The notes beneath the pieces are model-generated. The model was not told where the DNA came from, made no database searches, and worked only from the letters and a program-made list of their open reading frames with translations. This document shows, one piece after another, positions 1 through 64,000 of a stretch of 64,000 bases of DNA. Numbering within the stretch: the stretch's first letter is position 1; each line of letters begins with the position of its first letter. The stretch is from Hongsoonwoonella zoysiae (GTDB lineage: Bacteria > Pseudomonadota > Alphaproteobacteria > Rhizobiales > Stappiaceae). The stretch is taken from NCBI RefSeq assembly GCF_013266695.1, contig NZ_JABRXF010000001.1:1245736-1309735 (forward strand), written 5' to 3'. A program made the position numbers and the translations under genes.

Positions 1-459
1 GTTCCGATTACCGCGCAGACGTTGGGCGTCATGCTGGCTGGCGTGATGCTGGGGCCTGTCCGCGGTGCGGTTGCGGTCGTTCTGTTTCTCTTCCTGGTGG
101 CGATTGGCGCCCCCCTTCTTGCGGGCGGGCGTGGCGGGCTTGGCATCTTCGCGGGGCCGTCGGCCGGGTTTTTGATCGGATGGCCCGTGGGCGCCTTCAT
201 TGCGGGCGGCCTGATGCGGCAAATGAAAGAGCGATCGGTTATCGTCTCCGCCGGTGTATCCGCTGCTATTGGCGGCATAGGCGTCGTTTATCTTTTCGGT
301 ATCCCGGGGCTTATGCTTCTGGCTGATTTGTCGTTCGGACAAGCGGCATTTGGCAGTTTGGTATACATCCCAGGCGACCTTATCAAAGTGGCTTTGACGG
401 CTGTGATCGCGCAATCGGTGGCGCGAGGATTGCCAAGCGCATTGGTGTCGCGGGTATGA
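1..459 (+). CDS. bioY: Biotin transporter S-component BioY (5' end cut by window)
   Basis: BioY is the substrate-binding membrane component of ECF-type biotin transporters. The frame is open from base 1, reading VPITAQTLGVMLAG, which is the conserved N-terminal BioY signature, so the true start lies upstream; TTG/ATG codons near 22-31 are internal. The visible 152 residues are almost entirely hydrophobic, with several membrane helices and the GPSAGFLIGWPVGAF motif typical of the family. The stop overlaps the start of the next gene by 4 nt (ATGA), so this is the first visible gene of a bioY-ligase-thiolase operon. No bioM or bioN is present in the window; they could lie upstream or BioY may act alone. 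Confidence 0.9.
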   Translation, partial: VPITAQTLGVMLAGVMLGPVRGAVAVVLFLFLVAIGAPLLAGGRGGLGIFAGPSAGFLIGWPVGAFIAGGLMRQMKERSVIVSAGVSAAIGGIGVVYLFGIPGLMLLADLSFGQAAFGSLVYIPGDLIKVALTAVIAQSVARGLPSALVSRV

Positions 460-1868
460 GCTATGTCGGCGCGCCGATAGCCGAGCACGCGCGCCGACCC
501 GCCGACGAGACAGCGCTCGCTTGCGGCAATGACAGCCTGACATGGTCGGATCTCGAGGCGACCGTCGAGGTTATCGCGAGGCAGGCGGCGGGCAAGGCAC
601 CTGCGGGAGCGCGTGTGGTGCTGGACCTCAAGGACCCCAGCGATATCCTGGTTTCCTTGATCGCGACGGCGCGCACGGGGCAGGCGGCGATCCTTCCGGA
701 TCCGAATTGGCGCGAAGGGCTGATGAATGCGCTCAAGCGCGTTGCCGATGCGGCAATCGAACCTCAAGATATTGAAAAATCGGATAAATCCGACCATCTC
801 TTGCATCCCGAGCCGAAGCCGGAAGATGCGTTTTACATTGGCTTCACTTCCGGCTCGACCGGCTATCCGAAAGCCTTCCGGCGGTCGCACCGTTCCTGGC
901 TCGCCAGCTTCAAGGCGGCGGAAGATGCCTTTGGGCTATCCCCGCAAGATCGCATCATGGTGCCAGGCGGCATGTCCCATTCCCTCCACCTTTTCGCTGC
1001 GGTTCACGGGCTGCATCTCGGCGCGACGGTACATCTCGTCAAAAAGTTTTCCCCGCGCGGCGTATTGGCGACGATGATGGAGCGGAAATGCACGACGCTT
1101 TACGCGACGCCGACACAGATGCAGCTTTTGTGCCGTGCCGCCCTTGCCGAAGGCCTCGAAATTCCGGCGCTGAAGAGAATTCTGATCAGTGGATCGAAGG
1201 TGAACGAAAAATCCAGAGGGGTCATTCTCGACGCCTTTCGTGGCTCGGAGGTTTTCGAGTTCTACGGCACCTCGGAAACGAGCTTCGTCGCCTGCCGGGC
1301 ATCGAAAGAAGTTATCCCCGCCGGCTCCGCAGGCCGGATAATGGCGGGCGTGGAGGCGGAGGTGCGACGCGATGATGGCGCGAAATGCCAGGCGGGAGAA
1401 ACAGGTGTCATCTGGGTAAAGAGCGATCAGCTCTTCGATGGCTATGAATTCGGCGAGGACAGCGAAACACGTTTCGAAGACGGCTGGCTGACGGTGGGCG
1501 ATTGCGGCTGGTTCGATGCGGAGGGCTACCTTTTCGTCAACGGGCGGCGCAAACGCATGCTTGTCAGCGCGGGCGTGAATGTCTTTGCCGAAGAGATCGA
1601 GCGGGTGCTCGAAAGTCTGCCGGGAATTGAAGCGGCGGCGGCGTTCGGCATCGACGACGAATTGCGTGGCACGCGGATCGTGGCCGTGGTGTCTACCAAA
1701 TCCGAAACCAGCGAGGGAGAGCTTCGCCGCGCCTGCCTGCAGCAGCTTCCCTCGATCAAGGTTCCGCGACGGATTTTCACCGTGGCGGACTGGCCGCTGA
1801 CGCCGGGCGGCAAATCGGACCTCCTGCAGCTCAAGGTTCTGGCCACAGAGCGGGATGCGGGGTCTTGA
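456..1868 (+). CDS. Acyl-CoA synthetase (AMP-forming), biotin-operon type
   Basis: This 470-residue member of the ANL superfamily should activate a carboxylic acid to acyl-AMP and then acyl-CoA. Visible motifs are the P-loop TSGSTGYPK at 131-139, YGTSE at 270-274, the GDCGWFDAEGYLFVNGR region at 348-364, and a C-terminal PGGK with the expected catalytic lysine near 453. It is slightly shorter than fatty-acyl-CoA ligases. It overlaps bioY by 4 nt and the next gene by 4 nt, so translation is probably coupled. The bioY/ligase/thiolase trio matches B. subtilis yhfU-yhfT-yhfS, a known member of the BirA biotin regulon; by inference the substrate could be a biotin precursor or biotin-derived acid, but the sequence does not show it. 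Confidence 0.85.
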   Translation: MSYVGAPIAEHARRPADETALACGNDSLTWSDLEATVEVIARQAAGKAPAGARVVLDLKDPSDILVSLIATARTGQAAILPDPNWREGLMNALKRVADAAIEPQDIEKSDKSDHLLHPEPKPEDAFYIGFTSGSTGYPKAFRRSHRSWLASFKAAEDAFGLSPQDRIMVPGGMSHSLHLFAAVHGLHLGATVHLVKKFSPRGVLATMMERKCTTLYATPTQMQLLCRAALAEGLEIPALKRILISGSKVNEKSRGVILDAFRGSEVFEFYGTSETSFVACRASKEVIPAGSAGRIMAGVEAEVRRDDGAKCQAGETGVIWVKSDQLFDGYEFGEDSETRFEDGWLTVGDCGWFDAEGYLFVNGRRKRMLVSAGVNVFAEEIERVLESLPGIEAAAAFGIDDELRGTRIVAVVSTKSETSEGELRRACLQQLPSIKVPRRIFTVADWPLTPGGKSDLLQLKVLATERDAGS

Positions 1869-3007
1869 CCCGACCGGTCTTCGTGATAGCGGCCAAACGC
1901 AGCGCGGTGGTCCCGCGCGGCGGCGCATTCAAGGCGATGGAAGTCGATGAGATGGCGGCTCCGGTCATCGCGGATTGCCTCGATGCTGCCGGAGTGACGC
2001 CGGGCATGGTCGACGACGTCATCATCGGCAATGGACTTTACGGCAGCGGCAACCCGGCAAGGCGGATCGCCCTTCTTGCCGGCATTCCGGAAGGGGTGTC
2101 GGCAACGACGCTCGACCGCCAGTGCTGCTCCGGTCTCGACGCGATCGGTTCCGCCGCGCGTCTGATCGCGACAGGCGAGGCGGAGTGCGTTCTTGCAGGC
2201 GGCGTGGAAAGCTTTTCGCGCTCGCCGATCAGGCTGAAGAGACCGCTTGAGCCCGGCAACGAGCCCGAACCCTATGACAGGCCTCCCTTCTCGCCCTGGC
2301 CGGAACGGGATCCGGATATGGGGGATGCGGCAGCCAACCTCGCGAAGGCTTGGCGACTGTCGACGGACCGCCAGATCGAATGGACATGCGACAGCCATCG
2401 CAAGGCGCTTGAGGCGCGAAGCGCGGGCGATCTTGCGGCGGAAATCGTCCCGATCAACGAAACGAGTGAAGACGCCTATACGCGCAAACTATCGCCGGCA
2501 GTGTGCCGGCGGTCGAAGCGGCTGGCGGGTGACGAGGAGGCCGGCGTGCTGGCGGCGACCACGGCGGCGGAAGCCGATGCGGCGGCTTTCGTTCTCGTCA
2601 TTTCCGAAAAACTGGCTGGAAAACTTGCGCCGGACTTCGCCGTGCGGATCACTGGGGTGATGACTTCGGGCGGAGACCCGGGCCTGCCGGGCCTTGCCCC
2701 GATCGATGCAACGAAGCGGCTTTTCGAAAGATCGGGTGTCAGTGTTGTCGACATCGCCGTTGCCGAGGTGATGGAAGCTTACGCCGCACAGGCGATCGCC
2801 TGCGTAGAGGGGCTTGGGCTTGATCCCGCTATCGTCAACCAAGGCGGGGGCGCGCTTGCGCGAGGACATCCCATAGGCGCATCGGGCGCGGTTCTGGCCG
2901 TGAGGCTTTTCGAGGAATTGCGTCGGGAAGGCGAGGGTGCGAAAGGGCTTGTGACGATTGCTGCCGCAGGCGGGCTTGCCACGTCGGTTTTGATTGAGCG
3001 CGTTTGA
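1865..3007 (+). CDS. Thiolase-fold acyltransferase with altered catalytic residues
   Basis: A 380-residue thiolase-family protein, YhfS-like by context. The start is TTG at 1865, sharing bases with the ligase stop. The nucleophile region DRQCCSGLDAIG (Cys87) and the GHPIGASGA motif (His335) are present. Two other thiolase motifs are changed: the usual NEAF reads MEAY (303-306), and the C-terminal catalytic cysteine of the CxG motif is Ala366 in TIAAAGG. Known thiolases need that cysteine for Claisen chemistry, so simple acetyl-CoA acetyltransferase activity is doubtful. It could be an acyl-transfer or hydrolytic relative working with the upstream ligase. Confidence 0.8.
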   Translation: MTRPVFVIAAKRSAVVPRGGAFKAMEVDEMAAPVIADCLDAAGVTPGMVDDVIIGNGLYGSGNPARRIALLAGIPEGVSATTLDRQCCSGLDAIGSAARLIATGEAECVLAGGVESFSRSPIRLKRPLEPGNEPEPYDRPPFSPWPERDPDMGDAAANLAKAWRLSTDRQIEWTCDSHRKALEARSAGDLAAEIVPINETSEDAYTRKLSPAVCRRSKRLAGDEEAGVLAATTAAEADAAAFVLVISEKLAGKLAPDFAVRITGVMTSGGDPGLPGLAPIDATKRLFERSGVSVVDIAVAEVMEAYAAQAIACVEGLGLDPAIVNQGGGALARGHPIGASGAVLAVRLFEELRREGEGAKGLVTIAAAGGLATSVLIERV

Positions 3008-3093
3008 ACGTAAATCAGTTTCAAATGGGACCGCAATGACGCAGGTGAGACCGGATCGGACAATATCGCCGCGGCAAACAGAGGATAGGGCCG

Positions 3094-3543
3094 ATGACCA
3101 GTTCCCGATTTCCGCGTAAAGGCGCGTGCCGGTGCGGGCGTATCGAGATTGAAGTCACAGCACCGCCTTTGATGACCGCGGCGTGCCATTGCCGCGGCTG
3201 CCAGAAGATGAGTTCCAGCGCCTATTCGTTGACCGCCATGTTTTCGCGCCAAGCCTTCCGCGTCACGAAGGGCAAGCCTGTGAAGGGCGGCATGAAGGGG
3301 CCGGAACTCGACCATTTCTTCTGCCCATCCTGCATGAGCTGGATCTTCACGCGGGTCATGGGCATGGATGATTTCGTCAACGTGCGTCCAACGATGTTCG
3401 ATAAGCCGGAATGGACGCGGCCCTTCATCGAAACCATGACAGCCGAAAAGCTGCCCTGGGTGGAAACGCCTGCCCGGCACAGCTATGAAGCCTTTCCGCC
3501 GATGGAAGATTTTCAAAAGCTCATGCGGGAGTTCGCCGAGTAG
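3094..3543 (+). CDS. GFA/CENP-V domain zinc protein
   Basis: A 149-residue protein with the Gfa-like zinc-binding fold. The cysteine pattern is GACRCGRIEIEV near the N-terminus, CHCRGCQK at about residues 32-39, and FCPSCMSW at about 75-82, which together make the usual two zinc sites. Family members were named for glutathione-dependent formaldehyde activation, but most have no demonstrated reaction. An AGGA-containing ribosome binding site lies just before the ATG. It is separated from the biotin operon by 86 bp and may have its own promoter. It converges with the GNAT gene downstream. Confidence 0.8.
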   Translation: MTSSRFPRKGACRCGRIEIEVTAPPLMTAACHCRGCQKMSSSAYSLTAMFSRQAFRVTKGKPVKGGMKGPELDHFFCPSCMSWIFTRVMGMDDFVNVRPTMFDKPEWTRPFIETMTAEKLPWVETPARHSYEAFPPMEDFQKLMREFAE

Positions 3544-3577
3544 CGCTGATTGCCTGCGAACGCGATCCGGCAGGCCC

Positions 3578-4120
3578 CTATTCCGTGTCCAGGCGATACT
3601 TCAGGAAGGTGCTGCCGGCGTAATCCACCTCGCCGACGAACGTGGCACCCAGACGATCAAGCCACCGGAAATGTTTTCTTGAAGGTGGCAGGAGGAACGT
3701 GACAAAGGGGATGCGCCGATCCGACCTGGCAAAGGCGAGCGCCTTGCGGGCGATACGCGTGCCCAGGCCAAAGCTGCCCGGCGTCAGAACGAGGCCGAAA
3801 TCCCATTCGTCGCCCTCTTTTTGAAATCCACCCCATCCGACATAGGACCCGTCGCGGAGGATCGCCCAATGACCGAGGCCATCCCGGTGCCAGCAGTCTT
3901 CCTTGGCCTTGACGAACGCGTCGCAGTCTTGCAGGTCCCAGCGTCCGGTCAGAAGGGGCATATGCTCTGCAACGCGCGGGTCGTTCATATGCGCGAGGAT
4001 TTCGTTAGCCGAAATCTCAGGCAGTCGCGTGAAGGTGATTTCCGGTTCGCAGGTGGCGGTCACTGGCGCTCGATTCAAAGTCGATGGAAGGGCGGTACGC
4101 AATGGATCAGGGCCTACCAT
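3578..4120 (-). CDS. GNAT family N-acetyltransferase (RimJ/RimL-like)
   Basis: The body of this protein fits the GNAT fold: an N-terminal strand ITFTRLPEISANEILAH, a central GHWAILRDGSYVGWGGF strand, and an FGLGTRIARKALAFA segment where acetyl-CoA binds. The acceptor is unknown. The start is uncertain: the frame is open to an ATG at 4189, a second ATG is at 4120, and the recognisable domain begins only about 25 residues after that; no convincing ribosome binding site decides it. The gene stands alone, convergent with the GFA gene. Confidence 0.7.
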   Translation of the reverse strand: MVGPDPLRTALPSTLNRAPVTATCEPEITFTRLPEISANEILAHMNDPRVAEHMPLLTGRWDLQDCDAFVKAKEDCWHRDGLGHWAILRDGSYVGWGGFQKEGDEWDFGLVLTPGSFGLGTRIARKALAFARSDRRIPFVTFLLPPSRKHFRWLDRLGATFVGEVDYAGSTFLKYRLDTE

Positions 4121-4344
4121 CGGCAGCGACGTTCGGGAAGCGGCGATCTCTTTCCTCAACGGTATTTGATCGGCATGCGGGGATTGCACCGCACTTGCCC
4201 ACGCTCAGCGGTCGCGCCCGTGCCCGCTCCTCGCCCGGGCCCGGTATCCAGTCACGGTTCAGCAGGCGGGGGCGATAATGATTTTAACGGCCCGATGCCG
4301 CGAACCGTCTGATAATTCGGAGTACTTAGGGAGGTGGATTGGGT

Positions 4345-4361
4345 CCCGGATCAAGTCCGGG
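4345..4361. repeat. Intergenic palindrome, alphaproteobacterial REP-like
   Basis: CCCGGA-TCAAG-TCCGGG is a perfect 6-bp dyad followed by GACGACGTCGG. Palindromes of this form are common in alphaproteobacterial intergenic regions, and their accidental translation (WVPDQVRDDV) is often called as a gene; the open frame starting at 4334 is such an artefact. The rest of 4190-4432 holds no gene I can support. Confidence 0.7.
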
Positions 4362-4432
4362 ACGACGTCGGAGATGGGGCAGATGCCCTGAGAGGCAGGA
4401 ACAAAGCCGCGGCACGGCTTTTTCCCCGTCCC

Positions 4433-5410
4433 TCAGATCTCGATACCTTCTTCTTCGATATAAAGGCGCACGATTTCCTCAAAGCTCCGATCGGCCTTGA
4501 AGCCGAGTGCCAGCGCGCGGCCCGCGTCGAAGCCGCGCGGCCAGCCGGCGATGATTTTGGCAATCGCAGCATCGGGCTCGTGGCGGATGAGGTTCGTTTT
4601 CGCAGGTCCCGCCACCTTGGCGAGCGTTGCGATTTCCTCCGCGATGGTAACCGCAAGGCCCGGCATGGTGAGGGCCCGGTCGTGGCCGATCTTTTCGCCA
4701 TCTATTTCGGCGGCATGCAGCAAAAACCCGACCGCCGCGCGCGGGCTCGCCATCCAGTGCACCACATCCGTTCCGACCGGCAGCACCGCTTCCTCGCCGT
4801 TCAGCGGTTCGCGGATAATCCCGGAAAAGAAGCCGGAGGCCGCCTTGTTCGGCTTGCCCGGACGGACCACGATCGTCGGCAGGCGGATACTCACGCCGTC
4901 GAGGAAACCCTTGCGCGTGTAATCGTTGACCAGAAGCTCGCTGATCGCTTTCTGCGTGCCGTAGGATGTGAGCGGCGTGCGCTGGAAGGTATCGGCGATG
5001 CGTTCGGGCAGGGGCGCGCCGAAAACCGCGATCGACGACGCGAAGACAAAGCGCGGGCAATAACCGCCGCCGGCGTTGCGGATCGCCTCCAGCAGCGCGC
5101 GCGTCGCGTCGAGATTGATCCGGTAGCCCTTGTCGAAGTCGGTTTCCGCTTCGCCCGAGACGACGGCGGCAAGATGGAAGATGACGTCCGGCGCATGGGC
5201 GATGAGGCGTTCCGCCTCGCCAGGCGCCGAAATATCGCAGGCGTGCGTATCGACGGGCAGGGCCAGCCCGGACGGATGGGTCGGCTCCACAACATCGGCA
5301 AGCGTGAGCCGCGTTATTTCGTCGTCCGCGACCTTGCCCTCCGCGACCAGCCGTTCCACCAGCTTGCGGCCGATCATGCCGGCCGCTCCCAACACCAGAA
5401 CGTGGCTCAT
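4433..5410 (-). CDS. denD: NAD-dependent epimerase/dehydratase, D-erythronate dehydrogenase type
   Basis: A 325-residue extended short-chain dehydrogenase. The N-terminus VLVLGAAGMIGRKL is the NAD-binding GxxGxxG loop; IFHLAAVVSGEAE, FASSIAVFG and SYGTQKAISE (catalytic YxxxK near 151-155) follow in the order seen in DenD. DenD oxidises D-erythronate at C2 to 2-oxo-tetronate. The partner genes of that pathway (OtnK/DtnK kinase, OtnC or OtnI) are not in this window, so the substrate call rests on sequence resemblance alone. It is separated from the downstream repeat region by a short gap and runs in the same direction as the genes at 5487-7200. Confidence 0.75.
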   Translation of the reverse strand: MSHVLVLGAAGMIGRKLVERLVAEGKVADDEITRLTLADVVEPTHPSGLALPVDTHACDISAPGEAERLIAHAPDVIFHLAAVVSGEAETDFDKGYRINLDATRALLEAIRNAGGGYCPRFVFASSIAVFGAPLPERIADTFQRTPLTSYGTQKAISELLVNDYTRKGFLDGVSIRLPTIVVRPGKPNKAASGFFSGIIREPLNGEEAVLPVGTDVVHWMASPRAAVGFLLHAAEIDGEKIGHDRALTMPGLAVTIAEEIATLAKVAGPAKTNLIRHEPDAAIAKIIAGWPRGFDAGRALALGFKADRSFEEIVRLYIEEEGIEI

Positions 5411-5486
5411 ATTCCTCGCACCCCTGTTTGCCTGTTTCGCGCGAGCTTACGGCACGCATGACGGGGGCGAAAGCGGCAACTGCCGT

Positions 5487-5945
5487 TCATCCAAGGTGTT
5501 TGACAAGATTGACGCGGTGCTTGTCTCCCACCCATTCCTCTCCGACTTCGATATAGCTGAGCCTTTTGTACCATTCGCGGTTTTTGCGCATGAGTGCGTG
5601 GGTGAAAAGCCGGATTTCAGGAAGGCCGCGCTTTCGTGCGAAACCCTCGCAATAGCGCATCATTCGTCCGCCGAGGCCGGTGCCCTGGGCATCAGGCGCA
5701 ACGGCGATGCTCCAGATCAAGAGGTGATCGGGACGTTCCATCAGCGTCAGCGAACCGGTGAGCCCCGCATCACCGTCAACCACCAGAACGGTTTCCTCCG
5801 CGATGAAGGCCGAATAATCGGCGCTCATCGGTGCAGGCACCGTGTTTATGATTTCCACATAGTGGCCGTAGGCCGATCGTGCGAGATCCGATACGGCCTT
5901 CGAGTCCTCCGGCCTTGCCTGCCTCAAGCCGGCGAGTTCAGCCAC
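5487..5945 (-). CDS. GNAT family N-acetyltransferase
   Basis: About 152 residues with a typical GNAT core: LLIWSIAVAPDAQGTGLGGR carries the Q/RxxGxG/A acetyl-CoA binding motif, followed by FTHALMRKNREWYKRLSY. The acceptor is unknown. The frame is open to 6017, but that would overlap the upstream gene by 80 nt; a GTG at 5945 (or 5951) puts the start within 14 nt of the upstream stop and just before the recognisable domain, so I chose 5945. It is probably co-transcribed with the isocitrate-lyase-family gene. Confidence 0.75.
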   Translation of the reverse strand: MAELAGLRQARPEDSKAVSDLARSAYGHYVEIINTVPAPMSADYSAFIAEETVLVVDGDAGLTGSLTLMERPDHLLIWSIAVAPDAQGTGLGGRMMRYCEGFARKRGLPEIRLFTHALMRKNREWYKRLSYIEVGEEWVGDKHRVNLVKHLG

Positions 5946-6780
5946 CCTCACGCCCGCGCATGAAGGAAAGAGCCTCGCCGAGGTTTTGCGCCTCATTGAA
6001 CACGGTGAAATCCGCACCGTCTTTCAATCGTTTGGCGGCATTGTAAAAGGCGGCGAAGGCGGCTTGCGACAGGCCGGCGCCGATCGAGACGCGCGTAACG
6101 CCGAGGTCGGACAGCTCCCTGAACGTTGGCTTGAAGCCGGGCCTGCCGGCAAGCACGTTCAGCTTCGCCGGCACCCGGCGGCGAACCTCGCCTATCGTAT
6201 CCAGCGAAACGAGAGCGGGCGCATAGACAAGATCCGCTCCGGCATCCGCATAGGCGTTCAGGCGCTCGACCGCCGCGTCGAGGTCTTCGTTCGAGCGGAT
6301 CGGCGCTTCGGAGCGGGCCGCCAGGACAAAGTCGGGGGCAAGTTCGTTCTTCGCGGCGACGCCCGCCCTGATGCGCTCCACGGCGAAATCCAGCGGATAA
6401 TATTCGCGCTTGCCGCTGGCCTGCGACAGATCCTCGATGGAGCACCCGCAAAGGCCGGCTTCTATCGCGCCGCGGATCGTCGCCGCGACATCCTCCGGCG
6501 CGTCGCCGAAGCCGTTTTCAAGGTCGCCGTTCACCGGTAGCGACGTCGCCTCCGCGATCCTGCGCGCGTGTTCCAGCGCCATTTCCCGCGTGATCAGGCC
6601 CTGAACGTCTCCGCAGCCCTCCGTCCAGGCGAAGCCGGCACTTGTGGTCGCCATCGCCTCGAAGCCGAGCCCTTCAAGGATGCGGGCGGTGCCGACATCA
6701 TGCGGGTTGGGCATGAGGAACGCTTCGTCCCGCTCGTGCAGCGCGCGGAACGCGGTGAGTTTTTCGGAATAAGACGGCAT
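5938..6780 (-). CDS. Isocitrate lyase/PEP mutase family protein
   Basis: A 280-residue TIM-barrel protein of the ICL/PEPM superfamily. Visible landmarks are FLMPNPHDVGTARILEGLGF, LPVNGDLENGFGD (metal-binding acidic region), and GCSIEDLSQ. The longer members cleave or rearrange C-C or C-P bonds (2-methylisocitrate lyase, PEP mutase), but this short subgroup is mostly uncharacterised and lacks the canonical KKCGH catalytic loop of true isocitrate lyases. It overlaps the downstream GNAT start by a few bases. Nothing nearby shows its substrate. Confidence 0.75.
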   Translation of the reverse strand: MPSYSEKLTAFRALHERDEAFLMPNPHDVGTARILEGLGFEAMATTSAGFAWTEGCGDVQGLITREMALEHARRIAEATSLPVNGDLENGFGDAPEDVAATIRGAIEAGLCGCSIEDLSQASGKREYYPLDFAVERIRAGVAAKNELAPDFVLAARSEAPIRSNEDLDAAVERLNAYADAGADLVYAPALVSLDTIGEVRRRVPAKLNVLAGRPGFKPTFRELSDLGVTRVSIGAGLSQAAFAAFYNAAKRLKDGADFTVFNEAQNLGEALSFMRGREGG

Positions 6781-6854
6781 GGCGGCTTCCTCCCTGTCGC
6801 TTTCGATCGACGGAGGCTAAGCCTTCGCGGCCACGCGAAAAGGGCCGGTTGAAC

Positions 6855-6883
6855 GAAAAACGCCGGACCATCGCGGTCCGGCG
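6855..6883 (-). terminator. Rho-independent terminator after the SCP2 gene
   Basis: Read on the minus strand, GCCGGACC-GCGAT-GGTCCGGC is a perfect 8-bp stem followed by GTTTTTC. It lies about 35 bp after the stop of the SCP2 gene and before the isocitrate-lyase-family gene, so it separates the two. Confidence 0.75.
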
Positions 6884-6918
6884 CTCAAATCGGCGTGAAA
6901 GATCCGTGCTATCCCGGG

Positions 6919-7200
6919 TCAGACGATGCTCGAAAGCTTCATGGCGACGCCCATGTCGCCCTCGACCTTGAGCTTGCCCGACATGAAGGCGCTTGTCGGG
7001 TCGAGGTCGCCCGCCAGCATATCTTGAAGGTTTTCGAGCGACATGATCACCGTGCAGTCGGCGTCCTTGTTTTCGTTCGAAACGTCCGTGCCGTCGACGA
7101 AGACGACGCCATCTCCACCGAGGTCGAATTTCACCGTGTCGTCGATACCACCGCCCGCGACCTTGGACTTGATGGTTTCCGTTACTTCCGCCAGCGACAT
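6919..7200 (-). CDS. SCP2 sterol-binding domain protein
   Basis: A 93-residue protein consisting of a single SCP2 lipid-carrier domain: DDTVKFDLGGDGVVFVDG, then DADCTVIMSLENLQDMLAGDLDPTSAFMSGKLKVEGDMG cover the conserved strands and the M-SGK-LKVEGD motif. Stand-alone bacterial SCP2 proteins are thought to bind acyl chains or lipids, but their role is seldom known. A clear terminator follows. The gap to the trehalose operon upstream (7201-7398) shows no gene. Confidence 0.8.
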   Translation of the reverse strand: MSLAEVTETIKSKVAGGGIDDTVKFDLGGDGVVFVDGTDVSNENKDADCTVIMSLENLQDMLAGDLDPTSAFMSGKLKVEGDMGVAMKLSSIV

Positions 7201-7398
7201 TCCGCTCTCCCTGTCTTTCTGTGCCGGACGGTGTCCAGCTTTGGAATTTCCGGCGCACCTTTGCTTACGTTAACGTAATCGTCAAGTTTCGAATCTCGCC
7301 CCGTTCATCCATTTGCGAACGCAAGCCGATTGTCGTCGCGAAGCGTTTCCATCGCAATGAAGGATTTGACGTTGCGTATCGCCTCATGCGCGCCTTGC

Positions 7399-8775
7399 TC
7401 ATTTGCGGTGTGTATCCAGGTCGGCCAGGATTTCCCGTGCCCAGGCCGAGGCATCCTGCGCGCAGATACGGTCGAACATCGCCTGCCAGCGGTCCCGGCG
7501 CTCCTCCAGCGGCATGTTGAGCGCGGCCTGCAGCGCGGCCGCAACCCCTTCCGTGGAATGCGGATTGACGATCAACGCCTCGGGCATGCCCTCCGCGGCG
7601 CCCGCGAAGCGGGAGAGCACGAGCACGCCCGGATCCTCCGCGCGCTGGGCCGCGACATATTCCTTGGCGACAAGGTTCATGCCGTCCCTGAGCGGGGTAA
7701 CCAGCCCGACGCGGCTTGCGCGATAGATGCCCGCAAGCGCGCGGCGGGTGAACGAACGCGCCATGAAGCGGATCGGCGTCCAGTCGAGATCGGCGAAACG
7801 GCCGTTGATATGTCCGGTCAGTTCCTCCAGCTCGCGACGGATTTCGGCATAGGCGTCAAGTTCGGATCGCGAGGGCGGGGCCACCTGCATGAGGCTGACG
7901 CCGCCCCGGTTCTCCGGATAGTCCTCCAGCAGGCGTTCGAAGGCGCGGAAGCGCTCCGGCAGGCCTTTCGAGTAGTCGATCCTGTCGACGCCGATGATCT
8001 GCGGGCGCCCGCCGGTGAGCTTTTCGATCCGCGCCGTATGCCGGCGGGCATCGGGCGTTGTCGCAAGCTTGGAAAAACCCATGGCGTCAATGCCGATCGG
8101 ATATCCCCGCACAAGCACTTCCCGTCCGCCGGCGGACACCACGCTGTTTCCCTTGTCCGTTCCCCCGATCTCGCTGATGACGAAGCGGCGGAAGTTGTCC
8201 GCATCTCGCGTCGTCTGAAAGCCGATGAGGTCATAGGCGAGCATGCGGCGCACGAGCTGATCCGCATTCGGCAGCCCGGCCAGGATCTCCGGCGCGGGAA
8301 AGGGGATGTGCAGGAAAAAGGCGACCTTGTTGTTGACGCCCATCGCCCTCAGTTCGGCGGCGAAGTTGAAGAAGTGATAGTCCTGCACCCAGATGACGTC
8401 GTCCGCCTTGAGCATGGGCCTGAGACGTGTGGCGAAACGTTCGTTGACGCGGCGATAACCTTCCTCGTAGCGCCTGCCGAAATCGGCAAGATCGAGCCGG
8501 TAGTGCAGGACGGGCCAGAGCGTGCGGTTCGCATAGCCGGCGTAGTAATCGTCGTAGTCGGCCTGCGTCATGTCGATTTGCGCAAGCGTGACGTTTTTCG
8601 TGGTCTCCGTCTGAAGCGGGCCGAAGGAGCCTTCGTCGGAGATCGTCCCCGTCCAGCCGAACCAAAGTCCCCCCATTTCCTGAAGAACGTCTACCAGGGC
8701 CACGGCAAGGCCGCCCGCCTTGCCCGTATCCTTGAGTGGCCCGACGCGGTTCGAAACGACGACCAGGCGCGACAT
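7399..8775 (-). CDS. otsA: Trehalose-6-phosphate synthase
   Basis: OtsA joins UDP-glucose and glucose-6-phosphate to trehalose-6-phosphate. The 458-residue product matches the GT20 family along its length: [13 protein letters not shown] with [10 protein letters not shown] near the N-terminus, [41 protein letters not shown], and [16 protein letters not shown] towards the end, which are the glycosyl donor and acceptor motifs. It is the last gene of the run binding protein-permease-ATPase-otsB-GH15-otsA. An AT-rich 88-bp gap at 8776-8862 could hold an internal promoter. Confidence 0.93.
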
Positions 8776-8862
8776 GCCCGTTTCCTACCCCCATTTTGTA
8801 TTATTAACGTCTCTTATATTCTCGTATCCCTGCCTGTTCGGCAAATTCACGCCTGTGTGGCG

Positions 8863-10662
8863 TCAGACCGCCACGCCCCAATCGGCGCTCAACCGCACTG
8901 CGCCGTTGATGATGCCGACCATCGAATAGGTTTGCGGGAAATTGCCCCAAAGCTCGCCCGTCGAGGGCGTCGTGTCCTCCGACAGAAGCCCGACATGGTT
9001 GCGGCAGGAAAGCATGGTCTCGTAAATCTCGCGCGCCTCATCCTTGCGGCCCATTCTGGCGAGCGCGTCGATGTACCAGAAGGTGCAGATGTTGAAGGCG
9101 TTTTCCGGCGCGCCGAAATCATCCGGCGCGTGATAGCGGAAGAGGTGATTTCCCTTCCTCAACGTCTCGCCGATCTTGTCGACCGTCTTGCCGAAGCGCG
9201 GGTCGTCGGCAGGCAGGAAACCCACCTCGGCCATGAGAAGGAGCCCGGCGTCAAGGTCGCTTCCGCCGAAGCTTTCGACGAATGCGCCGATTTTCTGATT
9301 CCAGCCCTTTTCGCAGATGACGGCGTGAATCCGGTCGGCCCGCTCGCGCCAGAACGCTTCGCGCTGGTCGAGGCCGAAGTTTCCGGCGATCTTGGCGAGC
9401 CTGTCGCACGCCGCCCAGCACATGAGTGACGAAGAGGTGTGAACGCGCGCGCGCGTTCTCAGTTCCCACATGCCGGCATCCGGCTGATCGTGCATCTGGT
9501 AAGCCTGTTCGCCGACCTTTTCCAGACGCTCGAAATCGTCGATTCCCGGCTGGTGCAGGAGGCGCTTGTCGAAGAAGGCCTGCGAAGCGCCGAGCACGAT
9601 ATTGCCGTAGACGTCGTGCTGGAAATGCTCGTAAGCCTGATTGCCGACGCGTACCGGCCCCATGCCGCGGTAACCCGGAAGGTCCACGAACTTCTCTTCA
9701 AGCCTGGCTTCAAGGCCGATACCGTAAAGCGGCTGCACGTGCTCGCCATCGGTCACGAGCGCGATATTGTTCAAATAGCGCAGGTAGTTTTCCATCGTCT
9801 CCATTTCGGAGAGCGAATTGAGCGCACGCACGACGAAAAACGCATCCCTCAGCCAGCAGTAGCGATAATCCCAGTTGCGCTCGGTTCCCGCCGCTTCGGG
9901 GATGGAGGTGGTGGCGGCGGCGATGATCGCGCCCGTTTCCTCGTAGGTGCAAAGCTTCAGCGTGATCGCCGCGCGGATGACGGCTTCCTGATATTCGAGC
10001 GGCAGGCCGAGCCTGCGCGTCCACAGCTTCCAGTAACGGACTGTCCCTTCCTCGAACTCCCGGCAAAGCTTTTCCGGGTGGTCGGTCAGGCTTTCATCCG
10101 GCCCCAGGTGGAAGGACATGGGCCCGTCGAGGAAGAACGGCGTTTCGTTGCGCACGTAGGTAACCGAGGCATTCGTCGTCATGCGCACGGTCGTGCCGTT
10201 GCCGACATAGCGTATATGGTTCGAACCGAACGTGATGTCCGGCACGCGCTCGCCATGGGCCATGCGCGGCCGGCACCGCACGCGGATGCGCGGATGACCG
10301 GAAATCGGCCTGACGCGTCTCACGATCCCGGTCGGACGGAACATGCGCCCGGCCCGCTCGAACCGCGGTGCGAAATCCGTGATCTCGATTGCGTTTCCCG
10401 CCTCGTCGAACAGGCGCGTTCGCACGACGGCGGTATTTTCAACATATTGCTGCTCGCAGTGCACCGTGTCCGGAAGCTCGATCGCGAACGCCCCGTCACC
10501 CTCCTCGCCACGCGTGCCCAGAAGCGAGTGAAACACGGGATCGCCGTCGAAGCGCGGCAGGCACCACCAGACGATTCGCCCGGCCTTGTCGATCAGGGCC
10601 GCGCTTGAGCAGTTGCCGATCATCGCGAGATCGAGCGAGGGTTCCACAGATATCATAGGCAA
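8863..10662 (-). CDS. Glycoside hydrolase family 15 protein (glucoamylase/trehalase-like)
   Basis: A 599-residue GH15 protein: an N-terminal beta domain (IGNCSSAALIDKAGRIVWWC, RFDGDPVFHSLLG) and a catalytic alpha/alpha barrel with NWDYRYCWLRDAFF, GMWELRTR (general acid Glu) and GELWGNFPQTYS (general base region). GH15 includes glucoamylases and, in mycobacteria, trehalases. I see no signal peptide, so it should act in the cytoplasm. The TTG start has GAGG 7 nt upstream; an ATG two codons later is also possible. Sitting between otsB and otsA, it may hydrolyse trehalose or another alpha-glucoside in the same pathway. Confidence 0.88.
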   Translation of the reverse strand: MPMISVEPSLDLAMIGNCSSAALIDKAGRIVWWCLPRFDGDPVFHSLLGTRGEEGDGAFAIELPDTVHCEQQYVENTAVVRTRLFDEAGNAIEITDFAPRFERAGRMFRPTGIVRRVRPISGHPRIRVRCRPRMAHGERVPDITFGSNHIRYVGNGTTVRMTTNASVTYVRNETPFFLDGPMSFHLGPDESLTDHPEKLCREFEEGTVRYWKLWTRRLGLPLEYQEAVIRAAITLKLCTYEETGAIIAAATTSIPEAAGTERNWDYRYCWLRDAFFVVRALNSLSEMETMENYLRYLNNIALVTDGEHVQPLYGIGLEARLEEKFVDLPGYRGMGPVRVGNQAYEHFQHDVYGNIVLGASQAFFDKRLLHQPGIDDFERLEKVGEQAYQMHDQPDAGMWELRTRARVHTSSSLMCWAACDRLAKIAGNFGLDQREAFWRERADRIHAVICEKGWNQKIGAFVESFGGSDLDAGLLLMAEVGFLPADDPRFGKTVDKIGETLRKGNHLFRYHAPDDFGAPENAFNICTFWYIDALARMGRKDEAREIYETMLSCRNHVGLLSEDTTPSTGELWGNFPQTYSMVGIINGAVRLSADWGVAV

Positions 10663-10679
10663 TAAAACCCCTCAGGCTT

Positions 10680-11510
10680 TCAATCCGTCCGATTGTTGCG
10701 TGTCGTGAGCCAGCCGTGAACCGCCGGAACGTCCTTCAGCCGGAAATTCGCGATGCTTTCGCCCGCGCCCACCTTCACGCCGAAGCCGCCGAGACGGCGA
10801 GCAGCGCGCATTCCGTCCTCGTCTGTCGTATCGTCTCCGATGAAGACCGGGACACGCCCCTGAAACGGCCGCTCTTCCATGAAGGTTTCCACGATCCGGC
10901 CCTTGTCCCAGAGATCCGGCTTGGCCTCGACGACCATCTTTCCGGAAACCAGATGCAGATCCTCCAGGTCGGCGATCGCATTTTTCATGAATGCGAGAAT
11001 ATCGGGGCCGGATTGCGGCAGCGCGCGAAAGTGCACGGCAAGAGCCGCGCCCTTGTCCTCCACGAAGACCCCGTCGCGAATGATTTTCGCGCGGGAAAGC
11101 CTTTCGCGCAGCACGTCGATTTCCGTTCCGATTTCCGCAGTGACAACAGGGTCTTCGGGTTTCAGGCGATATTCCAACCCGTGCAGTCCCGCGGTCGGGA
11201 GGCGCAAGGGAGACAGGAACCAGTCGATTTCCTGAACAGGACGTCCGCTGACGACGGCGAGCGCACCGCCGAGATACGAGAGGCAGCCGGTGAGGGCCGA
11301 TGTCAGCCCTTCAGCCGGTTCGACCTCTTCCGGCGTGTCGACGATTTCGACGAGCGTGCCGTCAAAATCCAGGAAGACGGCCATATTCGAAGCGAGTTCG
11401 GGAAGCGCGCGCATGCGGCTGAGAGTATCGAATAGTGCACCGCAGGAAAAGTCGGTGGGGCTTATTTGCAGTGCACCATTCAAAGCAAGGGCATGATTAC
11501 GCTTGGCCAA
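10680..11510 (-). CDS. otsB: Trehalose-6-phosphate phosphatase
   Basis: OtsB dephosphorylates trehalose-6-phosphate. The HAD motif I is [15 protein letters not shown], motif II is [12 protein letters not shown], and [17 protein letters not shown] is motif [10 protein letters not shown] is a family signature. Length is normal. The start is uncertain: the open frame begins at a TTG at 11510, only 19 bp after the ATPase gene, and the first in-frame ATG is at 11414, 13 codons before the DFDGT motif; neither has a strong ribosome binding site. Order otsB-GH15-otsA with very short gaps indicates one transcript. Confidence 0.9.
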
Positions 11511-11529
11511 CCATTACGAAGAAGTGTAG

Positions 11530-12357
11530 TCAGGCCGCTTCCTCGCTCGCCATGGCACCCGGTCCGGGCTTGGCGCCCTTCGGGCATTTGCCGAGGATGA
11601 TCATCCCGAGCACTTCGTCCTTGGTGACGTCGGACGTGCGCGCGGTGCCGACAAGCTGGCCGTTCTTCATCACCGCCACGCGGTCGGCAAGATCGAAGAC
11701 GTCGTGGATGTCGTGGCTGATGAGGAAGATGCCGATGCCTTCGTCCTTCAGCTTCTTGGTCAGCTCCGCCACCTGCTGGGTTTCCTGGGGTCCAAGTGCC
11801 GCCGTCGGCTCGTCCATGATGATGATGCGCGCGTTGAAGTAGATCGCGCGGGCGATCGCGACCGACTGGCGCTGGCCGCCGGAAAGCGCGCGCACCGGAT
11901 CCTTGAACTTTTTGAAGTTCGGGTTGAGCCTGTGCATCACCTCGCGCGCGGCCGCCTCCATCGCCACATCGTCGAGCGTGCCCCAGGCGGTACGCAACTC
12001 CCGGCCCAGGAAGAGGTTGGCCGCCGCATCGACGTTGTCGGCAAGGGCAAGCGTCTGGTAGATCGTCTCGATGCCATAGCGTTTCGCATCGCGCGGGTTG
12101 TGGATATCCGCCTTCTGGCCGTCGATGAATATCTCGCCGGCGTCGCGCCGGTAGGCGCCCGACAGGATCTTGATCAGCGTCGATTTGCCCGCGCCGTTAT
12201 GGCCGAGCAAGCCGACGACTTCGCCGGGGTAAAGGTCGACGGAGACATGATCCACCGCCTTGATGCCGCCGAACGAGATCGACATGTCCCGCATTTCCAC
12301 GAGCGGGGTGCCGCTGATGGTCGAGGAGCCGGGTTCGTGTCCCAGATTTTCCGCCAT
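11530..12357 (-). CDS. Sugar ABC transporter ATP-binding protein (single domain)
   Basis: A 275-residue ABC ATPase: Walker [11 protein letters not shown]-loop YQTLALADN, signature [14 protein letters not shown], Walker [13 protein letters not shown], switch His in LISHDIHDV. It resembles one half of XylG; classical monosaccharide importers carry two fused ATPase domains of about 500 residues, whereas this version has one and must work as a dimer. The frame is open further upstream, but ATG at 12357 has GAGGAT before it and lies 11 bp after the permease stop. It powers the permease encoded immediately upstream. Confidence 0.88.
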
Positions 12358-12368
12358 TTTATCCTCCC

Positions 12369-13676
12369 TCAGCCCGCGCGCTTGCGATAGAGCGTGTCGA
12401 TGAAGACCGCCAACACCAGAACGATGCCGACGACGATGTTCTGCAGGGGCGAATCGAGCCCCATGAGCACCATGCCCGTTTGCAGCGACTGCATGACGGC
12501 CGCGCCCAGCATTGCTCCGGCGATCGTGCCCGCGCCGCCGGCAAGGGACGTTCCGCCGATAACCGCCGCGGCGATGGTGTAAAGCTCGTCGAGCGTGCCT
12601 TGCGCGTTGGTGGCCGAGGTCAGGCGCGCGGTGGAAATCGCAGCCGCGATGGCCGCCAGCATGCCCATGAGCGCGAAGACATAGACCGTGATCTTGCGGG
12701 TATCGACGCCGGCAAGAGCTGCGGCTTCCGGATTGCCGCCGATGGCGAAAACGTAGCGCCCGAAGCGTGTGCGCTTGGCAAGAAACGTCATGACGATGCC
12801 CACGCCCACGGCAACAAGCACCGGCACGGCGTAACCGAAACTGATCTCCAGCCCGCCTTCGGGGATGGCGATGCCCTGTTCCTTGGCGAAGCGGCGGGCA
12901 AGTGCTGGCGGCAGCGTGTAGGCGTTGACGACCCAGGTGGCGGCGATGATCGCACCGGAAGCAAGGCCGACTGTGACGATTTCCGCCCACATGGGCTTGA
13001 GCGGGAACTGGAAGCGCTTGCGCTGCCGGCGGGCGTTGACGGTGGCGAGCAGCACCAGCGCGACCGCAATCGCGGCAAGTATCCAGCTCCAGGTCTCGCC
13101 GATGGCGCCGTTCGCGCCGCCGCCGATCAGCTTGAAATTGTCATCGGTGAGCGGGATGGTCTTTCCCTGCGCCACCCACCAGGCAGCACCACGCCAGACG
13201 AGCAGCCCGCCAAGCGTCACGATGAAGGCGGGAACCCCCATGAAAGCGACGATGAAGCCCTGAAGCGCGCCGATCAGAAGGCCGATGAACATGCCCGCCA
13301 GAAGCGTGGCGATCCACACGAGCGGATGATTGAAGCCGAGCGTCTGTGTCAGATAACTCGCCTGGAAGACGGCCATGATCATGCCGGTCACGCCCAGGAC
13401 CGAGCCGACCGACAGGTCGATATTGCGCGTGACGATAATAAGGACCATGCCCGTCGACATGACGGCGATCGACGCCGTCTGGACGGAGAGGTTCCACAGG
13501 TTTCGAGGCGTCAGGAAGTTGCCGCCCGAAAAGATGTCGAAACCCACCCAGATCACCAGAAGGGCCGCGATCATGCCGAGCATTCGGGTATCGATTTCAA
13601 GCGCCTGGATAATCGAGCGTGGCTGCGTCGAAGGCTGCGCCGACGCCGCCGGCTTGATGTCAGAACTCGTCGACAT
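12369..13676 (-). CDS. xylH: Sugar ABC transporter permease, XylH family
   Basis: A 435-residue membrane protein with about ten hydrophobic helices. Strong landmarks are [51 protein letters not shown] and [17 protein letters not shown], all typical of the BPD_transp_2 family, and the extra central segment with [15 protein letters not shown] is characteristic of XylH. Xylose is therefore the first guess, but the operon continues into trehalose genes, so another sugar is possible. Start ATG at 13676. Confidence 0.85.
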
Positions 13677-13892
13677 GGGAACTCCGTGGAAAACTGTAAG
13701 CGGTGCGTCCGGTCCATTTCACGCGAGCCGGGAAACCGCTTGAGCGTCGTGGCATCTGATGCCTGGAACCCGGGGGCCACAACGGACCGCCGTCGTGTGG
13801 CCGGCAGCCGGAGGGCAGCCCGTTGCAGGGGAGGCGCGCCGGGTTGGCGGAAGTCTCCCTCTTCAAAGGTAAGCCCGGCCCTGCCGGCGCCT

Positions 13893-13919
13893 GGACCGGC
13901 CGGACGTCCCGGCCGGTCC
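13893..13919 (-). other. Intercistronic hairpin after the binding-protein gene
   Basis: GGACCGGCCGG-ACGTC-CCGGCCGGTCC is an 11-bp perfect stem 14 bp downstream of the binding-protein stop. No T-run follows, so it looks like an mRNA-stabilising or attenuating stem rather than a full terminator. Such stems can raise binding-protein levels above those of the permease. The remainder of 13677-13933 shows no gene. Confidence 0.65.
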
Positions 13920-13933
13920 GATGCGTCCGGACT

Positions 13934-14974
13934 TTAGTTGCAGGCGGCGACCGAACCTGCTTCCACACCCTGGCAGACGGTGTCCTTGGACACCCAGCCG
14001 GCATCGATCACCACGTTGAGATTGTCCTGGGTGATCGGGATCGGCGCCAGGAACGTCGCGGTCATTTCAATGCCGCTCGGCCCGCCGGACCACTTCTGCG
14101 AGCCTTCGATCTCTTCAAGCGCCTTACCCTTGGCAAGGTCGACGGCGATGCTCGCAGCCGCCTTGCCAAGCTCGCGCGCATCTTTCCAGACCGAAACGGT
14201 CTGCGTGCCGAGGGCAACCCGGTTCAGCGCGGCATGGTCGCCGTCCTGGCCGGAGACCGGAACGCTGCCGTCGAGGCCCTGGGCGGCAAGAGCCGCGATC
14301 ACGCCGCCGGCTGTGCCGTCGTTGGAGGCAACGACCGCGTCGACCTCGTTGTTGTTGGCGGTCAGGAACTGCTCCATGTTGCGCTGCGCGTTAGCCGGCA
14401 GCCAGCCGTCGGTATAGGCTTCGCCCACGACCTTGATCTTGCCGGCGTCGATCGCTTCCTGCAGCACTTCGAGCTGACCGGAGTGCAGGAAATCGGCGTT
14501 CGGATCGGCGGAAGAACCCTTAATGAAGACGTAATTGCCCTCAGGCTGAACCTTGAAAACCTCGCGCGCCTGGATGCGGCCGACTTCCTTGTTGTCGAAG
14601 GTGAGGTAATAGGCGTCCGGAATTTCGATCAGACGGTCGTAGCCGACGACCGGAATGCCCTCGTTCACGGCCTTTTCGACGGCCGGGCGGATCGCCTCGG
14701 AATCCTGGGCAAGGATGATCAGCGCGTCGGCGCCGCGCGAAATCAGGCTTTCCACGTCCGAAAGCTGCTTGGCGGCCGAGGACTGCGCGTCGGCGGAGAT
14801 ATATTCCGCGCCGAGAGCTTCGAGCTGGCTCTTGATCGCCGCCTCGTCCGTCTTCCAGCGCTCCTCCTGGAAGTTCGACCAGCTCACGCCGACGGTGATG
14901 TCCTGCGCGTTGGCCGCGGTCAAGGCGGTGGCGGACAGTAGCGCGCCCGCGACGATTGGAATGAGTTTCTTCAT
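13934..14974 (-). CDS. xylF: Sugar ABC transporter substrate-binding protein, XylF-like
   Basis: A 346-residue periplasmic protein with a Sec signal peptide ([20 protein letters not shown], cleavage after ANA). The mature part has the Peripla_BP_4 fold: [57 protein letters not shown]. These phrases match XylF of D-xylose importers. I chose ATG at 14974 because GGAGGAAA precedes it and the signal peptide begins there, although the frame is open to 15058. It is the first gene of the transporter-trehalose operon, facing the ROK gene across a 247-bp intergenic region. Confidence 0.87.
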
Positions 14975-15077
14975 CCTGGTGTTTCCTCCTGACACACCGT
15001 CCCTCCCATGCGGAACGGAAATTCTTGTTCGACGCTCCTGAATACGTGCGAGCGCCACTGGCGAACAACCGCACGAT

Positions 15078-15104
15078 AATTTTTTTGGCGTCCGAAAAAA
15101 AGTT
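15078..15104. promoter_or_regulatory. Candidate operator in the binding protein / ROK divergent region
   Basis: A T-tract, TTTTTTT-GGCGTCCG-AAAAAAA (15080-15101), forms an almost perfect inverted repeat midway between the divergent genes. ROK-family repressors usually bind long A/T-rich dyads such as this next to their own gene. The function is inferred from position and symmetry only. Confidence 0.45.
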
Positions 15105-15221
15105 GCTCCAATCCGATCCTGCTGTCAACATGGTTTCGCAAAACAGATCGGCGTAGCTAAAAATAACGAGAAATGGCCGCCGGCGGATTCATGGGTGGAA
15201 ACGTGAGGCAAGGCGATAAAC

Positions 15222-16487
15222 ATGACGGAAAAGGCTGACCGCGATCAGATACGCCGGCAGAACCGGTCGATCGTGCTTCAGGCCTTGCGGCGGGACGGCC
15301 CGCAGGCGCGGATCGACCTTGGACGCGCGACGCAACTGAGCCCGGCGACCGTTACCTCGATCACCTCCGACCTTATCCAGGAAGGGTTGATCGCAGGCGT
15401 GGAAGATGGCGTGCAAAAGGCGCCCCAGAAGGCGCCGATGGCGCGCGGGCGGCCGCGTTCGCTGCTCGCGCTCAACCCGGCGGCAGCCAGTGTCGTCGCC
15501 ATTAAAATTTCCGTGAATACGATAGATCTCGTGCTTGCCGACTATGCCGGGCGCATCGCCGCGCGCGAGCGCCTTTCCTTCGACAGCGCGAATATCTCGG
15601 GCGGCGACTTCGTCGAAACGCTGGTCGGCGCGGCGAAAGCCTTTTGCGACGCCAACAGCCTTTCGGACGGGAATTTGCTGGAGATATCGATCGCCGCCCA
15701 GGGCGTGGTCGATTCGAGCGCCGGCACGATCGTCTGGAGTCCGGCGCTGCCGGCGCGCAATGTGCCCGTCGTCGAACCTTTGAGCCGCGCCATCGGGGCG
15801 CATTGCATGCTCTCCAACGACACCAACATGATCGCGGAGGCCCTGCACTGGTCGGATCCGCGGCGTTATGGCGGCACTTTCGCGGTGATCTTCATCGATT
15901 ACGGCGTCGGCATGGGGCTTTACGTCGACAACAAGCTCTTCGTGGGGGAAACGGGGGCGGCGGCCGAAATCGGCCACACGAATCATATTCCGGGCGGGGC
16001 GCTGTGCCGCTGCGGGCGGCGCGGCTGCCTGGAGGCCTATCTCGGCGACTACGCGATCCTTCGCATGGCCCGCGACCTGCCGCCCTCAACGCAGCCGGAG
16101 GATATTCCGGTTTCGACCCGGACTTTTCCAGATCTCGTCGATGCGGCGGCCGCCGGAAAGGAGGCGGTGCTCGGTGCCTTCCACGAGGCGGGCGTGGCGC
16201 TGGGCTACGGCGTCGCGAGGCTCGCCGCGATCCTGAGCCCGTCGCCGATCATCCTGACGGGTGCCGGCATCGTCGCCTATCCCTTCATGGAGGCGGGCAT
16301 TCGAAAGGGGCTGGAAGAGGCGCTGGTGGAAGACCTGCGCAAGACCGTGCATATCGAGCGCGTCGATTGGGAGGAGGATCTCATTGTCCATGGCACGCTC
16401 GCGCAGGCCATGCGCAGGTTCGACTTCGAGATGTTCAGCGAGGCGCGTGCCTGCGAACCGTCAGGCGTGCGGGAGGAAACGAACTGA
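15222..16487 (+). CDS. ROK family transcriptional regulator
   Basis: A 421-residue protein with an N-terminal winged HTH (RQNRSIVLQALRRDGPQARI, then QLSPATVTSITSDLIQEGLI) and a C-terminal ROK sugar-kinase-like domain. The ROK zinc motif is present: GHTNHIPGGALCRCGRRGCLEAY. In XylR/NagC-type proteins the ROK domain binds the inducer sugar and does not phosphorylate it. It is divergent from the sugar transporter, its likely target. Its stop shares a base with the next ATG (TGATG), so it is also coupled to the cytochrome gene, an unusual partner. Confidence 0.87.
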   Translation: MTEKADRDQIRRQNRSIVLQALRRDGPQARIDLGRATQLSPATVTSITSDLIQEGLIAGVEDGVQKAPQKAPMARGRPRSLLALNPAAASVVAIKISVNTIDLVLADYAGRIAARERLSFDSANISGGDFVETLVGAAKAFCDANSLSDGNLLEISIAAQGVVDSSAGTIVWSPALPARNVPVVEPLSRAIGAHCMLSNDTNMIAEALHWSDPRRYGGTFAVIFIDYGVGMGLYVDNKLFVGETGAAAEIGHTNHIPGGALCRCGRRGCLEAYLGDYAILRMARDLPPSTQPEDIPVSTRTFPDLVDAAAAGKEAVLGAFHEAGVALGYGVARLAAILSPSPIILTGAGIVAYPFMEAGIRKGLEEALVEDLRKTVHIERVDWEEDLIVHGTLAQAMRRFDFEMFSEARACEPSGVREETN

Positions 16488-17905
16488 TGGAAAAAATGCT
16501 GGCAGTTTTTTTCGCCGGCGTGGCGATCGTCCTTGCTCCGGTTCCCGTCCTTTCAGCCGACAAGCCCTGGTCGGAGCGGGTGATCGGCGCCTATGCCCCA
16601 TTTGATCCGACGGCCGCCGATACGCCGGAGGCGGCCAAGGCGCTGATCGAAAGGGGTGAGGCGCTATTCAAGGGAAAATTCGTCCGGCAAGACGGCGCGG
16701 GCAGGCCCGATGCCACGCAGGCGATCGTGCCGACGAAGCGCCGCCGTCCGGCGCTAGAGGCTTTTCAGCGCCTTTCGGGACCGGACGCCAATTCCTGCGC
16801 CGATTGTCATTTTGATCCGGTGCTTGGCGCGGGCGCGCCGTTTTCCGGCAGCGCCTTCGTTTCCGAAGGGTTCGAAAGCGCGGATTTCGACACCGTCGAT
16901 CCGCAGTTTTCAAACCAGCGCAATTCAATCGCCCTGCACGGCGTCGGGCTTGTCGAGCTGCTCGCACGCGAAATGACGGCGGACCTGCACGACCAGCGCA
17001 AGGCGGCGCTTGCAAAGGCGCGAGAGACCGGAGAAGCGGTTATCCAGCCGCTTTCCTCCAAGGGCGTTTCCTTCGGTTCGATTACCGCACGGTCGGATGG
17101 CATCGTCGATTTCGCGAAGCTCGACGGGGTCGACCAGGACCTCGTCATCCGCCCGCTGTCGCACAAGGGCGTCATCGTCTCGTTGCGCCAGTTCGCGGTC
17201 AACGCGCTCAATACCCACCACGGCATTCAGGCGGCGGAGCGTTTCGGCGCACGCTGGACCGGCACTGCCGATTTCGACGGCGACGAGATCGCCGACGAAA
17301 TCGGCGAGGGCGATGTTTCGGCACTTGTCGCCTGGATGGCGACGCGCGAAGCGCCCGGACGCAAGGCGGGCCTTCCCGATGTCTGGCGCAAGGCCGCGGC
17401 GGCCGGCGAGAAACGTTTTGCCGAGATCGGCTGCTCACAATGCCATGTGCCCGCTCTTCCGCTGGAATCCGCTATCTTCGCCGATCCAGGCCCGCTCGAC
17501 ACCGCCGGCACGCTTCGCGAGACGGAGGTCGCCCGCCCGATCGGGCTCGACCTTGAAGCCCTTGAGTGGGTAAAGGCGCTGCCGCGCGATGAAAAGGGGC
17601 GCATTCTCGTACCGCTTTTCGGCGATCTGAAGCGCCACAAGATTTCGGATCAACGCCGCGAGCGGCTCGGCAACGAGTTGCTTGCCCAACGTTTTGTCGA
17701 ACGCGACGTCTTCATGACGGCGGAACTTTGGGGCGTCGGCTCCACCGCCCCTTACGGCCATCGCGGCGACCTGACGACGCTTGACGAGGTCATCCGCGCG
17801 CATGCGGGTGAAGCGACTGATGTTCGCAAGCGCTACGAGGATCTTGACGAGGAGGATCGCCAGACGATCATCGCCTTCCTTCGCAGCCTGGAGATTACGC
17901 AATGA
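16487..17905 (+). CDS. Diheme c-type cytochrome, di-heme oxidoreductase (DHOR) family
   Basis: A 472-residue exported protein with a signal peptide (MEKMLAVFFAGVAIVLAPVP) and two haem c sites, CADCH at 104-108 and CSQCH at 316-320. Spacing and the motifs NALNTHHGIQAAERFG and MTAELWGVGSTAPYGHRGD fit the di-haem oxidoreductase/putative peroxidase family (COG3488). A loop DFDGDEIADEI (263-273) resembles a calcium-binding site. Electron donor and substrate are unknown. It overlaps the ROK stop by 1 nt and the next gene by 4 nt, so the three genes are probably made together. Confidence 0.83.
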   Translation: MEKMLAVFFAGVAIVLAPVPVLSADKPWSERVIGAYAPFDPTAADTPEAAKALIERGEALFKGKFVRQDGAGRPDATQAIVPTKRRRPALEAFQRLSGPDANSCADCHFDPVLGAGAPFSGSAFVSEGFESADFDTVDPQFSNQRNSIALHGVGLVELLAREMTADLHDQRKAALAKARETGEAVIQPLSSKGVSFGSITARSDGIVDFAKLDGVDQDLVIRPLSHKGVIVSLRQFAVNALNTHHGIQAAERFGARWTGTADFDGDEIADEIGEGDVSALVAWMATREAPGRKAGLPDVWRKAAAAGEKRFAEIGCSQCHVPALPLESAIFADPGPLDTAGTLRETEVARPIGLDLEALEWVKALPRDEKGRILVPLFGDLKRHKISDQRRERLGNELLAQRFVERDVFMTAELWGVGSTAPYGHRGDLTTLDEVIRAHAGEATDVRKRYEDLDEEDRQTIIAFLRSLEITQ

Positions 17906-19554
17906 CGAGCCGCAGGTTTTCTCGCGAATCGCTGCTGGCGGGTACCGTACTTCTGATCCTGACGCCCCTTGCGGCGCGGGCCCAAGCCCAGACGCATGCG
18001 CCCGTACCGCATTTCGCCGAGGAGGCGTCGCTCGCCGGCATCGACCATAAATACACCGGACCCTGGGAGTTTTTCGTTGGCGGCGGTGCCGCGATCTTCG
18101 ATTGCAGCGGCGACCGCAAGCCCGATCTTTTCATAGCGGGCGGCACCGCGCGGGCAAAGCTTTACCGAAACCTTTCGTCCGCCGGCGGTGCGTTGAAATT
18201 CGAAGAGGTTCCGCTCGACCTGCCGGAACGCCTTGTGGAAAAGGTGACCGGCGCCTACCCGGTCGATATAGACAACGACGGTATCAAGGACCTCGCCGTC
18301 ATGAGGGTCGGCGAAAACCTGCTCCTCAAAGGCAAGGGCGACTGCCGCTTCGAGGAGGCGAACCGCGCCTGGGCTTTCGACGGCGGGCGCGCATGGTCGA
18401 CAGGCTTTGCAGCCACCTTCGAACCCGGCAAGGCCTTCCCCACGCTTGCCTTCGGAAATTATGTCGACCGCAGCGCCCCCGGCGCGCCCTGGGGCACCTG
18501 CCATGACAACGTTCTTCACCGCCCGCGCGGCGAAGAGGGGCCGGACTACAGCGATGCCTTCCAGCTCTCGCCCGGCTATTGCAGCCTGTCGATGCTTTTC
18601 ACCGACTGGAACCGGTCCGGCGAGCCCGCATTGAGGATTTCCAACGACCGTCAATATTACCGCGGCGGTGAGGAACAGCTCTGGGCCGTGCCGCCGGGCC
18701 GCCCGCCCCGTCCCTACCGCAAGGCCGATGGCTGGCAGCACGTGAAGATCTGGGGCATGGGAATCGCCAGCACCGACCTCGACGGCGACGGCTTTCCCGA
18801 ATATGCGCTCACCAGCATGGGCGACACCAAGCTGCAGACGCTCGACAAGGAAAGCGAGCAGGAGTTTCCGATCTACCGGGACATCGCTTTCGATCTCGGG
18901 GTGACCGCCCATCGACCTTATACCGGCGACGATTCCAAGCCGTCCACGGGCTGGCATGCCGAGTTCGAGGACGTGAACAACGATACGCTGGCCGATCTCT
19001 TCATCGCCAAGGGCAATGTGGAGGCCATGCCGGATTTCGCGAGCTACGATCCCGACAATCTCCTGATCCAGGAATGGGACGGCACCTTCACGGAGCGGGG
19101 CATGGAGGCCGGTATCGCGCTCAAGCGAAAGGGGCGCGGCGGCGGCGTGGTCGACCTCAACATGGATGGCCTGCCGGATATCCTCGTCGTCAACCGGGAG
19201 GGGCCGGCAAGCCTCTTCCGCAATCTCGGCGGCGGCACGGCGGACAATCCTGTTCCACTGGGAAACTGGATCGGCGTCGAGCTTCATCAGGACGGGCCGA
19301 ACAGGGATGCCATCGGCGCGCAGCTTAGCGTGAAGATCGGCAACAGAACGATCACGAGGGATCTTCAGGTCGGCGGCGGCCATGCGTCCGGCCAGATCGG
19401 CTTCGTGCATGTGGGTGTTGGCGTCGCGGAACGTGCGCAAATCCGCGTTCGCTGGCCGGACGGCGACTGGAGCCACCCCTACCGCGTCTTCACCAACAAT
19501 TTCGTGCGCATCGAACGCGGCGAGGCGGACGCGCAATACTGGTATCCCGAATAG
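17902..19554 (+). CDS. VCBS/FG-GAP repeat protein with ASPIC/UnbV domain (CRTAC1-like)
   Basis: A 550-residue exported protein. The N-terminus has arginines before a hydrophobic stretch (SRRFSRESLLAGTVLLIL), so Sec or possibly Tat export. The body carries FG-GAP-type beta-propeller repeats with acidic calcium loops: DIDNDGIKDLAV, DLDGDGFPEYAL, DVNNDTLADLFI, DLNMDGLPDILVV. The C-terminus (NWIGVELHQDG, IGAQLSVKIGNRTI, RVRWPDGDW) is an ASPIC/UnbV domain. Bacterial CRTAC1-like proteins often sit beside c-type cytochromes, but no reaction is known. Start overlaps the cytochrome stop (ATGA). Confidence 0.85.
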   Translation: MTSRRFSRESLLAGTVLLILTPLAARAQAQTHAPVPHFAEEASLAGIDHKYTGPWEFFVGGGAAIFDCSGDRKPDLFIAGGTARAKLYRNLSSAGGALKFEEVPLDLPERLVEKVTGAYPVDIDNDGIKDLAVMRVGENLLLKGKGDCRFEEANRAWAFDGGRAWSTGFAATFEPGKAFPTLAFGNYVDRSAPGAPWGTCHDNVLHRPRGEEGPDYSDAFQLSPGYCSLSMLFTDWNRSGEPALRISNDRQYYRGGEEQLWAVPPGRPPRPYRKADGWQHVKIWGMGIASTDLDGDGFPEYALTSMGDTKLQTLDKESEQEFPIYRDIAFDLGVTAHRPYTGDDSKPSTGWHAEFEDVNNDTLADLFIAKGNVEAMPDFASYDPDNLLIQEWDGTFTERGMEAGIALKRKGRGGGVVDLNMDGLPDILVVNREGPASLFRNLGGGTADNPVPLGNWIGVELHQDGPNRDAIGAQLSVKIGNRTITRDLQVGGGHASGQIGFVHVGVGVAERAQIRVRWPDGDWSHPYRVFTNNFVRIERGEADAQYWYPE

Positions 19555-19644
19555 GCGATGCGGCAGGTTTTCCCGCGTGGAATAAGCCTGCCGACTGCAA
19601 GCCGGCCGCGCGGCGATCGTTGGATGAAAGCCGGCGGCCGCCGC

Positions 19645-20988
19645 TCACTCCGCGTCGGACAGGACTTCGTCCTTGTCGAGGTCGTATTTCTTCATCTTCT
19701 CGTAAAGCGCCTTTCGCGAAATCCCCAGCGCTTCGTAAGTCGCCTTGAGACTGCCGGCGTTGCGGGCGATTTCGGATGCGATCAGAGAACGTTCATAGGC
19801 GGCGACGCGTTCGCCAAGGCCTGAACCCTCGTCCTGCGTGGTTTCGGAACCGAGTTCTTCCAGGCCGAGCACGAAACGATCCGCGACATTGCGCAATTCG
19901 CGCACGTTGCCCGGCCAGGACTTCGCCATCAGCTTGGCCAGATAATCCGGTGGAACGTCTGGAATTTCGCGGCGGTAGCGCGCGCGGGCCTCACGGGCAA
20001 GGTGATGGAAGAGCAGGGGAATGTCTTCCCGCCGTTGCCTGAGCGGCGGGATTTCCAGCGTCACTACATTGAGCCGGTAAAAAAGGTCCTTTCGGAAGCG
20101 CCCCTCATTGCCGGCCTGTTCCAGGTCGTCCTTTGTTGCCGCGAGGAAGCGCACGTCCAGAGGAATCGCCTGGTTGGAGCCGAGCCGCTCTATGGAGCGC
20201 GTCTCGATGACGCGAAGGAGCTTCACCTGAAGGTCGAGCGGCATGGATTCGATTTCATCGAGGAAGACCGTTCCGCCATGGGCATGTTCCAGCTTGCCGA
20301 TGCGCTGCTTGCTTGCCCCGGTAAAGGCGCCTTGCTCGTGGCCGAAGAGTTCCGATTCGATGATTTCCGCGGGAAGGCCGCCGCAATTGAGCGCAACGAA
20401 CGGGCCGCCCCGCCGGCTGCCTTCCTCGTGCAGCGCGCGGGCGACCACCTCCTTGCCGGATCCCGTTTCGCCGATAATGAGAATATCCGCGTCGGTCGAG
20501 GCGAGTGCCGAAACCATCGCCCGCAGGCGTTCCATCGCCGGAGAGCGGCCGACAAGGCGGGCCTCCAGCCCGCCTCGTTCGCCAAGTTCTTCCCTGAGCG
20601 CACGGTTTTCGAGCACGAGACGGCGTTTTTCCAGCGCACGTTCCACAACGGTTGCGAGCTTGCCGACGGGAAATGGCTTTTCGATGAAGTCATAGGCGCC
20701 GGCGCGCATGGCTTCGACCGCCATTGGAACATCGCCATGGCCGGTGATGAGTACGACGGGAACCGCCGGGTCCACCTCGAAGGTGGTGCGCATAAGCTCC
20801 AGCCCGTCGACCTTCGGCATGCGGATGTCCGTTACGAGCACGCCGTAAAAATCACGCGCTAGGTGATCCGTCACCTCCATGGCGGTGTCGAAGGCACGTA
20901 CCGTGTGGCCGTGCAATTCGAGGCCCTGCGTCAGGGCTTCCCGCAATTCGGCTTCATCGTCGACAAGAAGAACGGTGGCGTGGTCCAT
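19645..20988 (-). CDS. dctD: Sigma-54-dependent response regulator, DctD type
   Basis: A 447-residue NtrC-family activator. Receiver domain: acidic DDE at 10-12, phospho-acceptor Asp54 in VTDIRMPK, Lys in IEKPFP. AAA+ domain: Walker A GETGSGKE 173-180, the sigma-54 contact loop GAFTGA 220-225, and GGTVFLDEIESM. A Fis-type HTH ends the protein (SLKATYEALGISRKALYEKMKKY). DctD activates C4-dicarboxylate uptake genes when phosphorylated by DctB, encoded 15 bp upstream. No transporter is adjacent; the TRAP operon at 46375-49549 has a sigma-54 promoter and is a candidate target. Confidence 0.88.
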   Translation of the reverse strand: MDHATVLLVDDEAELREALTQGLELHGHTVRAFDTAMEVTDHLARDFYGVLVTDIRMPKVDGLELMRTTFEVDPAVPVVLITGHGDVPMAVEAMRAGAYDFIEKPFPVGKLATVVERALEKRRLVLENRALREELGERGGLEARLVGRSPAMERLRAMVSALASTDADILIIGETGSGKEVVARALHEEGSRRGGPFVALNCGGLPAEIIESELFGHEQGAFTGASKQRIGKLEHAHGGTVFLDEIESMPLDLQVKLLRVIETRSIERLGSNQAIPLDVRFLAATKDDLEQAGNEGRFRKDLFYRLNVVTLEIPPLRQRREDIPLLFHHLAREARARYRREIPDVPPDYLAKLMAKSWPGNVRELRNVADRFVLGLEELGSETTQDEGSGLGERVAAYERSLIASEIARNAGSLKATYEALGISRKALYEKMKKYDLDKDEVLSDAE

Positions 20989-21003
20989 GCTGATCCTGTC
21001 AAT

Positions 21004-22827
21004 TCATTCCGCGGCTGCCCGGCTTTCGCGCTCAAGCGGCAGGCGCACCGTGAAGAGCGCTCCACCGTCCTGCGATGCCGTGACATTCAGGCTGCCTGAA
21101 AAGTCATGGACGATCTTGTAAGCGATCGAAAGGCCGAGACCCAGCCCCTCGCCGACGTCCTTCGTCGTGAAAAACGGGTCGAACACCTGCGAGCGCAATT
21201 CCTCCGACACGCCCGGGCCGTTGTCTGCAACCTCGATGAGGGCGAAGCCGGCCTCGACCTTCAGCGAAATGCCAACCTTCGCGCCCGCTTCGCCGCCGAC
21301 AGCGTCAAGCGCGTTGGAAATGAGATTGAGGACGACCTGCTCCAGGCGGACGCGGCCTCCGAGCACCACCGGGTCCGTATCGCCCTTGTCGACAACGATT
21401 TCCACGTCGGAGCGCTTGATGCGCGGAGACAGGAGCATCAGCGCCTCGTCGATCACCGTGACGAGACGAACGGGCTTAAGTTCCGTTCCCGCCCGGCGGG
21501 TAAAGCCTTTCAGCGTGCGCGAGATCTCCGCCATCCGCTCGACCATGGCGATGATCTTCTCGAGGTTTCCGGCCGCCTTGTCCTCCATCTTTCGCTCAAG
21601 CAGCAGCTGGGCGTTTTCCGCGTTCGAGCGGATGGCGGCGAGCGGCTGGTTGAACTCGTGACTAAGAGCTGCTGACATGCGCCCGAGCGTTGCGAGTTTC
21701 GCGGCCTGCACGAGCTCGGCCTGTGCAAGGCGAAGCTCCGCTTCCGCCGCCTCACGCTCCTCTACCTCGCGGGCGAGCAGCTTGTTGGCCTGCGAAAGAT
21801 CCTGCGTTCTTTCGCGAACGCGCCGCTCCAGGCGAAGGGCCGCGGCGCGGTCGTCGCGCATCTTGCGGACCGTCGCCTTGCGCTTTTCAAGCGCTGCCCA
21901 GCCCGCTCCGGTAAGAAGAAGACAGACGAGCGCGGCGATGATCCAGGCTTTGGAGGTCTGCGACGTGGCGATCTGGGTGTTGGCGAGCGTCGAAACCTGC
22001 CAGCCGAGTACGGTGAGCGGTTTCGTCAGCCGGAGCGCTTCCAGACGCGCGGCGCCATCATCGAGGCGTACGATCTCGAAGCCCGAGCGAAGACGCGCGT
22101 GAAGGTGCATCGGAGAAGGCGGCATGCCGGCTACGGCCGGGTTTTGCACCCCGCCGGGTGCTTCCACCACCATTCGGCCTCGCCAGGAAGGGCGGTTCGT
22201 GACGACGACAATGCCGCTATCGTCGAGCGCCAGCAGCGGGTCCTTGGAAAGGGCCCAGGCCTGTTCCACGGAGGCCAGATCGACACGCACGGCGACCGCG
22301 CCGACCATTTGACCGCCGGAGCGTACGGCGGAGGCGAAAACATAGCTTCCCGCCCGCAAGGCATCGCCGGGCAGGAGCTGCCGGCCGAGCCGGCCTTCCA
22401 TCGCCTCCTGGAAGGCGGTGTCGAACATGTTGAGACCGGCCGAATGCGGCCCCTGCGACGGCCATGTGCTGGAGGCGATCGTGCGGCCCGACATATCCAG
22501 AAAGACAACCTCCTGCGCGCCCGACATCGCCGCCACGACCGAGGCGACACGCTCTCCGTCCGTGCGGCTTCCCTCGGAGATCAGGTCGCGCACGTCCGGG
22601 CGCTGGGCAAGAAATGGCGGCAGAAGGCGGAACTTGTCCAACTGGCGTTCGAGCGTTGCCGCCTGAACGGCAAGCGAGGCGTCGGCGCGCGTGCGGATCT
22701 CGTCCAGGAAGAGCCGCTCGCTGAACCGCGCCGTGACCGCCGCGACAAACACCGTCAGGCAGGCGGCGGCGATGAGCGCAAGCGCTGTGGAAAAGGTCTC
22801 CCGGCGTTTTCTCGTCAAGCGGTACAT
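21004..22827 (-). CDS. dctB: Sensor histidine kinase, DctB type
   Basis: A 607-residue membrane kinase. Two membrane helices (about 12-33 and 294-311) enclose a periplasmic double-CACHE-like sensor domain. A coiled coil (about 320-375) leads to the HisKA domain with phospho-acceptor His390 in ALSHEFNQPLAAIR, followed by the ATPase boxes (NLISNALDAVG, IEVADNGPGV, GEGLGLGLSIAYKI). This is the DctB layout, which senses C4-dicarboxylates in the periplasm. It is transcribed with dctD and lies 52 bp downstream of modC, so its own promoter is not obvious. Confidence 0.88.
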   Translation of the reverse strand: MYRLTRKRRETFSTALALIAAACLTVFVAAVTARFSERLFLDEIRTRADASLAVQAATLERQLDKFRLLPPFLAQRPDVRDLISEGSRTDGERVASVVAAMSGAQEVVFLDMSGRTIASSTWPSQGPHSAGLNMFDTAFQEAMEGRLGRQLLPGDALRAGSYVFASAVRSGGQMVGAVAVRVDLASVEQAWALSKDPLLALDDSGIVVVTNRPSWRGRMVVEAPGGVQNPAVAGMPPSPMHLHARLRSGFEIVRLDDGAARLEALRLTKPLTVLGWQVSTLANTQIATSQTSKAWIIAALVCLLLTGAGWAALEKRKATVRKMRDDRAAALRLERRVRERTQDLSQANKLLAREVEEREAAEAELRLAQAELVQAAKLATLGRMSAALSHEFNQPLAAIRSNAENAQLLLERKMEDKAAGNLEKIIAMVERMAEISRTLKGFTRRAGTELKPVRLVTVIDEALMLLSPRIKRSDVEIVVDKGDTDPVVLGGRVRLEQVVLNLISNALDAVGGEAGAKVGISLKVEAGFALIEVADNGPGVSEELRSQVFDPFFTTKDVGEGLGLGLSIAYKIVHDFSGSLNVTASQDGGALFTVRLPLERESRAAAE

Positions 22828-22879
22828 TAAGGCACTCTACAGCCGAACTCCGCGAAGTTCATCCGGTCCTGTGCAAATG

Positions 22880-23977
22880 TCAGGCGCTTCCAGAACCGAT
22901 GATCTCGCGCCGGTCTATGGCGATCGTCTTGATGAGCGCGAGCGCCTGCCCGCCCGGCGCAAGGCCCAGATCCGACACGGATGCCCGGGTGAGGCGAACG
23001 CGCAATGGCTGCTCGCCGATCCGGCAGAGGATTTCGGCGTAAGGGCCCGTTTCACTGGTTATCGCCTCGATGGTGACCGGCAGGCGGTTGCGGATGCTGA
23101 GGCCCGGGACATCCGCGAGCGCAAGTGAAACGTCGCGTGCGCGCACGCGCAGTCTCACTTCCGTTCCGGGCTCGATCCCGGTGGCGGGAACCTCGATTTC
23201 ATGTCCTTCGACATCGATCGTCGACAGGCTCCAGTGGCTGTCCATCGCGCTAACGCGGCCGACGAGGACCGAGCCCGCTTCATGACGGCCGGTCGCCGCG
23301 CCGAGGTCGAGCCGTGTCATGATTTCCGCTGTCGGACCGCAGGCGACCGTCTCGCCCCTTGAGATGACGACCAGCGTGTCGGCAAGGCGGGCGACCTCCT
23401 CAAGCGCGTGGCTGACATAGAGGATCGGGATCTTCGCCTCGTGGCAAAGCCGGTCGAGGAAGGGCAGGATCTCCGCCTTGCGGCCCTGGTCGAGCGAGGC
23501 GAGCGGCTCGTCCATGACAAGAGCGCGCGGGGAGGAAAGAAGCGCGCGCCCGATGGCAACCCGCTGACGCTCGCCGCCCGAAAGCGTGCCGGGCCGGCGT
23601 GACAGCAGGCTTTCGATGCCCAAAAGCTCGACAACCTGATCGAAACGCGTCCTGTCGATCGTCCGCCCCGCCCATCGCGCGAAGGCGAGGTTCGATTTCA
23701 CCGTCAGATGCGGGAAGAGGCGCGCCTCCTGGAAGACATGGCCGATGCGGCGCATCCGCACCGGCTGGTCCATGCCCTTGCCGGTGTCGAAGAGCGTCTC
23801 TCCATTGATGGCGATGCGGCCCCGCTCCGGCCGCAGAAGGCCGGCGATCATCTTGGTGATCGTCGATTTGCCCGCGCCCGAATGTCCGAACAGCGCGGTG
23901 ACGCCGGAATCGGAGCGGAAGGTGGCCCTGATCGGCAGGTTGCCGGCGCTGCCCTCGATGTCGACCTCGATCATCAC
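22880..23977 (-). CDS. modC: Molybdate ABC transporter ATP-binding protein
   Basis: A 365-residue ATPase: Walker A FGHSGAGKST, signature LSGGERQRVAIGRAL, Walker B ALVMDEPLASLD, His in VSHALEEV. The C-terminal 100 residues form a MOP (molybdate-binding) domain, with IRNRLPVTIEAIT and GPYAEILCRIGEQ, which identifies ModC rather than another importer ATPase. Its start overlaps the modB stop by 4 nt. It energises the molybdate importer with ModA and ModB. Confidence 0.92.
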   Translation of the reverse strand: MMIEVDIEGSAGNLPIRATFRSDSGVTALFGHSGAGKSTITKMIAGLLRPERGRIAINGETLFDTGKGMDQPVRMRRIGHVFQEARLFPHLTVKSNLAFARWAGRTIDRTRFDQVVELLGIESLLSRRPGTLSGGERQRVAIGRALLSSPRALVMDEPLASLDQGRKAEILPFLDRLCHEAKIPILYVSHALEEVARLADTLVVISRGETVACGPTAEIMTRLDLGAATGRHEAGSVLVGRVSAMDSHWSLSTIDVEGHEIEVPATGIEPGTEVRLRVRARDVSLALADVPGLSIRNRLPVTIEAITSETGPYAEILCRIGEQPLRVRLTRASVSDLGLAPGGQALALIKTIAIDRREIIGSGSA

Positions 23978-24669
23978 GTCCCTCTGATACGTCGCGAGAG
24001 GCGCCGGGCGACGGCTTCGGAGGCAATAAGCGCACCGAAGGCGACAGCCGCGGAGATGATGGTGAGCCGGAAGGCGGCGACCTCGCCGTCGGGCGTTTGG
24101 GCTGCAGTGTAGACGGCGAGCGCCAGTGTGCGGGTTTCGCCGGGGATGTTGGAAACGAAGGTGATCGTCGCGCCGAATTCACCCATCGCCTTGGCGAAAC
24201 CCAGAATACCGGCGGCGAGAATGCCGGGCAGCGCTAGCGGCAGCGTGACGATGGCGAGCACTATTCCTCTGCGAAGGCCCAATGTGGCCGCCGCTTCCTC
24301 AAGTTTCGGGTCGACCGCCTCGATGGCAAGCCGGACCGGCCTGACCATCAGGGGAAAGGCCATGATGCCGGCGGCAAGGGCCGCTCCTGTCCATCTGAAG
24401 GCGAAAGTCATGCCGAAGGTGCTTTCGAGAATTGAGCCGACCGGCCCCGTCCGCCCGAAAAGGATCAACAGCACGTAGCCGGTGACCACGGGTGGGAGGA
24501 CGAGCGGCATGTGAATGACGCCATTCAAGAGGCCATGGCCGGGAAAGCGCCAGCGGGCAAGCGCATAGCCCGCGAAAACCGCAACCGGCAGGGCTACGGC
24601 AAGCGCGGTGGCCGCGACCTTCAGCGTCAGCGTCAGCGCCTGCCATTCCGCCGGTGTGAGCGTGATCAC
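23974..24669 (-). CDS. modB: Molybdate ABC transporter permease
   Basis: About 231 residues with five to six membrane helices. LPLVLPPVVTGYVLLILFGR, the TLGLRRGIVLAIVTLPLALPG cytoplasmic EAA loop and GFAKAMGEFGATITFVSNIPG are the ModB signatures. The frame is open to 24717, but that would overlap modA by 41 nt; GTG at 24669 begins 8 bp after the modA stop and directly before the first conserved segment (ITLTPAEW), so I chose it. Confidence 0.9.
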   Translation of the reverse strand: MITLTPAEWQALTLTLKVAATALAVALPVAVFAGYALARWRFPGHGLLNGVIHMPLVLPPVVTGYVLLILFGRTGPVGSILESTFGMTFAFRWTGAALAAGIMAFPLMVRPVRLAIEAVDPKLEEAAATLGLRRGIVLAIVTLPLALPGILAAGILGFAKAMGEFGATITFVSNIPGETRTLALAVYTAAQTPDGEVAAFRLTIISAAVAFGALIASEAVARRLSRRIRGT

Positions 24670-24676
24670 CGCAGCC

Positions 24677-25435
24677 TCAATCGAATGGCCGCAAGCCTGC
24701 GGCGCGGAACGCTTCACGGGCTCTCGGCGTTTTCAGGAAGGTGAGAAATTCCATCGCATCCGGCTGCGCTGTCTTCGTAACGGCAGCCGGGTAGACGATG
24801 GCCGGATGGATGCCTTCCGGAATTTCGGCAACTACCGCCACATCCTTTTCGACGCTGGCGTCGGAAGCGTATACGATGCCGAGCGGCGTTTCCCCGCGAG
24901 CGACAGTGGCAAGGGCAACGCGCACGTTTTCCATTGGCGCGAGCCTGCCGGCGATCCCCTCCCAGAGGTTAAGGTTCATCAGTGCCGCCTTGGCGTAACG
25001 CCCGGCGGGGATCGTTTCCGTATCCGCAATCGCCATGCGGCGCTCGCCGAGACGAGCGGTGAGCGCGTCCGGTGTCAGGTCCAGCGGCTGCGGATTCTCC
25101 CCCGGCGCTACGACCACGAGCGTGTTCGTGGCGACGATGGTTATCGTTTCGGGATCGATTACGCCTGCCTCGCGCACATGGTCCATCCAACGCTCGTCGG
25201 CTGAAAAGAACAAGTCAGCCGGGGCGCCGGCCTCCACCTGACGGGCGATCGACGCCGTGCCCGCGAAGGAAAAGACGACTTCCTTGCCGGTCTCCTCGGT
25301 ATAGGCTTCGCCGGCTGCCTCGAGCGCGTCCTTGAGGCTGGCGGCGGCAAAGACCGTGAGCCGTTCCGCCGCGATCACCGGGGACGCTGCGACCAGCGCC
25401 AGCATGGCGGCAACCGCGATCTGGAGACAGCGCAT
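24677..25435 (-). CDS. modA: Molybdate-binding periplasmic protein
   Basis: A 252-residue protein with a signal peptide (MRCLQIAVAAMLALVAASPV, cleavage near IAA). The mature start LTVFAAASLKDALEAAGEAY and the later FAGTASIARQVEAGAPADLF and ADTETIPAGRYAKAAL are classical ModA oxyanion-binding segments. The frame is open to 25471, but ATG at 25435 begins the signal peptide; the longer version would run through the regulatory dyad at 25449-25474. It is the first gene of modABC. Confidence 0.92.
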   Translation of the reverse strand: MRCLQIAVAAMLALVAASPVIAAERLTVFAAASLKDALEAAGEAYTEETGKEVVFSFAGTASIARQVEAGAPADLFFSADERWMDHVREAGVIDPETITIVATNTLVVVAPGENPQPLDLTPDALTARLGERRMAIADTETIPAGRYAKAALMNLNLWEGIAGRLAPMENVRVALATVARGETPLGIVYASDASVEKDVAVVAEIPEGIHPAIVYPAAVTKTAQPDAMEFLTFLKTPRAREAFRAAGLRPFD

Positions 25436-25448
25436 CAAGTCCGGCCCT

Positions 25449-25474
25449 TCGATATGTATGATTGTACACATCGA
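25449..25474 (-). promoter_or_regulatory. Probable ModE-binding dyad upstream of modA
   Basis: TCGATATGTA-N6-TACACATCGA is a 10-bp inverted repeat with one mismatch, 14 bp upstream of the modA ATG and 4 bp after the modE gene. Known ModE sites are A/T-rich dyads with CGnTATAT-type arms separated by six bases, so spacing and arms fit. It would let molybdate-loaded ModE repress modABC. Confidence 0.7.
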
Positions 25475-25477
25475 ATG

Positions 25478-25858
25478 CTAGCCACTGTCCGCTCCCGGTT
25501 CAACATCCTTTTTCACCCGCGCTGAAAGCGCGTCCAGATCCGCCTCGGCAGTCGAGACGATCGTCGTTTCTATCGCGCGGAGGCGGGCGAGGATTTCCTC
25601 GCCAAGCCCTGTCAACCGCGCCCCGCCGCCGCCGCCGGCTCCGCCCTTGCCCGTTTCGATCAGCGGTTCGTCGAAGCCGCGGTTCAATTCGCCGACCAGG
25701 TTCCAAGCCCGCTTGTAGCTCATGGAAAGACGTCGCCCGGCGGCGCGAATCGAACCGGTTTCAGCGATGCCCTGCAAGAGGTCCGCCTTGCCCGGCCCCA
25801 GCGCTATGCCCGGCGCCAGCACGATCCGCAGCCTTACCTTGGGAAATTCGCCCGTCAT
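25478..25858 (-). CDS. modE: ModE-type regulator, HTH domain only
   Basis: A 126-residue protein containing only the N-terminal winged helix of ModE: LGPGKADLLQGIAETGSIRA, AAGRRLSMSYKRAWNLVGELN, and a glycine-rich wing GKGGAGGGGGARLT. E. coli ModE has a further pair of molybdate-binding MOP domains, absent here, so molybdate sensing would need a separate partner or operate differently; short ModE homologues are known in other bacteria. It lies between the GMC oxidoreductase gene (10 bp away) and modA. Confidence 0.82.
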   Translation of the reverse strand: MTGEFPKVRLRIVLAPGIALGPGKADLLQGIAETGSIRAAGRRLSMSYKRAWNLVGELNRGFDEPLIETGKGGAGGGGGARLTGLGEEILARLRAIETTIVSTAEADLDALSARVKKDVEPGADSG

Positions 25859-25868
25859 CGCTCGATAT

Positions 25869-27482
25869 TTACCTGGCCGCCCGCCGATCTTCCCGGATCA
25901 TGTCGGCTGCTTTTTCGGCAATCATCATCGTGGGCGCGGCCGTGTTGCCCGAAGTGATCGCGGGCATCACCGAGGCATCGACAACGCGCAATCCCGCGAT
26001 CCCGCGCACCCTCAGGCGCCCATCGACCACGGATGCTTCGTCGGCGCCCATCCGGCAGGTGCCGACAGGGTGAAATATCGTCGTGCCGATTTCGCCGGCG
26101 GCCTTTGCGAGATCGTCGTCCGTGTGGATCTGAGAGCCGGGCAGATATTCGACGGGCTCGTATCGGGAAAGCGCTCCCGCGCTCATGATTTTGCGCGTGA
26201 GGCGGATGGAATCGGCGGCCACCTTGCGGTCGCCGACGGTGGAAAGATAATTCGGCTTGATTTCCGGATGGTCCGTCGGATCGGGCGAGGTGATGTGGAT
26301 GTGGCCCCGGCTTTCGGGTCGCAGGTTGCAAACGCTTGCCGTGATTGCGGGGAAGGGGTGCAAAGGCTCGCCGAAACGGTCGAGCGAGAGCGGCTGCACA
26401 TGATATTCGACGTTCGCCGTTTCGAAGCTTTCATCCGTCTTGGCGAAGACGCCGAGCTGGCTCGGCGCCATGGACATCGGCCCCGAGCGTTTTGCCGCGT
26501 ATTCGAGCGCGATCTTTGCCTTCCCGAAGATGTTGGATGTCAGCTGGTTGAGCGTTTTCGCGTTTCTTACCTTGAAGATCGTGCGGATCTGCAGGTGGTC
26601 CTGCAGGTTTTCACCCACCGATGCATTTTCGACCGCGACCTCTATGCCGTGTTTCGACAGGATTTGCGGATTGCCGATGCCGGAGAGTTCAAGAATTTGC
26701 GGCGATCCGATGGAGCCCGACGAAAGCAGGATTTCGCCGGCTGCGTCCACGCTTGCGTCCTCGCCGTCGAGCTTGAGATTGAGCCCGACGGCTCGTCCGT
26801 CTTCAATGCGGATGCGCGCGACCTGGGCTTTCGTCAGAACTTCGACGTTCGCCCGCTTCATCGCGGGCTTCAGGAACCCCTTGGCCGCCGTCCAGCGCAC
26901 GCCGCCGCGCTGGGTGACCTGGAAATACCCGGAGCCCATATTGTCGCCCCGGTTGAAGTCTTTCGTCTTAGGAATACCAACTTCCGCGCAGGCCTCGCGG
27001 AAAGCGTCGAGGATTTCCCAGGAAAGGCGCTGTTCCTCCACACGGCATCCGCCGCCCTGGCCGTGGAAATCATCGTCCCAGGCGTAATGGTCTTCGCCGC
27101 GCCTGAAATAGGGCAGGACATCGTCCCAACCCCACGCTGAAAGGCCGAGCTGGCGCCAGAGGTCGTAGTCGCGCGCCTGTCCGCGCATGTAGATCATGCC
27201 GTTGATGGCCGAGCAGCCTCCGAGCACCTTACCGCGCGGATAGGCGAGCGCGCGCCCGTTCAGACCGGCCTCGGGCGCCGTCGAATATCCCCAGTCCGTT
27301 CTGGGGTTGCCCATGCAGTAAAGGTAACCGACCGGAATGTGGATCCAGATATAATCGTCCTTGCCGCCGGCCTCCAGCACGAGGATGCGAACGTCCGGGT
27401 CTTCGCTCAGCCTATTGGCAAGCACGCAACCTGCCGAACCCGCGCCGACTATGATGTAATCAAAGCTACCAAGATGCCGCAT
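25869..27482 (-). CDS. GMC family FAD-dependent oxidoreductase (choline dehydrogenase-like)
   Basis: A 537-residue flavoprotein. FAD-binding YIIVGAGSAGCVLANRLSED at the N-terminus, the GMC signatures GKVLGGCSAINGMIYMRG and SSGSIGSPQILELSGIG, and the C-terminal catalytic HPVGTCRMG followed by VVDASVMPAITSGNTAAP. The family oxidises alcohols (choline, glucose, polyethylene glycol, aromatic alcohols); the substrate cannot be read from the sequence, and no bet genes are nearby. It is upstream of modE on the same strand with a 10-bp gap, so it may drive modE transcription; a functional link to molybdate is not evident. Confidence 0.87.
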   Translation of the reverse strand: MRHLGSFDYIIVGAGSAGCVLANRLSEDPDVRILVLEAGGKDDYIWIHIPVGYLYCMGNPRTDWGYSTAPEAGLNGRALAYPRGKVLGGCSAINGMIYMRGQARDYDLWRQLGLSAWGWDDVLPYFRRGEDHYAWDDDFHGQGGGCRVEEQRLSWEILDAFREACAEVGIPKTKDFNRGDNMGSGYFQVTQRGGVRWTAAKGFLKPAMKRANVEVLTKAQVARIRIEDGRAVGLNLKLDGEDASVDAAGEILLSSGSIGSPQILELSGIGNPQILSKHGIEVAVENASVGENLQDHLQIRTIFKVRNAKTLNQLTSNIFGKAKIALEYAAKRSGPMSMAPSQLGVFAKTDESFETANVEYHVQPLSLDRFGEPLHPFPAITASVCNLRPESRGHIHITSPDPTDHPEIKPNYLSTVGDRKVAADSIRLTRKIMSAGALSRYEPVEYLPGSQIHTDDDLAKAAGEIGTTIFHPVGTCRMGADEASVVDGRLRVRGIAGLRVVDASVMPAITSGNTAAPTMMIAEKAADMIREDRRAAR

Positions 27483-27582
27483 GCCCGGTCCGCGCGCCCC
27501 TTCCCTTCGCCCCGCCGATGAGGGCGGCTTTTAATTTCTTGAAAAGACAAGATGCTGCCGGGCAACGCGAATATCAAGCCGG

Positions 27583-28329
27583 TCAGAAGGACTGCCCGGA
27601 GCCTTGGGCTTCCTCGACAGCGCGGTCGACTTCGGCGACAAGACCAGGTTCGATCTTCAGACGTGCGGCGAGCATCTGGAGATAGGCTTTCTCCGCCGGA
27701 TGATCGGGATCGATCGAAAGGCGTGAGGCGGCGTAGATCTCAAGCGCTTCTTCAGACGTTTCGGCGTTCTGCACGACGCGCCCGATGTCGAGGGGCGCGC
27801 GCAATTCGTCCATGACGAAAGCCTTGGCCTCGGCGTCAAGGTCTAGATGGTCCAGCTTGTCGAAGAGGCGGGATTGCTCTTGCGCGTCGATATGGCCGTC
27901 TGCCTTGGCCGCTGCGATCATGGCGGTCAGGAGTTTCAGGCCAAGTGCCGTTTCCCCGCCCGGCATCCGCTCTGGCGAAAAGGCGGAATCGGAAGGAGGC
28001 GGCAGCACCTCCGGCTCTGCGCCTTGCGCACTCCGGTCTTCCTGATGCGGCGTCCCGCCGCCCGATTGCCAATCGCGATAGGCCTTGTAGGCAAGGCCCG
28101 CGACCAGCGCCATACCGCCATAGGTAACGGCTTTTTTGGTGAACTTGCGCCCGCCCTTGGTGCCGAGCAGGAGCGCGACAAGACCGCCCGCCGCGGCACC
28201 TCCCGCAAGCCCGCCGGCATTCGACTGAAGATAATCGCGCCCGCGGTTCACAATGTCGCCGGACGAACCGCCACCTTGCACGCCGCCTGCGCCGAGGAAC
28301 TGATCGAGAAGCCTTTTCGTGTCGAACAT
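27583..28329 (-). CDS. DUF533 / TerB-like membrane protein (YebE family)
   Basis: A 248-residue protein. The N-terminal half has a glycine/alanine-rich hydrophobic segment (GGLAGGAAAGGLVALLLG) and a second one (YGGMALVAGLAYKAY); the C-terminal half has the tellurite-resistance TerB-like helical domain, with LLTAMIAAAKADGHIDAQEQ. This matches DUF533 proteins such as E. coli YebE, an inner-membrane protein of unknown function. I chose ATG 28329 because AGGGTGAG lies 7-8 nt upstream; a GTG at 28341 is the alternative. The gene stands alone. Confidence 0.82.
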   Translation of the reverse strand: MFDTKRLLDQFLGAGGVQGGGSSGDIVNRGRDYLQSNAGGLAGGAAAGGLVALLLGTKGGRKFTKKAVTYGGMALVAGLAYKAYRDWQSGGGTPHQEDRSAQGAEPEVLPPPSDSAFSPERMPGGETALGLKLLTAMIAAAKADGHIDAQEQSRLFDKLDHLDLDAEAKAFVMDELRAPLDIGRVVQNAETSEEALEIYAASRLSIDPDHPAEKAYLQMLAARLKIEPGLVAEVDRAVEEAQGSGQSF

Positions 28330-28610
28330 GCGCTCACTCACCCTTCGAGCCTGAATTCGCCCCGAAATCGGAGATGGGCAGGCGGGTGAGGGAGCGCAAG
28401 TCCGAAAGAGTGAGAATTCCCACGGTTTTCGTGAACTGGAGCATATCTTGCGAAATCCGGGTCGGAATTCGCGACAAGAATATGCGAATTAATTCCGTCT
28501 CCATAAGCCGGCCGCAGGATAATGATACTGGAGCGAATTCTGATCACGAAAGCGATCCCGCTTTCTTAGAAAGCTCACAGTTAGCCCTTCAAACGCCGTT
28601 AGCGACGTCC

Positions 28611-29645
28611 TCAGTAGTTGAGCGGCAAAAGCCTCTCCAGGTTTTTCAGGCCAAAGTCGCGCGTCCCCAATTCGATTTCGCCGATCATCGCCACCAGCGT
28701 TTTGAGGTTTTCGACCGGCAGGCCCGCCTTCCTGCCGGCGGAGATCACCGGTTCCATCAGCGGCCCGACTTCGGTCTTGCGTCTGTTCACCGCAAGGTCG
28801 CGCCAGACGCCGCTGCGTTCCTTCGCCGAGTGGCGATAATGCTCTGCCATTCCCTCGAAGGTGGCGTCGATCCCGGCGGCATCCCCGGTCAGGAACGCCT
28901 CCGCGTCGAAGCCGTCGACACCGACCGGCTCGATCCCGGCTGCACGAGCGATGGTGACGATGTCCCGCGCGACGGAAGCAAGATGCGGCCGCCAGCGGCG
29001 GTCGGCCAGAAGGTCGGCCATTCGCTCGTTGGTCAGCGCCGTGGCGATCAGAATGCCGCCGTAGCCGATCTTGCCCCAAAGGTAGCCCTTCACGTTGTCG
29101 GTGACATGCACCGTCTCGTCGAAGGCTTTCAGGCTGTCGCACAGGCGCGCAAGCCGCTCGCTTTTTCGCCCGTCCACCTCGCCGACGACGAGACTGCCCC
29201 GTCCGCCGTAGTGAATGACGCCGGGCGCGGTAACGTCGGAGGCGAAGTTCACGAGCGAAAGGGCCACCCGGCCGCCGCCCGCATGCGCCGCGATCGCGTC
29301 GTCGTTCAGTCCGTTCTGCAGCGAAAGGATGTAGCCGTCGCCGGATAGGAAGCGTGCTGCGGAAGCCGCCGCGCTGCCTGTGTGATGCGCCTTCACGGCA
29401 AGGAGAACGGTTTCGAACGTTCCCGCAAGATTATCCGGCGTGACGGCATCGATCTTGACGGTGAAATCATCGACGCCGGTAATCGACAGCCCGCACTCGT
29501 TGATGGCGGCGACATGGCGTTTATCGGCATCCACCAGAAGCACGTCGACGCCTGCGCGTGCCATGTAGGCTCCGATGATACCGCCGATCGCGCCGGCGCC
29601 CCAGACGACGATCGTATTGCCTGCTCTTGCGTTCATTTGCTTCAC
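28611..29645 (-). CDS. Ketopantoate reductase family protein (ApbA/PanE fold)
   Basis: A 344-residue NAD(P)-dependent enzyme. VWGAGAIGGIIGAYMARAG is the Rossmann GxGxxG; AVKAHHTGSAA, SLQNGLNDDAIAA, and LWGKIGYGGILIATALTNER (the catalytic-lysine region) are the PanE landmarks. True PanE makes pantoate, but longer homologues inside catabolic operons reduce or oxidise other 2-oxo/2-hydroxy acids. It overlaps the upstream ATPase by 4 nt and is the last gene of the transporter operon, which suggests a catabolic substrate. The 281-bp stretch 28330-28610 downstream shows no gene. Confidence 0.82.
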   Translation of the reverse strand: MKQMNARAGNTIVVWGAGAIGGIIGAYMARAGVDVLLVDADKRHVAAINECGLSITGVDDFTVKIDAVTPDNLAGTFETVLLAVKAHHTGSAAASAARFLSGDGYILSLQNGLNDDAIAAHAGGGRVALSLVNFASDVTAPGVIHYGGRGSLVVGEVDGRKSERLARLCDSLKAFDETVHVTDNVKGYLWGKIGYGGILIATALTNERMADLLADRRWRPHLASVARDIVTIARAAGIEPVGVDGFDAEAFLTGDAAGIDATFEGMAEHYRHSAKERSGVWRDLAVNRRKTEVGPLMEPVISAGRKAGLPVENLKTLVAMIGEIELGTRDFGLKNLERLLPLNY

Positions 29646-30736
29646 TCACTCAGGACGACGGCGTCGTCCGCCGACCATGCGGCATTCACGCTATCGCCTA
29701 TGTCGAAGCGATTGCTGGCGAATTCCCTGGGCGACTGGTTCGCGAACAGGCGAAGGCCTCCCTGGCCGGTGTCGATCTGGTAGGCGTGGTGGTTGCCGCG
29801 AAAGACATGCCCCGCGACGCGCCCGGCGATGTAGTTCCGCTCCGGGCGCTCGCGCGTCAGATGGATCTTTTCCGGCCGCACGGAGATGACGATGCGCCCG
29901 CCCGCACCCGCATTCGCGGAACTTCCGCGCACCAGGAAGGGTGCCTCGCTCATCGCGCTCCTGGCGCTCACGCCTTCTTCGTCCGCGCTCTCGACGTCTG
30001 CCTCGATGATATTGGAGGTGCCGAGGAATTCCGCCACGAAGCGGCTTCGGGGCCGGTCGTAGACCTCCGCCGGCGAGCCGAACTGCAGGATGTGGCCGTC
30101 GCGCATGACCGCCACGGAATCGCTCATCGTCAGCGCCTCCTCCTGGTCGTGCGTGACAAGCACCGTGGTGATGCCGAGGTTCGCCTGAAGCTGGCGAAGT
30201 TCGAACTGCATGCTTTCGCGCAGGTTCTTGTCGAGCGCGCCAAGCGGCTCATCGAGCAGGAGAACGGAAGGATTCGTCACGATGGAGCGCGCCAGCGCGA
30301 CGCGCTGCTGCTGTCCGCCCGAAAGCTGATGAACGAAACGCTCGCCAAAGCCTGGAAGACGCACGATCTCGAGCGCTTCGCCCACCTTCGGGCCGATTTC
30401 CCCCGCCGGGCGCCCCGCCATCTTGAGGCCGAAGGCGATGTTCTCCGCCACGCTCATATGCGGAAACAGGCTGTAGTTCTGGAACACCATGCCCAGCCCG
30501 CGCCTGTTCGGCGGAAGGTTGGTGATGTCGCGGCCGCCGACGATTACGCTGCCCGTATCCGGTCGTTCGAAACCGGCCACGATCCGCAGGGTTGTCGTCT
30601 TGCCGCAGCCGGACGGACCGAGCAACGCCACGAGCCCGCCGCCAGGGATCGTCAGATCCGTGGGACGCAGGGCCACGACATGGCCGAAGCGCTTGGAAAT
30701 CCCGCGCAAGTCGAGCGTCGCACTGTTTTCCGGCAT
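29642..30736 (-). CDS. ABC transporter ATP-binding protein (PotA-like)
   Basis: A 364-residue ATPase: Walker A GPSGCGKTT, Q-loop VFQNYSLFPHMSV, signature LSGGQQQRVALARS, Walker B VLLLDEPLGALD, His in VTHDQEEAL, then a C-terminal TOBE domain (VARGVAGH-type strands, ISVRPEKIHL). This is the polyamine/iron/sulfate importer class. The frame is open to 30805, but ATG 30736 with GGGAGAGGGG upstream starts the recognisable domain. It belongs with the two permeases and the binding protein encoded at 32387-35185; two enzyme genes are inserted between. Confidence 0.87.
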   Translation of the reverse strand: MPENSATLDLRGISKRFGHVVALRPTDLTIPGGGLVALLGPSGCGKTTTLRIVAGFERPDTGSVIVGGRDITNLPPNRRGLGMVFQNYSLFPHMSVAENIAFGLKMAGRPAGEIGPKVGEALEIVRLPGFGERFVHQLSGGQQQRVALARSIVTNPSVLLLDEPLGALDKNLRESMQFELRQLQANLGITTVLVTHDQEEALTMSDSVAVMRDGHILQFGSPAEVYDRPRSRFVAEFLGTSNIIEADVESADEEGVSARSAMSEAPFLVRGSSANAGAGGRIVISVRPEKIHLTRERPERNYIAGRVAGHVFRGNHHAYQIDTGQGGLRLFANQSPREFASNRFDIGDSVNAAWSADDAVVLSE

Positions 30737-30756
30737 GATCCCCTCTCCCCGTCGGC

Positions 30757-31617
30757 TCATCGCGCCGCAGCTTCCGCGAGAGTGCCGGCCCGATGCGCCT
30801 GCCACGCGTCGAGCGCCGCTTCCATGGTCATGAAGACAGCCCCTTCCTCGGCAAGGCGGGCCAGCAGACGCTCCAGCATGATCATCCTGTGGCCACGGCC
30901 GATGACATGCGGGTGGAAAGTGTAGGTCAGGATGCCCCAGTCCTGGATTTGCTTCATATAAAGGAAATCGTCGACGAAATTCTCCAGCACCAGCGAGGCG
31001 TTCATCAAACCCGGCTGGATGCCGGGAAAGTTGCGCATGTATTCGAAGTGCGGAAAGTCATCGAGCGTCCAGCTTATCGGCATCTCGACGAGCGGCGTCT
31101 CCTCGCCGAAGATCGCCGGCTGCTCCAGCGGCAGTTGGTCCGGTTTGCGGCAGAAGTAGCAATCGTAGTCGTGCCCCATCATGGAGCTGTCGTAGCGAAA
31201 TCCATGCTTGAGCAGGAGATCGACAGAATGCTCGCTTAAGTCCCAGGAGGGCGAGCGGTAACCGCGCGGCTTGCGCCCCGTGAGGCGCTCGATCGTCGCG
31301 ATGCCGCGCACGAGTTCTTCTTCCTCGCCGTCCTTGCCGAGCGTGGCGGGAATGCGATGCGTCCAGCCGTGGTGGGCGATTTCGTGATCGGCCTTGAGCA
31401 CCTTCTCGGCACAGGCCGGATAGGTCTCGATCGTGTGACCCGGCGTGAAGAACGTGGATTTGACGTCAAAGCGATCCAGCAGGTCCAGTATTCGCGGCAG
31501 CGCGACGACGCCGAAATCGCCACGCGAAATCATCGTCGGCGTGGCGAGGTCGCGCGAGATATACGGCGACATGTTGTCATGATCGAAAGTAATGCAGACA
31601 ATGTGGGTCTTGCTCAT
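30757..31617 (-). CDS. Polysaccharide deacetylase (NodB-fold) family protein
   Basis: A 286-residue carbohydrate esterase 4-fold protein. ITFDHDNMSP supplies the catalytic/metal Asp-Asp motif, HEIAHHGWTHRIP the HxxxH-type metal ligands, and GYRSPSWDLSEHSVDLLLKHGF the arginine motif. There is no signal peptide, which favours a small soluble substrate such as an N-acylated or cyclic amide (PuuE allantoinase is in this fold) over cell-wall polysaccharide. The ATG at 31617 has GGAG upstream; the frame remains open beyond it but within the SDR gene. It is embedded in the ABC operon. Confidence 0.83.
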   Translation of the reverse strand: MSKTHIVCITFDHDNMSPYISRDLATPTMISRGDFGVVALPRILDLLDRFDVKSTFFTPGHTIETYPACAEKVLKADHEIAHHGWTHRIPATLGKDGEEEELVRGIATIERLTGRKPRGYRSPSWDLSEHSVDLLLKHGFRYDSSMMGHDYDCYFCRKPDQLPLEQPAIFGEETPLVEMPISWTLDDFPHFEYMRNFPGIQPGLMNASLVLENFVDDFLYMKQIQDWGILTYTFHPHVIGRGHRMIMLERLLARLAEEGAVFMTMEAALDAWQAHRAGTLAEAAAR

Positions 31618-31631
31618 GCGGCTGCAGCTCC

Positions 31632-32390
31632 TCAGGAAATACGTTGCCGGTGCGGGATCGAGCCGCCGCCGTCCACGGCAAGCGTCGCGCCGTTGACGTA
31701 GCGCGCATTCTCCGATGCCAGGAACAGGAGGGCGTCCGCGGCTTCCCCCGGCTCGATCAGCCGCCTGAGCGGTATCTGCCCGGTAATCGCCTCGACGTAA
31801 CCGTCCGGAAAGTCCGCCCCGAGGCTTCCTTGCGCCAGGCCCGGTTCCAGCATGTTCACGCGAATGCCGTGCTGGCCGAGTTCCAGGGCGATACCTTTCA
31901 TCATCCACTCGAGCGCCCGCTTGGACGCGCAATAGGCAAGCCCGTTCGTTCGCAGCACATGCGCCGCAGCCGAGCCTATGAAGACGAAAACGCCAGGTCT
32001 CGCGGCATCGATCATCGCCCGGGATAGCCGCCGCGTGATCTCGAAATTCGCCCTGACGTTGATCGAAAACACCTGGTCGAACGTCTCCAGGCTCGTGTCG
32101 AAAAGGCCGCCGAACGGGTAGACGCCGGCGTTGTTCACGACGACATCCGGCGGGCCGAACTCCTCCAGCACGGCACCGCAGAGCGTTTCCAGATCCGCAT
32201 CGCGTGTCAGGTCGGCGGCATGGATGCGCACGGATGGATTGCCGGCATGAGTGCCCTCGAGGCTGTCGACCGTCTTGTCTGTCAGGAAAAGGTTCGCACC
32301 GGCAGCGGCAAAACGGCTTGCGAACTCGCGTCCGTAGACGCCGGCCGCTCCTGTGATGACGACGGTCCTGCCCGTGAAATCATGCGTCAT
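31632..32390 (-). CDS. Short-chain dehydrogenase/reductase (SDR)
   Basis: A 252-residue classical SDR: cofactor motif VITGAAGVYGREFA, structural VVNNAGVYPFGG (NNAG), catalytic Ser in FIGSAAAH, catalytic YCASK, and C-terminal YVNGATLAVDGGG. The ATG at 32390 overlaps the permease stop by 4 nt. The substrate is unknown; co-transcription with a deacetylase and a PanE-fold reductase suggests a pathway for one imported compound. Confidence 0.87.
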   Translation of the reverse strand: MTHDFTGRTVVITGAAGVYGREFASRFAAAGANLFLTDKTVDSLEGTHAGNPSVRIHAADLTRDADLETLCGAVLEEFGPPDVVVNNAGVYPFGGLFDTSLETFDQVFSINVRANFEITRRLSRAMIDAARPGVFVFIGSAAAHVLRTNGLAYCASKRALEWMMKGIALELGQHGIRVNMLEPGLAQGSLGADFPDGYVEAITGQIPLRRLIEPGEAADALLFLASENARYVNGATLAVDGGGSIPHRQRIS

Positions 32391-33202
32391 GACGGCGCTC
32401 CCATGTGTTTGACGCCATAAACCCGGTCCACCACCACGAGCGCGAGCAGCGCGAGCAGCATCTGAACCGTGCTGACCGCCGCGATCGACGGATCGAACTG
32501 GTTTTCCGTGTAGCTGAGCAGGACGACGGGCAGCGTGTTGGTGTCCGGCGAACCGAAGAAGAAGGAGATCGGCAGGTTGTCCATGGAGATCAGCAGCGCG
32601 AACAGACCGCCGGCGAATATTCCCGGTCGAACCAGGGGAAGGGTGACATATCGGAAGACCTGCCATCGGTTCGCGCCGAGGATCGCCGCCGCCTCCTCGA
32701 AATCGGCCGGTTGCGAGCGGTAGACGCCGAGCACCGTGCGCACGATGTAGGGAATTCCGCAAAGCGTGTGTCCCAGCAGAAGAGCGGTGAAGGACACACC
32801 GAAGCCAAGCGCGGAGAGATAAAACAGAAGCGCGAACCCGAGCACGATTTGCGGCATCGAAATCGGCGACAGCAGGAAGGTGGCGAGCCCGTCGGCAAAT
32901 CCCGCGCGGCTGCGGGCGAGCGCGAGCGCGGCCGGCACGCCGATCGTCGCGGCGACGATGGTGGACGCGATGGCAAGTTCGATGCTGACAATGAGCGAAT
33001 TCAGGAACGGCTCGTACTCGACAATCCGGTAGAACCACTTGAGCGAATAGGCCGGGATCGGAAAGCCGATATAGGCCTGCGCCGAAAACGCCATCCACAC
33101 GACGATGGCGATCGGCGCAATGATGAACACGAAGAACAGGAATACGAAGGCGGGCAGTAGCAGGTCCGCCGGGTTCCTGAGCAGGTCGAGGAGACGAGTC
33201 AT
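32387..33202 (-). CDS. ABC transporter permease (PotC-like)
   Basis: A 271-residue permease with six membrane helices, beginning with a helix at about 15-40 (FVFLFFVFIIAPIAIVVWMA). The EAA loop FEEAAAILGANRWQVFRYVTL and LPVVLLSYTENQFD fit the spermidine/putrescine permease II subfamily. Its ATG overlaps the upstream permease stop by 4 nt, and its stop overlaps the SDR start, so the genes are tightly coupled. Confidence 0.87.
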   Translation of the reverse strand: MTRLLDLLRNPADLLLPAFVFLFFVFIIAPIAIVVWMAFSAQAYIGFPIPAYSLKWFYRIVEYEPFLNSLIVSIELAIASTIVAATIGVPAALALARSRAGFADGLATFLLSPISMPQIVLGFALLFYLSALGFGVSFTALLLGHTLCGIPYIVRTVLGVYRSQPADFEEAAAILGANRWQVFRYVTLPLVRPGIFAGGLFALLISMDNLPISFFFGSPDTNTLPVVLLSYTENQFDPSIAAVSTVQMLLALLALVVVDRVYGVKHMGAPS

Positions 33203-34119
33203 TTTCCTTTTACCCCGCGCCGCTTCAGGATCCTCAATTGCAGGACAAGGCAGATCAGCGCCGATATGAGCAGGACGTTACTCATCGCGCCGGCGAGATT
33301 GAAGTCCCGGGTGATGGTGAACTGCTGGTAGATGAGCAACGGCAGGGTCTGAATGCTTCCCCCACCGAGCAGGAGCAGCGTCACGAAGCTGCCGTTGGCG
33401 AGCATGAAGACCAGGATGAAGCCAGTGCCGATGCCATCGAGCGTCAAAGGCAGCGTGATGTGAAAGAAGGTGCGCATGCGGCTTGCGCCAAGGATTTGCG
33501 CGGATTCCTCAAGCTGCCTGTCGATGCCCTGCAAGGAAGAGGCGATCGCCAGCACCATGAAGGGAACCAGCACGTGAACGAGGCCCGCGACGGCGACGCC
33601 CGGCCCGCTCAGGAAATTGATCGGCACGTCGATTATACCGAGATCCATGAGGATAGAGTTGACGAACCCGCGACGCGCCAGCAGCACCCGCCAGCCGAAA
33701 GTGCGCATGATGATCGACGTCAGCAGCGGCGCCACGAGCAGAAAGACGATCAGGCTGTAGTAGCGGCCCGACTTGCGAACCAGGAAATAGGCGACCGGAT
33801 AACCCGCCACGAGGCTGATCGCCGTCACCACCAGGCTGAATACGAGCGTCGTGACGAGCACTTCGAGGTAATAGGGATCGCCCAGCAGTTTGGCGTAGGC
33901 TGCGAGCGCGCTTGTCGGCGCGCCCGAGAAGCCGCCGGCAAGGCTCAGGCTGCGCGCAACGTTGTCCACCAGCGGCGCGACGAAGAATATGGCCATGAAG
34001 GCCACCGCCGGCAGCACCCAGATCAGGGGCACGGCCGCGCCGGCGGGGCCCAGCCCGAGGACGCGGCGCAATCTTGCGCCGCGCTTCGGACATGCCGGAG
34101 GTTCGACATCCGCTTTCAT
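33199..34119 (-). CDS. ABC transporter permease (PotB-like)
   Basis: A 306-residue permease. An N-terminal cytoplasmic stretch of about 30 residues precedes the first helix (LIWVLPAVAFMAIFFVAPLV); the EAA loop is LEESAQILGASRMRTFFHIT. It pairs with the PotC-like permease. AGGAAAG lies upstream of the ATG at 34119, and the gene follows the binding-protein gene by 13 bp, leaving no room for the stem loop seen after other binding-protein genes in this window. Confidence 0.87.
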   Translation of the reverse strand: MKADVEPPACPKRGARLRRVLGLGPAGAAVPLIWVLPAVAFMAIFFVAPLVDNVARSLSLAGGFSGAPTSALAAYAKLLGDPYYLEVLVTTLVFSLVVTAISLVAGYPVAYFLVRKSGRYYSLIVFLLVAPLLTSIIMRTFGWRVLLARRGFVNSILMDLGIIDVPINFLSGPGVAVAGLVHVLVPFMVLAIASSLQGIDRQLEESAQILGASRMRTFFHITLPLTLDGIGTGFILVFMLANGSFVTLLLLGGGSIQTLPLLIYQQFTITRDFNLAGAMSNVLLISALICLVLQLRILKRRGVKGK

Positions 34120-34132
34120 TGAACGTCTTTCC

Positions 34133-35185
34133 TCAGGCGCGGATTTCGCGGTTCCAGCGCTCGATCCACTCCCGCTGTGCCGTTCCGGTCTTCTCGAACG
34201 GCGGGAAGCGCGTCTTCTCCCAGGGGGTGATGCGCTCCTTCAGCTTGTCGCTGTACTGGAGCTTGGAGTTGCTGAGGCCGTAGTTGAGGCGCTCGGCGAC
34301 TTCCGCCTGCGGCCCGGGCGACAACAGCGAGTTGATGTATTCCCACGCCGCGTCGGAGCCGTTCTTCACCTTCTGGGCGATGGCCGGCTGCATCACGCCG
34401 CCCTCTTCCGGGTTGATGTAGCGGATCCATGTCGCGCCGGAATCGTAGTGCGCCCAGGTGCGCCCGTCGACGTAGATGGCGACGTCCGCCTCGCCCGTCT
34501 CGAGCTGGATCAGCGGATCGGAAATGCCTGTCCAGAAAACGCTGTTCGGCTTCATTTTCTGGATCGCCTCGAAGGCGGGATCGACGTTGTCGACGGATCC
34601 GCCAAGCGCGTCGGCGAGCGACCAGATCAGGATCTGCGGCGTTCCCGTGTAGCCGGCGTTCGGCAGCGCGGCGCGCCATTTTCCCGCGATCGTGCCTTCC
34701 ACGAATTCCGCGAAGGATTTCGGCGGGTTCTTCACGCGCTCATGATAGGCAAGGCCCCACGCGCCGTAGGTAAAGAGCACGCCGTAGCCCTCCACGATGT
34801 CGATGAACGGCTGGGGAACGTCGGCAAGATTGGACACCTTGTCGACCGTGAGCGGTTCCGCCAGCCCCGTCCGGCCGGCGATCAGCGCAAGGTCGATCGT
34901 GTTCATCAACACGTCGATCGGCGGGTTCTCGCGGTTGGATTCGATCTGCGCCATCCACTGCTGCGGACCGCCGATGAGGACGCTCGCCTCGTTTCCGGTC
35001 CGCTTTTCGTAGTCGGCGACCATCACCTCGCGGATCATCTTCTCCCAAATGCCGCCGAAGGCGGTGACGGTGATCCGCTGTCCCTCGGCGAGGGCTCTGG
35101 GCGAAACCAGCCCGCCAGGCATACCGGCTGCCAGCGCGCCGATGCCGCCGACCTTCAAGATTGTGCGTCGAGTGAACTTGCTCAT
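34133..35185 (-). CDS. ABC transporter substrate-binding protein (PotD-like), Tat-type signal
   Basis: A 350-residue binding protein of the SBP_bac_6/8 class. The N-terminus SKFTRRTILKVGGIGALAAG has a twin-arginine motif before the hydrophobic core, so export may be by Tat. ITVTAFGGIWEKMIREVMV and YGVLFTYGAWGLAYHERVKN match the family binding polyamines, thiamine or Fe-complexes. The ligand cannot be told. It opens the importer operon 42 bp after the IclR gene. Confidence 0.86.
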   Translation of the reverse strand: MSKFTRRTILKVGGIGALAAGMPGGLVSPRALAEGQRITVTAFGGIWEKMIREVMVADYEKRTGNEASVLIGGPQQWMAQIESNRENPPIDVLMNTIDLALIAGRTGLAEPLTVDKVSNLADVPQPFIDIVEGYGVLFTYGAWGLAYHERVKNPPKSFAEFVEGTIAGKWRAALPNAGYTGTPQILIWSLADALGGSVDNVDPAFEAIQKMKPNSVFWTGISDPLIQLETGEADVAIYVDGRTWAHYDSGATWIRYINPEEGGVMQPAIAQKVKNGSDAAWEYINSLLSPGPQAEVAERLNYGLSNSKLQYSDKLKERITPWEKTRFPPFEKTGTAQREWIERWNREIRA

Positions 35186-35227
35186 GTGCGTTCCTCCCAG
35201 AACATTGAATCCCCTGGCCTTTGCGGC

Positions 35228-36013
35228 CTACTTCTTCCTTGAAGCTTCACAGTGATGTCCGGCGTGCTCGCGCGACAGGGCGCTTGCGGCGTCCTTGGTC
35301 GCTTCGACGATTTCGTCCTGATCGCCGATGAAGCGGGCGGTTACGGCCGCAACCGTGACGGCCGCGACCACGCGCCCCTCACGGTTGAAAACGGGGGCGG
35401 CGACACCGGTCGCTCCGGCAACCCACTGGTCGATGTTGAGTGCGACACCCGCTTCGCGCACGACTTCCAGATCACGCCTGAGGCGTTCCCCGTCGACCCT
35501 GAGGCGCTCCGGAATATCGCCACCCGACCACGCCGCGATATGGCTTTCTATGCGTTCGGGCGGCATATAAGCCAGTTGCACACGGCCCGAAGCCGTGCGG
35601 TGAGCGGGATGCAGCCGCGTCAGGTCAGCGTCGTAGCGGATGTCCCTCTGGCTGACGATCTTCGTGAGAAGGCGAACATGGCCGTCGCTCGTCAGCGTCG
35701 CGAGGATCGAGGTTTCCCGCAAGTTATCCGTCAGCTTGCGCATGACAGGCAGCGCCTGACGCACGAGAAGCGCCATGGCGCCCCCGATCCAGCCGATTTC
35801 GTTGAACTTCAGCGCAGGGTTGATGCGGTACCGGTCGAATTCGTCCCGCTCGGCATAGGCGCGGTCGACGAGCGTTCGCAGGAGCATCAGCGCGCTGCTC
35901 TTCGGCGCCTCGAGCAATGTCGAAATCTCTACAAGTGTCAGCCCGCGTTCTGCGGTGGAGAGTATCTCCAGCAGATCCAACACGCGGACGGCCGACTTGA
36001 CTTGAGGGTTCAT
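35228..36013 (-). CDS. IclR family transcriptional regulator
   Basis: A 261-residue regulator. An N-terminal winged HTH (VKSAVRVLDLLEILSTAERG, LTLVEISTLLEAPKSSALML) is followed by the IclR effector domain (HPAHRTASGRVQLAYMPPER, GVALNIDQWVAGATGVAAPV, GEVVAAVTV-type strand). IclR proteins sense small organic acids or aromatics. The gene is upstream of, and in line with, the ABC operon with a short gap, so it probably controls the operon and itself from the palindrome just before its start. Confidence 0.87.
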   Translation of the reverse strand: MNPQVKSAVRVLDLLEILSTAERGLTLVEISTLLEAPKSSALMLLRTLVDRAYAERDEFDRYRINPALKFNEIGWIGGAMALLVRQALPVMRKLTDNLRETSILATLTSDGHVRLLTKIVSQRDIRYDADLTRLHPAHRTASGRVQLAYMPPERIESHIAAWSGGDIPERLRVDGERLRRDLEVVREAGVALNIDQWVAGATGVAAPVFNREGRVVAAVTVAAVTARFIGDQDEIVEATKDAASALSREHAGHHCEASRKK

Positions 36014-36028
36014 ATATATGAATTCCGT

Positions 36029-36040
36029 TCACATATGTGA
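36029..36040. promoter_or_regulatory. Candidate IclR operator
   Basis: TCACATATGTGA is a perfect 12-bp palindrome starting 16 bp upstream of the IclR ATG, in an AT-rich island within GC-rich surroundings. IclR regulators commonly autoregulate through short palindromes overlapping their promoter. Inference from position and symmetry. Confidence 0.45.
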
Positions 36041-36520
36041 TCTTTAAACCTCAATTCGGGATCGGAGTCAATTTCGAAAGTTGCCGGCACCTGATGCCGG
36101 CCGTATGGCGGTGAAGGCGGTTTGCTTTAAACCGAAACTGTATTTGCCGGCCCGCGAGCCTTGGGAAAAACAAGATCGTGGGCGATCGCGCCAAATGTAC
36201 CCGAAGGGGTGGAGCGTTCATGCTGCCGCCGGAACAGATCCCCGACGCGGAACCGGCCGTAAAGTTCCAGTCAGCCCCATGCGGCAGCGAATTGGACTGC
36301 CGGGCGAGAACGTGTTCGGGGGCGCCGACCAGCGCGTAATATCGGGTGGCAATGCGATCTTCCGGGAGGGCGAGGCGAATTTCCCGATGCTGAAGAACAT
36401 GCGCACCTAGGTTAATCAGCCGATCATCGACCTCGCTCGCCTCTTTGTCATTTCCGCTGCGGAAAGCGGAAACCTCGGCGAAAGCCGCTTATGTCAACAC
36501 CGCCTAGTCTTCCCTCATGC

Positions 36521-36631
36521 GCTGATTTGGCTCCAGGCCTCAGCGAGTAATGATAAAAGCGTCTCATTCAGGCCTTCGTCCCGGAAGCTGCCGTTGAAGC
36601 TTTCGACAAATCCATTCCGCATCGGTTTGGC
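36521..36631 (-). pseudogene. IS3-family transposase (OrfB) fragment
   Basis: Read on the minus strand, this stretch encodes KPMRNGFVESFNGSFRDEG followed by LNETLLSLLAEAWSQIS, which is the C-terminal DDE-domain motif of IS3-family OrfB (usual form GKPxQNAFVESFNGRLRDELLNE). Sequence homology stops abruptly on both sides and no inverted repeats are visible. The rest of the gene-free region 36041-36838 shows nothing else I can support. Confidence 0.75.
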
Positions 36632-36838
36632 AGCCGACTGACAGCTACGCCAGCGATTGGCGCCCTACGGTCGGGTCGTTCGCCCATCAGGCCTGATAGC
36701 GTTGTGTGCCCTCCGGAAGGCTGAATTCGAGGACGTTTTCGATTTCGACAAAACTCATGCGGCGGGAGGATGGTCGGAGCTCTTCCAGAAAGCGCGTGAG
36801 TCCTGCGTATTTGGTCAATCGTCTCTCCAAATGCCGGA

Positions 36839-38152
36839 TCACGTGCTGCCGCGAATATCTTCCGCCAGTGTCGCCAGCGTGACGGCTTGGCCTTCGAGGT
36901 TTGTGAAGGCGAAGGGGTTCAGAAACTGCCGACCCCAGAAGAAATTGCGATCGGTTTGGCTGAGTGCGGCTTCTTCGCAGACGGCATTCCAGTTCTCTCC
37001 AATGCAGCGTAGCTGCGCTTCAACGAGGGCGATAGCCTCATCGTCCGAAACATGAAAATGATGGGCGGCCTCAAGGCAGGACGCGACCCGGCTCATGCGA
37101 TTCTGGCCGCTTATCAGCATCGCCTGAGAGGCTTCCTGGCCGGACCGGCCCTGGGGGCAAATATCATAGGCGGGGGTGAGCGCCAGCCTGTCCCCGTCCC
37201 AGAAGGCGGCGTGGTTGCGCGCATGATCGTCGGTATTGCCGCACAGGATGTTGAAGACAATGCGGGCGAACAGCTCGCGCAGCGTAGCGGACGGATCGGC
37301 AAAGCGATGACGAATGATCCCGGCCAAGTCCTGATAGCTCGCGTAGCGTGCCATCATTTCGTCGAGAGCCAGCATCGTGAGGGCCGAGACCATGATCTTG
37401 CGCTGCCAGCCGCCAGCGGCGTGAATACGGTCGAACCGCTCGACCAGCAGCACGTCCTTTCCGGAGGCGTGGACCAGAGAAACCGGTGCGGCGTTGATGC
37501 CGCATAGCGTGGCAAGCCGCATGGCGATGAACTCGGCCTTGACGACGTTATAGGTGTCTGACGACGAGGAAAACTTGGCGACCAGCTTGACCGTGGTGTC
37601 TTCGATCAGAGCCTTTGGCCGCGCACCGCCGATGGAGCTGCCGTGGTGCAGCGACTGGTCGAGTTCGGGCGTAAGCGGAATGCCCTGCTCGACCCGTTGC
37701 GCGGATTCAATCAATTCGTCCAGGCTCGCCCCGACCGGCGCGCGCGGCTCGTAGACGGTGGGCGAGCGCTGAAAGTCGAGCGCCCCTATCCGGTCGGACC
37801 CGGATTCGAGCAGGAAGGTCAGCTCGCAGAAATCGCGATTGTCGAGCTCGCTGCCTTTGACACCGAACTTGCGGTTCAGGATCACGCGCCGCCCCCAGGC
37901 GTCGGGCGCGGCATCGCGCATGCAGCCCGGCATGGTCAGACCGCCGAGCAGCGGCAGTTCACCTGAGCGCAACGGCAGTTCCGGCAGGTAGAGCGGCATC
38001 GCTTCTGGCCGGTCGAGATAACTCTTGCCGTAATTGAATGTCACGAGCCCGTCATGGGCGTGAAGGCGTCCCGCGACGACCGGCGCGGTCGCGCCCGGCA
38101 GCCAGACCCAGACGAAGGCCTCGTCATATGTCGGAACGGTTTTAGAACTCAT
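36839..38152 (-). CDS. hipA: HipA-family serine/threonine kinase toxin
   Basis: A 437-residue HipA-type kinase. An N-terminal HipA_N domain (VWVWLPGATAPVVAGRLH, LPLLGGLTMPGCMRDAAPDA WGR region) is followed by the kinase core: HHGSSIGGARPKALIED (nucleotide loop), CGNTDDHARNHAAF (catalytic NxDDHxRN), and AYDICP at the metal-binding position. E. coli HipA phosphorylates glutamyl-tRNA synthetase and causes growth arrest and persistence. The frame is open to 38182, but ATG 38152 overlaps the hipB stop by 11 nt, the usual antitoxin-toxin coupling. All kinase motifs are intact, so the toxin is likely functional. Confidence 0.88.
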   Translation of the reverse strand: MSSKTVPTYDEAFVWVWLPGATAPVVAGRLHAHDGLVTFNYGKSYLDRPEAMPLYLPELPLRSGELPLLGGLTMPGCMRDAAPDAWGRRVILNRKFGVKGSELDNRDFCELTFLLESGSDRIGALDFQRSPTVYEPRAPVGASLDELIESAQRVEQGIPLTPELDQSLHHGSSIGGARPKALIEDTTVKLVAKFSSSSDTYNVVKAEFIAMRLATLCGINAAPVSLVHASGKDVLLVERFDRIHAAGGWQRKIMVSALTMLALDEMMARYASYQDLAGIIRHRFADPSATLRELFARIVFNILCGNTDDHARNHAAFWDGDRLALTPAYDICPQGRSGQEASQAMLISGQNRMSRVASCLEAAHHFHVSDDEAIALVEAQLRCIGENWNAVCEEAALSQTDRNFFWGRQFLNPFAFTNLEGQAVTLATLAEDIRGST

Positions 38153-38480
38153 CGTCGACCCGCTTTCCGGCCTTGTAGACATGCTTGGGCAACAGGGCGA
38201 TCCGGTCGTCGGTTCGGCTGATAAGCGCCGTTATCCCCTTCTCGTCGGCATCGAAGAGCTTTACGCCGACAATAGCGGCGGCCTCGAACATCAAGCCGAT
38301 CTCGACCTTGGGGTCGCCTTTTTCCATCCGTTGCAATGTGCTGCGGGCAATGCCAAGACGCTCGGCAAGCTCGTGCTCTGTCATCTTGCGTTTCTTACGC
38401 CCGAGCCGGATCATCTTTCCCAGCAGGGTAAGCCCTTCGAGCGTATAGCGCGCATATGTTCTTTTCTGCGTCGCAGCCAT
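38142..38480 (-). CDS. hipB: HipB-type antitoxin, XRE-family HTH
   Basis: A 112-residue DNA-binding antitoxin with a XRE HTH (KMTEHELAERLGIARSTLQR, then MEKGDPKVEIGLMFEAAAIVG). HipB binds HipA and represses the hipBA promoter. The ATG at 38480 is preferred over the TTG one codon upstream. It is followed by hipA with an 11-nt overlap. The promoter region contains several related operator copies at 38497-38627. Confidence 0.86.
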   Translation of the reverse strand: MAATQKRTYARYTLEGLTLLGKMIRLGRKKRKMTEHELAERLGIARSTLQRMEKGDPKVEIGLMFEAAAIVGVKLFDADEKGITALISRTDDRIALLPKHVYKAGKRVDDEF

Positions 38481-38496
38481 CAAAAACCCTCAAGAA

Positions 38497-38627
38497 TGAC
38501 CGCTTCATAAGGCATATCACCCTGATTTGCCTCATATAGCGGTCATAATCCTAATAAATCACTATTCGGGCAGCAAAATGACCGTAGCATCGGTCAAATT
38601 ATGAAGATATGCCTTATATATCGGTCA
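38497..38627. promoter_or_regulatory. Multi-copy HipB operator region
   Basis: Three 21-bp sites share TGACCG, four variable bases, then ATRAGGCAWAT: 38497-38517 (forward), 38525-38545 (reverse) and 38607-38627 (reverse). A fourth dyad, TGACCG-N6-CGGTCA, lies at 38579-38596. The first site starts 17 bp upstream of the hipB ATG. The stretch is much more AT-rich than its surroundings. The array is well placed for cooperative autorepression by HipB with HipA. Confidence 0.7.
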
Positions 38628-38639
38628 ATTCGATGGGGC

Positions 38640-39140
38640 GGAATGAAGTCATGGAGCGACACCTAATAAATGACCGGGTTTGCGCACCCTCCCTTGGCGC
38701 GAGCGCTTCATCGGCATGATGACAGTCATCGGGGCGATTATCGTGATTGTCGGCGACGGCGCATAGCCCGCGTACCGAAGCAACCACGTCTTGAGCAGCG
38801 CGACCAACCGGGTTGCATGACCTCGTGTTCGTCGGGAATGCCGAGCGTGATGGCAAGCCCGGGTTTATGTCCAGGCATTGAAGCCCAGTTCGAGCGCAAA
38901 AACGATCTGGCCGGTGATTCGGCTGTAGATATCCTGTCGTTATGAATTGTTGGTCGTCATTTGAGATTTCTTTTCGCTTTGTTCCTTGAGGACGCGAAAG
39001 AAACCGGACGGGGGCATCAGGCGCGCGGTCACCCGTCGGCGTCGAAAGCTACGGCGAGGGAAACGGGCAATACGAGTGGTGCGGGCCGCGCGTTCATCAA
39101 GCGGCGCTGGCCGGCTACAGCGCGCTGATCTACGCCTGCG
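38640..39140. other. Gene-free stretch between hipBA promoter and IS remnants
   Basis: No convincing coding sequence on either strand. Codon use in the open frames is unlike the neighbouring genes, and no product can be recognised. A short frame ending near 38766 encodes a hydrophobic tail (ERFIGMMTVIGAIIVIVGDG) that could be the remnant C-terminus of a membrane protein, but this is too short to name. Confidence 0.4.
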
Positions 39141-39306
39141 GCGATTGGTGCGAGGTGGAACAACCGAATTGGTTCCGGCGTTCAGGATTGTTTTGTGAAA
39201 GTACCGGGCGTCGTAGGCACGGTCGGCGATTGCGGAACGATAGGCGATCCCGTGGATCCGGGCGGCGCCAAAGAGGACCTCGCCCTGATGCCAGGGCTGG
39301 AAACGA
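39141..39306 (-). pseudogene. IS5-family transposase fragment
   Basis: On the minus strand the sequence encodes SAIADRAYDARYFHKTILNA followed by GTNSVVPPRTNRRRR, matching the DDE-domain segment of IS5-group transposases (usual form VADRAYDANxLRxxIxxxGAxPVIPxRxNR). Neither end of the transposase nor terminal repeats are present. It is joined directly to the IS481-type fragment. Confidence 0.7.
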
Positions 39307-39344
39307 GGCCGGCAGGGTTTTCAAGGCTGTCGATTGCAGCGTGT

Positions 39345-39512
39345 AACCTGGTCTCTCGATTAGGTAGCGCCCGACCCGACGCGACACAATCTTCAGCGAA
39401 ACGCCACAGACCCGTGCGGGCTCGGCCTTGAGAGGGCGGCCTTCGATGACAGACAAGAGGCTATCGCCCCTCGACGCAAGGGCGTCAGGCGGGCATTCCT
39501 GTGGATGTTCAT
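39345..39512 (-). pseudogene. IS481-family transposase N-terminus, frameshifted
   Basis: A minus-strand ATG at 39512, preceded by GGAGGG, begins MNIHRNARLTPLRRG, a typical IS481 N-terminus. The HTH continues only after a frame change as SLLSVIEGRPLKAEPARVCG then VSLKIVSRRVGRYLIE. The catalytic domain is missing; homology ends at about 39345, next to the IS5 fragment. This is a dead element. Confidence 0.7.
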
Positions 39513-39605
39513 TCGGACCCTCCGGTGAATGCTGAAGCTTGGTAACTCCAGTCGCCACGGTCCGGTCCGAATGGACACCTTCCAGAAGTTCACCGCTAGG
39601 TCCGC

Positions 39606-41405
39606 TCAGTGATTGTCGCGCGGGATCCCTTTCGTGTGGGCCACGTCGCGGTATTTTACCGCGGGCTTCAGCACCATTCCCTTGTCGAACTGGTCGACCA
39701 GCGAACGCTGGATCTCCTGCCACGGCGTCTGGCTTTCGGGATAAGGGAAGCCGCCCTTTGCCTCGAGGTCGGCGCGGCGTCTGGCAAGTTCCTCATCCGA
39801 AATCAGAATATTTGCCGTGCCCTTCCGCAGGTCGATGCGCACGCGGTCTCCCGTCTGGATAAGCGCGAGCCCGCCCATGGCCGCGGCTTCCGGGGCGGCG
39901 TTCAGGATCGACGGCGATCCGGAGGTGCCGGACTGGCGCCCGTCGCCGATGCAGGGCAGCGAATGAATGCCGCGCTTGAGGAGATAGGCGGGAGGCTGCA
40001 TGTTGACGACTTCCGCGCCCCCCGGATAACCGATAGGCCCGGTGCCGCGAATGAAGAGCATGCAGTTTTCGTCGATCTCCAGCGACGGATCCTCGATCCG
40101 GTGGTGATAATCCTCCGGCCCTTCGAAAACGATGGCGCGGCCCTCGAAAGCGTCCGGATCGTCGGGGTTCGAGAGATAGCGGTCGCGGAACTCCTTCGAG
40201 ACGACGCTCGTCTTCATGATCGCGCTGTCGAAAAGGTTGCCCTTCAGGTTGACGAAGCCGGCGTTCTTCACCAACGGGTTTGAAACCGGATGGATGACGT
40301 CCGGGTTCAGGTTCTGCACATTGCGGCAATTTTCGCCAATGCTCGCGCCGTTCGCCGTCACCGCATCGGGGTGGGGCAGGAGATCCGCCTTCATGAGTTC
40401 GGCGACGACCGCAGGTACGCCACCCGCGCGGTGGTAATCCTCGCCCAGGTATTCGCCCGCCGGCTGAAGGTTGACGAGAAGGGGAATATCGTGGCCGACG
40501 CGCTGCCAGTCGTCATTGTCGAGCTCGACGCCGAGATGCCGCGCGACCCCGTTCAGGTGGATCGGCGCGTTGGTCGAACCGCCGATCGCCGAATTCACAG
40601 CGATTGCGTTCTCGAACGCCTCGCGCGTCATGATGTCTGAAGGTTTCTGGTCCTCCCACACCATGTCAACGATACGCCGACCCGTTTCATACGAAATCTG
40701 GCCGCGCTCTCGATAAGGCGCGGGAATGGCGGCGGAACCCGGCAACTGCATGCCGAGTGCTTCCGTCAGCGAGTTCATGGTGGTCGCCGTGCCCATCGTG
40801 TTGCAATAGCCAACGGAGGGCGCTGAAGATGAGACGATCTCCATGAAGCCGTCGTAGTCGATCTCGCCTTCGGCGAGCAATTCACGCGCCTTCCAGACAA
40901 TGGTGCCGGAGCCTGTTCGCTCGCCCCTGTGCCAGCCGTTCAGCATCGGCCCGACGGAAAGCGCGATCGCAGGGATATTCACCGTGGCGGCCGCCATCAG
41001 GCAGGCGGGGGTGGTCTTGTCGCAGCCGATCATCAGAACCACGCCGTCAAGCGGGTAGCCGTAAAGCACTTCAACGAGGCCAAGGTAGGCAAGGTTACGG
41101 TCAAGCGCTGCCGTCGGCCGCTTTCCCGTTTCCTGGATCGGATGAACCGGAAACTCCATGCAGATGCCGCCCGCTGAAGTGATGCCGTCGCGAACCCGTT
41201 TGGCGAGCTCGATGTGGTGCCTGTTGCAAGGCGAAAGGTCCGAGCCGGTCTGGGCGATGCCGATGATCGGCTTGCCGGATTGCAGTTCCTCGCGCGTCAG
41301 CCCGTAGTTCAGGTAGCGCTCGATATAAAGCGCGGTCATGCCCGGATTGTCCGGATTGTCGAACCAGGCTTTCGAGCGAAGCGAGCGCTTGTCCTTGGCA
41401 GTCAT
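39606..41405 (-). CDS. IlvD/Edd family dehydratase, sugar-acid type (arabonate/xylonate-like)
   Basis: A 599-residue iron-sulfur dehydratase. [40 protein letters not shown] (cluster Cys), [40 protein letters not shown] and [17 protein letters not shown] follow in family order. The opening [20 protein letters not shown] is characteristic of the aldonic-acid dehydratases (L-arabonate, D-xylonate) rather than of IlvD or Edd. These remove water to give 2-keto-3-deoxy acids in non-phosphorylating pentose pathways. ATG 41405 is preferred: GGAGG lies 6 nt upstream. No other pathway gene is adjacent. Confidence 0.83.
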
Positions 41406-41426
41406 GATCATCCTCCGCGTGAAGCG

Positions 41427-41580
41427 GTTTATGGGCCAAGGCCCGAATGCCGCTTTCGTTCTCTGAGATATCCCGTTTCGCGCGTGCGCGAAACGGGACG
41501 AGCGACTGGATAGTCAATTCGTCGCCCTAATAATAGAGCTTTCAGAGTTTCATCGCGAGAGAATAAATAATATTTATTCG
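41427..41580. other. Hairpins and AT palindrome between copA and the dehydratase gene
   Basis: Three symmetric elements fill this gap. A nested hairpin lies near 41427-41455 (GAAGCGG...CCGCTTTC around GGGCC-AA-GGCCC). A 12-bp perfect stem CCCGTTTCGCGC-GT-GCGCGAAACGGG is at 41472-41497. A 19-bp perfect palindrome, GAATAAATA-A-TATTTATTC, is at 41562-41580 and overlaps the copA stop codon. The palindrome lies in the promoter region of the dehydratase gene and could be an operator; the GC stems may end the copA transcript, though no T-run is seen. Confidence 0.5.
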
Positions 41581-43805
41581 TGATCGGCTTTCGGCTTCCA
41601 CCTTGCAAGCAAGCCCGCGTTGGTGACGACCGAAACGGACGACAGCGCCATTGCCGCGCCGGCGACGGCGGGTGTGAGAAGCCCGAAGGCTGCGAGCGGT
41701 ATGCCGATGACATTGTAGATGAACGCCCAGAAGAGGTTCTGGCGGATCTTGGAAACGGTTGCGCGGGAAACGGCGATCGCATCCGCAACAAGTTCGGGCC
41801 GAGAGCGCATCAATGTGATTCCGGCCGTTTCCATCGCGACATCCGCGCCTTCGCCCATGGCGATGCCCACATCGGCAGCGGCGAGAGCGGGGGCATCGTT
41901 GATCCCGTCGCCGACCATGGCGACCGTCGCACCTTCCGAGTGCAGCCTGGCGATTGCACCCGCCTTGCCTTCTGGCGGAACGCCGGCGGTGACCCTGTCG
42001 ATGCCGATCTTCGCGGCAACCGCTTCCGCGACCACCTGCGTGTCGCCGGTAAGCATGACCGGCGTCAGATGAAGCGAGCGCAACCGCGCCAGTGCGTCAG
42101 GTGTTTCCTCGCGAATCCGGTCGGCCATGGCGATCACGCCGACGACGCGGCCCGCGACTGCGACCGTTGCGCAGGTCTTGCCCTCCGCTTCGAAACCCCG
42201 TGCGATCTGGTCGGCCATGAAACGGTCGATGCCCTGTTCGTCCATCAGCCGCCCGTTGCCGATCATGACAATTTCGCCGGCAATGGTGGCGATCAGGCCT
42301 CGACCCGGCACGGACTTGAACGATGTGGGCTGGGCAAGGGGAAGCCCCCGTTTCCCGGCTTCGGCGATCATCGCTTTCGCAAGGGGATGCTCGCTCGGCA
42401 ATTGCGCCGAGGCCGCGATCCTGATGAGGCGATCCTCGTTGCGGTCGAAGGCGCGGATGTCGGTTACGGCGGGTTTTCCCTCCGTCAGCGTGCCGGTCTT
42501 GTCGAAGACGATGGTGTCTATCTTGTGCGCAACCTCAAGCGCTTCGATATCGCGGATGAGAATGCCGGCGCGTGCGGCCGCACCCGTTCCCGCGACAAGG
42601 GCCGTCGGCGTGGCCAGCCCCAGCGCACAGGGGCAGGCGATGACGAGCACGGCAACAGCCGCGCCTACGGCCTCATCAACCGCAAGGCCGAAGGCGAGCC
42701 AGCTCGCGAAGGTGACCAGCGCAACGACGACGATGACCGGAACGAAGACCGCCGACACGCGGTCGACAAGATGCTGTACCGGAGCCTTGCCCGTCTGGGC
42801 TGCCTCCACAAGGCGGATGATGCGGGCAAGCTTCGTATTTTCATCGAGCGCGGTGGTGCGCACCGTGAGGGCGCCGGACCCGTTGATCGTGCCGGCGATG
42901 ACCTCCGAGCCGGGCTCCTTGGAAATGGGCAGGCTTTCACCGGTAATGAGCGATTCGTCGAGCTCGCTCTCCCCTTCCAGGATCTCGCCATCGGCGGGAA
43001 CGCGTTCGCCGGGTTTGACAAGGATGCGGTCGCCCTCCCGGAGATCGTCGACCGATATTGTCTCAAGGCCGCTGTCCGTGATTCGATGCGCCACATCGGG
43101 CCGTAACGCCATTAGCGAACGAATCGCCGATGTCGTGGTGCGCTTCGCGCGAAGCTCCAGAAGTTTGCCGAAGAGGATCAGCGTCAGGATGACGGCGGAC
43201 GCTTCGAAATAGAGATGGCCGGCATGCTGAGGGCCGAGGGCGATGATCTGAAAAAGGCTGTAGCCGTAAGCCGCACTCGTGCCGAGCGTCACCAGCACGT
43301 CCATATTCGCGCCACCGCCACGCAAGGCCTTGAACGCGCCGACATAAAAGCGCGCGCCGGCGAAAATCTGCACGGGCGTTGCGAGCGCGAGCTGGACCAG
43401 CGCCGGAATCGCGATTTCGAGCCCGAAGGGCATGGCGATCATCGGCGCGATCAGAGGCAATGACAGAAGCGCCGAAAAGACGAGCAGCAGGAACGTGCGC
43501 CGTTCGTAAGCGTTCGCGCGAGCGTTGGCCTCCTCACTGTCCGCACGGCGGTTTTTCGCGCGATCGTCGTGAACTTTCGCCTCATAGCCAGCCTTCTCGA
43601 CGGCCCTTATCAACGCATCCGGATCCATGCTTTCGACGGCATCGATTTCGGCGGTTTCAAGCGGCAGGTTCACCGAGGCATGGGCGACGCCCGGCATGCG
43701 CGACAAAACCTTCTCCACGCGCGTTGAGCAGGCTGCACAGGTCATGCCGATCACGTCTAGGCGAACGGTCTTGAGGGCTTCGTCGGGCTTCACTGCCGCG
43801 TCCAT
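41574..43805 (-). CDS. copA: Copper-exporting P1B-type ATPase
   Basis: A 743-residue Cu+ ATPase. One N-terminal heavy-metal domain with GMTCAAC (20-26), then six to eight membrane helices; the transport motif is VIACPCALGLATPTAL (CPC), with DKTGTLTEG phosphorylation site, the SEHPLAKAM HP motif, and VGDGINDAPAL. CPC with C-terminal NxxxP/MxxSS-type residues (AFIYNVIGIPLAA, AMALSSVSVV) marks the Cu+ subgroup. ATG 43805 with GGAG nine bases upstream is preferred over a TTG five codons earlier. A CueR-type promoter precedes it. Confidence 0.93.
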   Translation of the reverse strand: MDAAVKPDEALKTVRLDVIGMTCAACSTRVEKVLSRMPGVAHASVNLPLETAEIDAVESMDPDALIRAVEKAGYEAKVHDDRAKNRRADSEEANARANAYERRTFLLLVFSALLSLPLIAPMIAMPFGLEIAIPALVQLALATPVQIFAGARFYVGAFKALRGGGANMDVLVTLGTSAAYGYSLFQIIALGPQHAGHLYFEASAVILTLILFGKLLELRAKRTTTSAIRSLMALRPDVAHRITDSGLETISVDDLREGDRILVKPGERVPADGEILEGESELDESLITGESLPISKEPGSEVIAGTINGSGALTVRTTALDENTKLARIIRLVEAAQTGKAPVQHLVDRVSAVFVPVIVVVALVTFASWLAFGLAVDEAVGAAVAVLVIACPCALGLATPTALVAGTGAAARAGILIRDIEALEVAHKIDTIVFDKTGTLTEGKPAVTDIRAFDRNEDRLIRIAASAQLPSEHPLAKAMIAEAGKRGLPLAQPTSFKSVPGRGLIATIAGEIVMIGNGRLMDEQGIDRFMADQIARGFEAEGKTCATVAVAGRVVGVIAMADRIREETPDALARLRSLHLTPVMLTGDTQVVAEAVAAKIGIDRVTAGVPPEGKAGAIARLHSEGATVAMVGDGINDAPALAAADVGIAMGEGADVAMETAGITLMRSRPELVADAIAVSRATVSKIRQNLFWAFIYNVIGIPLAAFGLLTPAVAGAAMALSSVSVVTNAGLLARWKPKADHE

Positions 43806-43835
43806 GTTTCGATACTCCAAGGGTCTGTTGGAGGA

Positions 43836-43866
43836 TAGATAGGCTCTCCAGTCACTGGAAGGTCAA
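43836..43866 (-). promoter_or_regulatory. MerR/CueR-type promoter of copA
   Basis: On the minus strand TTGACC (-35, 43861-43866) and TATCTA (-10, 43836-43841) are 19 bp apart, the over-long spacing typical of MerR-family promoters. The spacer holds a dyad, TCCAGT-G-ACTGGA. Predicted transcription begins about 25 bp before the copA ATG. CueR/HmrR-type activators bind such ACCTTCCA-type dyads in response to Cu+. The regulator gene is not in the window. Confidence 0.8.
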
Positions 43867-43948
43867 GGCCTATGGATCGTCACCTCGTTTAACGCCGTGC
43901 CGGGGCGGATGCGAGGGATGAATTCCGGCGTGAACCGCGAATTCAGGC

Positions 43949-45124
43949 TTATCCGCGCGGACGTTCGCCCGTGTAGATGGCGCGGGGGCGGATCTGCTCA
44001 GGCTTCTGGTACTGTTCCAGCGCATGCGCGACCCAGCCCACGAGCCGCCCGGCGCAAAAGATCGATACGCCGGCATGGTCGGGAAGGCCCAGGATGCGCT
44101 GGATGACGGCGAAGGTGAAATCGATGTTCGGGCCGTGGCCGAACAGCGCATTGGCCGATTCCAGAACCTCAGGCAGGAGGCGGGCAAGCGGATGATCGAT
44201 CTCGGCTTCCGCGATCATGTCGATCAGGCAGGCGGCGCGAGGGTCCTTCAGCTGATAGATCCGGTTGCCGAAGCCGGGAAGCGATTCGCCCCGCACCAGC
44301 CGCTCCTGCATCACGGGCTCGATGTCAGCGGCTGTACGGATAGCATCGAGCCAGCCGCCGACGCGTTCGGAAGCCGAACCGTGGCGCGGACCGGAAAAGG
44401 CGCCGAGGCCGGCAATGAGAGCGGCATGCAGCGGCGCGCGCGTGGACGCCGCGCAGCGGACCGCGAACGCACTCGTGTTGAATTCATGGTCTGCCGACAA
44501 CACGAGGGCGGCGCGGAGAAGGTCTATCGACGCGCCATGCCGGATGCCCCAGGCTTTCGCGATCTGCAGATGAACCGGCGCTTCGGAGGGAGCGCCGCAG
44601 ATGAGCGCGGCGACGCCCGACCGAAGCAAGGCAGCCCCCTTGGCGGCCAGCAGGCGGTGGGAAAGCGTATAGGCGGCACGATCTATCGCCGGCCACGCGG
44701 CGAAAGCCATCATCACGCGTTCGACCGGGCGAAGGTCCGGAAGGTTGAGATCGGGTGCCGTCGGCGGCGGGCTTGCGAAAGGATCATTCGTGCAATCCCA
44801 AAGCAGGGTGGCGATGGCCTCCAGGCTGGAAGAACGCGCGAGCTGTACCGCGGGCTGGCCGCGGTAGACCGGCCCGTCTTCGGTGATCAACGTGAGCTGC
44901 GTTTCAAGGGTCGGACCCGGCATGGAGGGCCGCTCCGCGATAGCTTCGCCGGTGTCGCGCCTGTTGCGCAACGCCCTGACATCCTCTGCGTGGTAGCGGC
45001 GCTGGCGGCCGGGACCGGGGATCGAGCGCACCAGGCCGCGACTGACATAGGCATAAAGTGTCGCCGGGCGAACGCCGAGTTCGATCGAAGCCTCGCGGGC
45101 GGAAAGGTAGATCGGCGATGTCAT
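43949..45124 (-). CDS. HTH-citrate synthase fusion protein
   Basis: A 391-residue protein. Residues 1-60 form a MerR/excisionase-like HTH (YLSAREASIELGVRPATLYA, RQRRYHAEDVRALRNRRD); the remainder is a citrate synthase fold. Active-site positions: GPRHG His248 is present, the second catalytic histidine (normally GFGHRxY) is Asn287 in GFGNRIY, Asp335 is present in NIDF, and the C-terminal RPRAIYTG arginine is present. With Asn at the second histidine, normal citrate synthase activity is doubtful. The frame is open further, but ATG 45124 starts the HTH. It is divergent from a second citrate-synthase-like gene. Confidence 0.82.
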   Translation of the reverse strand: MTSPIYLSAREASIELGVRPATLYAYVSRGLVRSIPGPGRQRRYHAEDVRALRNRRDTGEAIAERPSMPGPTLETQLTLITEDGPVYRGQPAVQLARSSSLEAIATLLWDCTNDPFASPPPTAPDLNLPDLRPVERVMMAFAAWPAIDRAAYTLSHRLLAAKGAALLRSGVAALICGAPSEAPVHLQIAKAWGIRHGASIDLLRAALVLSADHEFNTSAFAVRCAASTRAPLHAALIAGLGAFSGPRHGSASERVGGWLDAIRTAADIEPVMQERLVRGESLPGFGNRIYQLKDPRAACLIDMIAEAEIDHPLARLLPEVLESANALFGHGPNIDFTFAVIQRILGLPDHAGVSIFCAGRLVGWVAHALEQYQKPEQIRPRAIYTGERPRG

Positions 45125-45127
45125 GTG

Positions 45128-45159
45128 TTGATTGTATTTATCAATATTGACGATATCAA
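45128..45159. promoter_or_regulatory. AT-rich repeat operator between the citrate-synthase pair
   Basis: Within the 85-bp divergent gap, half-sites TTGAT and ATCAA recur: TTGAT-N7-ATCAA at 45128-45144, then TTGA-N5-TCAA at 45147-45159. These repeats sit immediately upstream of the HTH-fusion gene and are a natural binding site for its HTH domain, giving autoregulation and control of the partner gene. Inferred from symmetry and position. Confidence 0.5.
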
Positions 45160-45209
45160 CTCCCTTGCCGATTTTCCCGTTCATGAAGCGAAACGGGAAA
45201 GGGAAACCC

Positions 45210-46316
45210 ATGACCGAAGTTTTCAAATCCGGCGGGAATGAGTTGCCCCTCTTTGCCCCGGGGCTTGAGGGGATCATCGCAGCCGAAACGGTACTGAGCG
45301 ATGTCGACGGCGAAGGCGGAAGGCTGACGTTGCGTGGCAGGCCGATCGAAGAGATCGCCGGACGTATGACATTCGAGGAAGCCGCCGCATTACTGTGGCA
45401 AGGATTTGTGCCGGATGAATATCTGTCGCGGCTGCTCGAGCTTTTCGCGCAGGCGAGGCAGGTCGCGGCCCGGGTCGTGGCGACGATGCAATCGTCTCCG
45501 GCGGGCCTTTCCGCCTATGAGTTGATGCGGCTCGGCCTTGAAGCCTTGCCGCTAGACCGTGATCGCAACGAAGCTGTGACGATATCCGGCGCATTGCCTC
45601 ATCTCCTGGCGGCCGCGAACGCGATTTCAACGGGCAGACAGGTTGCTCCGCCCGACCCTTCACTCTCGTCCGCCGAAGACATGCTCCGCCTTCTGACAGG
45701 TAAAATACCTTTGCCGGAGCAGGCCGCCGCGCTCGACCGGTATCTGGTGACTATCCTCGATCATGGTCTCAATGCATCGACCTTCACGGCGAGGGTCATC
45801 GCCTCCACGGGATCGGATATGCGCTCAAGTGTCATCGGCGCTTTCGGTGCGTTGAAAGGTCCGCTGCACGGCGGCGCGCCAGGCCCCGTGCTCGATATGC
45901 TGGATGCGATCGGTACGCCTGAAAACGCCGAAGCGTGGATTGCCGGGGAATTGGCGGCAGGTCACCGTCTGATGGGCTTCGGTCACCGGATTTACAGGGC
46001 ACGTGATCCGCGTGCGGATGTGTTGCGGGATGGCCTCGCGCCATTGCGCGGCAACTCGGAAAACCTGCGAAAGGCCGAAGCCATCGAGAAATCGGCGCTG
46101 GCCGCGCTCGCGCGGCACCGCTCGAACCGGAAACTTGAGACGAATGTCGAATTCTATACCGCTGTCCTGCTTGATGCAGTTGGTATCGACCGCTCGCTTT
46201 TCACGCCGCTTTTCGCGGTCGGGCGGACGGTTGGCTGGTGCGCGCATGTGCTGGAGCAGCGCGCCACGGGCAAGCTGATCCGGCCGATGTCGCGCTATGT
46301 GCCCGAGACGGCCTGA
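45210..46316 (+). CDS. Citrate synthase family protein (partner of the HTH fusion)
   Basis: A 368-residue citrate synthase fold protein without an HTH. Active-site positions: GPLHGG His220 and GFGHRIY His259 are present; the catalytic Asp is Glu314 in NVEFY; the C-terminal arginine of RPRxxYV is Met360 in IRPMSRYV. The protein is shorter than hexameric citrate synthases and close to the short, two-subunit or methylcitrate type. ATG 45210 follows GGGAAAC and begins the conserved region; the frame is open upstream to 45132. A strong terminator follows. Substitutions differ from those of the divergent partner. Confidence 0.82.
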   Translation: MTEVFKSGGNELPLFAPGLEGIIAAETVLSDVDGEGGRLTLRGRPIEEIAGRMTFEEAAALLWQGFVPDEYLSRLLELFAQARQVAARVVATMQSSPAGLSAYELMRLGLEALPLDRDRNEAVTISGALPHLLAAANAISTGRQVAPPDPSLSSAEDMLRLLTGKIPLPEQAAALDRYLVTILDHGLNASTFTARVIASTGSDMRSSVIGAFGALKGPLHGGAPGPVLDMLDAIGTPENAEAWIAGELAAGHRLMGFGHRIYRARDPRADVLRDGLAPLRGNSENLRKAEAIEKSALAALARHRSNRKLETNVEFYTAVLLDAVGIDRSLFTPLFAVGRTVGWCAHVLEQRATGKLIRPMSRYVPETA

Positions 46317-46325
46317 AAGGAAAAT

Positions 46326-46364
46326 GCCGGCGTCAGTTGGTGACGCCGGCAGTCTGGTTTTTTT
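46326..46364 (+). terminator. Rho-independent terminator after the citrate-synthase gene
   Basis: GCCGGCGTCA-GTTGG-TGACGCCGGC is a perfect 10-bp stem (46326-46350) followed 7 bp later by TTTTTTT. It ends the plus-strand transcript 10 bp after the stop codon and separates it from the convergent TRAP operon. Confidence 0.85.
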
Positions 46365-46374
46365 AATTTTTGTC

Positions 46375-47778
46375 CTATCGGTTCGTGATGATTTCCGGCC
46401 CCATCAAGGCATATGGCAGGGATGTGGACAGGAACGGCAGATACGTTACGAGAATAAGGAAGAGGAACAGGATCGCGACGAACGGAAGCGCCGCGCGCAC
46501 GACCTGCACCAGGCTCATGCCCGTGATGCCGGATGTCACGAAGAGGTTCAGCCCGATTGGCGGCGTTATCATGCCGATTTCCATGTTCACCACCATGACG
46601 ATGCCGAGATGAATCGGATCGACGCCAAGCTCGATCGCGATCGGGAAGACGACCGGGGCGACGATCAGGAGAAGCCCCGAGGGTTCCATGAATTGCCCGC
46701 CGAGCAGAAGCAGCAGGTTGACCGCGATCAGGAAGGTGAACCAGTTGAACCCGGCACCCACCATCCAGTCCGTGATGGCCTGCGGGATGCGTTCCGATGT
46801 CAGCACATGGGCGAATAGCAGCGCATTGACGATAATGAACATCAGCATGATCGTCGTCTTGGAGCTCTCGACCAGCACCTTCTTCGTGTCGCCGTGGAAG
46901 CAGCCGGGAATGAATTTCCAGACGATCAGGGCGAGATTGCGCACAAGGCTTTGACCGAAACCTTCCCCCGGTCGGCGCCAGGGCACATCCTTGAGCGGCC
47001 CCATGTCGCGATAGATGAAGACCGCGATGAAGAAGGCGTAGACGGCCGCGACCGCTGCGGCCTCCGTCGGCGTGAACACGCCGCCGTAGATGCCGCCGAG
47101 AATGATGATGATGAGGAAGAGGCCCCAGCCGGCCTCGCGTGCCGCTGCGGCTATTTCGGAGACGCCGGCAAACGGCTGCTTGGGCATGCCCCGAATGCGG
47201 GCGTTGATGTAGATCGCGACCATCAGCATGAGGCCCGCGACGATGCCCGGGACGACACCGGCTAGGAACATGCGCCCTACCGAAACGTCGGTCGCCGCCG
47301 AATAAACCACCATCACGATGGACGGTGGAATGAGAATGCCGAGCGTGCCGGCATTGGCGATGACGCCGGCGGCGAACTCCTTCGTGTAGCCGACCTCGCG
47401 CATGCCGGCGATGGCGATCGTGCCGATGGCCACCACCGTCGCCGGCGATGAGCCGGAAAGGGCGGCGAAGAGCATGCAGGAAAAAACGGCCGCGATGGCA
47501 AGGCCGCCGCGCAGATGACCGACAGTCGATATCGCGAAGCGGATGATGCGCCGCGCCACGCCGCCCGTCGACATGAAGGCCGATGCGAGGATGAAGAAGG
47601 GGATGGCGAGCAGCGTATAATTCTGCGACGCCGTGAAGAGCTGCAGCGCGACGGAGGACATACTGTCCTGCGAGAACAACGCTATGGCGAGAATGCTCGA
47701 CAGGCCGAGCGAAATCGCGATCGGGACGCCCAGGAACAAAAGCCCGAGAACGAGGATGAAAAGGACTGCGGCTTCCAT
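46375..47778 (-). CDS. dctM: TRAP transporter large permease (DctM)
   Basis: A 467-residue membrane protein, the 12-helix ion-coupled permease of a TRAP transporter. FILASAFMSTGGVARRIIRF, LSGSSPATVVAIGTIAIAGM and GTLGILIPPSIVMVVYSAAT are the DctM signatures. It is about 40 residues longer than usual; the extra part is a hydrophilic insertion around residues 260-310 (MGPLKDVPWRRPGEGFGQSL onward) between helices. It is the third gene of dctPQM. Confidence 0.9.
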   Translation of the reverse strand: MEAAVLFILVLGLLFLGVPIAISLGLSSILAIALFSQDSMSSVALQLFTASQNYTLLAIPFFILASAFMSTGGVARRIIRFAISTVGHLRGGLAIAAVFSCMLFAALSGSSPATVVAIGTIAIAGMREVGYTKEFAAGVIANAGTLGILIPPSIVMVVYSAATDVSVGRMFLAGVVPGIVAGLMLMVAIYINARIRGMPKQPFAGVSEIAAAAREAGWGLFLIIIILGGIYGGVFTPTEAAAVAAVYAFFIAVFIYRDMGPLKDVPWRRPGEGFGQSLVRNLALIVWKFIPGCFHGDTKKVLVESSKTTIMLMFIIVNALLFAHVLTSERIPQAITDWMVGAGFNWFTFLIAVNLLLLLGGQFMEPSGLLLIVAPVVFPIAIELGVDPIHLGIVMVVNMEIGMITPPIGLNLFVTSGITGMSLVQVVRAALPFVAILFLFLILVTYLPFLSTSLPYALMGPEIITNR

Positions 47779-47786
47779 GGGTCTTC

Positions 47787-48422
47787 TCAGTCCTTCAGTT
47801 CGTCTTTGTGTTCTGCGACGAGTTCTTCGGCCTCATGCGCGGCGATCATCGTTTCCCGCTCCCCCTTGATGATTGCGATCATCGCCTGCAGGCAGCGGAA
47901 CCCGAACAGTGCAAGACCGATGGGGAGCATGAGGTAGGCGACCCAGCGCTGCACGCGATCCTGGGTGCCGAAAGTCTCCTGGATCAATTCGGGGTAGCGA
48001 AGATCGTCGAGGCCGAAACCGCGCTGGAACATGAAATGCCAATAGCCGAGCGCGCCCGTCTGGCGAAAGCTCGTGCTGACGTCGATGCCGAACAGGCTGA
48101 GCCAGCCGGCATAAAGCAGGATGAGGGCGTAAAGGACGCCGCAGAAGGCGCCGAAGACAGCGATGATGCGGAACGTCTTTTGCGGCAGAAGCCTGATGAA
48201 GGCATCGACACCGAGATGGGAGCCGATCTTGACCCCGTAGCTCATGCCGAAAAGGATGAGCCAGGCGAACAGAATGCGCGTAAGTTCCAGCGCTCCGCCC
48301 CAGCCCGTGTTGAAGCCGTATCGCGCCACCACCTGAGTGAAGGACACGATCGTCATCGCCGCCAGAAGGAGCGCCAGGAAGGTCTCCTCGAAGCGGGTGA
48401 CCCAATTGTCCACCCTATGCAT
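47787..48422 (-). CDS. dctQ: TRAP transporter small permease (DctQ)
   Basis: A 211-residue protein with four membrane helices: LLLAAMTIVSFTQVVARYGF, ILFAWLILFGMSYGVKIGSH, IIAVFGAFCGVLYALILLYA, and a last one near YLMLPIGLALFGFRCLQAMI. This is the DctQ layout; the C-terminal tail is long and charged. ATG 48422 follows GGGGGAGAGG; the longer frame to 48455 has no better support. It lies 8 bp upstream of dctM. Confidence 0.88.
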   Translation of the reverse strand: MHRVDNWVTRFEETFLALLLAAMTIVSFTQVVARYGFNTGWGGALELTRILFAWLILFGMSYGVKIGSHLGVDAFIRLLPQKTFRIIAVFGAFCGVLYALILLYAGWLSLFGIDVSTSFRQTGALGYWHFMFQRGFGLDDLRYPELIQETFGTQDRVQRWVAYLMLPIGLALFGFRCLQAMIAIIKGERETMIAAHEAEELVAEHKDELKD

Positions 48423-48488
48423 GCCTCTCCCCCCGTGCGGATATCGCTCCGGCACAAGCTGCCGGCGAAGAGCATCCGCGACGTTTGT

Positions 48489-48517
48489 GAAAGGCCCCGC
48501 CTCATGCGGGGCCTTTC
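48489..48517 (-). other. Intercistronic hairpin between dctP and dctQ
   Basis: GAAAGGCCCCGC-CTCAT-GCGGGGCCTTTC is a perfect 12-bp stem 30 bp downstream of the dctP stop. Few T residues follow, so it probably attenuates or stabilises dctP mRNA instead of ending the operon completely. Confidence 0.7.
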
Positions 48518-48547
48518 CCGGTCAGTCGTGGTCGGACCGGATTACGA

Positions 48548-49549
48548 TCAGCTGTTGGAGCCGGCGGCGGCGTCGATCAGATCCTTGCCGATGTCGCCTT
48601 CGAACTGATCCCAGACCGGCTTCATCGTTTCGACCCATTTGGCGCGCTGTTCAGGCGTGAGCTCGCGAACGGTGGCGCCGGCCTCGATGATCTTCGCGCG
48701 GTTGCCGGCTTCCTTCTTGGCCACCGCGTCGTTACCGGCCTTCGTCACTTCGTCGACGATGGTCAGGAACTGTGTGCGGGTCTCCTCGTCGAGGCTTTCA
48801 AGCCACTCAGTGGAGGTAACGAGCAAATAGGCGAGCACCTGGTGGTTTGTCTCGGTGATGCCGTCCTGAACCTCGAAGAACTTCTGGGTATAGATGTTCG
48901 ACCAGGTATTTTCCTGTCCGTCGACGACGCCGGTCTGCAGCGCGCCGTAAACTTCCTTGAAGGCGAGCTTTTGGGCGTTGCCGCCGATAGCCTCGATCAT
49001 GGCGACCGCCACGTCGGAGGTCTGTACGCGGAACTTCAGGCCGTTAGCGTCCGACGGCTCGATCAGCGGCTTGTTGGCCGAGAACTGCTTGAGGCCGGAA
49101 AGCCAGTAGCCGAGGCCCTGGTAGCCGACGTCCTGCATCACGTTCAAAAGACCCTTGCCGGCATCGGACTGGGTGAAGTTGCCGACAGCGTTCAGGTCCT
49201 GAAACAGGAAAGGCAGGTCAAACAGGCGATACTTGAGGGTATAGGCCTCGAACTTCGAAAGCGATGGCGCAGCAAGCTGCACATCGCCGAGAAGCAGGGC
49301 TTCCATCACCTTGTCGTCGTCGAAGAGCTGAGAGTTCGGAAATACCTGCATGCAGGCCTTGCCGTCCATCTCCTTGTTGACGCGGTCGGCGAGCATCGTC
49401 GCCGCGTCGCCCTTCGGGTGGCCGGTGGCGGCGACGACGTGGCTGAACTTGATGACCATTTCGCCGTCGTCGCAGCCTTCGCTGGCAACGGCGGGAGCGG
49501 CAAAGGCGATCGATGCGGCCGCCGCTGCGGTCACGACGAATTTCTTCAT
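48548..49549 (-). CDS. dctP: TRAP transporter substrate-binding protein (DctP)
   Basis: A 333-residue periplasmic protein with a signal peptide (MKKFVVTAAAAASIAFAAPA, cleavage after VAS). The mature region IKFSHVVAATGHPKGDAATM, FRVQTSDVAVAMIEAIGGNA (with the carboxylate-binding Arg), EVYGALQTGVVDGQENTWSN is the standard DctP fold. DctP proteins bind C4-dicarboxylates and related organic acids. ATG 49549 has GGAGGAC upstream. Just ahead lies a sigma-54 promoter. Confidence 0.9.
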   Translation of the reverse strand: MKKFVVTAAAAASIAFAAPAVASEGCDDGEMVIKFSHVVAATGHPKGDAATMLADRVNKEMDGKACMQVFPNSQLFDDDKVMEALLLGDVQLAAPSLSKFEAYTLKYRLFDLPFLFQDLNAVGNFTQSDAGKGLLNVMQDVGYQGLGYWLSGLKQFSANKPLIEPSDANGLKFRVQTSDVAVAMIEAIGGNAQKLAFKEVYGALQTGVVDGQENTWSNIYTQKFFEVQDGITETNHQVLAYLLVTSTEWLESLDEETRTQFLTIVDEVTKAGNDAVAKKEAGNRAKIIEAGATVRELTPEQRAKWVETMKPVWDQFEGDIGKDLIDAAAGSNS

Positions 49550-49665
49550 GGATGTCCTCCCAGACATTATCTGCAAATTCGAAGCGTCCGCTGGCCGGAT
49601 AAGTCCCGAACGTTAGATGGGCGACGCTCCGAAAGGCTGAAGGGGTTCAACCGTGCCGAAATGAT

Positions 49666-49682
49666 AGCAACTGCCGTGCCAA
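49666..49682 (-). promoter_or_regulatory. Sigma-54 promoter of dctPQM
   Basis: The minus strand reads TGGCACGGCAGTTGCT, which matches the -24/-12 consensus TGGCACG-N4-TTGCW at every defined position. Transcription would start at about 49655, roughly 105 nt upstream of the dctP ATG. It needs an NtrC-class activator; DctD is encoded in this window at 19645-20988. Confidence 0.85.
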
Positions 49683-49738
49683 AATGCATGATGGTAAAAA
49701 ATAAAGCATTTTCGCCGCTCGCCGGTTCTCGGCGGCGT

Positions 49739-49768
49739 CCCGCATGTGTCGAAATCCACACATGCGGG
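49739..49768. promoter_or_regulatory. Candidate upstream activator site (DctD-like dyad)
   Basis: CCCGCATGTGT-N8-ACACATGCGGG is a perfect 11-bp inverted repeat centred about 100 bp upstream of the predicted sigma-54 start. The core TGTGT-CGAAATCC-ACACA resembles the TGTGCG...CGCACA dyads bound by DctD upstream of rhizobial dctA. The position suits an enhancer-type activator site. It might alternatively be a transcript hairpin. Confidence 0.6.
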
Positions 49769-49824
49769 CATTTCAATGGGTGGTTGAGGTAACGTGTTGT
49801 TAAGCTGCAACCGGCGTTCCTGCG

Positions 49825-50835
49825 CTAGGCCCGGCCTTCTTCCACCGCATGACAAGCGACGCCGGTTTCTCCTTCGCCTTTGAAAAGCGGCAGCTCGCGG
49901 TTGCATCGCACGTTGGCGAGCGGGCAACGCGGATGGAAGGCGCAGCCCGGCGGCGGATTGATCGGATTCGGGATCTCTCCTTCCACCGCCTTCCGGGGCC
50001 GGCCGGACATTTCAAGGTCCGGAATAGCCTCCAGCAACATGCGCGTATAGGGATGGCGCGGATTGCGGAAAAGCTCCTTGCCGTCGGCGACTTCCACCAG
50101 CCGGCCGAGATACATGACGCCGATGCGCTTCGCCATGTGCCGCACGACCGCAAGATCATGGCTGATGAAAAGATATGTGAGGCCGAATTCGTCCTGCAAA
50201 TCCTTCATGAGGTTCAGGATCTGGGCCTGCACGGAAACGTCCAGCGCGGAAGTCGGCTCGTCGCAGACGAGGAATTCCGGTTTGGAGGCGAGCGCCCGGG
50301 CGATACAGATGCGCTGTCGTTGCCCGCCCGAGAACTCATGCGGGTATTTTGCCCCGTCGCGCGGATCGAGCCGCACGAGTTCCAGAAGCTCCCCAACGCG
50401 CTTCGAAATCGCCTTTTCATCGTTTTCCAGCCGGAATGCGCGGATCGGCTCGGCGATGATCCGATCCACCCTCCAACGCGGGTTGAGGCTCGCGTATGGA
50501 TCCTGGAAGATCATCTGCATGCGCCGGCGCAGGTCGCGCATCTCCTTGCCGTGTTGCGCGCCGCGCATGTCGACGCCGTCCACCGTGATCTCGCCGGCGG
50601 ATGCCTCGAGCAGCCCGACGACCATTTTCGCGACCGTCGACTTGCCGGAACCGGATTCTCCGACGAGAGCGAAAGTTTCTCCTCTGGAAATGGAGAACGT
50701 AATGTCCTGCGCGGCCTTCAGAAACGCCTTGGGCGTGCGCTCGATCACGCGGTTCAGCCAGGGTCTGGAAACATCGAAAGTGCGGGAAAGCCCGGAAACC
50801 CTTACCGTCGCCCGGTCCAATTCATCAACGCCCAT
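49825..50835 (-). CDS. Dipeptide/oligopeptide ABC transporter ATP-binding protein (DppF-like)
   Basis: A 336-residue ATPase: Walker A GESGSGKST, FQDPYASLNPRW Q-loop, signature FSGGQRQRICIARAL, Walker B LVCDEPTSALD, His in LFISHDLAVV. The C-terminal oligo_HPY extension (PPGCAFHPRCPLANVRC) with its cysteines identifies the Opp/Dpp group. It shares one base with the DppD-like gene upstream (TGATG) and is the last gene of the importer operon. Confidence 0.9.
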   Translation of the reverse strand: MGVDELDRATVRVSGLSRTFDVSRPWLNRVIERTPKAFLKAAQDITFSISRGETFALVGESGSGKSTVAKMVVGLLEASAGEITVDGVDMRGAQHGKEMRDLRRRMQMIFQDPYASLNPRWRVDRIIAEPIRAFRLENDEKAISKRVGELLELVRLDPRDGAKYPHEFSGGQRQRICIARALASKPEFLVCDEPTSALDVSVQAQILNLMKDLQDEFGLTYLFISHDLAVVRHMAKRIGVMYLGRLVEVADGKELFRNPRHPYTRMLLEAIPDLEMSGRPRKAVEGEIPNPINPPPGCAFHPRCPLANVRCNRELPLFKGEGETGVACHAVEEGRA

Positions 50836-51839
50836 CAGGCTTGCTCCACTTTGCTCGCGCGGTCGTTTCGTCCTTCCTCGACCAGCCAGCAGGCGACGCG
50901 GCTTGTGCCGACGTCAATCGGGTCGGGACGTTCCGCGCGGCAGCGGTCGAATACATGCGCACAGCGCGGGTTGAACGGACAGCCCTTTGGAATGGCATCG
51001 AGCCTCGGCATGGAACCGGGAATCTGCGTCAGCCTGTCAAGTTCGCCGACAAGTGTCGGAATCGCGCCCATGAGGCCGACCGTGTAGGGGTGGTGCGGGT
51101 TCTTGACCACGTCGCGAACCGGGCCAATTTCCGCGATACGGCCTGAGTACATGACCGCGACGCGGTCGCATGTCTCCGCGATGACACCCATATCGTGGGT
51201 GATCAGCATGACCGAGGCGCCATGGTCCTTGCAGATGCGTTTCAGCAAGCCGATGATCTGGGCTTGAACCGACACATCCAATGCCGTCGTGGGTTCGTCG
51301 GCGATCACGAGTTCAGGCTCCGCGCAAAGGGCAAGCGCTATGACCACACGCTGGCGCATGCCGCCTGAAAACTGATGCGGATAAGCGTCAAGCCGCTCGG
51401 CCGCTGCCGGAATTCCGACCTCTTCGAGCAAGCTTACCGCGCGCTTTCGCGCTTCCGCCTCCGAGACCGGAAGATGGGTCATGATCGTCTCGGTGATCTG
51501 CTCGCCGATCGTGAAGAGCGGGTTGAGGCTCGTCAGCGGATCCTGAAAGATCATGCCGATTCGCTTTCCCCGCACCTTGCGCATGGCGGTTTGGGACAGA
51601 TTGTCGATCCGTTCGCCACCCAGGAGGATTTCGCCCCCCGAGATGCGGCCCGGTGGTTCCAAAAGCCCGATGATCGCCGAACCGGTGATCGATTTGCCAG
51701 CGCCCGATTCGCCGACGACGCCCAGAACCTCGCCCTTTTTAAGATCGAAGGAAATACCGTCGATGGCAGTGAGCGTTGCGCGGCGCGTGGGAAATTCCAC
51801 TTTCAGGTTGCGAACGGAAAGGAGAGGTGTCTCAGCCAT
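50835..51839 (-). CDS. Dipeptide/oligopeptide ABC transporter ATP-binding protein (DppD-like)
   Basis: A 334-residue ATPase partner of the DppF-like protein: Walker A GESGAGKS, IFQDPLTSLNPLF, signature FSGGMRQRVVIALAL, Walker B VIADEPTTALD, LITHDMGVIAETCDRVAVMY, and the C-terminal GCPFNPRCAHVFDRCRAE. In Dpp/Opp importers the two ATPases form a heterodimer. Start 9 bp after the permease stop. Confidence 0.9.
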   Translation of the reverse strand: MAETPLLSVRNLKVEFPTRRATLTAIDGISFDLKKGEVLGVVGESGAGKSITGSAIIGLLEPPGRISGGEILLGGERIDNLSQTAMRKVRGKRIGMIFQDPLTSLNPLFTIGEQITETIMTHLPVSEAEARKRAVSLLEEVGIPAAAERLDAYPHQFSGGMRQRVVIALALCAEPELVIADEPTTALDVSVQAQIIGLLKRICKDHGASVMLITHDMGVIAETCDRVAVMYSGRIAEIGPVRDVVKNPHHPYTVGLMGAIPTLVGELDRLTQIPGSMPRLDAIPKGCPFNPRCAHVFDRCRAERPDPIDVGTSRVACWLVEEGRNDRASKVEQA

Positions 51840-51848
51840 TTCGCCCTC

Positions 51849-52793
51849 CTATCGAAGCTTCGGGTTAAGCGCGTCGCGCAACCAGTCGCCGAGCAGATTG
51901 ACCGCGAGAACAAGAAGGGCGAGTGCGACGCCGGGGAAAATCGCGATCCACCATTCGCCGGAGAAAAGGAAGTCGTTACCGATGCGGATGAGCGTGCCGA
52001 GAGAAGGCTGCGTCGGTGGGACGCCAACGCCAAGGAAGGAAAGCGTCGCCTCGGTCACGATGGCGATCGCGAGGTTTATCGTCGCGATAACCAGCACCGG
52101 GCCTATCACGTTGGGCAAGACATGGCGGATCATGATCAGGAACGGAGGGATGCCGATCAGGCGAGCGGCCTGAACGTATTCCTTGTTTTTTTCAACCAGG
52201 GTGGAACCGCGCACGGTACGTGCGTATTGCACCCAAAGCGACAGGGAGATGGAAAAAACCAGTATCCAGAAGACGTATTTCTCACGGTCCAGATTGCCGA
52301 ACAACCCGCGCGCCGCTCCGTCGATGAGCAGCGCGATGAGGATAGCCGGGAAGGTAAGCTGCACTTCGGCGATGCGCATGATGACGGCATCCGTCCGCCC
52401 GCCCACGTAACCTGCGACCAGGCCAAGAAGCACGCCGACGATCGCGGCGAGAATCACCGAGAGGAAGCCGACGGCAAGCGAGATGCGCGATCCGTAAAGA
52501 ATCGCGGAAAAGACGTCGCGTCCCTGATCGTCCGTGCCGAGCAGGAACCGTGGGTCGCTGCCGTCCATCCAGACCGGTGGCACGCGCGCATCAAGGATCG
52601 ATATCCCCGCCAGATCGAAAGGGTCATGCGGTGCGATCCACGGCGCGAAAAGCGCGCCGATGAAATAGAGCGCGGTAATCACCGCCGCCACCACGGTGAC
52701 TTTCGAGCGTAGGAACGAATGAAGTATATCGCTGTCGAGCGCGCGCTTGAGCGCTCCTTGCGGTGCATTACGGTTCAGGGGTTCGTCCGACAT
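51849..52793 (-). CDS. Dipeptide ABC transporter permease (DppC-like)
   Basis: A 314-residue permease with an N-terminal cytoplasmic segment, then helix VTVVAAVITALYFIGALFAP. The motifs HPFDLAGISILDARVPP, LLGTDDQGRDVFSAILYGSR and EYVQAARLIGIPPFLIMIRH (EAA loop) are hallmarks of DppC/OppC. It is coded 13 bp after the DppB-like gene. Confidence 0.9.
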   Translation of the reverse strand: MSDEPLNRNAPQGALKRALDSDILHSFLRSKVTVVAAVITALYFIGALFAPWIAPHDPFDLAGISILDARVPPVWMDGSDPRFLLGTDDQGRDVFSAILYGSRISLAVGFLSVILAAIVGVLLGLVAGYVGGRTDAVIMRIAEVQLTFPAILIALLIDGAARGLFGNLDREKYVFWILVFSISLSLWVQYARTVRGSTLVEKNKEYVQAARLIGIPPFLIMIRHVLPNVIGPVLVIATINLAIAIVTEATLSFLGVGVPPTQPSLGTLIRIGNDFLFSGEWWIAIFPGVALALLVLAVNLLGDWLRDALNPKLR

Positions 52794-52806
52794 GTCATTG
52801 CACCCC

Positions 52807-53784
52807 TTATTTTATCGCGCGTTCGGTGCGCAGCCGCGGATCGACATAGAAATAGAGAAGGTCGACCACGAAATTGATCAGCACGAACAGGAAGGCGATC
52901 AGCATGAGGTAGGCCGCCATGATCGGGATATCGACATTCTGGACGGACTGAAGGAACAAGAGCCCCATGCCCGGCCATTGGAACACGGTCTCGGTGATGA
53001 TCGCGAAGGCGATGATGGTGCCGAGCTGCAGGCCGGTGATCGTTATCACGGGCACCAGTGTGTTCTTGAGCGCATGCCGATAGTTCACCGTGCGGTTCGG
53101 CAGGCCGCGGGCACGCGCGAACTTGATGTAGTCGGTGCGGATCACCTCAAGCATTTCGGAGCGCACCAGACGCATGATCAGCGTCATCTGGAAAAGGCCA
53201 AGCGTGATCGCCGGCAGCACCAATGCCTTGATGCCGCTCCAGGTCAGCAGGCCGGTCGACCACCAGCCTATCTGCACGACTTCGCCGCGTCCGAAGCTTG
53301 GCAGCCATTGCAGGTTTACCGAGAAAATGAAGATAAGCAGAATGCCTATGAAGAAAGTTGGCAGCGAAATGCCGACGAGCGAGGCGGACAGGAAAACCTT
53401 GGACAGGAAACTGTCGCGGTTGAGGCCCGTATAGACGCCCATCGGAATGCCGACGAGAACGGCGAAAATCGCGGAGACAACGGAAAGCTCCAAAGTCGCG
53501 GGCAGGCGCTTGCCGATCATTTCCGCAACCGGCTGCTTGAACTGGTAGGAGGTTCCGAAATCGAACTGTGCGGCATTCAGTATAAAGCGCGCGAACTGGA
53601 CGATGACGGCATCGTTGAGCCCAAGCCGTTCGCGAAGCGCTTCACGTTGTTCGGGTGTGGTTTCCACCCCGACCATCTGGTTGACGGGGTCACCGACGAA
53701 GCGAAACAGGGTGAAGGCTATCAATGCCACCACGATCATGACCAAAAGCGCCTGGAACAGGCGGCGGATGCTGAAGGCGAGCAT
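52807..53784 (-). CDS. Dipeptide ABC transporter permease (DppB-like)
   Basis: A 325-residue permease: N-terminal helix RRLFQALLVMIVVALIAFTL, the family extracytoplasmic region RLGLNDAVIVQFARFI, and the EAA loop DYIKFARARGLPNRTVNYRH. It pairs with the DppC-like permease. It is separated from the binding-protein gene by an 81-bp gap that contains a stable stem loop. Confidence 0.9.
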   Translation of the reverse strand: MLAFSIRRLFQALLVMIVVALIAFTLFRFVGDPVNQMVGVETTPEQREALRERLGLNDAVIVQFARFILNAAQFDFGTSYQFKQPVAEMIGKRLPATLELSVVSAIFAVLVGIPMGVYTGLNRDSFLSKVFLSASLVGISLPTFFIGILLIFIFSVNLQWLPSFGRGEVVQIGWWSTGLLTWSGIKALVLPAITLGLFQMTLIMRLVRSEMLEVIRTDYIKFARARGLPNRTVNYRHALKNTLVPVITITGLQLGTIIAFAIITETVFQWPGMGLLFLQSVQNVDIPIMAAYLMLIAFLFVLINFVVDLLYFYVDPRLRTERAIK

Positions 53785-53817
53785 ATTGCCTCGATCGGAA
53801 GGATTTCTGAAATCAAA

Positions 53818-53843
53818 CCCGGCGGCGAATGATCGCCGCCGGG
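53818..53843 (-). other. Intercistronic hairpin after the peptide-binding protein gene
   Basis: CCCGGCGGCG-N6-CGCCGCCGGG is a perfect 10-bp stem 23 bp downstream of the binding-protein stop; on the minus strand it is followed by TTTGATTTC. It is likely a partial terminator that lowers expression of the permease and ATPase genes relative to the binding protein. Confidence 0.7.
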
Positions 53844-53865
53844 CTGAAGCACCGGATTTCGGGTC

Positions 53866-55449
53866 TTAGTTCTTGGTCACCCAGCGGAAGTGGAACTGGT
53901 TGTCCGCACGCTGAACGAGGTCGACCTTCTCCGAAACGCCCCAGGCAAGGCCCTGCTGATGTAGCGGAATGTGAGACACTTCCTCAGTCGTCAGCTTGAA
54001 GGCATCGTAGATCAGCTGGTCGCGCTTTTCGGGGTCGTTCTCCGAAAGGATCTGCGCGGAAAGCTCGTCAACCTTCGGATTGCAGTATCCCCCGAGGTTG
54101 AAGGGCCCTCCGGCGCCAGAATCGTCGCGGCAGCCATGCAGATTGGTCAGCACGTTCCAGCTGTCGAAGGAACCGGGCGTCCAGCCGAGCAGGTAAAACG
54201 AGGTATCATAACCGCCGGATGCCAGCACCTTGGCGAAATATTTCGCTTTCGGCTGGGCGTTGAGGTCGACCTTCACGCCAATGCGCGCAAGGAAGGCCGC
54301 AACCGTCTGGCAGATCGATTCGTCGTTCACGTACCGGTCGTTCGGGCAGTCCATGCCGACCGAGAAACCGTCTGGATATCCGGCTTCCGCCAGAAGCGCC
54401 TTCGCGGCGTCCGGGTCATACGGGAAGCGCTCGAACTCGTCGGATCGGGAGAACAGGAGCGGCGAGATCATCAGCGCCGACGGGGTCGACAGACCGCGCA
54501 TCACCTTGTCCTTGATCGCCTCGATGTCGATCGCCTGATAGAAGGCCTTGCGCACGCGGACATCCTTGAAGGGGTTCTTGCCCTTCACGTTGGAATGAAG
54601 CAGTTCATCGCGCTTCTGGTCCATTCCGAGGAAGATCGTACGAAGTTCCGGGCCCGTCAGCGCGCGCGTGCCCGCGTTGTCGTTGACGCGCTTGATGTCC
54701 TGGACCGGCACCGGATAGACCATATCGAGTTCGCCGGAAAGCAGCGCGGCAATACGCGTTGCGTCCGACGAGATCGGCGTAAACACGACCCGGTCGAGGT
54801 TATGCTCGGCCTTGTCCCACCAGTCTTCGTTCTTCGTATAGACCGTACGAACGCCGGCTTCGTGGCTTTCGATCTTAAACGGGCCCGTACCGTTCGCATG
54901 AAGGGCCGCGTAATTCGGGTTGGTGTCGGAGGCGGAAGTGACCTTCGTGGCGCTGTTCGCCTCGGTCCACTCCTTGTCCATGATGTACCATGTATCCCAC
55001 TCGTAATGCAGGATCGGGTTAGGTCCCGGCAGGACGAAATCGACGGTATAATCGTCGACGATCTCCACCTTGACGTCCGCACCGATGCGCGTTGTCAGAT
55101 CCGATCCCTCGGAGCGGACGCGCTCGGCAGAAAAGGCAACGTCTTCGGCGGTGAAATCGTTACCGTTGTGGAACTTCACACCTTTGCGCAGATGGAAACG
55201 CCAGCGGTTCGGCTCAACGACCTCCCAGCTTTCGGCCAAGGCAGGCTGAATTGCAAGGTCCGGCCCGCGCCGGGTCAACCCTTCGTACGTATTGCCGAGC
55301 GAGCCCAGCGTGAACGTTTCGTTCAGGCTGTAGGGATCGAGCGCGTTGAGCGTGCCCTGAAAGGCGTAGTTGAGCTCCGCGGCGGAAGCGCCGCCGCTCG
55401 TCAAAGCGGCTATTACGGCAGCGGCCGCAAACGGTTTCAATATCTTCAT
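53866..55449 (-). CDS. Peptide ABC transporter substrate-binding protein (SBP_bac_5)
   Basis: A 527-residue periplasmic protein with a signal peptide (MKILKPFAAAAVIAALTSGG, cleavage after ASA). NRWRFHLRKGVKFHNGNDFT, GTGPFKIESHE and RKAFYQAIDIEAI are the classical family-5 segments shared by DppA, OppA and nickel-binding proteins. The ligand is unknown; the ArgE-like gene upstream suggests peptides or acyl-amino acids. It is the first gene of the transporter part of the operon, 162 bp from the ArgE-like gene. Confidence 0.9.
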   Translation of the reverse strand: MKILKPFAAAAVIAALTSGGASAAELNYAFQGTLNALDPYSLNETFTLGSLGNTYEGLTRRGPDLAIQPALAESWEVVEPNRWRFHLRKGVKFHNGNDFTAEDVAFSAERVRSEGSDLTTRIGADVKVEIVDDYTVDFVLPGPNPILHYEWDTWYIMDKEWTEANSATKVTSASDTNPNYAALHANGTGPFKIESHEAGVRTVYTKNEDWWDKAEHNLDRVVFTPISSDATRIAALLSGELDMVYPVPVQDIKRVNDNAGTRALTGPELRTIFLGMDQKRDELLHSNVKGKNPFKDVRVRKAFYQAIDIEAIKDKVMRGLSTPSALMISPLLFSRSDEFERFPYDPDAAKALLAEAGYPDGFSVGMDCPNDRYVNDESICQTVAAFLARIGVKVDLNAQPKAKYFAKVLASGGYDTSFYLLGWTPGSFDSWNVLTNLHGCRDDSGAGGPFNLGGYCNPKVDELSAQILSENDPEKRDQLIYDAFKLTTEEVSHIPLHQQGLAWGVSEKVDLVQRADNQFHFRWVTKN

Positions 55450-55611
55450 TCCCCTCTACTCCCCTCGTGGAACGGACGTTGGGCATTATTCGCCCATATC
55501 CTCTGGTGGGTTGCCGATCGGCCGCTTTGGCGTTGCTCTTGATTGCGCCGATCCGCTGGTTGAACTCTAAACAGGCCGGTGAGCTTGCGTAAAGCGCTTG
55601 CATGCCCACTA

Positions 55612-56784
55612 TTATGTCAACTCGCGCATCAGGCGGCGAATGAACGCTTCGCCCGCAACCAGTTGCGCCTTTTCGATAAATTCGTCGGGCTGGTGAGCCT
55701 GGTCGATGGAACCCGGGCCGCACACGATTGTGGAAAAGCCGGCCTCCTGGAACTGACCGGCCTCGGTTCCGTAGACGACGACATTGCGTGAATTGTCGCC
55801 GGTCAAGCGGCGCGCAAGTTCCTCCGCTCCGCCATTTTCCTCAGGCTGAAGCCCCGGCACGGCGGAAAGTCTTTCGATGGTGATGCCGGCTTCGGGCGCG
55901 CCAGCCTTCATTTCGGGCTCGACCTCGCTGCGAACGAAGCTTTCGTATCGCGCCTGCCATTCGTCCTGGGACTCATGCGGCAGCGAGCGTATGTCGGTAT
56001 AAAACCATGCGCTTTTCGCGACGATATTATGGGCCGTACCGCCCTCCAGAACGCCGCAGTGAAGCGTCGTATAAGGCGGATCGAAAGGTGAGCCCGGCGG
56101 CGTTTCGCCAATGTTGGCGCGGGTGCGCTCATCGAGCCAGCCGATGATGCGCGCAGCCGCCGTTATGGCCGAAACGCCTCGGTTCAACTGACTGGAGTGC
56201 ACCGATTTTCCGGTGACGGTCGTTCGCAGCAGCATGGTTCCCTTGTGCGAATCGACAACCTTCATCGAGGTGGGTTCGCCTACGATCACCGCCGCCGGGC
56301 TCGGACCGTCGCTCACCATCGCCTCGATCATTCGCGGCGCGCCGATACAGCCGATCTCCTCGTCATAGGATAGCGCGATGTGGATCGGGCGCTTCAGGTT
56401 CGCCGCAACCATTTGCGGTACATGGGCAAGCGCGATCGCGGCGAAGCTTTTCATGTCGGCGGTGCCGCGCCCATAAAACCTTCCATCGCGTTCGCAGAGA
56501 GTGAAGGGATCGCTCGACCAGGACTGTCCGGCGACCGGCACCACATCGGTATGCCCCGAAAGCACGACACCGCCGTCTATCCGGGGGCCGACGATGGCGT
56601 GGAGGTTCGCCTTTTCGCCGGTTTCGTCGAAGGTCAGTGTGCAATCGATTCCGAATTCGCCGAGATAGGCGCGAATGAAGTTGATAAGGTCGAGATTGCT
56701 GCGGTCCGAGACGGTCTGAAAGCCGACGAGCCGGGAGAGCATATCTTCTGTCGAATAGCAAGTGGCGTCCAAGTCGTATTCCAA
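55612..56784 (-). CDS. argE: M20 family deacylase, acetylornithine deacetylase-like
   Basis: A metallopeptidase-fold enzyme of about 390 residues. Zinc-binding motifs are in order: LSGHTDVVPV, GRGTADMKSF, catalytic YDEEIGCIGA, VGEPTSMKV, and a late HQPDEF histidine. The spacing is that of ArgE, which removes the acetyl group from N2-acetylornithine; homologues in peptide-import operons may instead deacylate N-acyl amino acids or split dipeptides. The start is uncertain: TTG at 56784 or ATG at 56742 (MLSRLVGFQTVSDRSN). It is upstream of, and in line with, the dipeptide-type importer. Confidence 0.85.
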   Translation of the reverse strand: MEYDLDATCYSTEDMLSRLVGFQTVSDRSNLDLINFIRAYLGEFGIDCTLTFDETGEKANLHAIVGPRIDGGVVLSGHTDVVPVAGQSWSSDPFTLCERDGRFYGRGTADMKSFAAIALAHVPQMVAANLKRPIHIALSYDEEIGCIGAPRMIEAMVSDGPSPAAVIVGEPTSMKVVDSHKGTMLLRTTVTGKSVHSSQLNRGVSAITAAARIIGWLDERTRANIGETPPGSPFDPPYTTLHCGVLEGGTAHNIVAKSAWFYTDIRSLPHESQDEWQARYESFVRSEVEPEMKAGAPEAGITIERLSAVPGLQPEENGGAEELARRLTGDNSRNVVVYGTEAGQFQEAGFSTIVCGPGSIDQAHQPDEFIEKAQLVAGEAFIRRLMRELT

Positions 56785-56890
56785 ACGCGGGAGGCAGGAA
56801 CCGCTATTTGCGGATAGGTAGGAATTTTACGTAAGGCTGGCCCGGATCGTGTCCCACGTCAATCATTGTGGAAAACCCCTGTCCAGCGGA

Positions 56891-58603
56891 TCACGATCTG
56901 GCTGATTTCAGCGCCGCTTCAAGTGTTGCAGCATCGTGGATTGCGGAAACTTTCAATGGTGCGATGCGGCCACGCACCGCCAGTTCGCGCGCTTCGCCTA
57001 TCTCGTCCGACGCAATGTCTGCCGCTTCCAGGACATCGTGGGAAACGAGCGCCAACGCTCCATTTTCCTTCGTGGCATCCTCCAGCCTGCTTGCCACGTT
57101 CACCACGTCACCGAGGGCAGTGAGGCCGGATTCGACGCCGCCGCGGCCGTCAAGGCCGATCCGCCCAAGGATGGATGGTCCGCCATGCAGCCCGATGCCT
57201 ATGCGCAGCGGCTCGCCCAATTGCCCTTTCAGTTCCTCGTTGATCGTCTCGATTTCCTTCGACAGCCTGATGATGGTCGAAAGCGCCTGTCGGAGGCCGG
57301 ACCGGTAGGTCGTATTGACGCCGTATAGCGCCATTACGCCATCGCCCATGACCTTGTCGACCATGCCGCCGTCCGCCCGGATCGCCTTGACCACCCCGTC
57401 GATATACCGGTTCAGAATGAACACCACGTCGAACGCGAGACGGCTTTCGGTCAGCCTCGTGAAGCCGCGCATGTCAATGAACATGACGCCGATCTGCCGC
57501 TCCACCCCCCAGCGGTACCGGTCGTGGAAGGCGGCGGGAGGAAGCGCCTTTCCTGGCAGAATCAGGGGGCGGACAAGGAGATCGGCTTTCGGCCTGACCT
57601 GGCAGGCCAGACGCACGTTTTCACCGGCCCGGATGCGCTTCAGCACGCTTTGTTCGGCGTTACTCGGCGGATCGAGGGTATCTGCGCCCTCAAGGATCAT
57701 GGTCCGGCATGTGGAACAGCGCCCGCGCCCCCCGCACACCGACATCATGGGCACCCGGTTCATGCGGCCGATTTCCAGCAATGTGGGCCCGAGGGGGGAT
57801 CGGACCGCCCTTTCACCGGCGAAGGCTATGGATATCCGCCCTCCGTATCGCTTCCAGAGCTTCCGGCCGGCGACAAGCGCCAGGGCAAGGCCTATCAAGC
57901 CATAGACGATGACGTTGGCGTGGCTTGCGATTTCCGCCAGTGCTTCCTGTTCGCCCTGTTTGAAATTGCTTTTCGCTTCGCCGGTAAGGTAAAGCCGCCT
58001 CGCCGCCGAAATCCACCCCGTCAGGGCGAGCAGGGGTATCGCGCCCGCGAATATCAAAAATACCGGCTGCCATGACCGATACCAGCCGTAAAGGCGCAGC
58101 CAGTAGTGCAGCCCGATCATGCCATGGATCCAGACGATCACGAGAAGCGCCGATTGAAGGGCGGCGTGATCGGGCCAGAGGACCGAAAGCTCGTGAGAGT
58201 AGTCCATGTACGTTTTGTAAGCGATTTCCGCGCCTCTGGTGCCGGCAACGTGTCGGATCAGCAGGAAGGGTATGGAAAGCCCCAAAACAAGCTGCAGGGC
58301 CTCCCATTTCTGCATGATCAGCGTGCCGCGTTTCGCCGTTTTCCAAAGCGCTAGCCCGGCATGGATGGCAAGCGCGCCGTAGAGCAAGCCCGTGCCGACG
58401 GTCGAATGCCAGATCATGTAGCGCAAATCCTGGCCGGCTTGCATGATCTCCAGGGAGATGTTGCCAAGGGCATGATTGAGGAAATGCAAGAGAACGAAGG
58501 CAACGAGGACCAGGCCGCTTGCAAGGCGCAGGCGCTGTTCCAGCGAGCCGGACCCAGCGGGGCCTTTCCGTGCCCGCCGTTTCGCCGCGACCTTCGTCAA
58601 CAT
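56891..58603 (-). CDS. cyaC: Redox-responsive class III adenylate cyclase, CyaC type
   Basis: A 570-residue three-part protein. Residues 25-250 form about six membrane helices with a set of histidines (His40, 44, 66, 81, 118, 160, 166) as in the diheme-b anchor of succinate:quinone reductases. Residues 255-350 form a [2Fe-2S] ferredoxin domain with C290-x5-C296-x2-C299 and C334. Residues 368-560 are a class III cyclase catalytic domain with metal aspartates Asp377 (FIDMRGFTR) and Asp421 (VMGDGVMALYG). S. meliloti CyaC has this make-up, and its cyclase activity responds to quinone redox state. It should make cAMP in response to respiratory state. It stands alone. Confidence 0.87.
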   Translation of the reverse strand: MLTKVAAKRRARKGPAGSGSLEQRLRLASGLVLVAFVLLHFLNHALGNISLEIMQAGQDLRYMIWHSTVGTGLLYGALAIHAGLALWKTAKRGTLIMQKWEALQLVLGLSIPFLLIRHVAGTRGAEIAYKTYMDYSHELSVLWPDHAALQSALLVIVWIHGMIGLHYWLRLYGWYRSWQPVFLIFAGAIPLLALTGWISAARRLYLTGEAKSNFKQGEQEALAEIASHANVIVYGLIGLALALVAGRKLWKRYGGRISIAFAGERAVRSPLGPTLLEIGRMNRVPMMSVCGGRGRCSTCRTMILEGADTLDPPSNAEQSVLKRIRAGENVRLACQVRPKADLLVRPLILPGKALPPAAFHDRYRWGVERQIGVMFIDMRGFTRLTESRLAFDVVFILNRYIDGVVKAIRADGGMVDKVMGDGVMALYGVNTTYRSGLRQALSTIIRLSKEIETINEELKGQLGEPLRIGIGLHGGPSILGRIGLDGRGGVESGLTALGDVVNVASRLEDATKENGALALVSHDVLEAADIASDEIGEARELAVRGRIAPLKVSAIHDAATLEAALKSARS

Positions 58604-58755
58604 CGATATTCCCCCGGTATATCCTTGAGATTCTCAGATAAGGCTGCTTGCAGGTCCATCTACCTTTAAATGTCTAAACTCATCGTCACGAAACCGTGGA
58701 CAATCCGTCGCCGAGACGACATCAAGTGCATTGGACAAGAAGGATGCGAGGAAAC

Positions 58756-59121
58756 ATGACGGTTACGGTCTACGGGATCGCAAATTGCGACACGGTGAAA
58801 AAGGCACGCCGGTTTCTGGATGCCGCCGCCGTGCCTTACGCTTTTCACGACTACAAGAAGGCGGGCGTAACCCGCGAAAAGCTGGAAGCCTTCGTCGGAG
58901 AATTCGGCTGGCAAAAGGTGCTGAACACGCGCGGTACCACTTGGCGCAAGCTCGATGACGAGGTGAAGGAAGCAACGACGGATGCCGACACCGCGGTCGC
59001 CCTTATGCTGGAAAATCCGTCCATCATCAAACGCCCGATCGTCGAGGCTGAAGGGCGCAACCTTATCGGGTTCGACGAGACGTCCTGGGAGTTGGCGCTG
59101 GAAATGGGCGAATTGCGCTGA
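58756..59121 (+). CDS. ArsC/Spx-fold protein (YffB family)
   Basis: A 121-residue thioredoxin-fold protein. The start VTVYGIANCDTVKKARRFL has a single Cys in the position of the ArsC-family active site, followed by FHDYKKAGV and a late IIKRPIVEAEGRNLIGFDE, with the RP motif typical of the family. YffB-type proteins are thought to act as glutathione-dependent thiol reductases, not true arsenate reductases. The ATG at 58756 has GCGAGG upstream; the longer open frame is not supported. It is divergent from cyaC. Confidence 0.85.
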   Translation: MTVTVYGIANCDTVKKARRFLDAAAVPYAFHDYKKAGVTREKLEAFVGEFGWQKVLNTRGTTWRKLDDEVKEATTDADTAVALMLENPSIIKRPIVEAEGRNLIGFDETSWELALEMGELR

Positions 59122-59260
59122 TCTTCCGGCATGTTCGGTTGCGCCGTTGATTTTGCGCTGCGGAAAGCGTTAAGAGTCCGGCGAATTTTCACCGCCGCCA
59201 CATCGAAACCGGCCCGGCCCGAGCGGGCGGCCCGCAGGCGGCCGTCCAAAAGGAATGGCA

Positions 59261-60505
59261 ATGACCAAGGGTCTTTCCCGGCCGAAGAATCAAATTCGCT
59301 GGCTGCTGCTGGAGGGCATTTCGCCGTCCGCGCGCGCGATACTGGCCGATAATGGCTACGCGAATGTCGAGCATCTGACGACTGCGCTTGACAAGGATGC
59401 GTTGATCGATGCGCTGAAGGGCGTTCATATCCTGGGCATTCGATCGCGCACCCAGCTCGCGCCGGAGATTCTGGAAGCAGCGAGCACGCTCGTCGCCGTG
59501 GGGTGCTTTTCCGTCGGCACTAATCAGGTAGCGCTGCCGGAGGCGGCCCGGCTCGGCATTCCCGTATTCAACGCGCCGTTTTCGAACACGCGCAGCGTCG
59601 CGGAATTGACGATCGCCGAAATCGTCATGCTGATGCGCGGCACATTCGCAAAGTCTACGGCCGCTCACGCGGGCCGCTGGATGAAGAGCGCCGCCGGAAG
59701 CCGCGAAATCCGGGGCAAGACGCTCGGCATCGTCGGTTATGGCAACATCGGCTCGCAGCTTGCCGTTATCGCGGAAGCGATGGGCATGCGCGTTCTCTAC
59801 TATGACCATACCGACAAGCTCACCCACGGAAACGCCGAGCCGATGGCGTCGCTGCAAGGCCTGCTCTCCCAGTCCGACGTCGTTTCCCTGCACCTTCCGC
59901 AGACGCCGGAAACGAAGGGCATGATCGGCGAGGCCGAAATCCGCGCCATGAAGCCGGGCGCCTTCCTGATCAATAACGCGCGCGGCTCCGTTCTTGACGT
60001 CGAGGCGCTGGCCAGAGCGCTCAAGGACGGCCACCTTGCCGGGGCGGCGGTGGATGTTTTCCCGTCCGAGCCGAAGTCGAATTCGGAAGAATTCGTGAGT
60101 GCGTTGCGCGGGCTCGACAATGTCATCCTGACGCCGCATGTGGGCGGGTCGACGGAGGAGGCTCAGGAGCGTATCGGCGAGGAGGTTGCGCGCAAGCTGG
60201 TCGAATATTCCGATGTCGGTTCGACGGTGGGTGCGGTGAATTTCCCGCAGGTGCAACTGCCGAAGGGAACGGAAAACACCCGTTTCATCCAGGTGCAGAA
60301 GAATGCGCCCGGCGAACTTGGCCGGCTCAACGATCTCTTTGCCAGCTACGAGATCAACATCTCGTCTCAGTTCTACCAGACCGACGGCGAGATCGGCTAT
60401 GTCGTCCTCGATGCCGAGGGTCAGGTTGAGAATTCGGTCGAAATCCTGGAGGCGATCCGCAAGCTTCCCGGCACGATCCGCGCAAGGCTGCTCAACCGCG
60501 TTTGA
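59261..60505 (+). CDS. serA: D-3-phosphoglycerate dehydrogenase
   Basis: About 414 residues, the length of E. coli SerA. Catalytic and cofactor motifs: GCFSVGTNQVALPEAARLGI, LGIVGYGNIGSQLAVIAEAM (NAD), LPQTPETKGMIG, NNARGSVLDVEAL (Arg), HVGGSTEEAQ (His), and a C-terminal ACT domain (NAPGELGRLNDLFASYEINI) expected to bind serine as feedback inhibitor. SerA starts serine biosynthesis from 3-phosphoglycerate. ATG 59261 has AAAAGGA six bases upstream; an in-frame ATG at 59255 is too close to it. Confidence 0.92.
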   Translation: MTKGLSRPKNQIRWLLLEGISPSARAILADNGYANVEHLTTALDKDALIDALKGVHILGIRSRTQLAPEILEAASTLVAVGCFSVGTNQVALPEAARLGIPVFNAPFSNTRSVAELTIAEIVMLMRGTFAKSTAAHAGRWMKSAAGSREIRGKTLGIVGYGNIGSQLAVIAEAMGMRVLYYDHTDKLTHGNAEPMASLQGLLSQSDVVSLHLPQTPETKGMIGEAEIRAMKPGAFLINNARGSVLDVEALARALKDGHLAGAAVDVFPSEPKSNSEEFVSALRGLDNVILTPHVGGSTEEAQERIGEEVARKLVEYSDVGSTVGAVNFPQVQLPKGTENTRFIQVQKNAPGELGRLNDLFASYEINISSQFYQTDGEIGYVVLDAEGQVENSVEILEAIRKLPGTIRARLLNRV

Positions 60506-60550
60506 TTTTTCTGCGGCGAAAGGAACCGGGTCCGGCTCTTTACGGGCCGG

Positions 60551-61510
60551 TCAGCCGGACGTTTCCGCCACAGGCGTGACAGCATGGCCTTCCTTGAACC
60601 ACGTCGCAAGATTATCGAGCATGAGACTTCCCATCGCCTCGCGCGTGTGGATCGAAGCGGACCCCACATGCGGCAGCAGTACGGCGTTGTCGAGCGCGAT
60701 CAGTTCCGCCGGTGCACGCGGTTCTTCCTCGAAGACGTCAAGGCCCGCCGCCAGGATGACGCCGTTTTTCAAGGCCGTGATCAGCGCCTGTTCGTCGATG
60801 ACCGAGCCGCGCCCGATATTGATCACGACGCCGTTCGGGCCAAGCGCCTTCAGGACATCCGCGTCCACGGCATGCCGGGTATCGGCGCCGCCGGGTGCGA
60901 CAACCATCAGCGTGTCGCAGGCTGCCGCCAGCTCCTTCAGGTTTCGGTGATAGGGATAGGCGACGCCATCCTGTTTCCTGCGGCCATGATAGTGGATTTC
61001 GAGACCGAATGCCTCCGCTCGCCGGGCTATCGCTTTGCCGATGCGCCCCAGACCGAAAATCCCCAGCTTACGCCCGCGCAGCGTGCCGTGCGTGAGCGGA
61101 TAGGGGCCGTCGCTTTGCCATTTTCCGGCGCGCAGGTACCGCTCGGACGCTGAAAGCTCCCGAACCGCCATGATGAGAAGGCCGAGCGCGGTATCGGCAA
61201 CCTCTTCGGTCAGGACATCTGGAGTGTTCGTAACCATTATGCCCCGGTCCGCGCAATGCCTTGCATCGATACCGTCATAGCCGACGCCGAAATTGGCGAC
61301 GATTTGCAGGTTTGGCAGCCTGTCGACGAGGTTCGCGTCCACTTTCGCGGAAGGACTTGAGGCAATGCCTTTTATCATCTGCGCGACACTGTCCAGATAA
61401 GCCTCAGGATCCGCCATTTCCCAGAGCTTGTGGGTGGTGTAGTCACGGTCCAGAACCTTAAGGATCGAGCGCATGAGCGGACGAGGTATGAGGATGTCAG
61501 GCTTGTCCAT
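60551..61510 (-). CDS. D-isomer specific 2-hydroxyacid dehydrogenase
   Basis: A 319-residue enzyme of the glyoxylate/hydroxypyruvate/2-ketogluconate reductase group. Cofactor loop GRKLGIFGLGRIGKAIARRA; catalytic Arg in NIGRGSVIDE, Glu in DVFEEEP, His in LLPHVGSAS. The substrate is not certain. It lies 44 bp downstream of a LacI regulator on the same strand, and the pair plus the DMT transporter may handle one sugar-derived acid. Confidence 0.87.
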   Translation of the reverse strand: MDKPDILIPRPLMRSILKVLDRDYTTHKLWEMADPEAYLDSVAQMIKGIASSPSAKVDANLVDRLPNLQIVANFGVGYDGIDARHCADRGIMVTNTPDVLTEEVADTALGLLIMAVRELSASERYLRAGKWQSDGPYPLTHGTLRGRKLGIFGLGRIGKAIARRAEAFGLEIHYHGRRKQDGVAYPYHRNLKELAAACDTLMVVAPGGADTRHAVDADVLKALGPNGVVINIGRGSVIDEQALITALKNGVILAAGLDVFEEEPRAPAELIALDNAVLLPHVGSASIHTREAMGSLMLDNLATWFKEGHAVTPVAETSG

Positions 61511-61554
61511 TTGCCCCTCCGATAGGTTTCATTAGCATACGCCGCCCCGGCGCT

Positions 61555-62595
61555 TCAGGCCGAACTCTCGCGTATCATCAATTCCGGTTCAATGAGGATG
61601 CGCTCATTGCCCGTCGCGTCGCCCGCGATCTGCTTGAGGATAAGATCGGCGGCGATACGGCCGATCCGCGTGGCGGAATTGTTGACGCTCGTGAGCGACG
61701 GAGCCTGTTTCGCGGCGGCGTTGATGTCGTCGTAGCCGGTGATCGCGAGCGTGCGGCCCGCCCGGCGCAACCCGTCGAGGAGGCCGAGCGCGATCAGGTC
61801 ATTGAAAGCGACCACAGCCGTGGGAGCGGGATCGGCGTTCAGGAGTTGCGGCACGATTTCAAAGCCCTCGTCCCGCGTCATGAGTTCGGGAATGTCGATT
61901 TGCGAAGCGGGATCGATGCCGGCATCGCTCAACGCTTCGCGCCAGCCCCGGTTTCGGTCCCGGCCCACGGAAGTTTGCCGCCGCCCGCCGACCATGGCGA
62001 TGCGCCTGTGGCCGTTTTCGATCAGGTGTTTCGTTGCCGCATAGCCGCCGGCATGGTCGTCGCCACGCACGAGTGGTGCCGGCACGCCTTCGATTTCGCG
62101 GCAGATCAGCGTGACCGGGACGCCGGACCGAGTGAGGCGGACGATCTCCTCGGCCTGTGTGCCAACGGACGGGCACAGCACGATCCCGTCGACCCGATGT
62201 TGCAGCAAGGCGTCTACGAACTGGCGCTGACGGGTGACGTCGTCACGATGATTGCAGATGAGAACAACCTGCTTTTCCTGACCCAGTTCGTCTTCCAGCG
62301 CTCTGAATATCTCGGCAAAATAAGGGTTTTGAATGTCGTGCACCGCGACCCCGATCATGTCGGTGCGCGCGGTCCTGAGCGAGGCCGCATAACGGTTGTA
62401 GATGTAGCCGCGCGCTTCGGCATGGGCCTTGATGCGGGCTCGAGTATCTTCCGCGACAAGCGGCGAATCGCGCAGGGCGAGCGATACGGTCGCCGTGGAC
62501 AACCCGAGATCCGCTGCGATGTCGCCGAGCCTGACCCGTTGCCCCCGGCCACGGCCCCGGCCTCGGTCCGCTTCGCGTTCGTTCCTGTCCTTCAT
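61555..62595 (-). CDS. LacI family transcriptional regulator
   Basis: A 346-residue repressor. An arginine/glycine-rich leader (residues about 3-18) precedes the LacI HTH (RLGDIAADLGLSTATVSLAL), hinge, and periplasmic-binding-like domain (DMIGVAVHDIQNPYFAEIFR, LCPSVGTQAEEIVRL, VVAFNDLIALGLLDGLRRAG). The effector is unknown. The frame is open beyond, but ATG 62595 follows AAGGCGGG. Located between the DMT transporter and the 2-hydroxyacid dehydrogenase, it probably controls one or both. Confidence 0.88.
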   Translation of the reverse strand: MKDRNEREADRGRGRGRGQRVRLGDIAADLGLSTATVSLALRDSPLVAEDTRARIKAHAEARGYIYNRYAASLRTARTDMIGVAVHDIQNPYFAEIFRALEDELGQEKQVVLICNHRDDVTRQRQFVDALLQHRVDGIVLCPSVGTQAEEIVRLTRSGVPVTLICREIEGVPAPLVRGDDHAGGYAATKHLIENGHRRIAMVGGRRQTSVGRDRNRGWREALSDAGIDPASQIDIPELMTRDEGFEIVPQLLNADPAPTAVVAFNDLIALGLLDGLRRAGRTLAITGYDDINAAAKQAPSLTSVNNSATRIGRIAADLILKQIAGDATGNERILIEPELMIRESSA

Positions 62596-62682
62596 CGCCC
62601 GCCTTGCGTTTGAACTTTTCCGATCGACCGAGCGAACCTTCGGCGTTTTCTGCCGTCGGCGCAAGACATCGGTCAGGCGGGG

Positions 62683-63597
62683 TCAGTTGCTGAGGCCGCG
62701 TTCGCGGTAGAGGATGTAAAGGCCTGACGCAACAATGATCGATGCGCCGACGGCGGTCCAGATACCCGGCACGTCTGCGAAGAAGATGTAGCCGCAAGCG
62801 ATCATCCAGACGATTTGGGAATACTGGAAAGGCGCAAGCACAGGCGCGGGCGCAAGGCGATGGGCGACGATCAGAACGAAATGCCCCAACCCGCCGTAAA
62901 CGCCCGTCGATATCAGGAGCGCCCATGAAAAGAGATCGGGCGGAGCAACCCATTGGTCGATTGCGAAAGGCGTCATTGCGATCGCCGCGACGAGGCCCGA
63001 AATGATCAGCATCCCGACCGAGGATTCTGTGTTGGAAAGCTTGCGCGTCAATAGAGCGTAGAGGGAGAAGCAAATCATCGCGGCGACGGAAAAGATCGCC
63101 GCCCAATGCATTCCGCCGAGGCCGGGGCGCACGACGACCAGCATGCCCAGGAAGCCGACGACGATGGCAGCCCAACGGCGCGGTCCTGCCCACTCGTTGA
63201 GAAGCGGACCTGCAAGTGCCGTGACCACAAAGGGTGCGGCGAACATGATCGACACCGTTTCGGCAAGCTGCAGATATCTGACGGCGATGAAATTGAAGAA
63301 GGTGGAACCCAGCAGGCAAAAGGCGCGAATAATCTGCAGGCCCCAGCGCTTGCTCCTGAAATATTCCGGTTTTTGCCACACGCGGAAGAGGATGAAGGCG
63401 AGTACGACGTGGCTTGCGAAGCGGAACCAGACGACCTGTACCGACGGCAGATCCTGCACGAGATATTTTGCTGTCGTATCAAGCCCCGCAAAACATAGAA
63501 ATGCGGTGCAGATGAGCGCGATGCCCATGAACCGCTCGCGCGCGGCCGACGAAACCTGCCCGGAAACGCCGTTGAGATGCGTGGTGTCGGACGACAT
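62683..63597 (-). CDS. DMT/EamA family transporter
   Basis: A 304-residue membrane protein with ten hydrophobic helices arranged as two EamA repeats: GIALICTAFLCFAGLDTTAK, VWFRFASHVVLAFILFRVW, and the second repeat with AVGASIIVASGLYILYRERG at the end. Family members move small metabolites in or out; the solute cannot be told. Its start is 104 bp from the partial cytochrome gene. Confidence 0.87.
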   Translation of the reverse strand: MSSDTTHLNGVSGQVSSAARERFMGIALICTAFLCFAGLDTTAKYLVQDLPSVQVVWFRFASHVVLAFILFRVWQKPEYFRSKRWGLQIIRAFCLLGSTFFNFIAVRYLQLAETVSIMFAAPFVVTALAGPLLNEWAGPRRWAAIVVGFLGMLVVVRPGLGGMHWAAIFSVAAMICFSLYALLTRKLSNTESSVGMLIISGLVAAIAMTPFAIDQWVAPPDLFSWALLISTGVYGGLGHFVLIVAHRLAPAPVLAPFQYSQIVWMIACGYIFFADVPGIWTAVGASIIVASGLYILYRERGLSN

Positions 63598-63701
63598 GAG
63601 GATCCTTGCAATGTCGGCTTATTTTGTCCGACAAATAACACCCTACAGAAAACGGCCGCTCAGACCTAGGGCGTTTCTTGCATAGCTGCCCGGCGCCGAA
63701 C

Positions 63702-64000
63702 TCAAGGCTTGGCGGGCTGTTCGAAATTGTCCAACTGCCGCGAAAATATTTCGACGATCGTTATTGCCTCATCCGGGTCGAGACGGCCGTGACCGGCGAG
63801 AAAGGTTTCGATGTCGCGGTCTGAGTATCGGCCCAGTATCCGGTTTTCCCTTTCAATCAGATATGTACGTGCGAACTCTCTCGCCCTTTCGTGGCAGATA
63901 ATGCATTTGTCGCGATAAAGGCCGCCCGATCGCAGGATCGTTGAAAAATGCGTGACCAGAACGTCAAGCTCATCAGTTGAAAGCTCGGTTCGGCGATGGC
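63702..64000 (-). CDS. c-type cytochrome fragment (5' end beyond window)
   Basis: An open minus-strand frame runs from the right edge to a TGA at 63702-63704, about 98 codons. It contains one haem c site, LYRDKCIICHERAREFARTY (CIICH), then ENRILGRYSDRDIETFLAGH, ending QPAKP. The spacing suggests the C-terminal half of a small cytochrome or a cytochrome domain; the signal peptide and N-terminus lie outside the window. Its partner and role cannot be told. Confidence 0.7.
   Translation of the reverse strand, partial: HRRTELSTDELDVLVTHFSTILRSGGLYRDKCIICHERAREFARTYLIERENRILGRYSDRDIETFLAGHGRLDPDEAITIVEIFSRQLDNFEQPAKP

Follow-up and report, generated by a model that had tools for sequence, protein, structure and literature searches.

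A citrate synthase fused to a MerR-like DNA-binding domain as a probable local regulator of a divergent CitA-type citrate synthase gene

Introduction

Why should two citrate synthase genes be transcribed away from each other, one of them with a DNA-binding domain attached to its product? The question is raised by a locus in the window, the 64,000-nucleotide stretch of Hongsoonwoonella zoysiae DNA analysed here. The minus strand (43949-45124) encodes a 391-aa helix-turn-helix protein fused to a citrate synthase (HTH-CS), and the plus strand (45210-46316) encodes, divergently, a 368-aa CitA-type (E-type) citrate synthase, with 85 bp between the genes and start codons at 45124 and 45210, respectively. 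A preliminary description had reported the pair, its strands, the gap and the HTH and citrate synthase domains, all of which are borne out by the open reading frames and Pfam. It had also pointed to Asn287 in the first protein and to Glu314 and Met360 in the second, identities that were read correctly, as replacements of catalytic residues, and had proposed either a heteromeric enzyme or a metabolite-sensing regulator. We therefore asked what each protein retains, what is conserved with the pair, and which of these proposals holds.

Results

The start of the HTH-CS gene was fixed by its homologues, which begin at the ATG at 45124; a longer reading from 45277 was discarded on this ground and because the extra stretch runs into the citA start. 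Residues 1-57 (44954-45124, minus strand) are predicted to form a MerR/BldC-like winged HTH. Pfam recognises a MerR/HTH_17 DNA-binding domain, with HTH_17 at 4e-6 (27.3 bits, cut-off 27) and MerR_1 at 1.5e-4 (22.2 bits, cut-off 21.6); PF00376 MerR scores 20.9, under its cut-off of 28.2. The predicted secondary structure is H-H-E-E-H, with a pLDDT mostly of 83-94. SoxR (E 0.0065) and BldC-type chains (E 0.13 or more) are among the nearest solved sequences, as weak matches, and HTH-CS differs from both in having no coiled coil or Fe-S centre. The protein does not have the composition of the MerR family in the strict sense (HTH, dimerising coiled coil, effector-binding C-terminus); instead, a short low-confidence linker (residues 59-68) joins the HTH to a citrate synthase domain. 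This domain is supported both by profile (PF00285, 2.8e-55, 188 bits, cut-off 27) and by tertiary fold, since residues 64-381 (43982-44935, minus strand) of the AlphaFold model (m1287ab2ed75e, pLDDT 89.5) match PrpC and citrate synthase crystal structures with Z about 33 over 304-318 residues.

The plus-strand protein is a CitA-type citrate synthase by profile (PF00285, 5.3e-101; NCBIfam PRK12350, 385 bits against a cut-off of 332). Its nearest solved chain is B. subtilis CitA (2C6X), and it falls in an E-type clade with an SH-aLRT of 97. Both His residues (H220 and H259) are present, together with E314 in NVEFY, as in CitA-type enzymes. The preliminary description had taken Glu314 (codon 46149-46151, plus strand), at the catalytic Asp position, as a defect. 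However, Glu occupies this position in all 23 divergent partners with complete E-type sequences, and in the CitA proteins of B. subtilis (2C6X) and M. tuberculosis; being shared with these, it defines a clade and not a lesion. Nor does Met360 replace a C-terminal Arg: it follows an Arg-Pro whose Arg358 is the conserved catalytic residue, and a comparison of 73 citrate synthases shows the Met position to be freely variable.

HTH-CS presents a different picture. In the window protein, His248 and Asp335 are present and Asn287 (codon 44264-44266, minus strand) aligns with E. coli His305, so that the triad of a competent citrate synthase (His264, His305 and Asp362, E. coli numbering) is incomplete. 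Across the family, by contrast, the three residues are kept in 100, 95 and 101 of 101 sequences, and Arg314, Arg387 and Arg407 in 101, 100 and 100, which by sequence makes most members catalytically competent; Caulobacter HTH-CS proteins (L086, L112) retain every catalytic residue. Since homologues mostly keep the second His, the earlier argument from missing catalytic residues lapses. All three genomes examined from the window's genus have Asn there, with isolated losses elsewhere; position 305 changed four times on the HTH-CS tree and never in 73 other citrate synthases. This genus-level loss suggests a sensor for which full catalysis is no longer required or was never in use. In the HTH, L23, Y24, V27, S28 and R29 are invariant among 35 homologues. 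The peptide patterns used to find loci in genome contigs included DHE-N-S and HTH segments. In loci found this way, His229, Asn232 and the recognition helix therefore appear conserved partly through selection, whereas the other catalytic positions were not selected. The most degenerate active site seen belongs to an Acidimicrobiales member (L123:3432-4697), with both catalytic His gone (Arg, Met) and one Arg changed to Lys, next to a partner that retains His, His and Glu. In two relatives the gene is decaying, as a 156-aa remnant in G055 and split over two frames in G030 (L046, L040).

HTH-CS occurs in Pseudomonadota, Myxococcota and Actinomycetota, the actinobacterial members resting on two loci. 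The family forms one clade, in which the window protein groups with 52 others (SH-aLRT 100). Partners were tallied by hand over 78 loci. An E-type citA is immediately divergent in 54 of them (two cut by contig ends), so that the pair is conserved together, as the preliminary description required. In eight loci (six Paraburkholderia/Burkholderia, Ewingella and one sphingomonad) the divergent gene encodes a CaiB/BaiF CoA-transferase, assigned by PF02515 for the two scanned and by homology for the remainder. A prpC-type citrate synthase gene lies about 0.8-1 kb off on the divergent side in three Lysobacteraceae loci (prpC was confirmed at L068), and the other 13 loci have another or no known partner. 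Among loci from the operator search described below, prpB is directly divergent in L172 and L176, with prpC next to it in L176. Thus, the divergent gene varies (citA, CoA-transferase gene or prpB-prpC) while HTH-CS and the operator persist, and in Pseudovibrio, Paraburkholderia and Ewingella HTH-CS occurs with no citrate synthase gene close by. Patristic distances of HTH-CS and its partner correlate over 31 loci (r = 0.84), a value consistent with joint inheritance that shared species history alone could also give. On the far side of citA, convergent with it, lies an operon for a TRAP dicarboxylate-type transporter (DctP plus the two membrane subunits, large and small; 46375-49576, minus strand). 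This operon stays next to the locus, even where citA is absent, in the genus and in some relatives, Pseudovibrio among them (L041-L043, L045, L046, L049, L053).

The TTGAT/ATCAA repeats noted earlier between the two genes are real and far above chance. Just upstream of HTH-CS (45127-45151, minus strand) lies a putative operator of 25 bp and three half-sites, GTCAATATTGATAAATACAATCAAC (RTCAA-N2-TTGAT-N7-ATCAAY), which fits the family consensus RTCAATnTTGAT-N7-ATCAAY. It is the sole perfect match in the 4.36-Mb genome and, with three mismatches allowed, still the sole match in the window (shuffle mean 0.19). The consensus or a close form was found in 75 of 99 distinct regions preceding HTH-CS genes of alpha-, beta- and gammaproteobacteria; a slightly different version of the full motif occurs in 72 of the 99, against none in 100 dinucleotide shuffles. 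Taken separately, RTCAA-N2-TTGAY is present in 90/99 and TTGAY-N7-RTCAA in 76/99. When 398 genomes of the phylum were searched blind, 42 perfect matches turned up in 41 of them (reversed control pattern, 2). On inspection of all 42, 40 proved to lie immediately upstream of HTH-CS genes and to point the way these genes do, four of these 40 genomes having also helped to define the motif. The operator is therefore tied to the gene of the presumed regulator, in the manner of a local (autogenous and divergent) one-component system. In a genus containing Pseudovibrio, where citA is missing, the outer half-site is lost and just RTCAA-N2-TTGAT is left at HTH-CS. Upstream of HTH-CS in L072, L079, L097, L103 and L105, which have no known partner nearby, the operator was not found.

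A sigma-70 promoter is predicted for HTH-CS at 45131-45159 (minus strand; TTGATA-17-TACAAT, consensus scan, 1 match against 0.1 expected), and the putative operator overlaps its -10 box and much of its spacer. On the strand of citA, the distal half-site has the sequence TTGAC and is a possible -35 sequence for that gene.

Four perfect operator matches lie away from any HTH-CS gene (L168, L187, L190 and L199) and are either extra targets or chance matches. One of them (L168:2795-2819), which belongs to the two blind-search matches not at HTH-CS, precedes a D-2-hydroxyacid dehydrogenase gene by 57 bp, and another (L199:1501-1525, Paraburkholderia bryophila) stands before a gene 78% identical to it. 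This recurrence suggests that Burkholderiaceae have a second genuine target, and the dehydrogenase gene is, on this sequence evidence, a likely distal target of the operator-binding regulator. Of the remaining two, each chance or a distal target, one has a HemN-like gene close to it (L187:1501-1525, Pseudovibrio axinellae) and the other falls between cupin-like and beta-lactamase-like genes (L190:1501-1525, P. bryophila), the names in both cases being read from sequence.

A pair that is most likely the same has been studied in Caulobacter crescentus, where citB and citC (CCNA_03757/03758) are adjacent. They are described as further citrate synthase genes in a paper in which "helix" does not appear and whose passages on them mention no operator (PMC7083601). 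It gives CitB as 37% and CitC as 32% identical to B. subtilis CitA; in our Caulobacter loci the E-type partner has 36% and HTH-CS 29-34% identity. Because these identities agree, we take CitB to be the E-type partner and CitC to be HTH-CS. In that study, citB rescues an E. coli delta-gltA strain, whereas its neighbour citC fails to do so (PMC7083601). By this identity-based assignment, the published evidence indicates that the CitA-type partner is probably a working citrate synthase.

Discussion

We propose that HTH-CS is a local one-component regulator in which the citrate synthase fold senses an oxoacid, an acyl-CoA or (methyl)citrate, a reading to which we assign a probability of about 0.85 from sequence comparison. 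Comparative genomics strongly supports it. The architecture of the protein, the co-conservation of the pair, the operator and its locality emerge directly from the computations. From the earlier interpretation, the metabolite-sensing regulator thus stands, on the operator, the conserved pair, the single clade, the exchangeable targets and the local targeting, and the heteromeric enzyme falls. We infer that HTH-CS dimerises through its citrate synthase fold, as citrate synthases do; such a homodimer, with its two HTHs, would be a natural reader of inverted half-sites. Bound to the intergenic operator with its three half-sites, it would repress or activate two promoters, its own and the one serving the adjacent acyl-CoA/oxoacid gene, which in the window encodes the CitA-type citrate synthase. 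The preserved active-site pocket would most likely bind a substrate or product of citrate synthase as the effector, and this ligand would alter operator binding. Candidates on the substrate side are acetyl-CoA, propionyl-CoA, oxaloacetate and other 2-oxoacids, and on the product side citrate and 2-methylcitrate. The range of targets (citrate synthase, methylcitrate cycle, CoA-transferase and hydroxyacid dehydrogenase) points to an acyl-CoA/oxoacid ligand. No prpB scored above the family cut-off in this genome, so a canonical methylcitrate cycle was rejected for it and 2-methylcitrate is a less likely ligand here.

The repeats could instead be the site of FNR/FixK or another global regulator, HTH-CS being then an ordinary enzyme with a vestigial HTH. 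TTGAT/ATCAA half-sites do resemble those of FNR, but the spacings here are 7 and 2, never the 4 of FNR, which excludes an FNR box at the operator. Moreover, the sites number roughly one per genome and go with HTH-CS, which is unlike a global regulator, and the invariant HTH residues do not fit a vestigial domain; we give this explanation hardly any credence. A mixed dimer in which each protein supplies the residue that the other lacks seems to us equally improbable. It would account for the complementary residues of the window (N287/D335 in HTH-CS, H259/E314 in CitA) and for the co-conservation of the pair, with the reservation on species history made above. Yet the His-His-Asp triad of a citrate synthase site sits within one subunit, so that residue swapping between subunits would not rebuild the site. 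Furthermore, Glu is normal in active CitA enzymes, and the composite heterodimer was ruled out by the residues kept family-wide, with the second His in 95 and the Asp in all of 101 HTH-CS, and by the HTH-CS genes that have no citrate synthase partner. CitB, CitA-type by identity, also complements gltA alone (PMC7083601).

The regulator might at the same time be a working (methyl)citrate or related synthase that reports the flux of its substrate to the promoter, that is, a trigger enzyme. For this sub-case, catalysis and DNA binding taken together, we consider the likelihood to be low though appreciable. In its favour are the full catalytic set in almost all HTH-CS of three phyla, which a pure sensor would have no need to preserve, so that catalysis could still occur, and neighbours that include prpB-prpC, a citrate synthase and CoA-transferases. 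The absent second His in the window and the four losses of H305 on the tree weigh against it, as does the failure of Caulobacter CitC to complement gltA (PMC7083601). If CitC is the HTH-CS, its residues should make it competent, yet it failed as a citrate synthase in E. coli. Such an outcome would be expected of a sensor, or of an enzyme that makes some other compound, although poor expression could also be the cause.

In B. subtilis, citA has a divergent LysR-type regulator, CitR. That arrangement is like the one in the window, since a CitA-type (Glu) citrate synthase is controlled from a divergent gene, and differs from it in that the divergent gene here is a citrate synthase paralogue with an HTH. 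In Streptomyces coelicolor, two citrate synthase genes (SCO5831/SCO5832, citA3/citA4) share one intergenic region and were studied as MtrA targets (PMC12323332), SCO5831 being termed citrate synthase-like (PMC9739823); the likeness is one of gene arrangement. For the protein, the closest parallel in design is MocR/GabR, where a small winged HTH sits on a complete aminotransferase fold as effector domain (PMC4944035, PMC6917764). There the HTH is of the GntR type, in contrast to the MerR/BldC-like HTH and citrate synthase fold of HTH-CS, and the two kinds of protein share no sequence relation. Enzyme folds used as sensors are thus already known; for citrate synthase combined with this operator, the literature searched contained no precedent. 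That search returned no HTH-citrate synthase regulator; a xanthomonad member may have been described earlier in work on propionate regulons. Suvorova et al. (2012) reportedly found four new transcription factors in the malonate and propionate regulons.

We speculate, at about even odds, that HTH-CS represents a widespread, hitherto undescribed class of transcription factors in which a complete citrate synthase, in most members possibly still catalytic, senses oxaloacetate or acyl-CoA (or methylcitrate), acts through the three-half-site operator, itself conserved across distant lineages, and has been rewired to genes for citrate synthase, the methylcitrate cycle, CoA-transferase and 2-hydroxyacid dehydrogenase. 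If so, citrate synthase would join the enzyme folds recruited as sensors and would supply a genetic signal that directly reports the flux entering the TCA or methylcitrate cycle. It would also correct a common misannotation and account for some of the "redundant" second or third citrate synthases annotated in many genomes, such as Caulobacter CitC. With the operator as a guide, target genes can be predicted and then tested in laboratory strains. A Rugamonas genome carries, besides one HTH-CS (L096), a second (L194:207-2944) with a divergent CoA-transferase-like gene and the operator between them.
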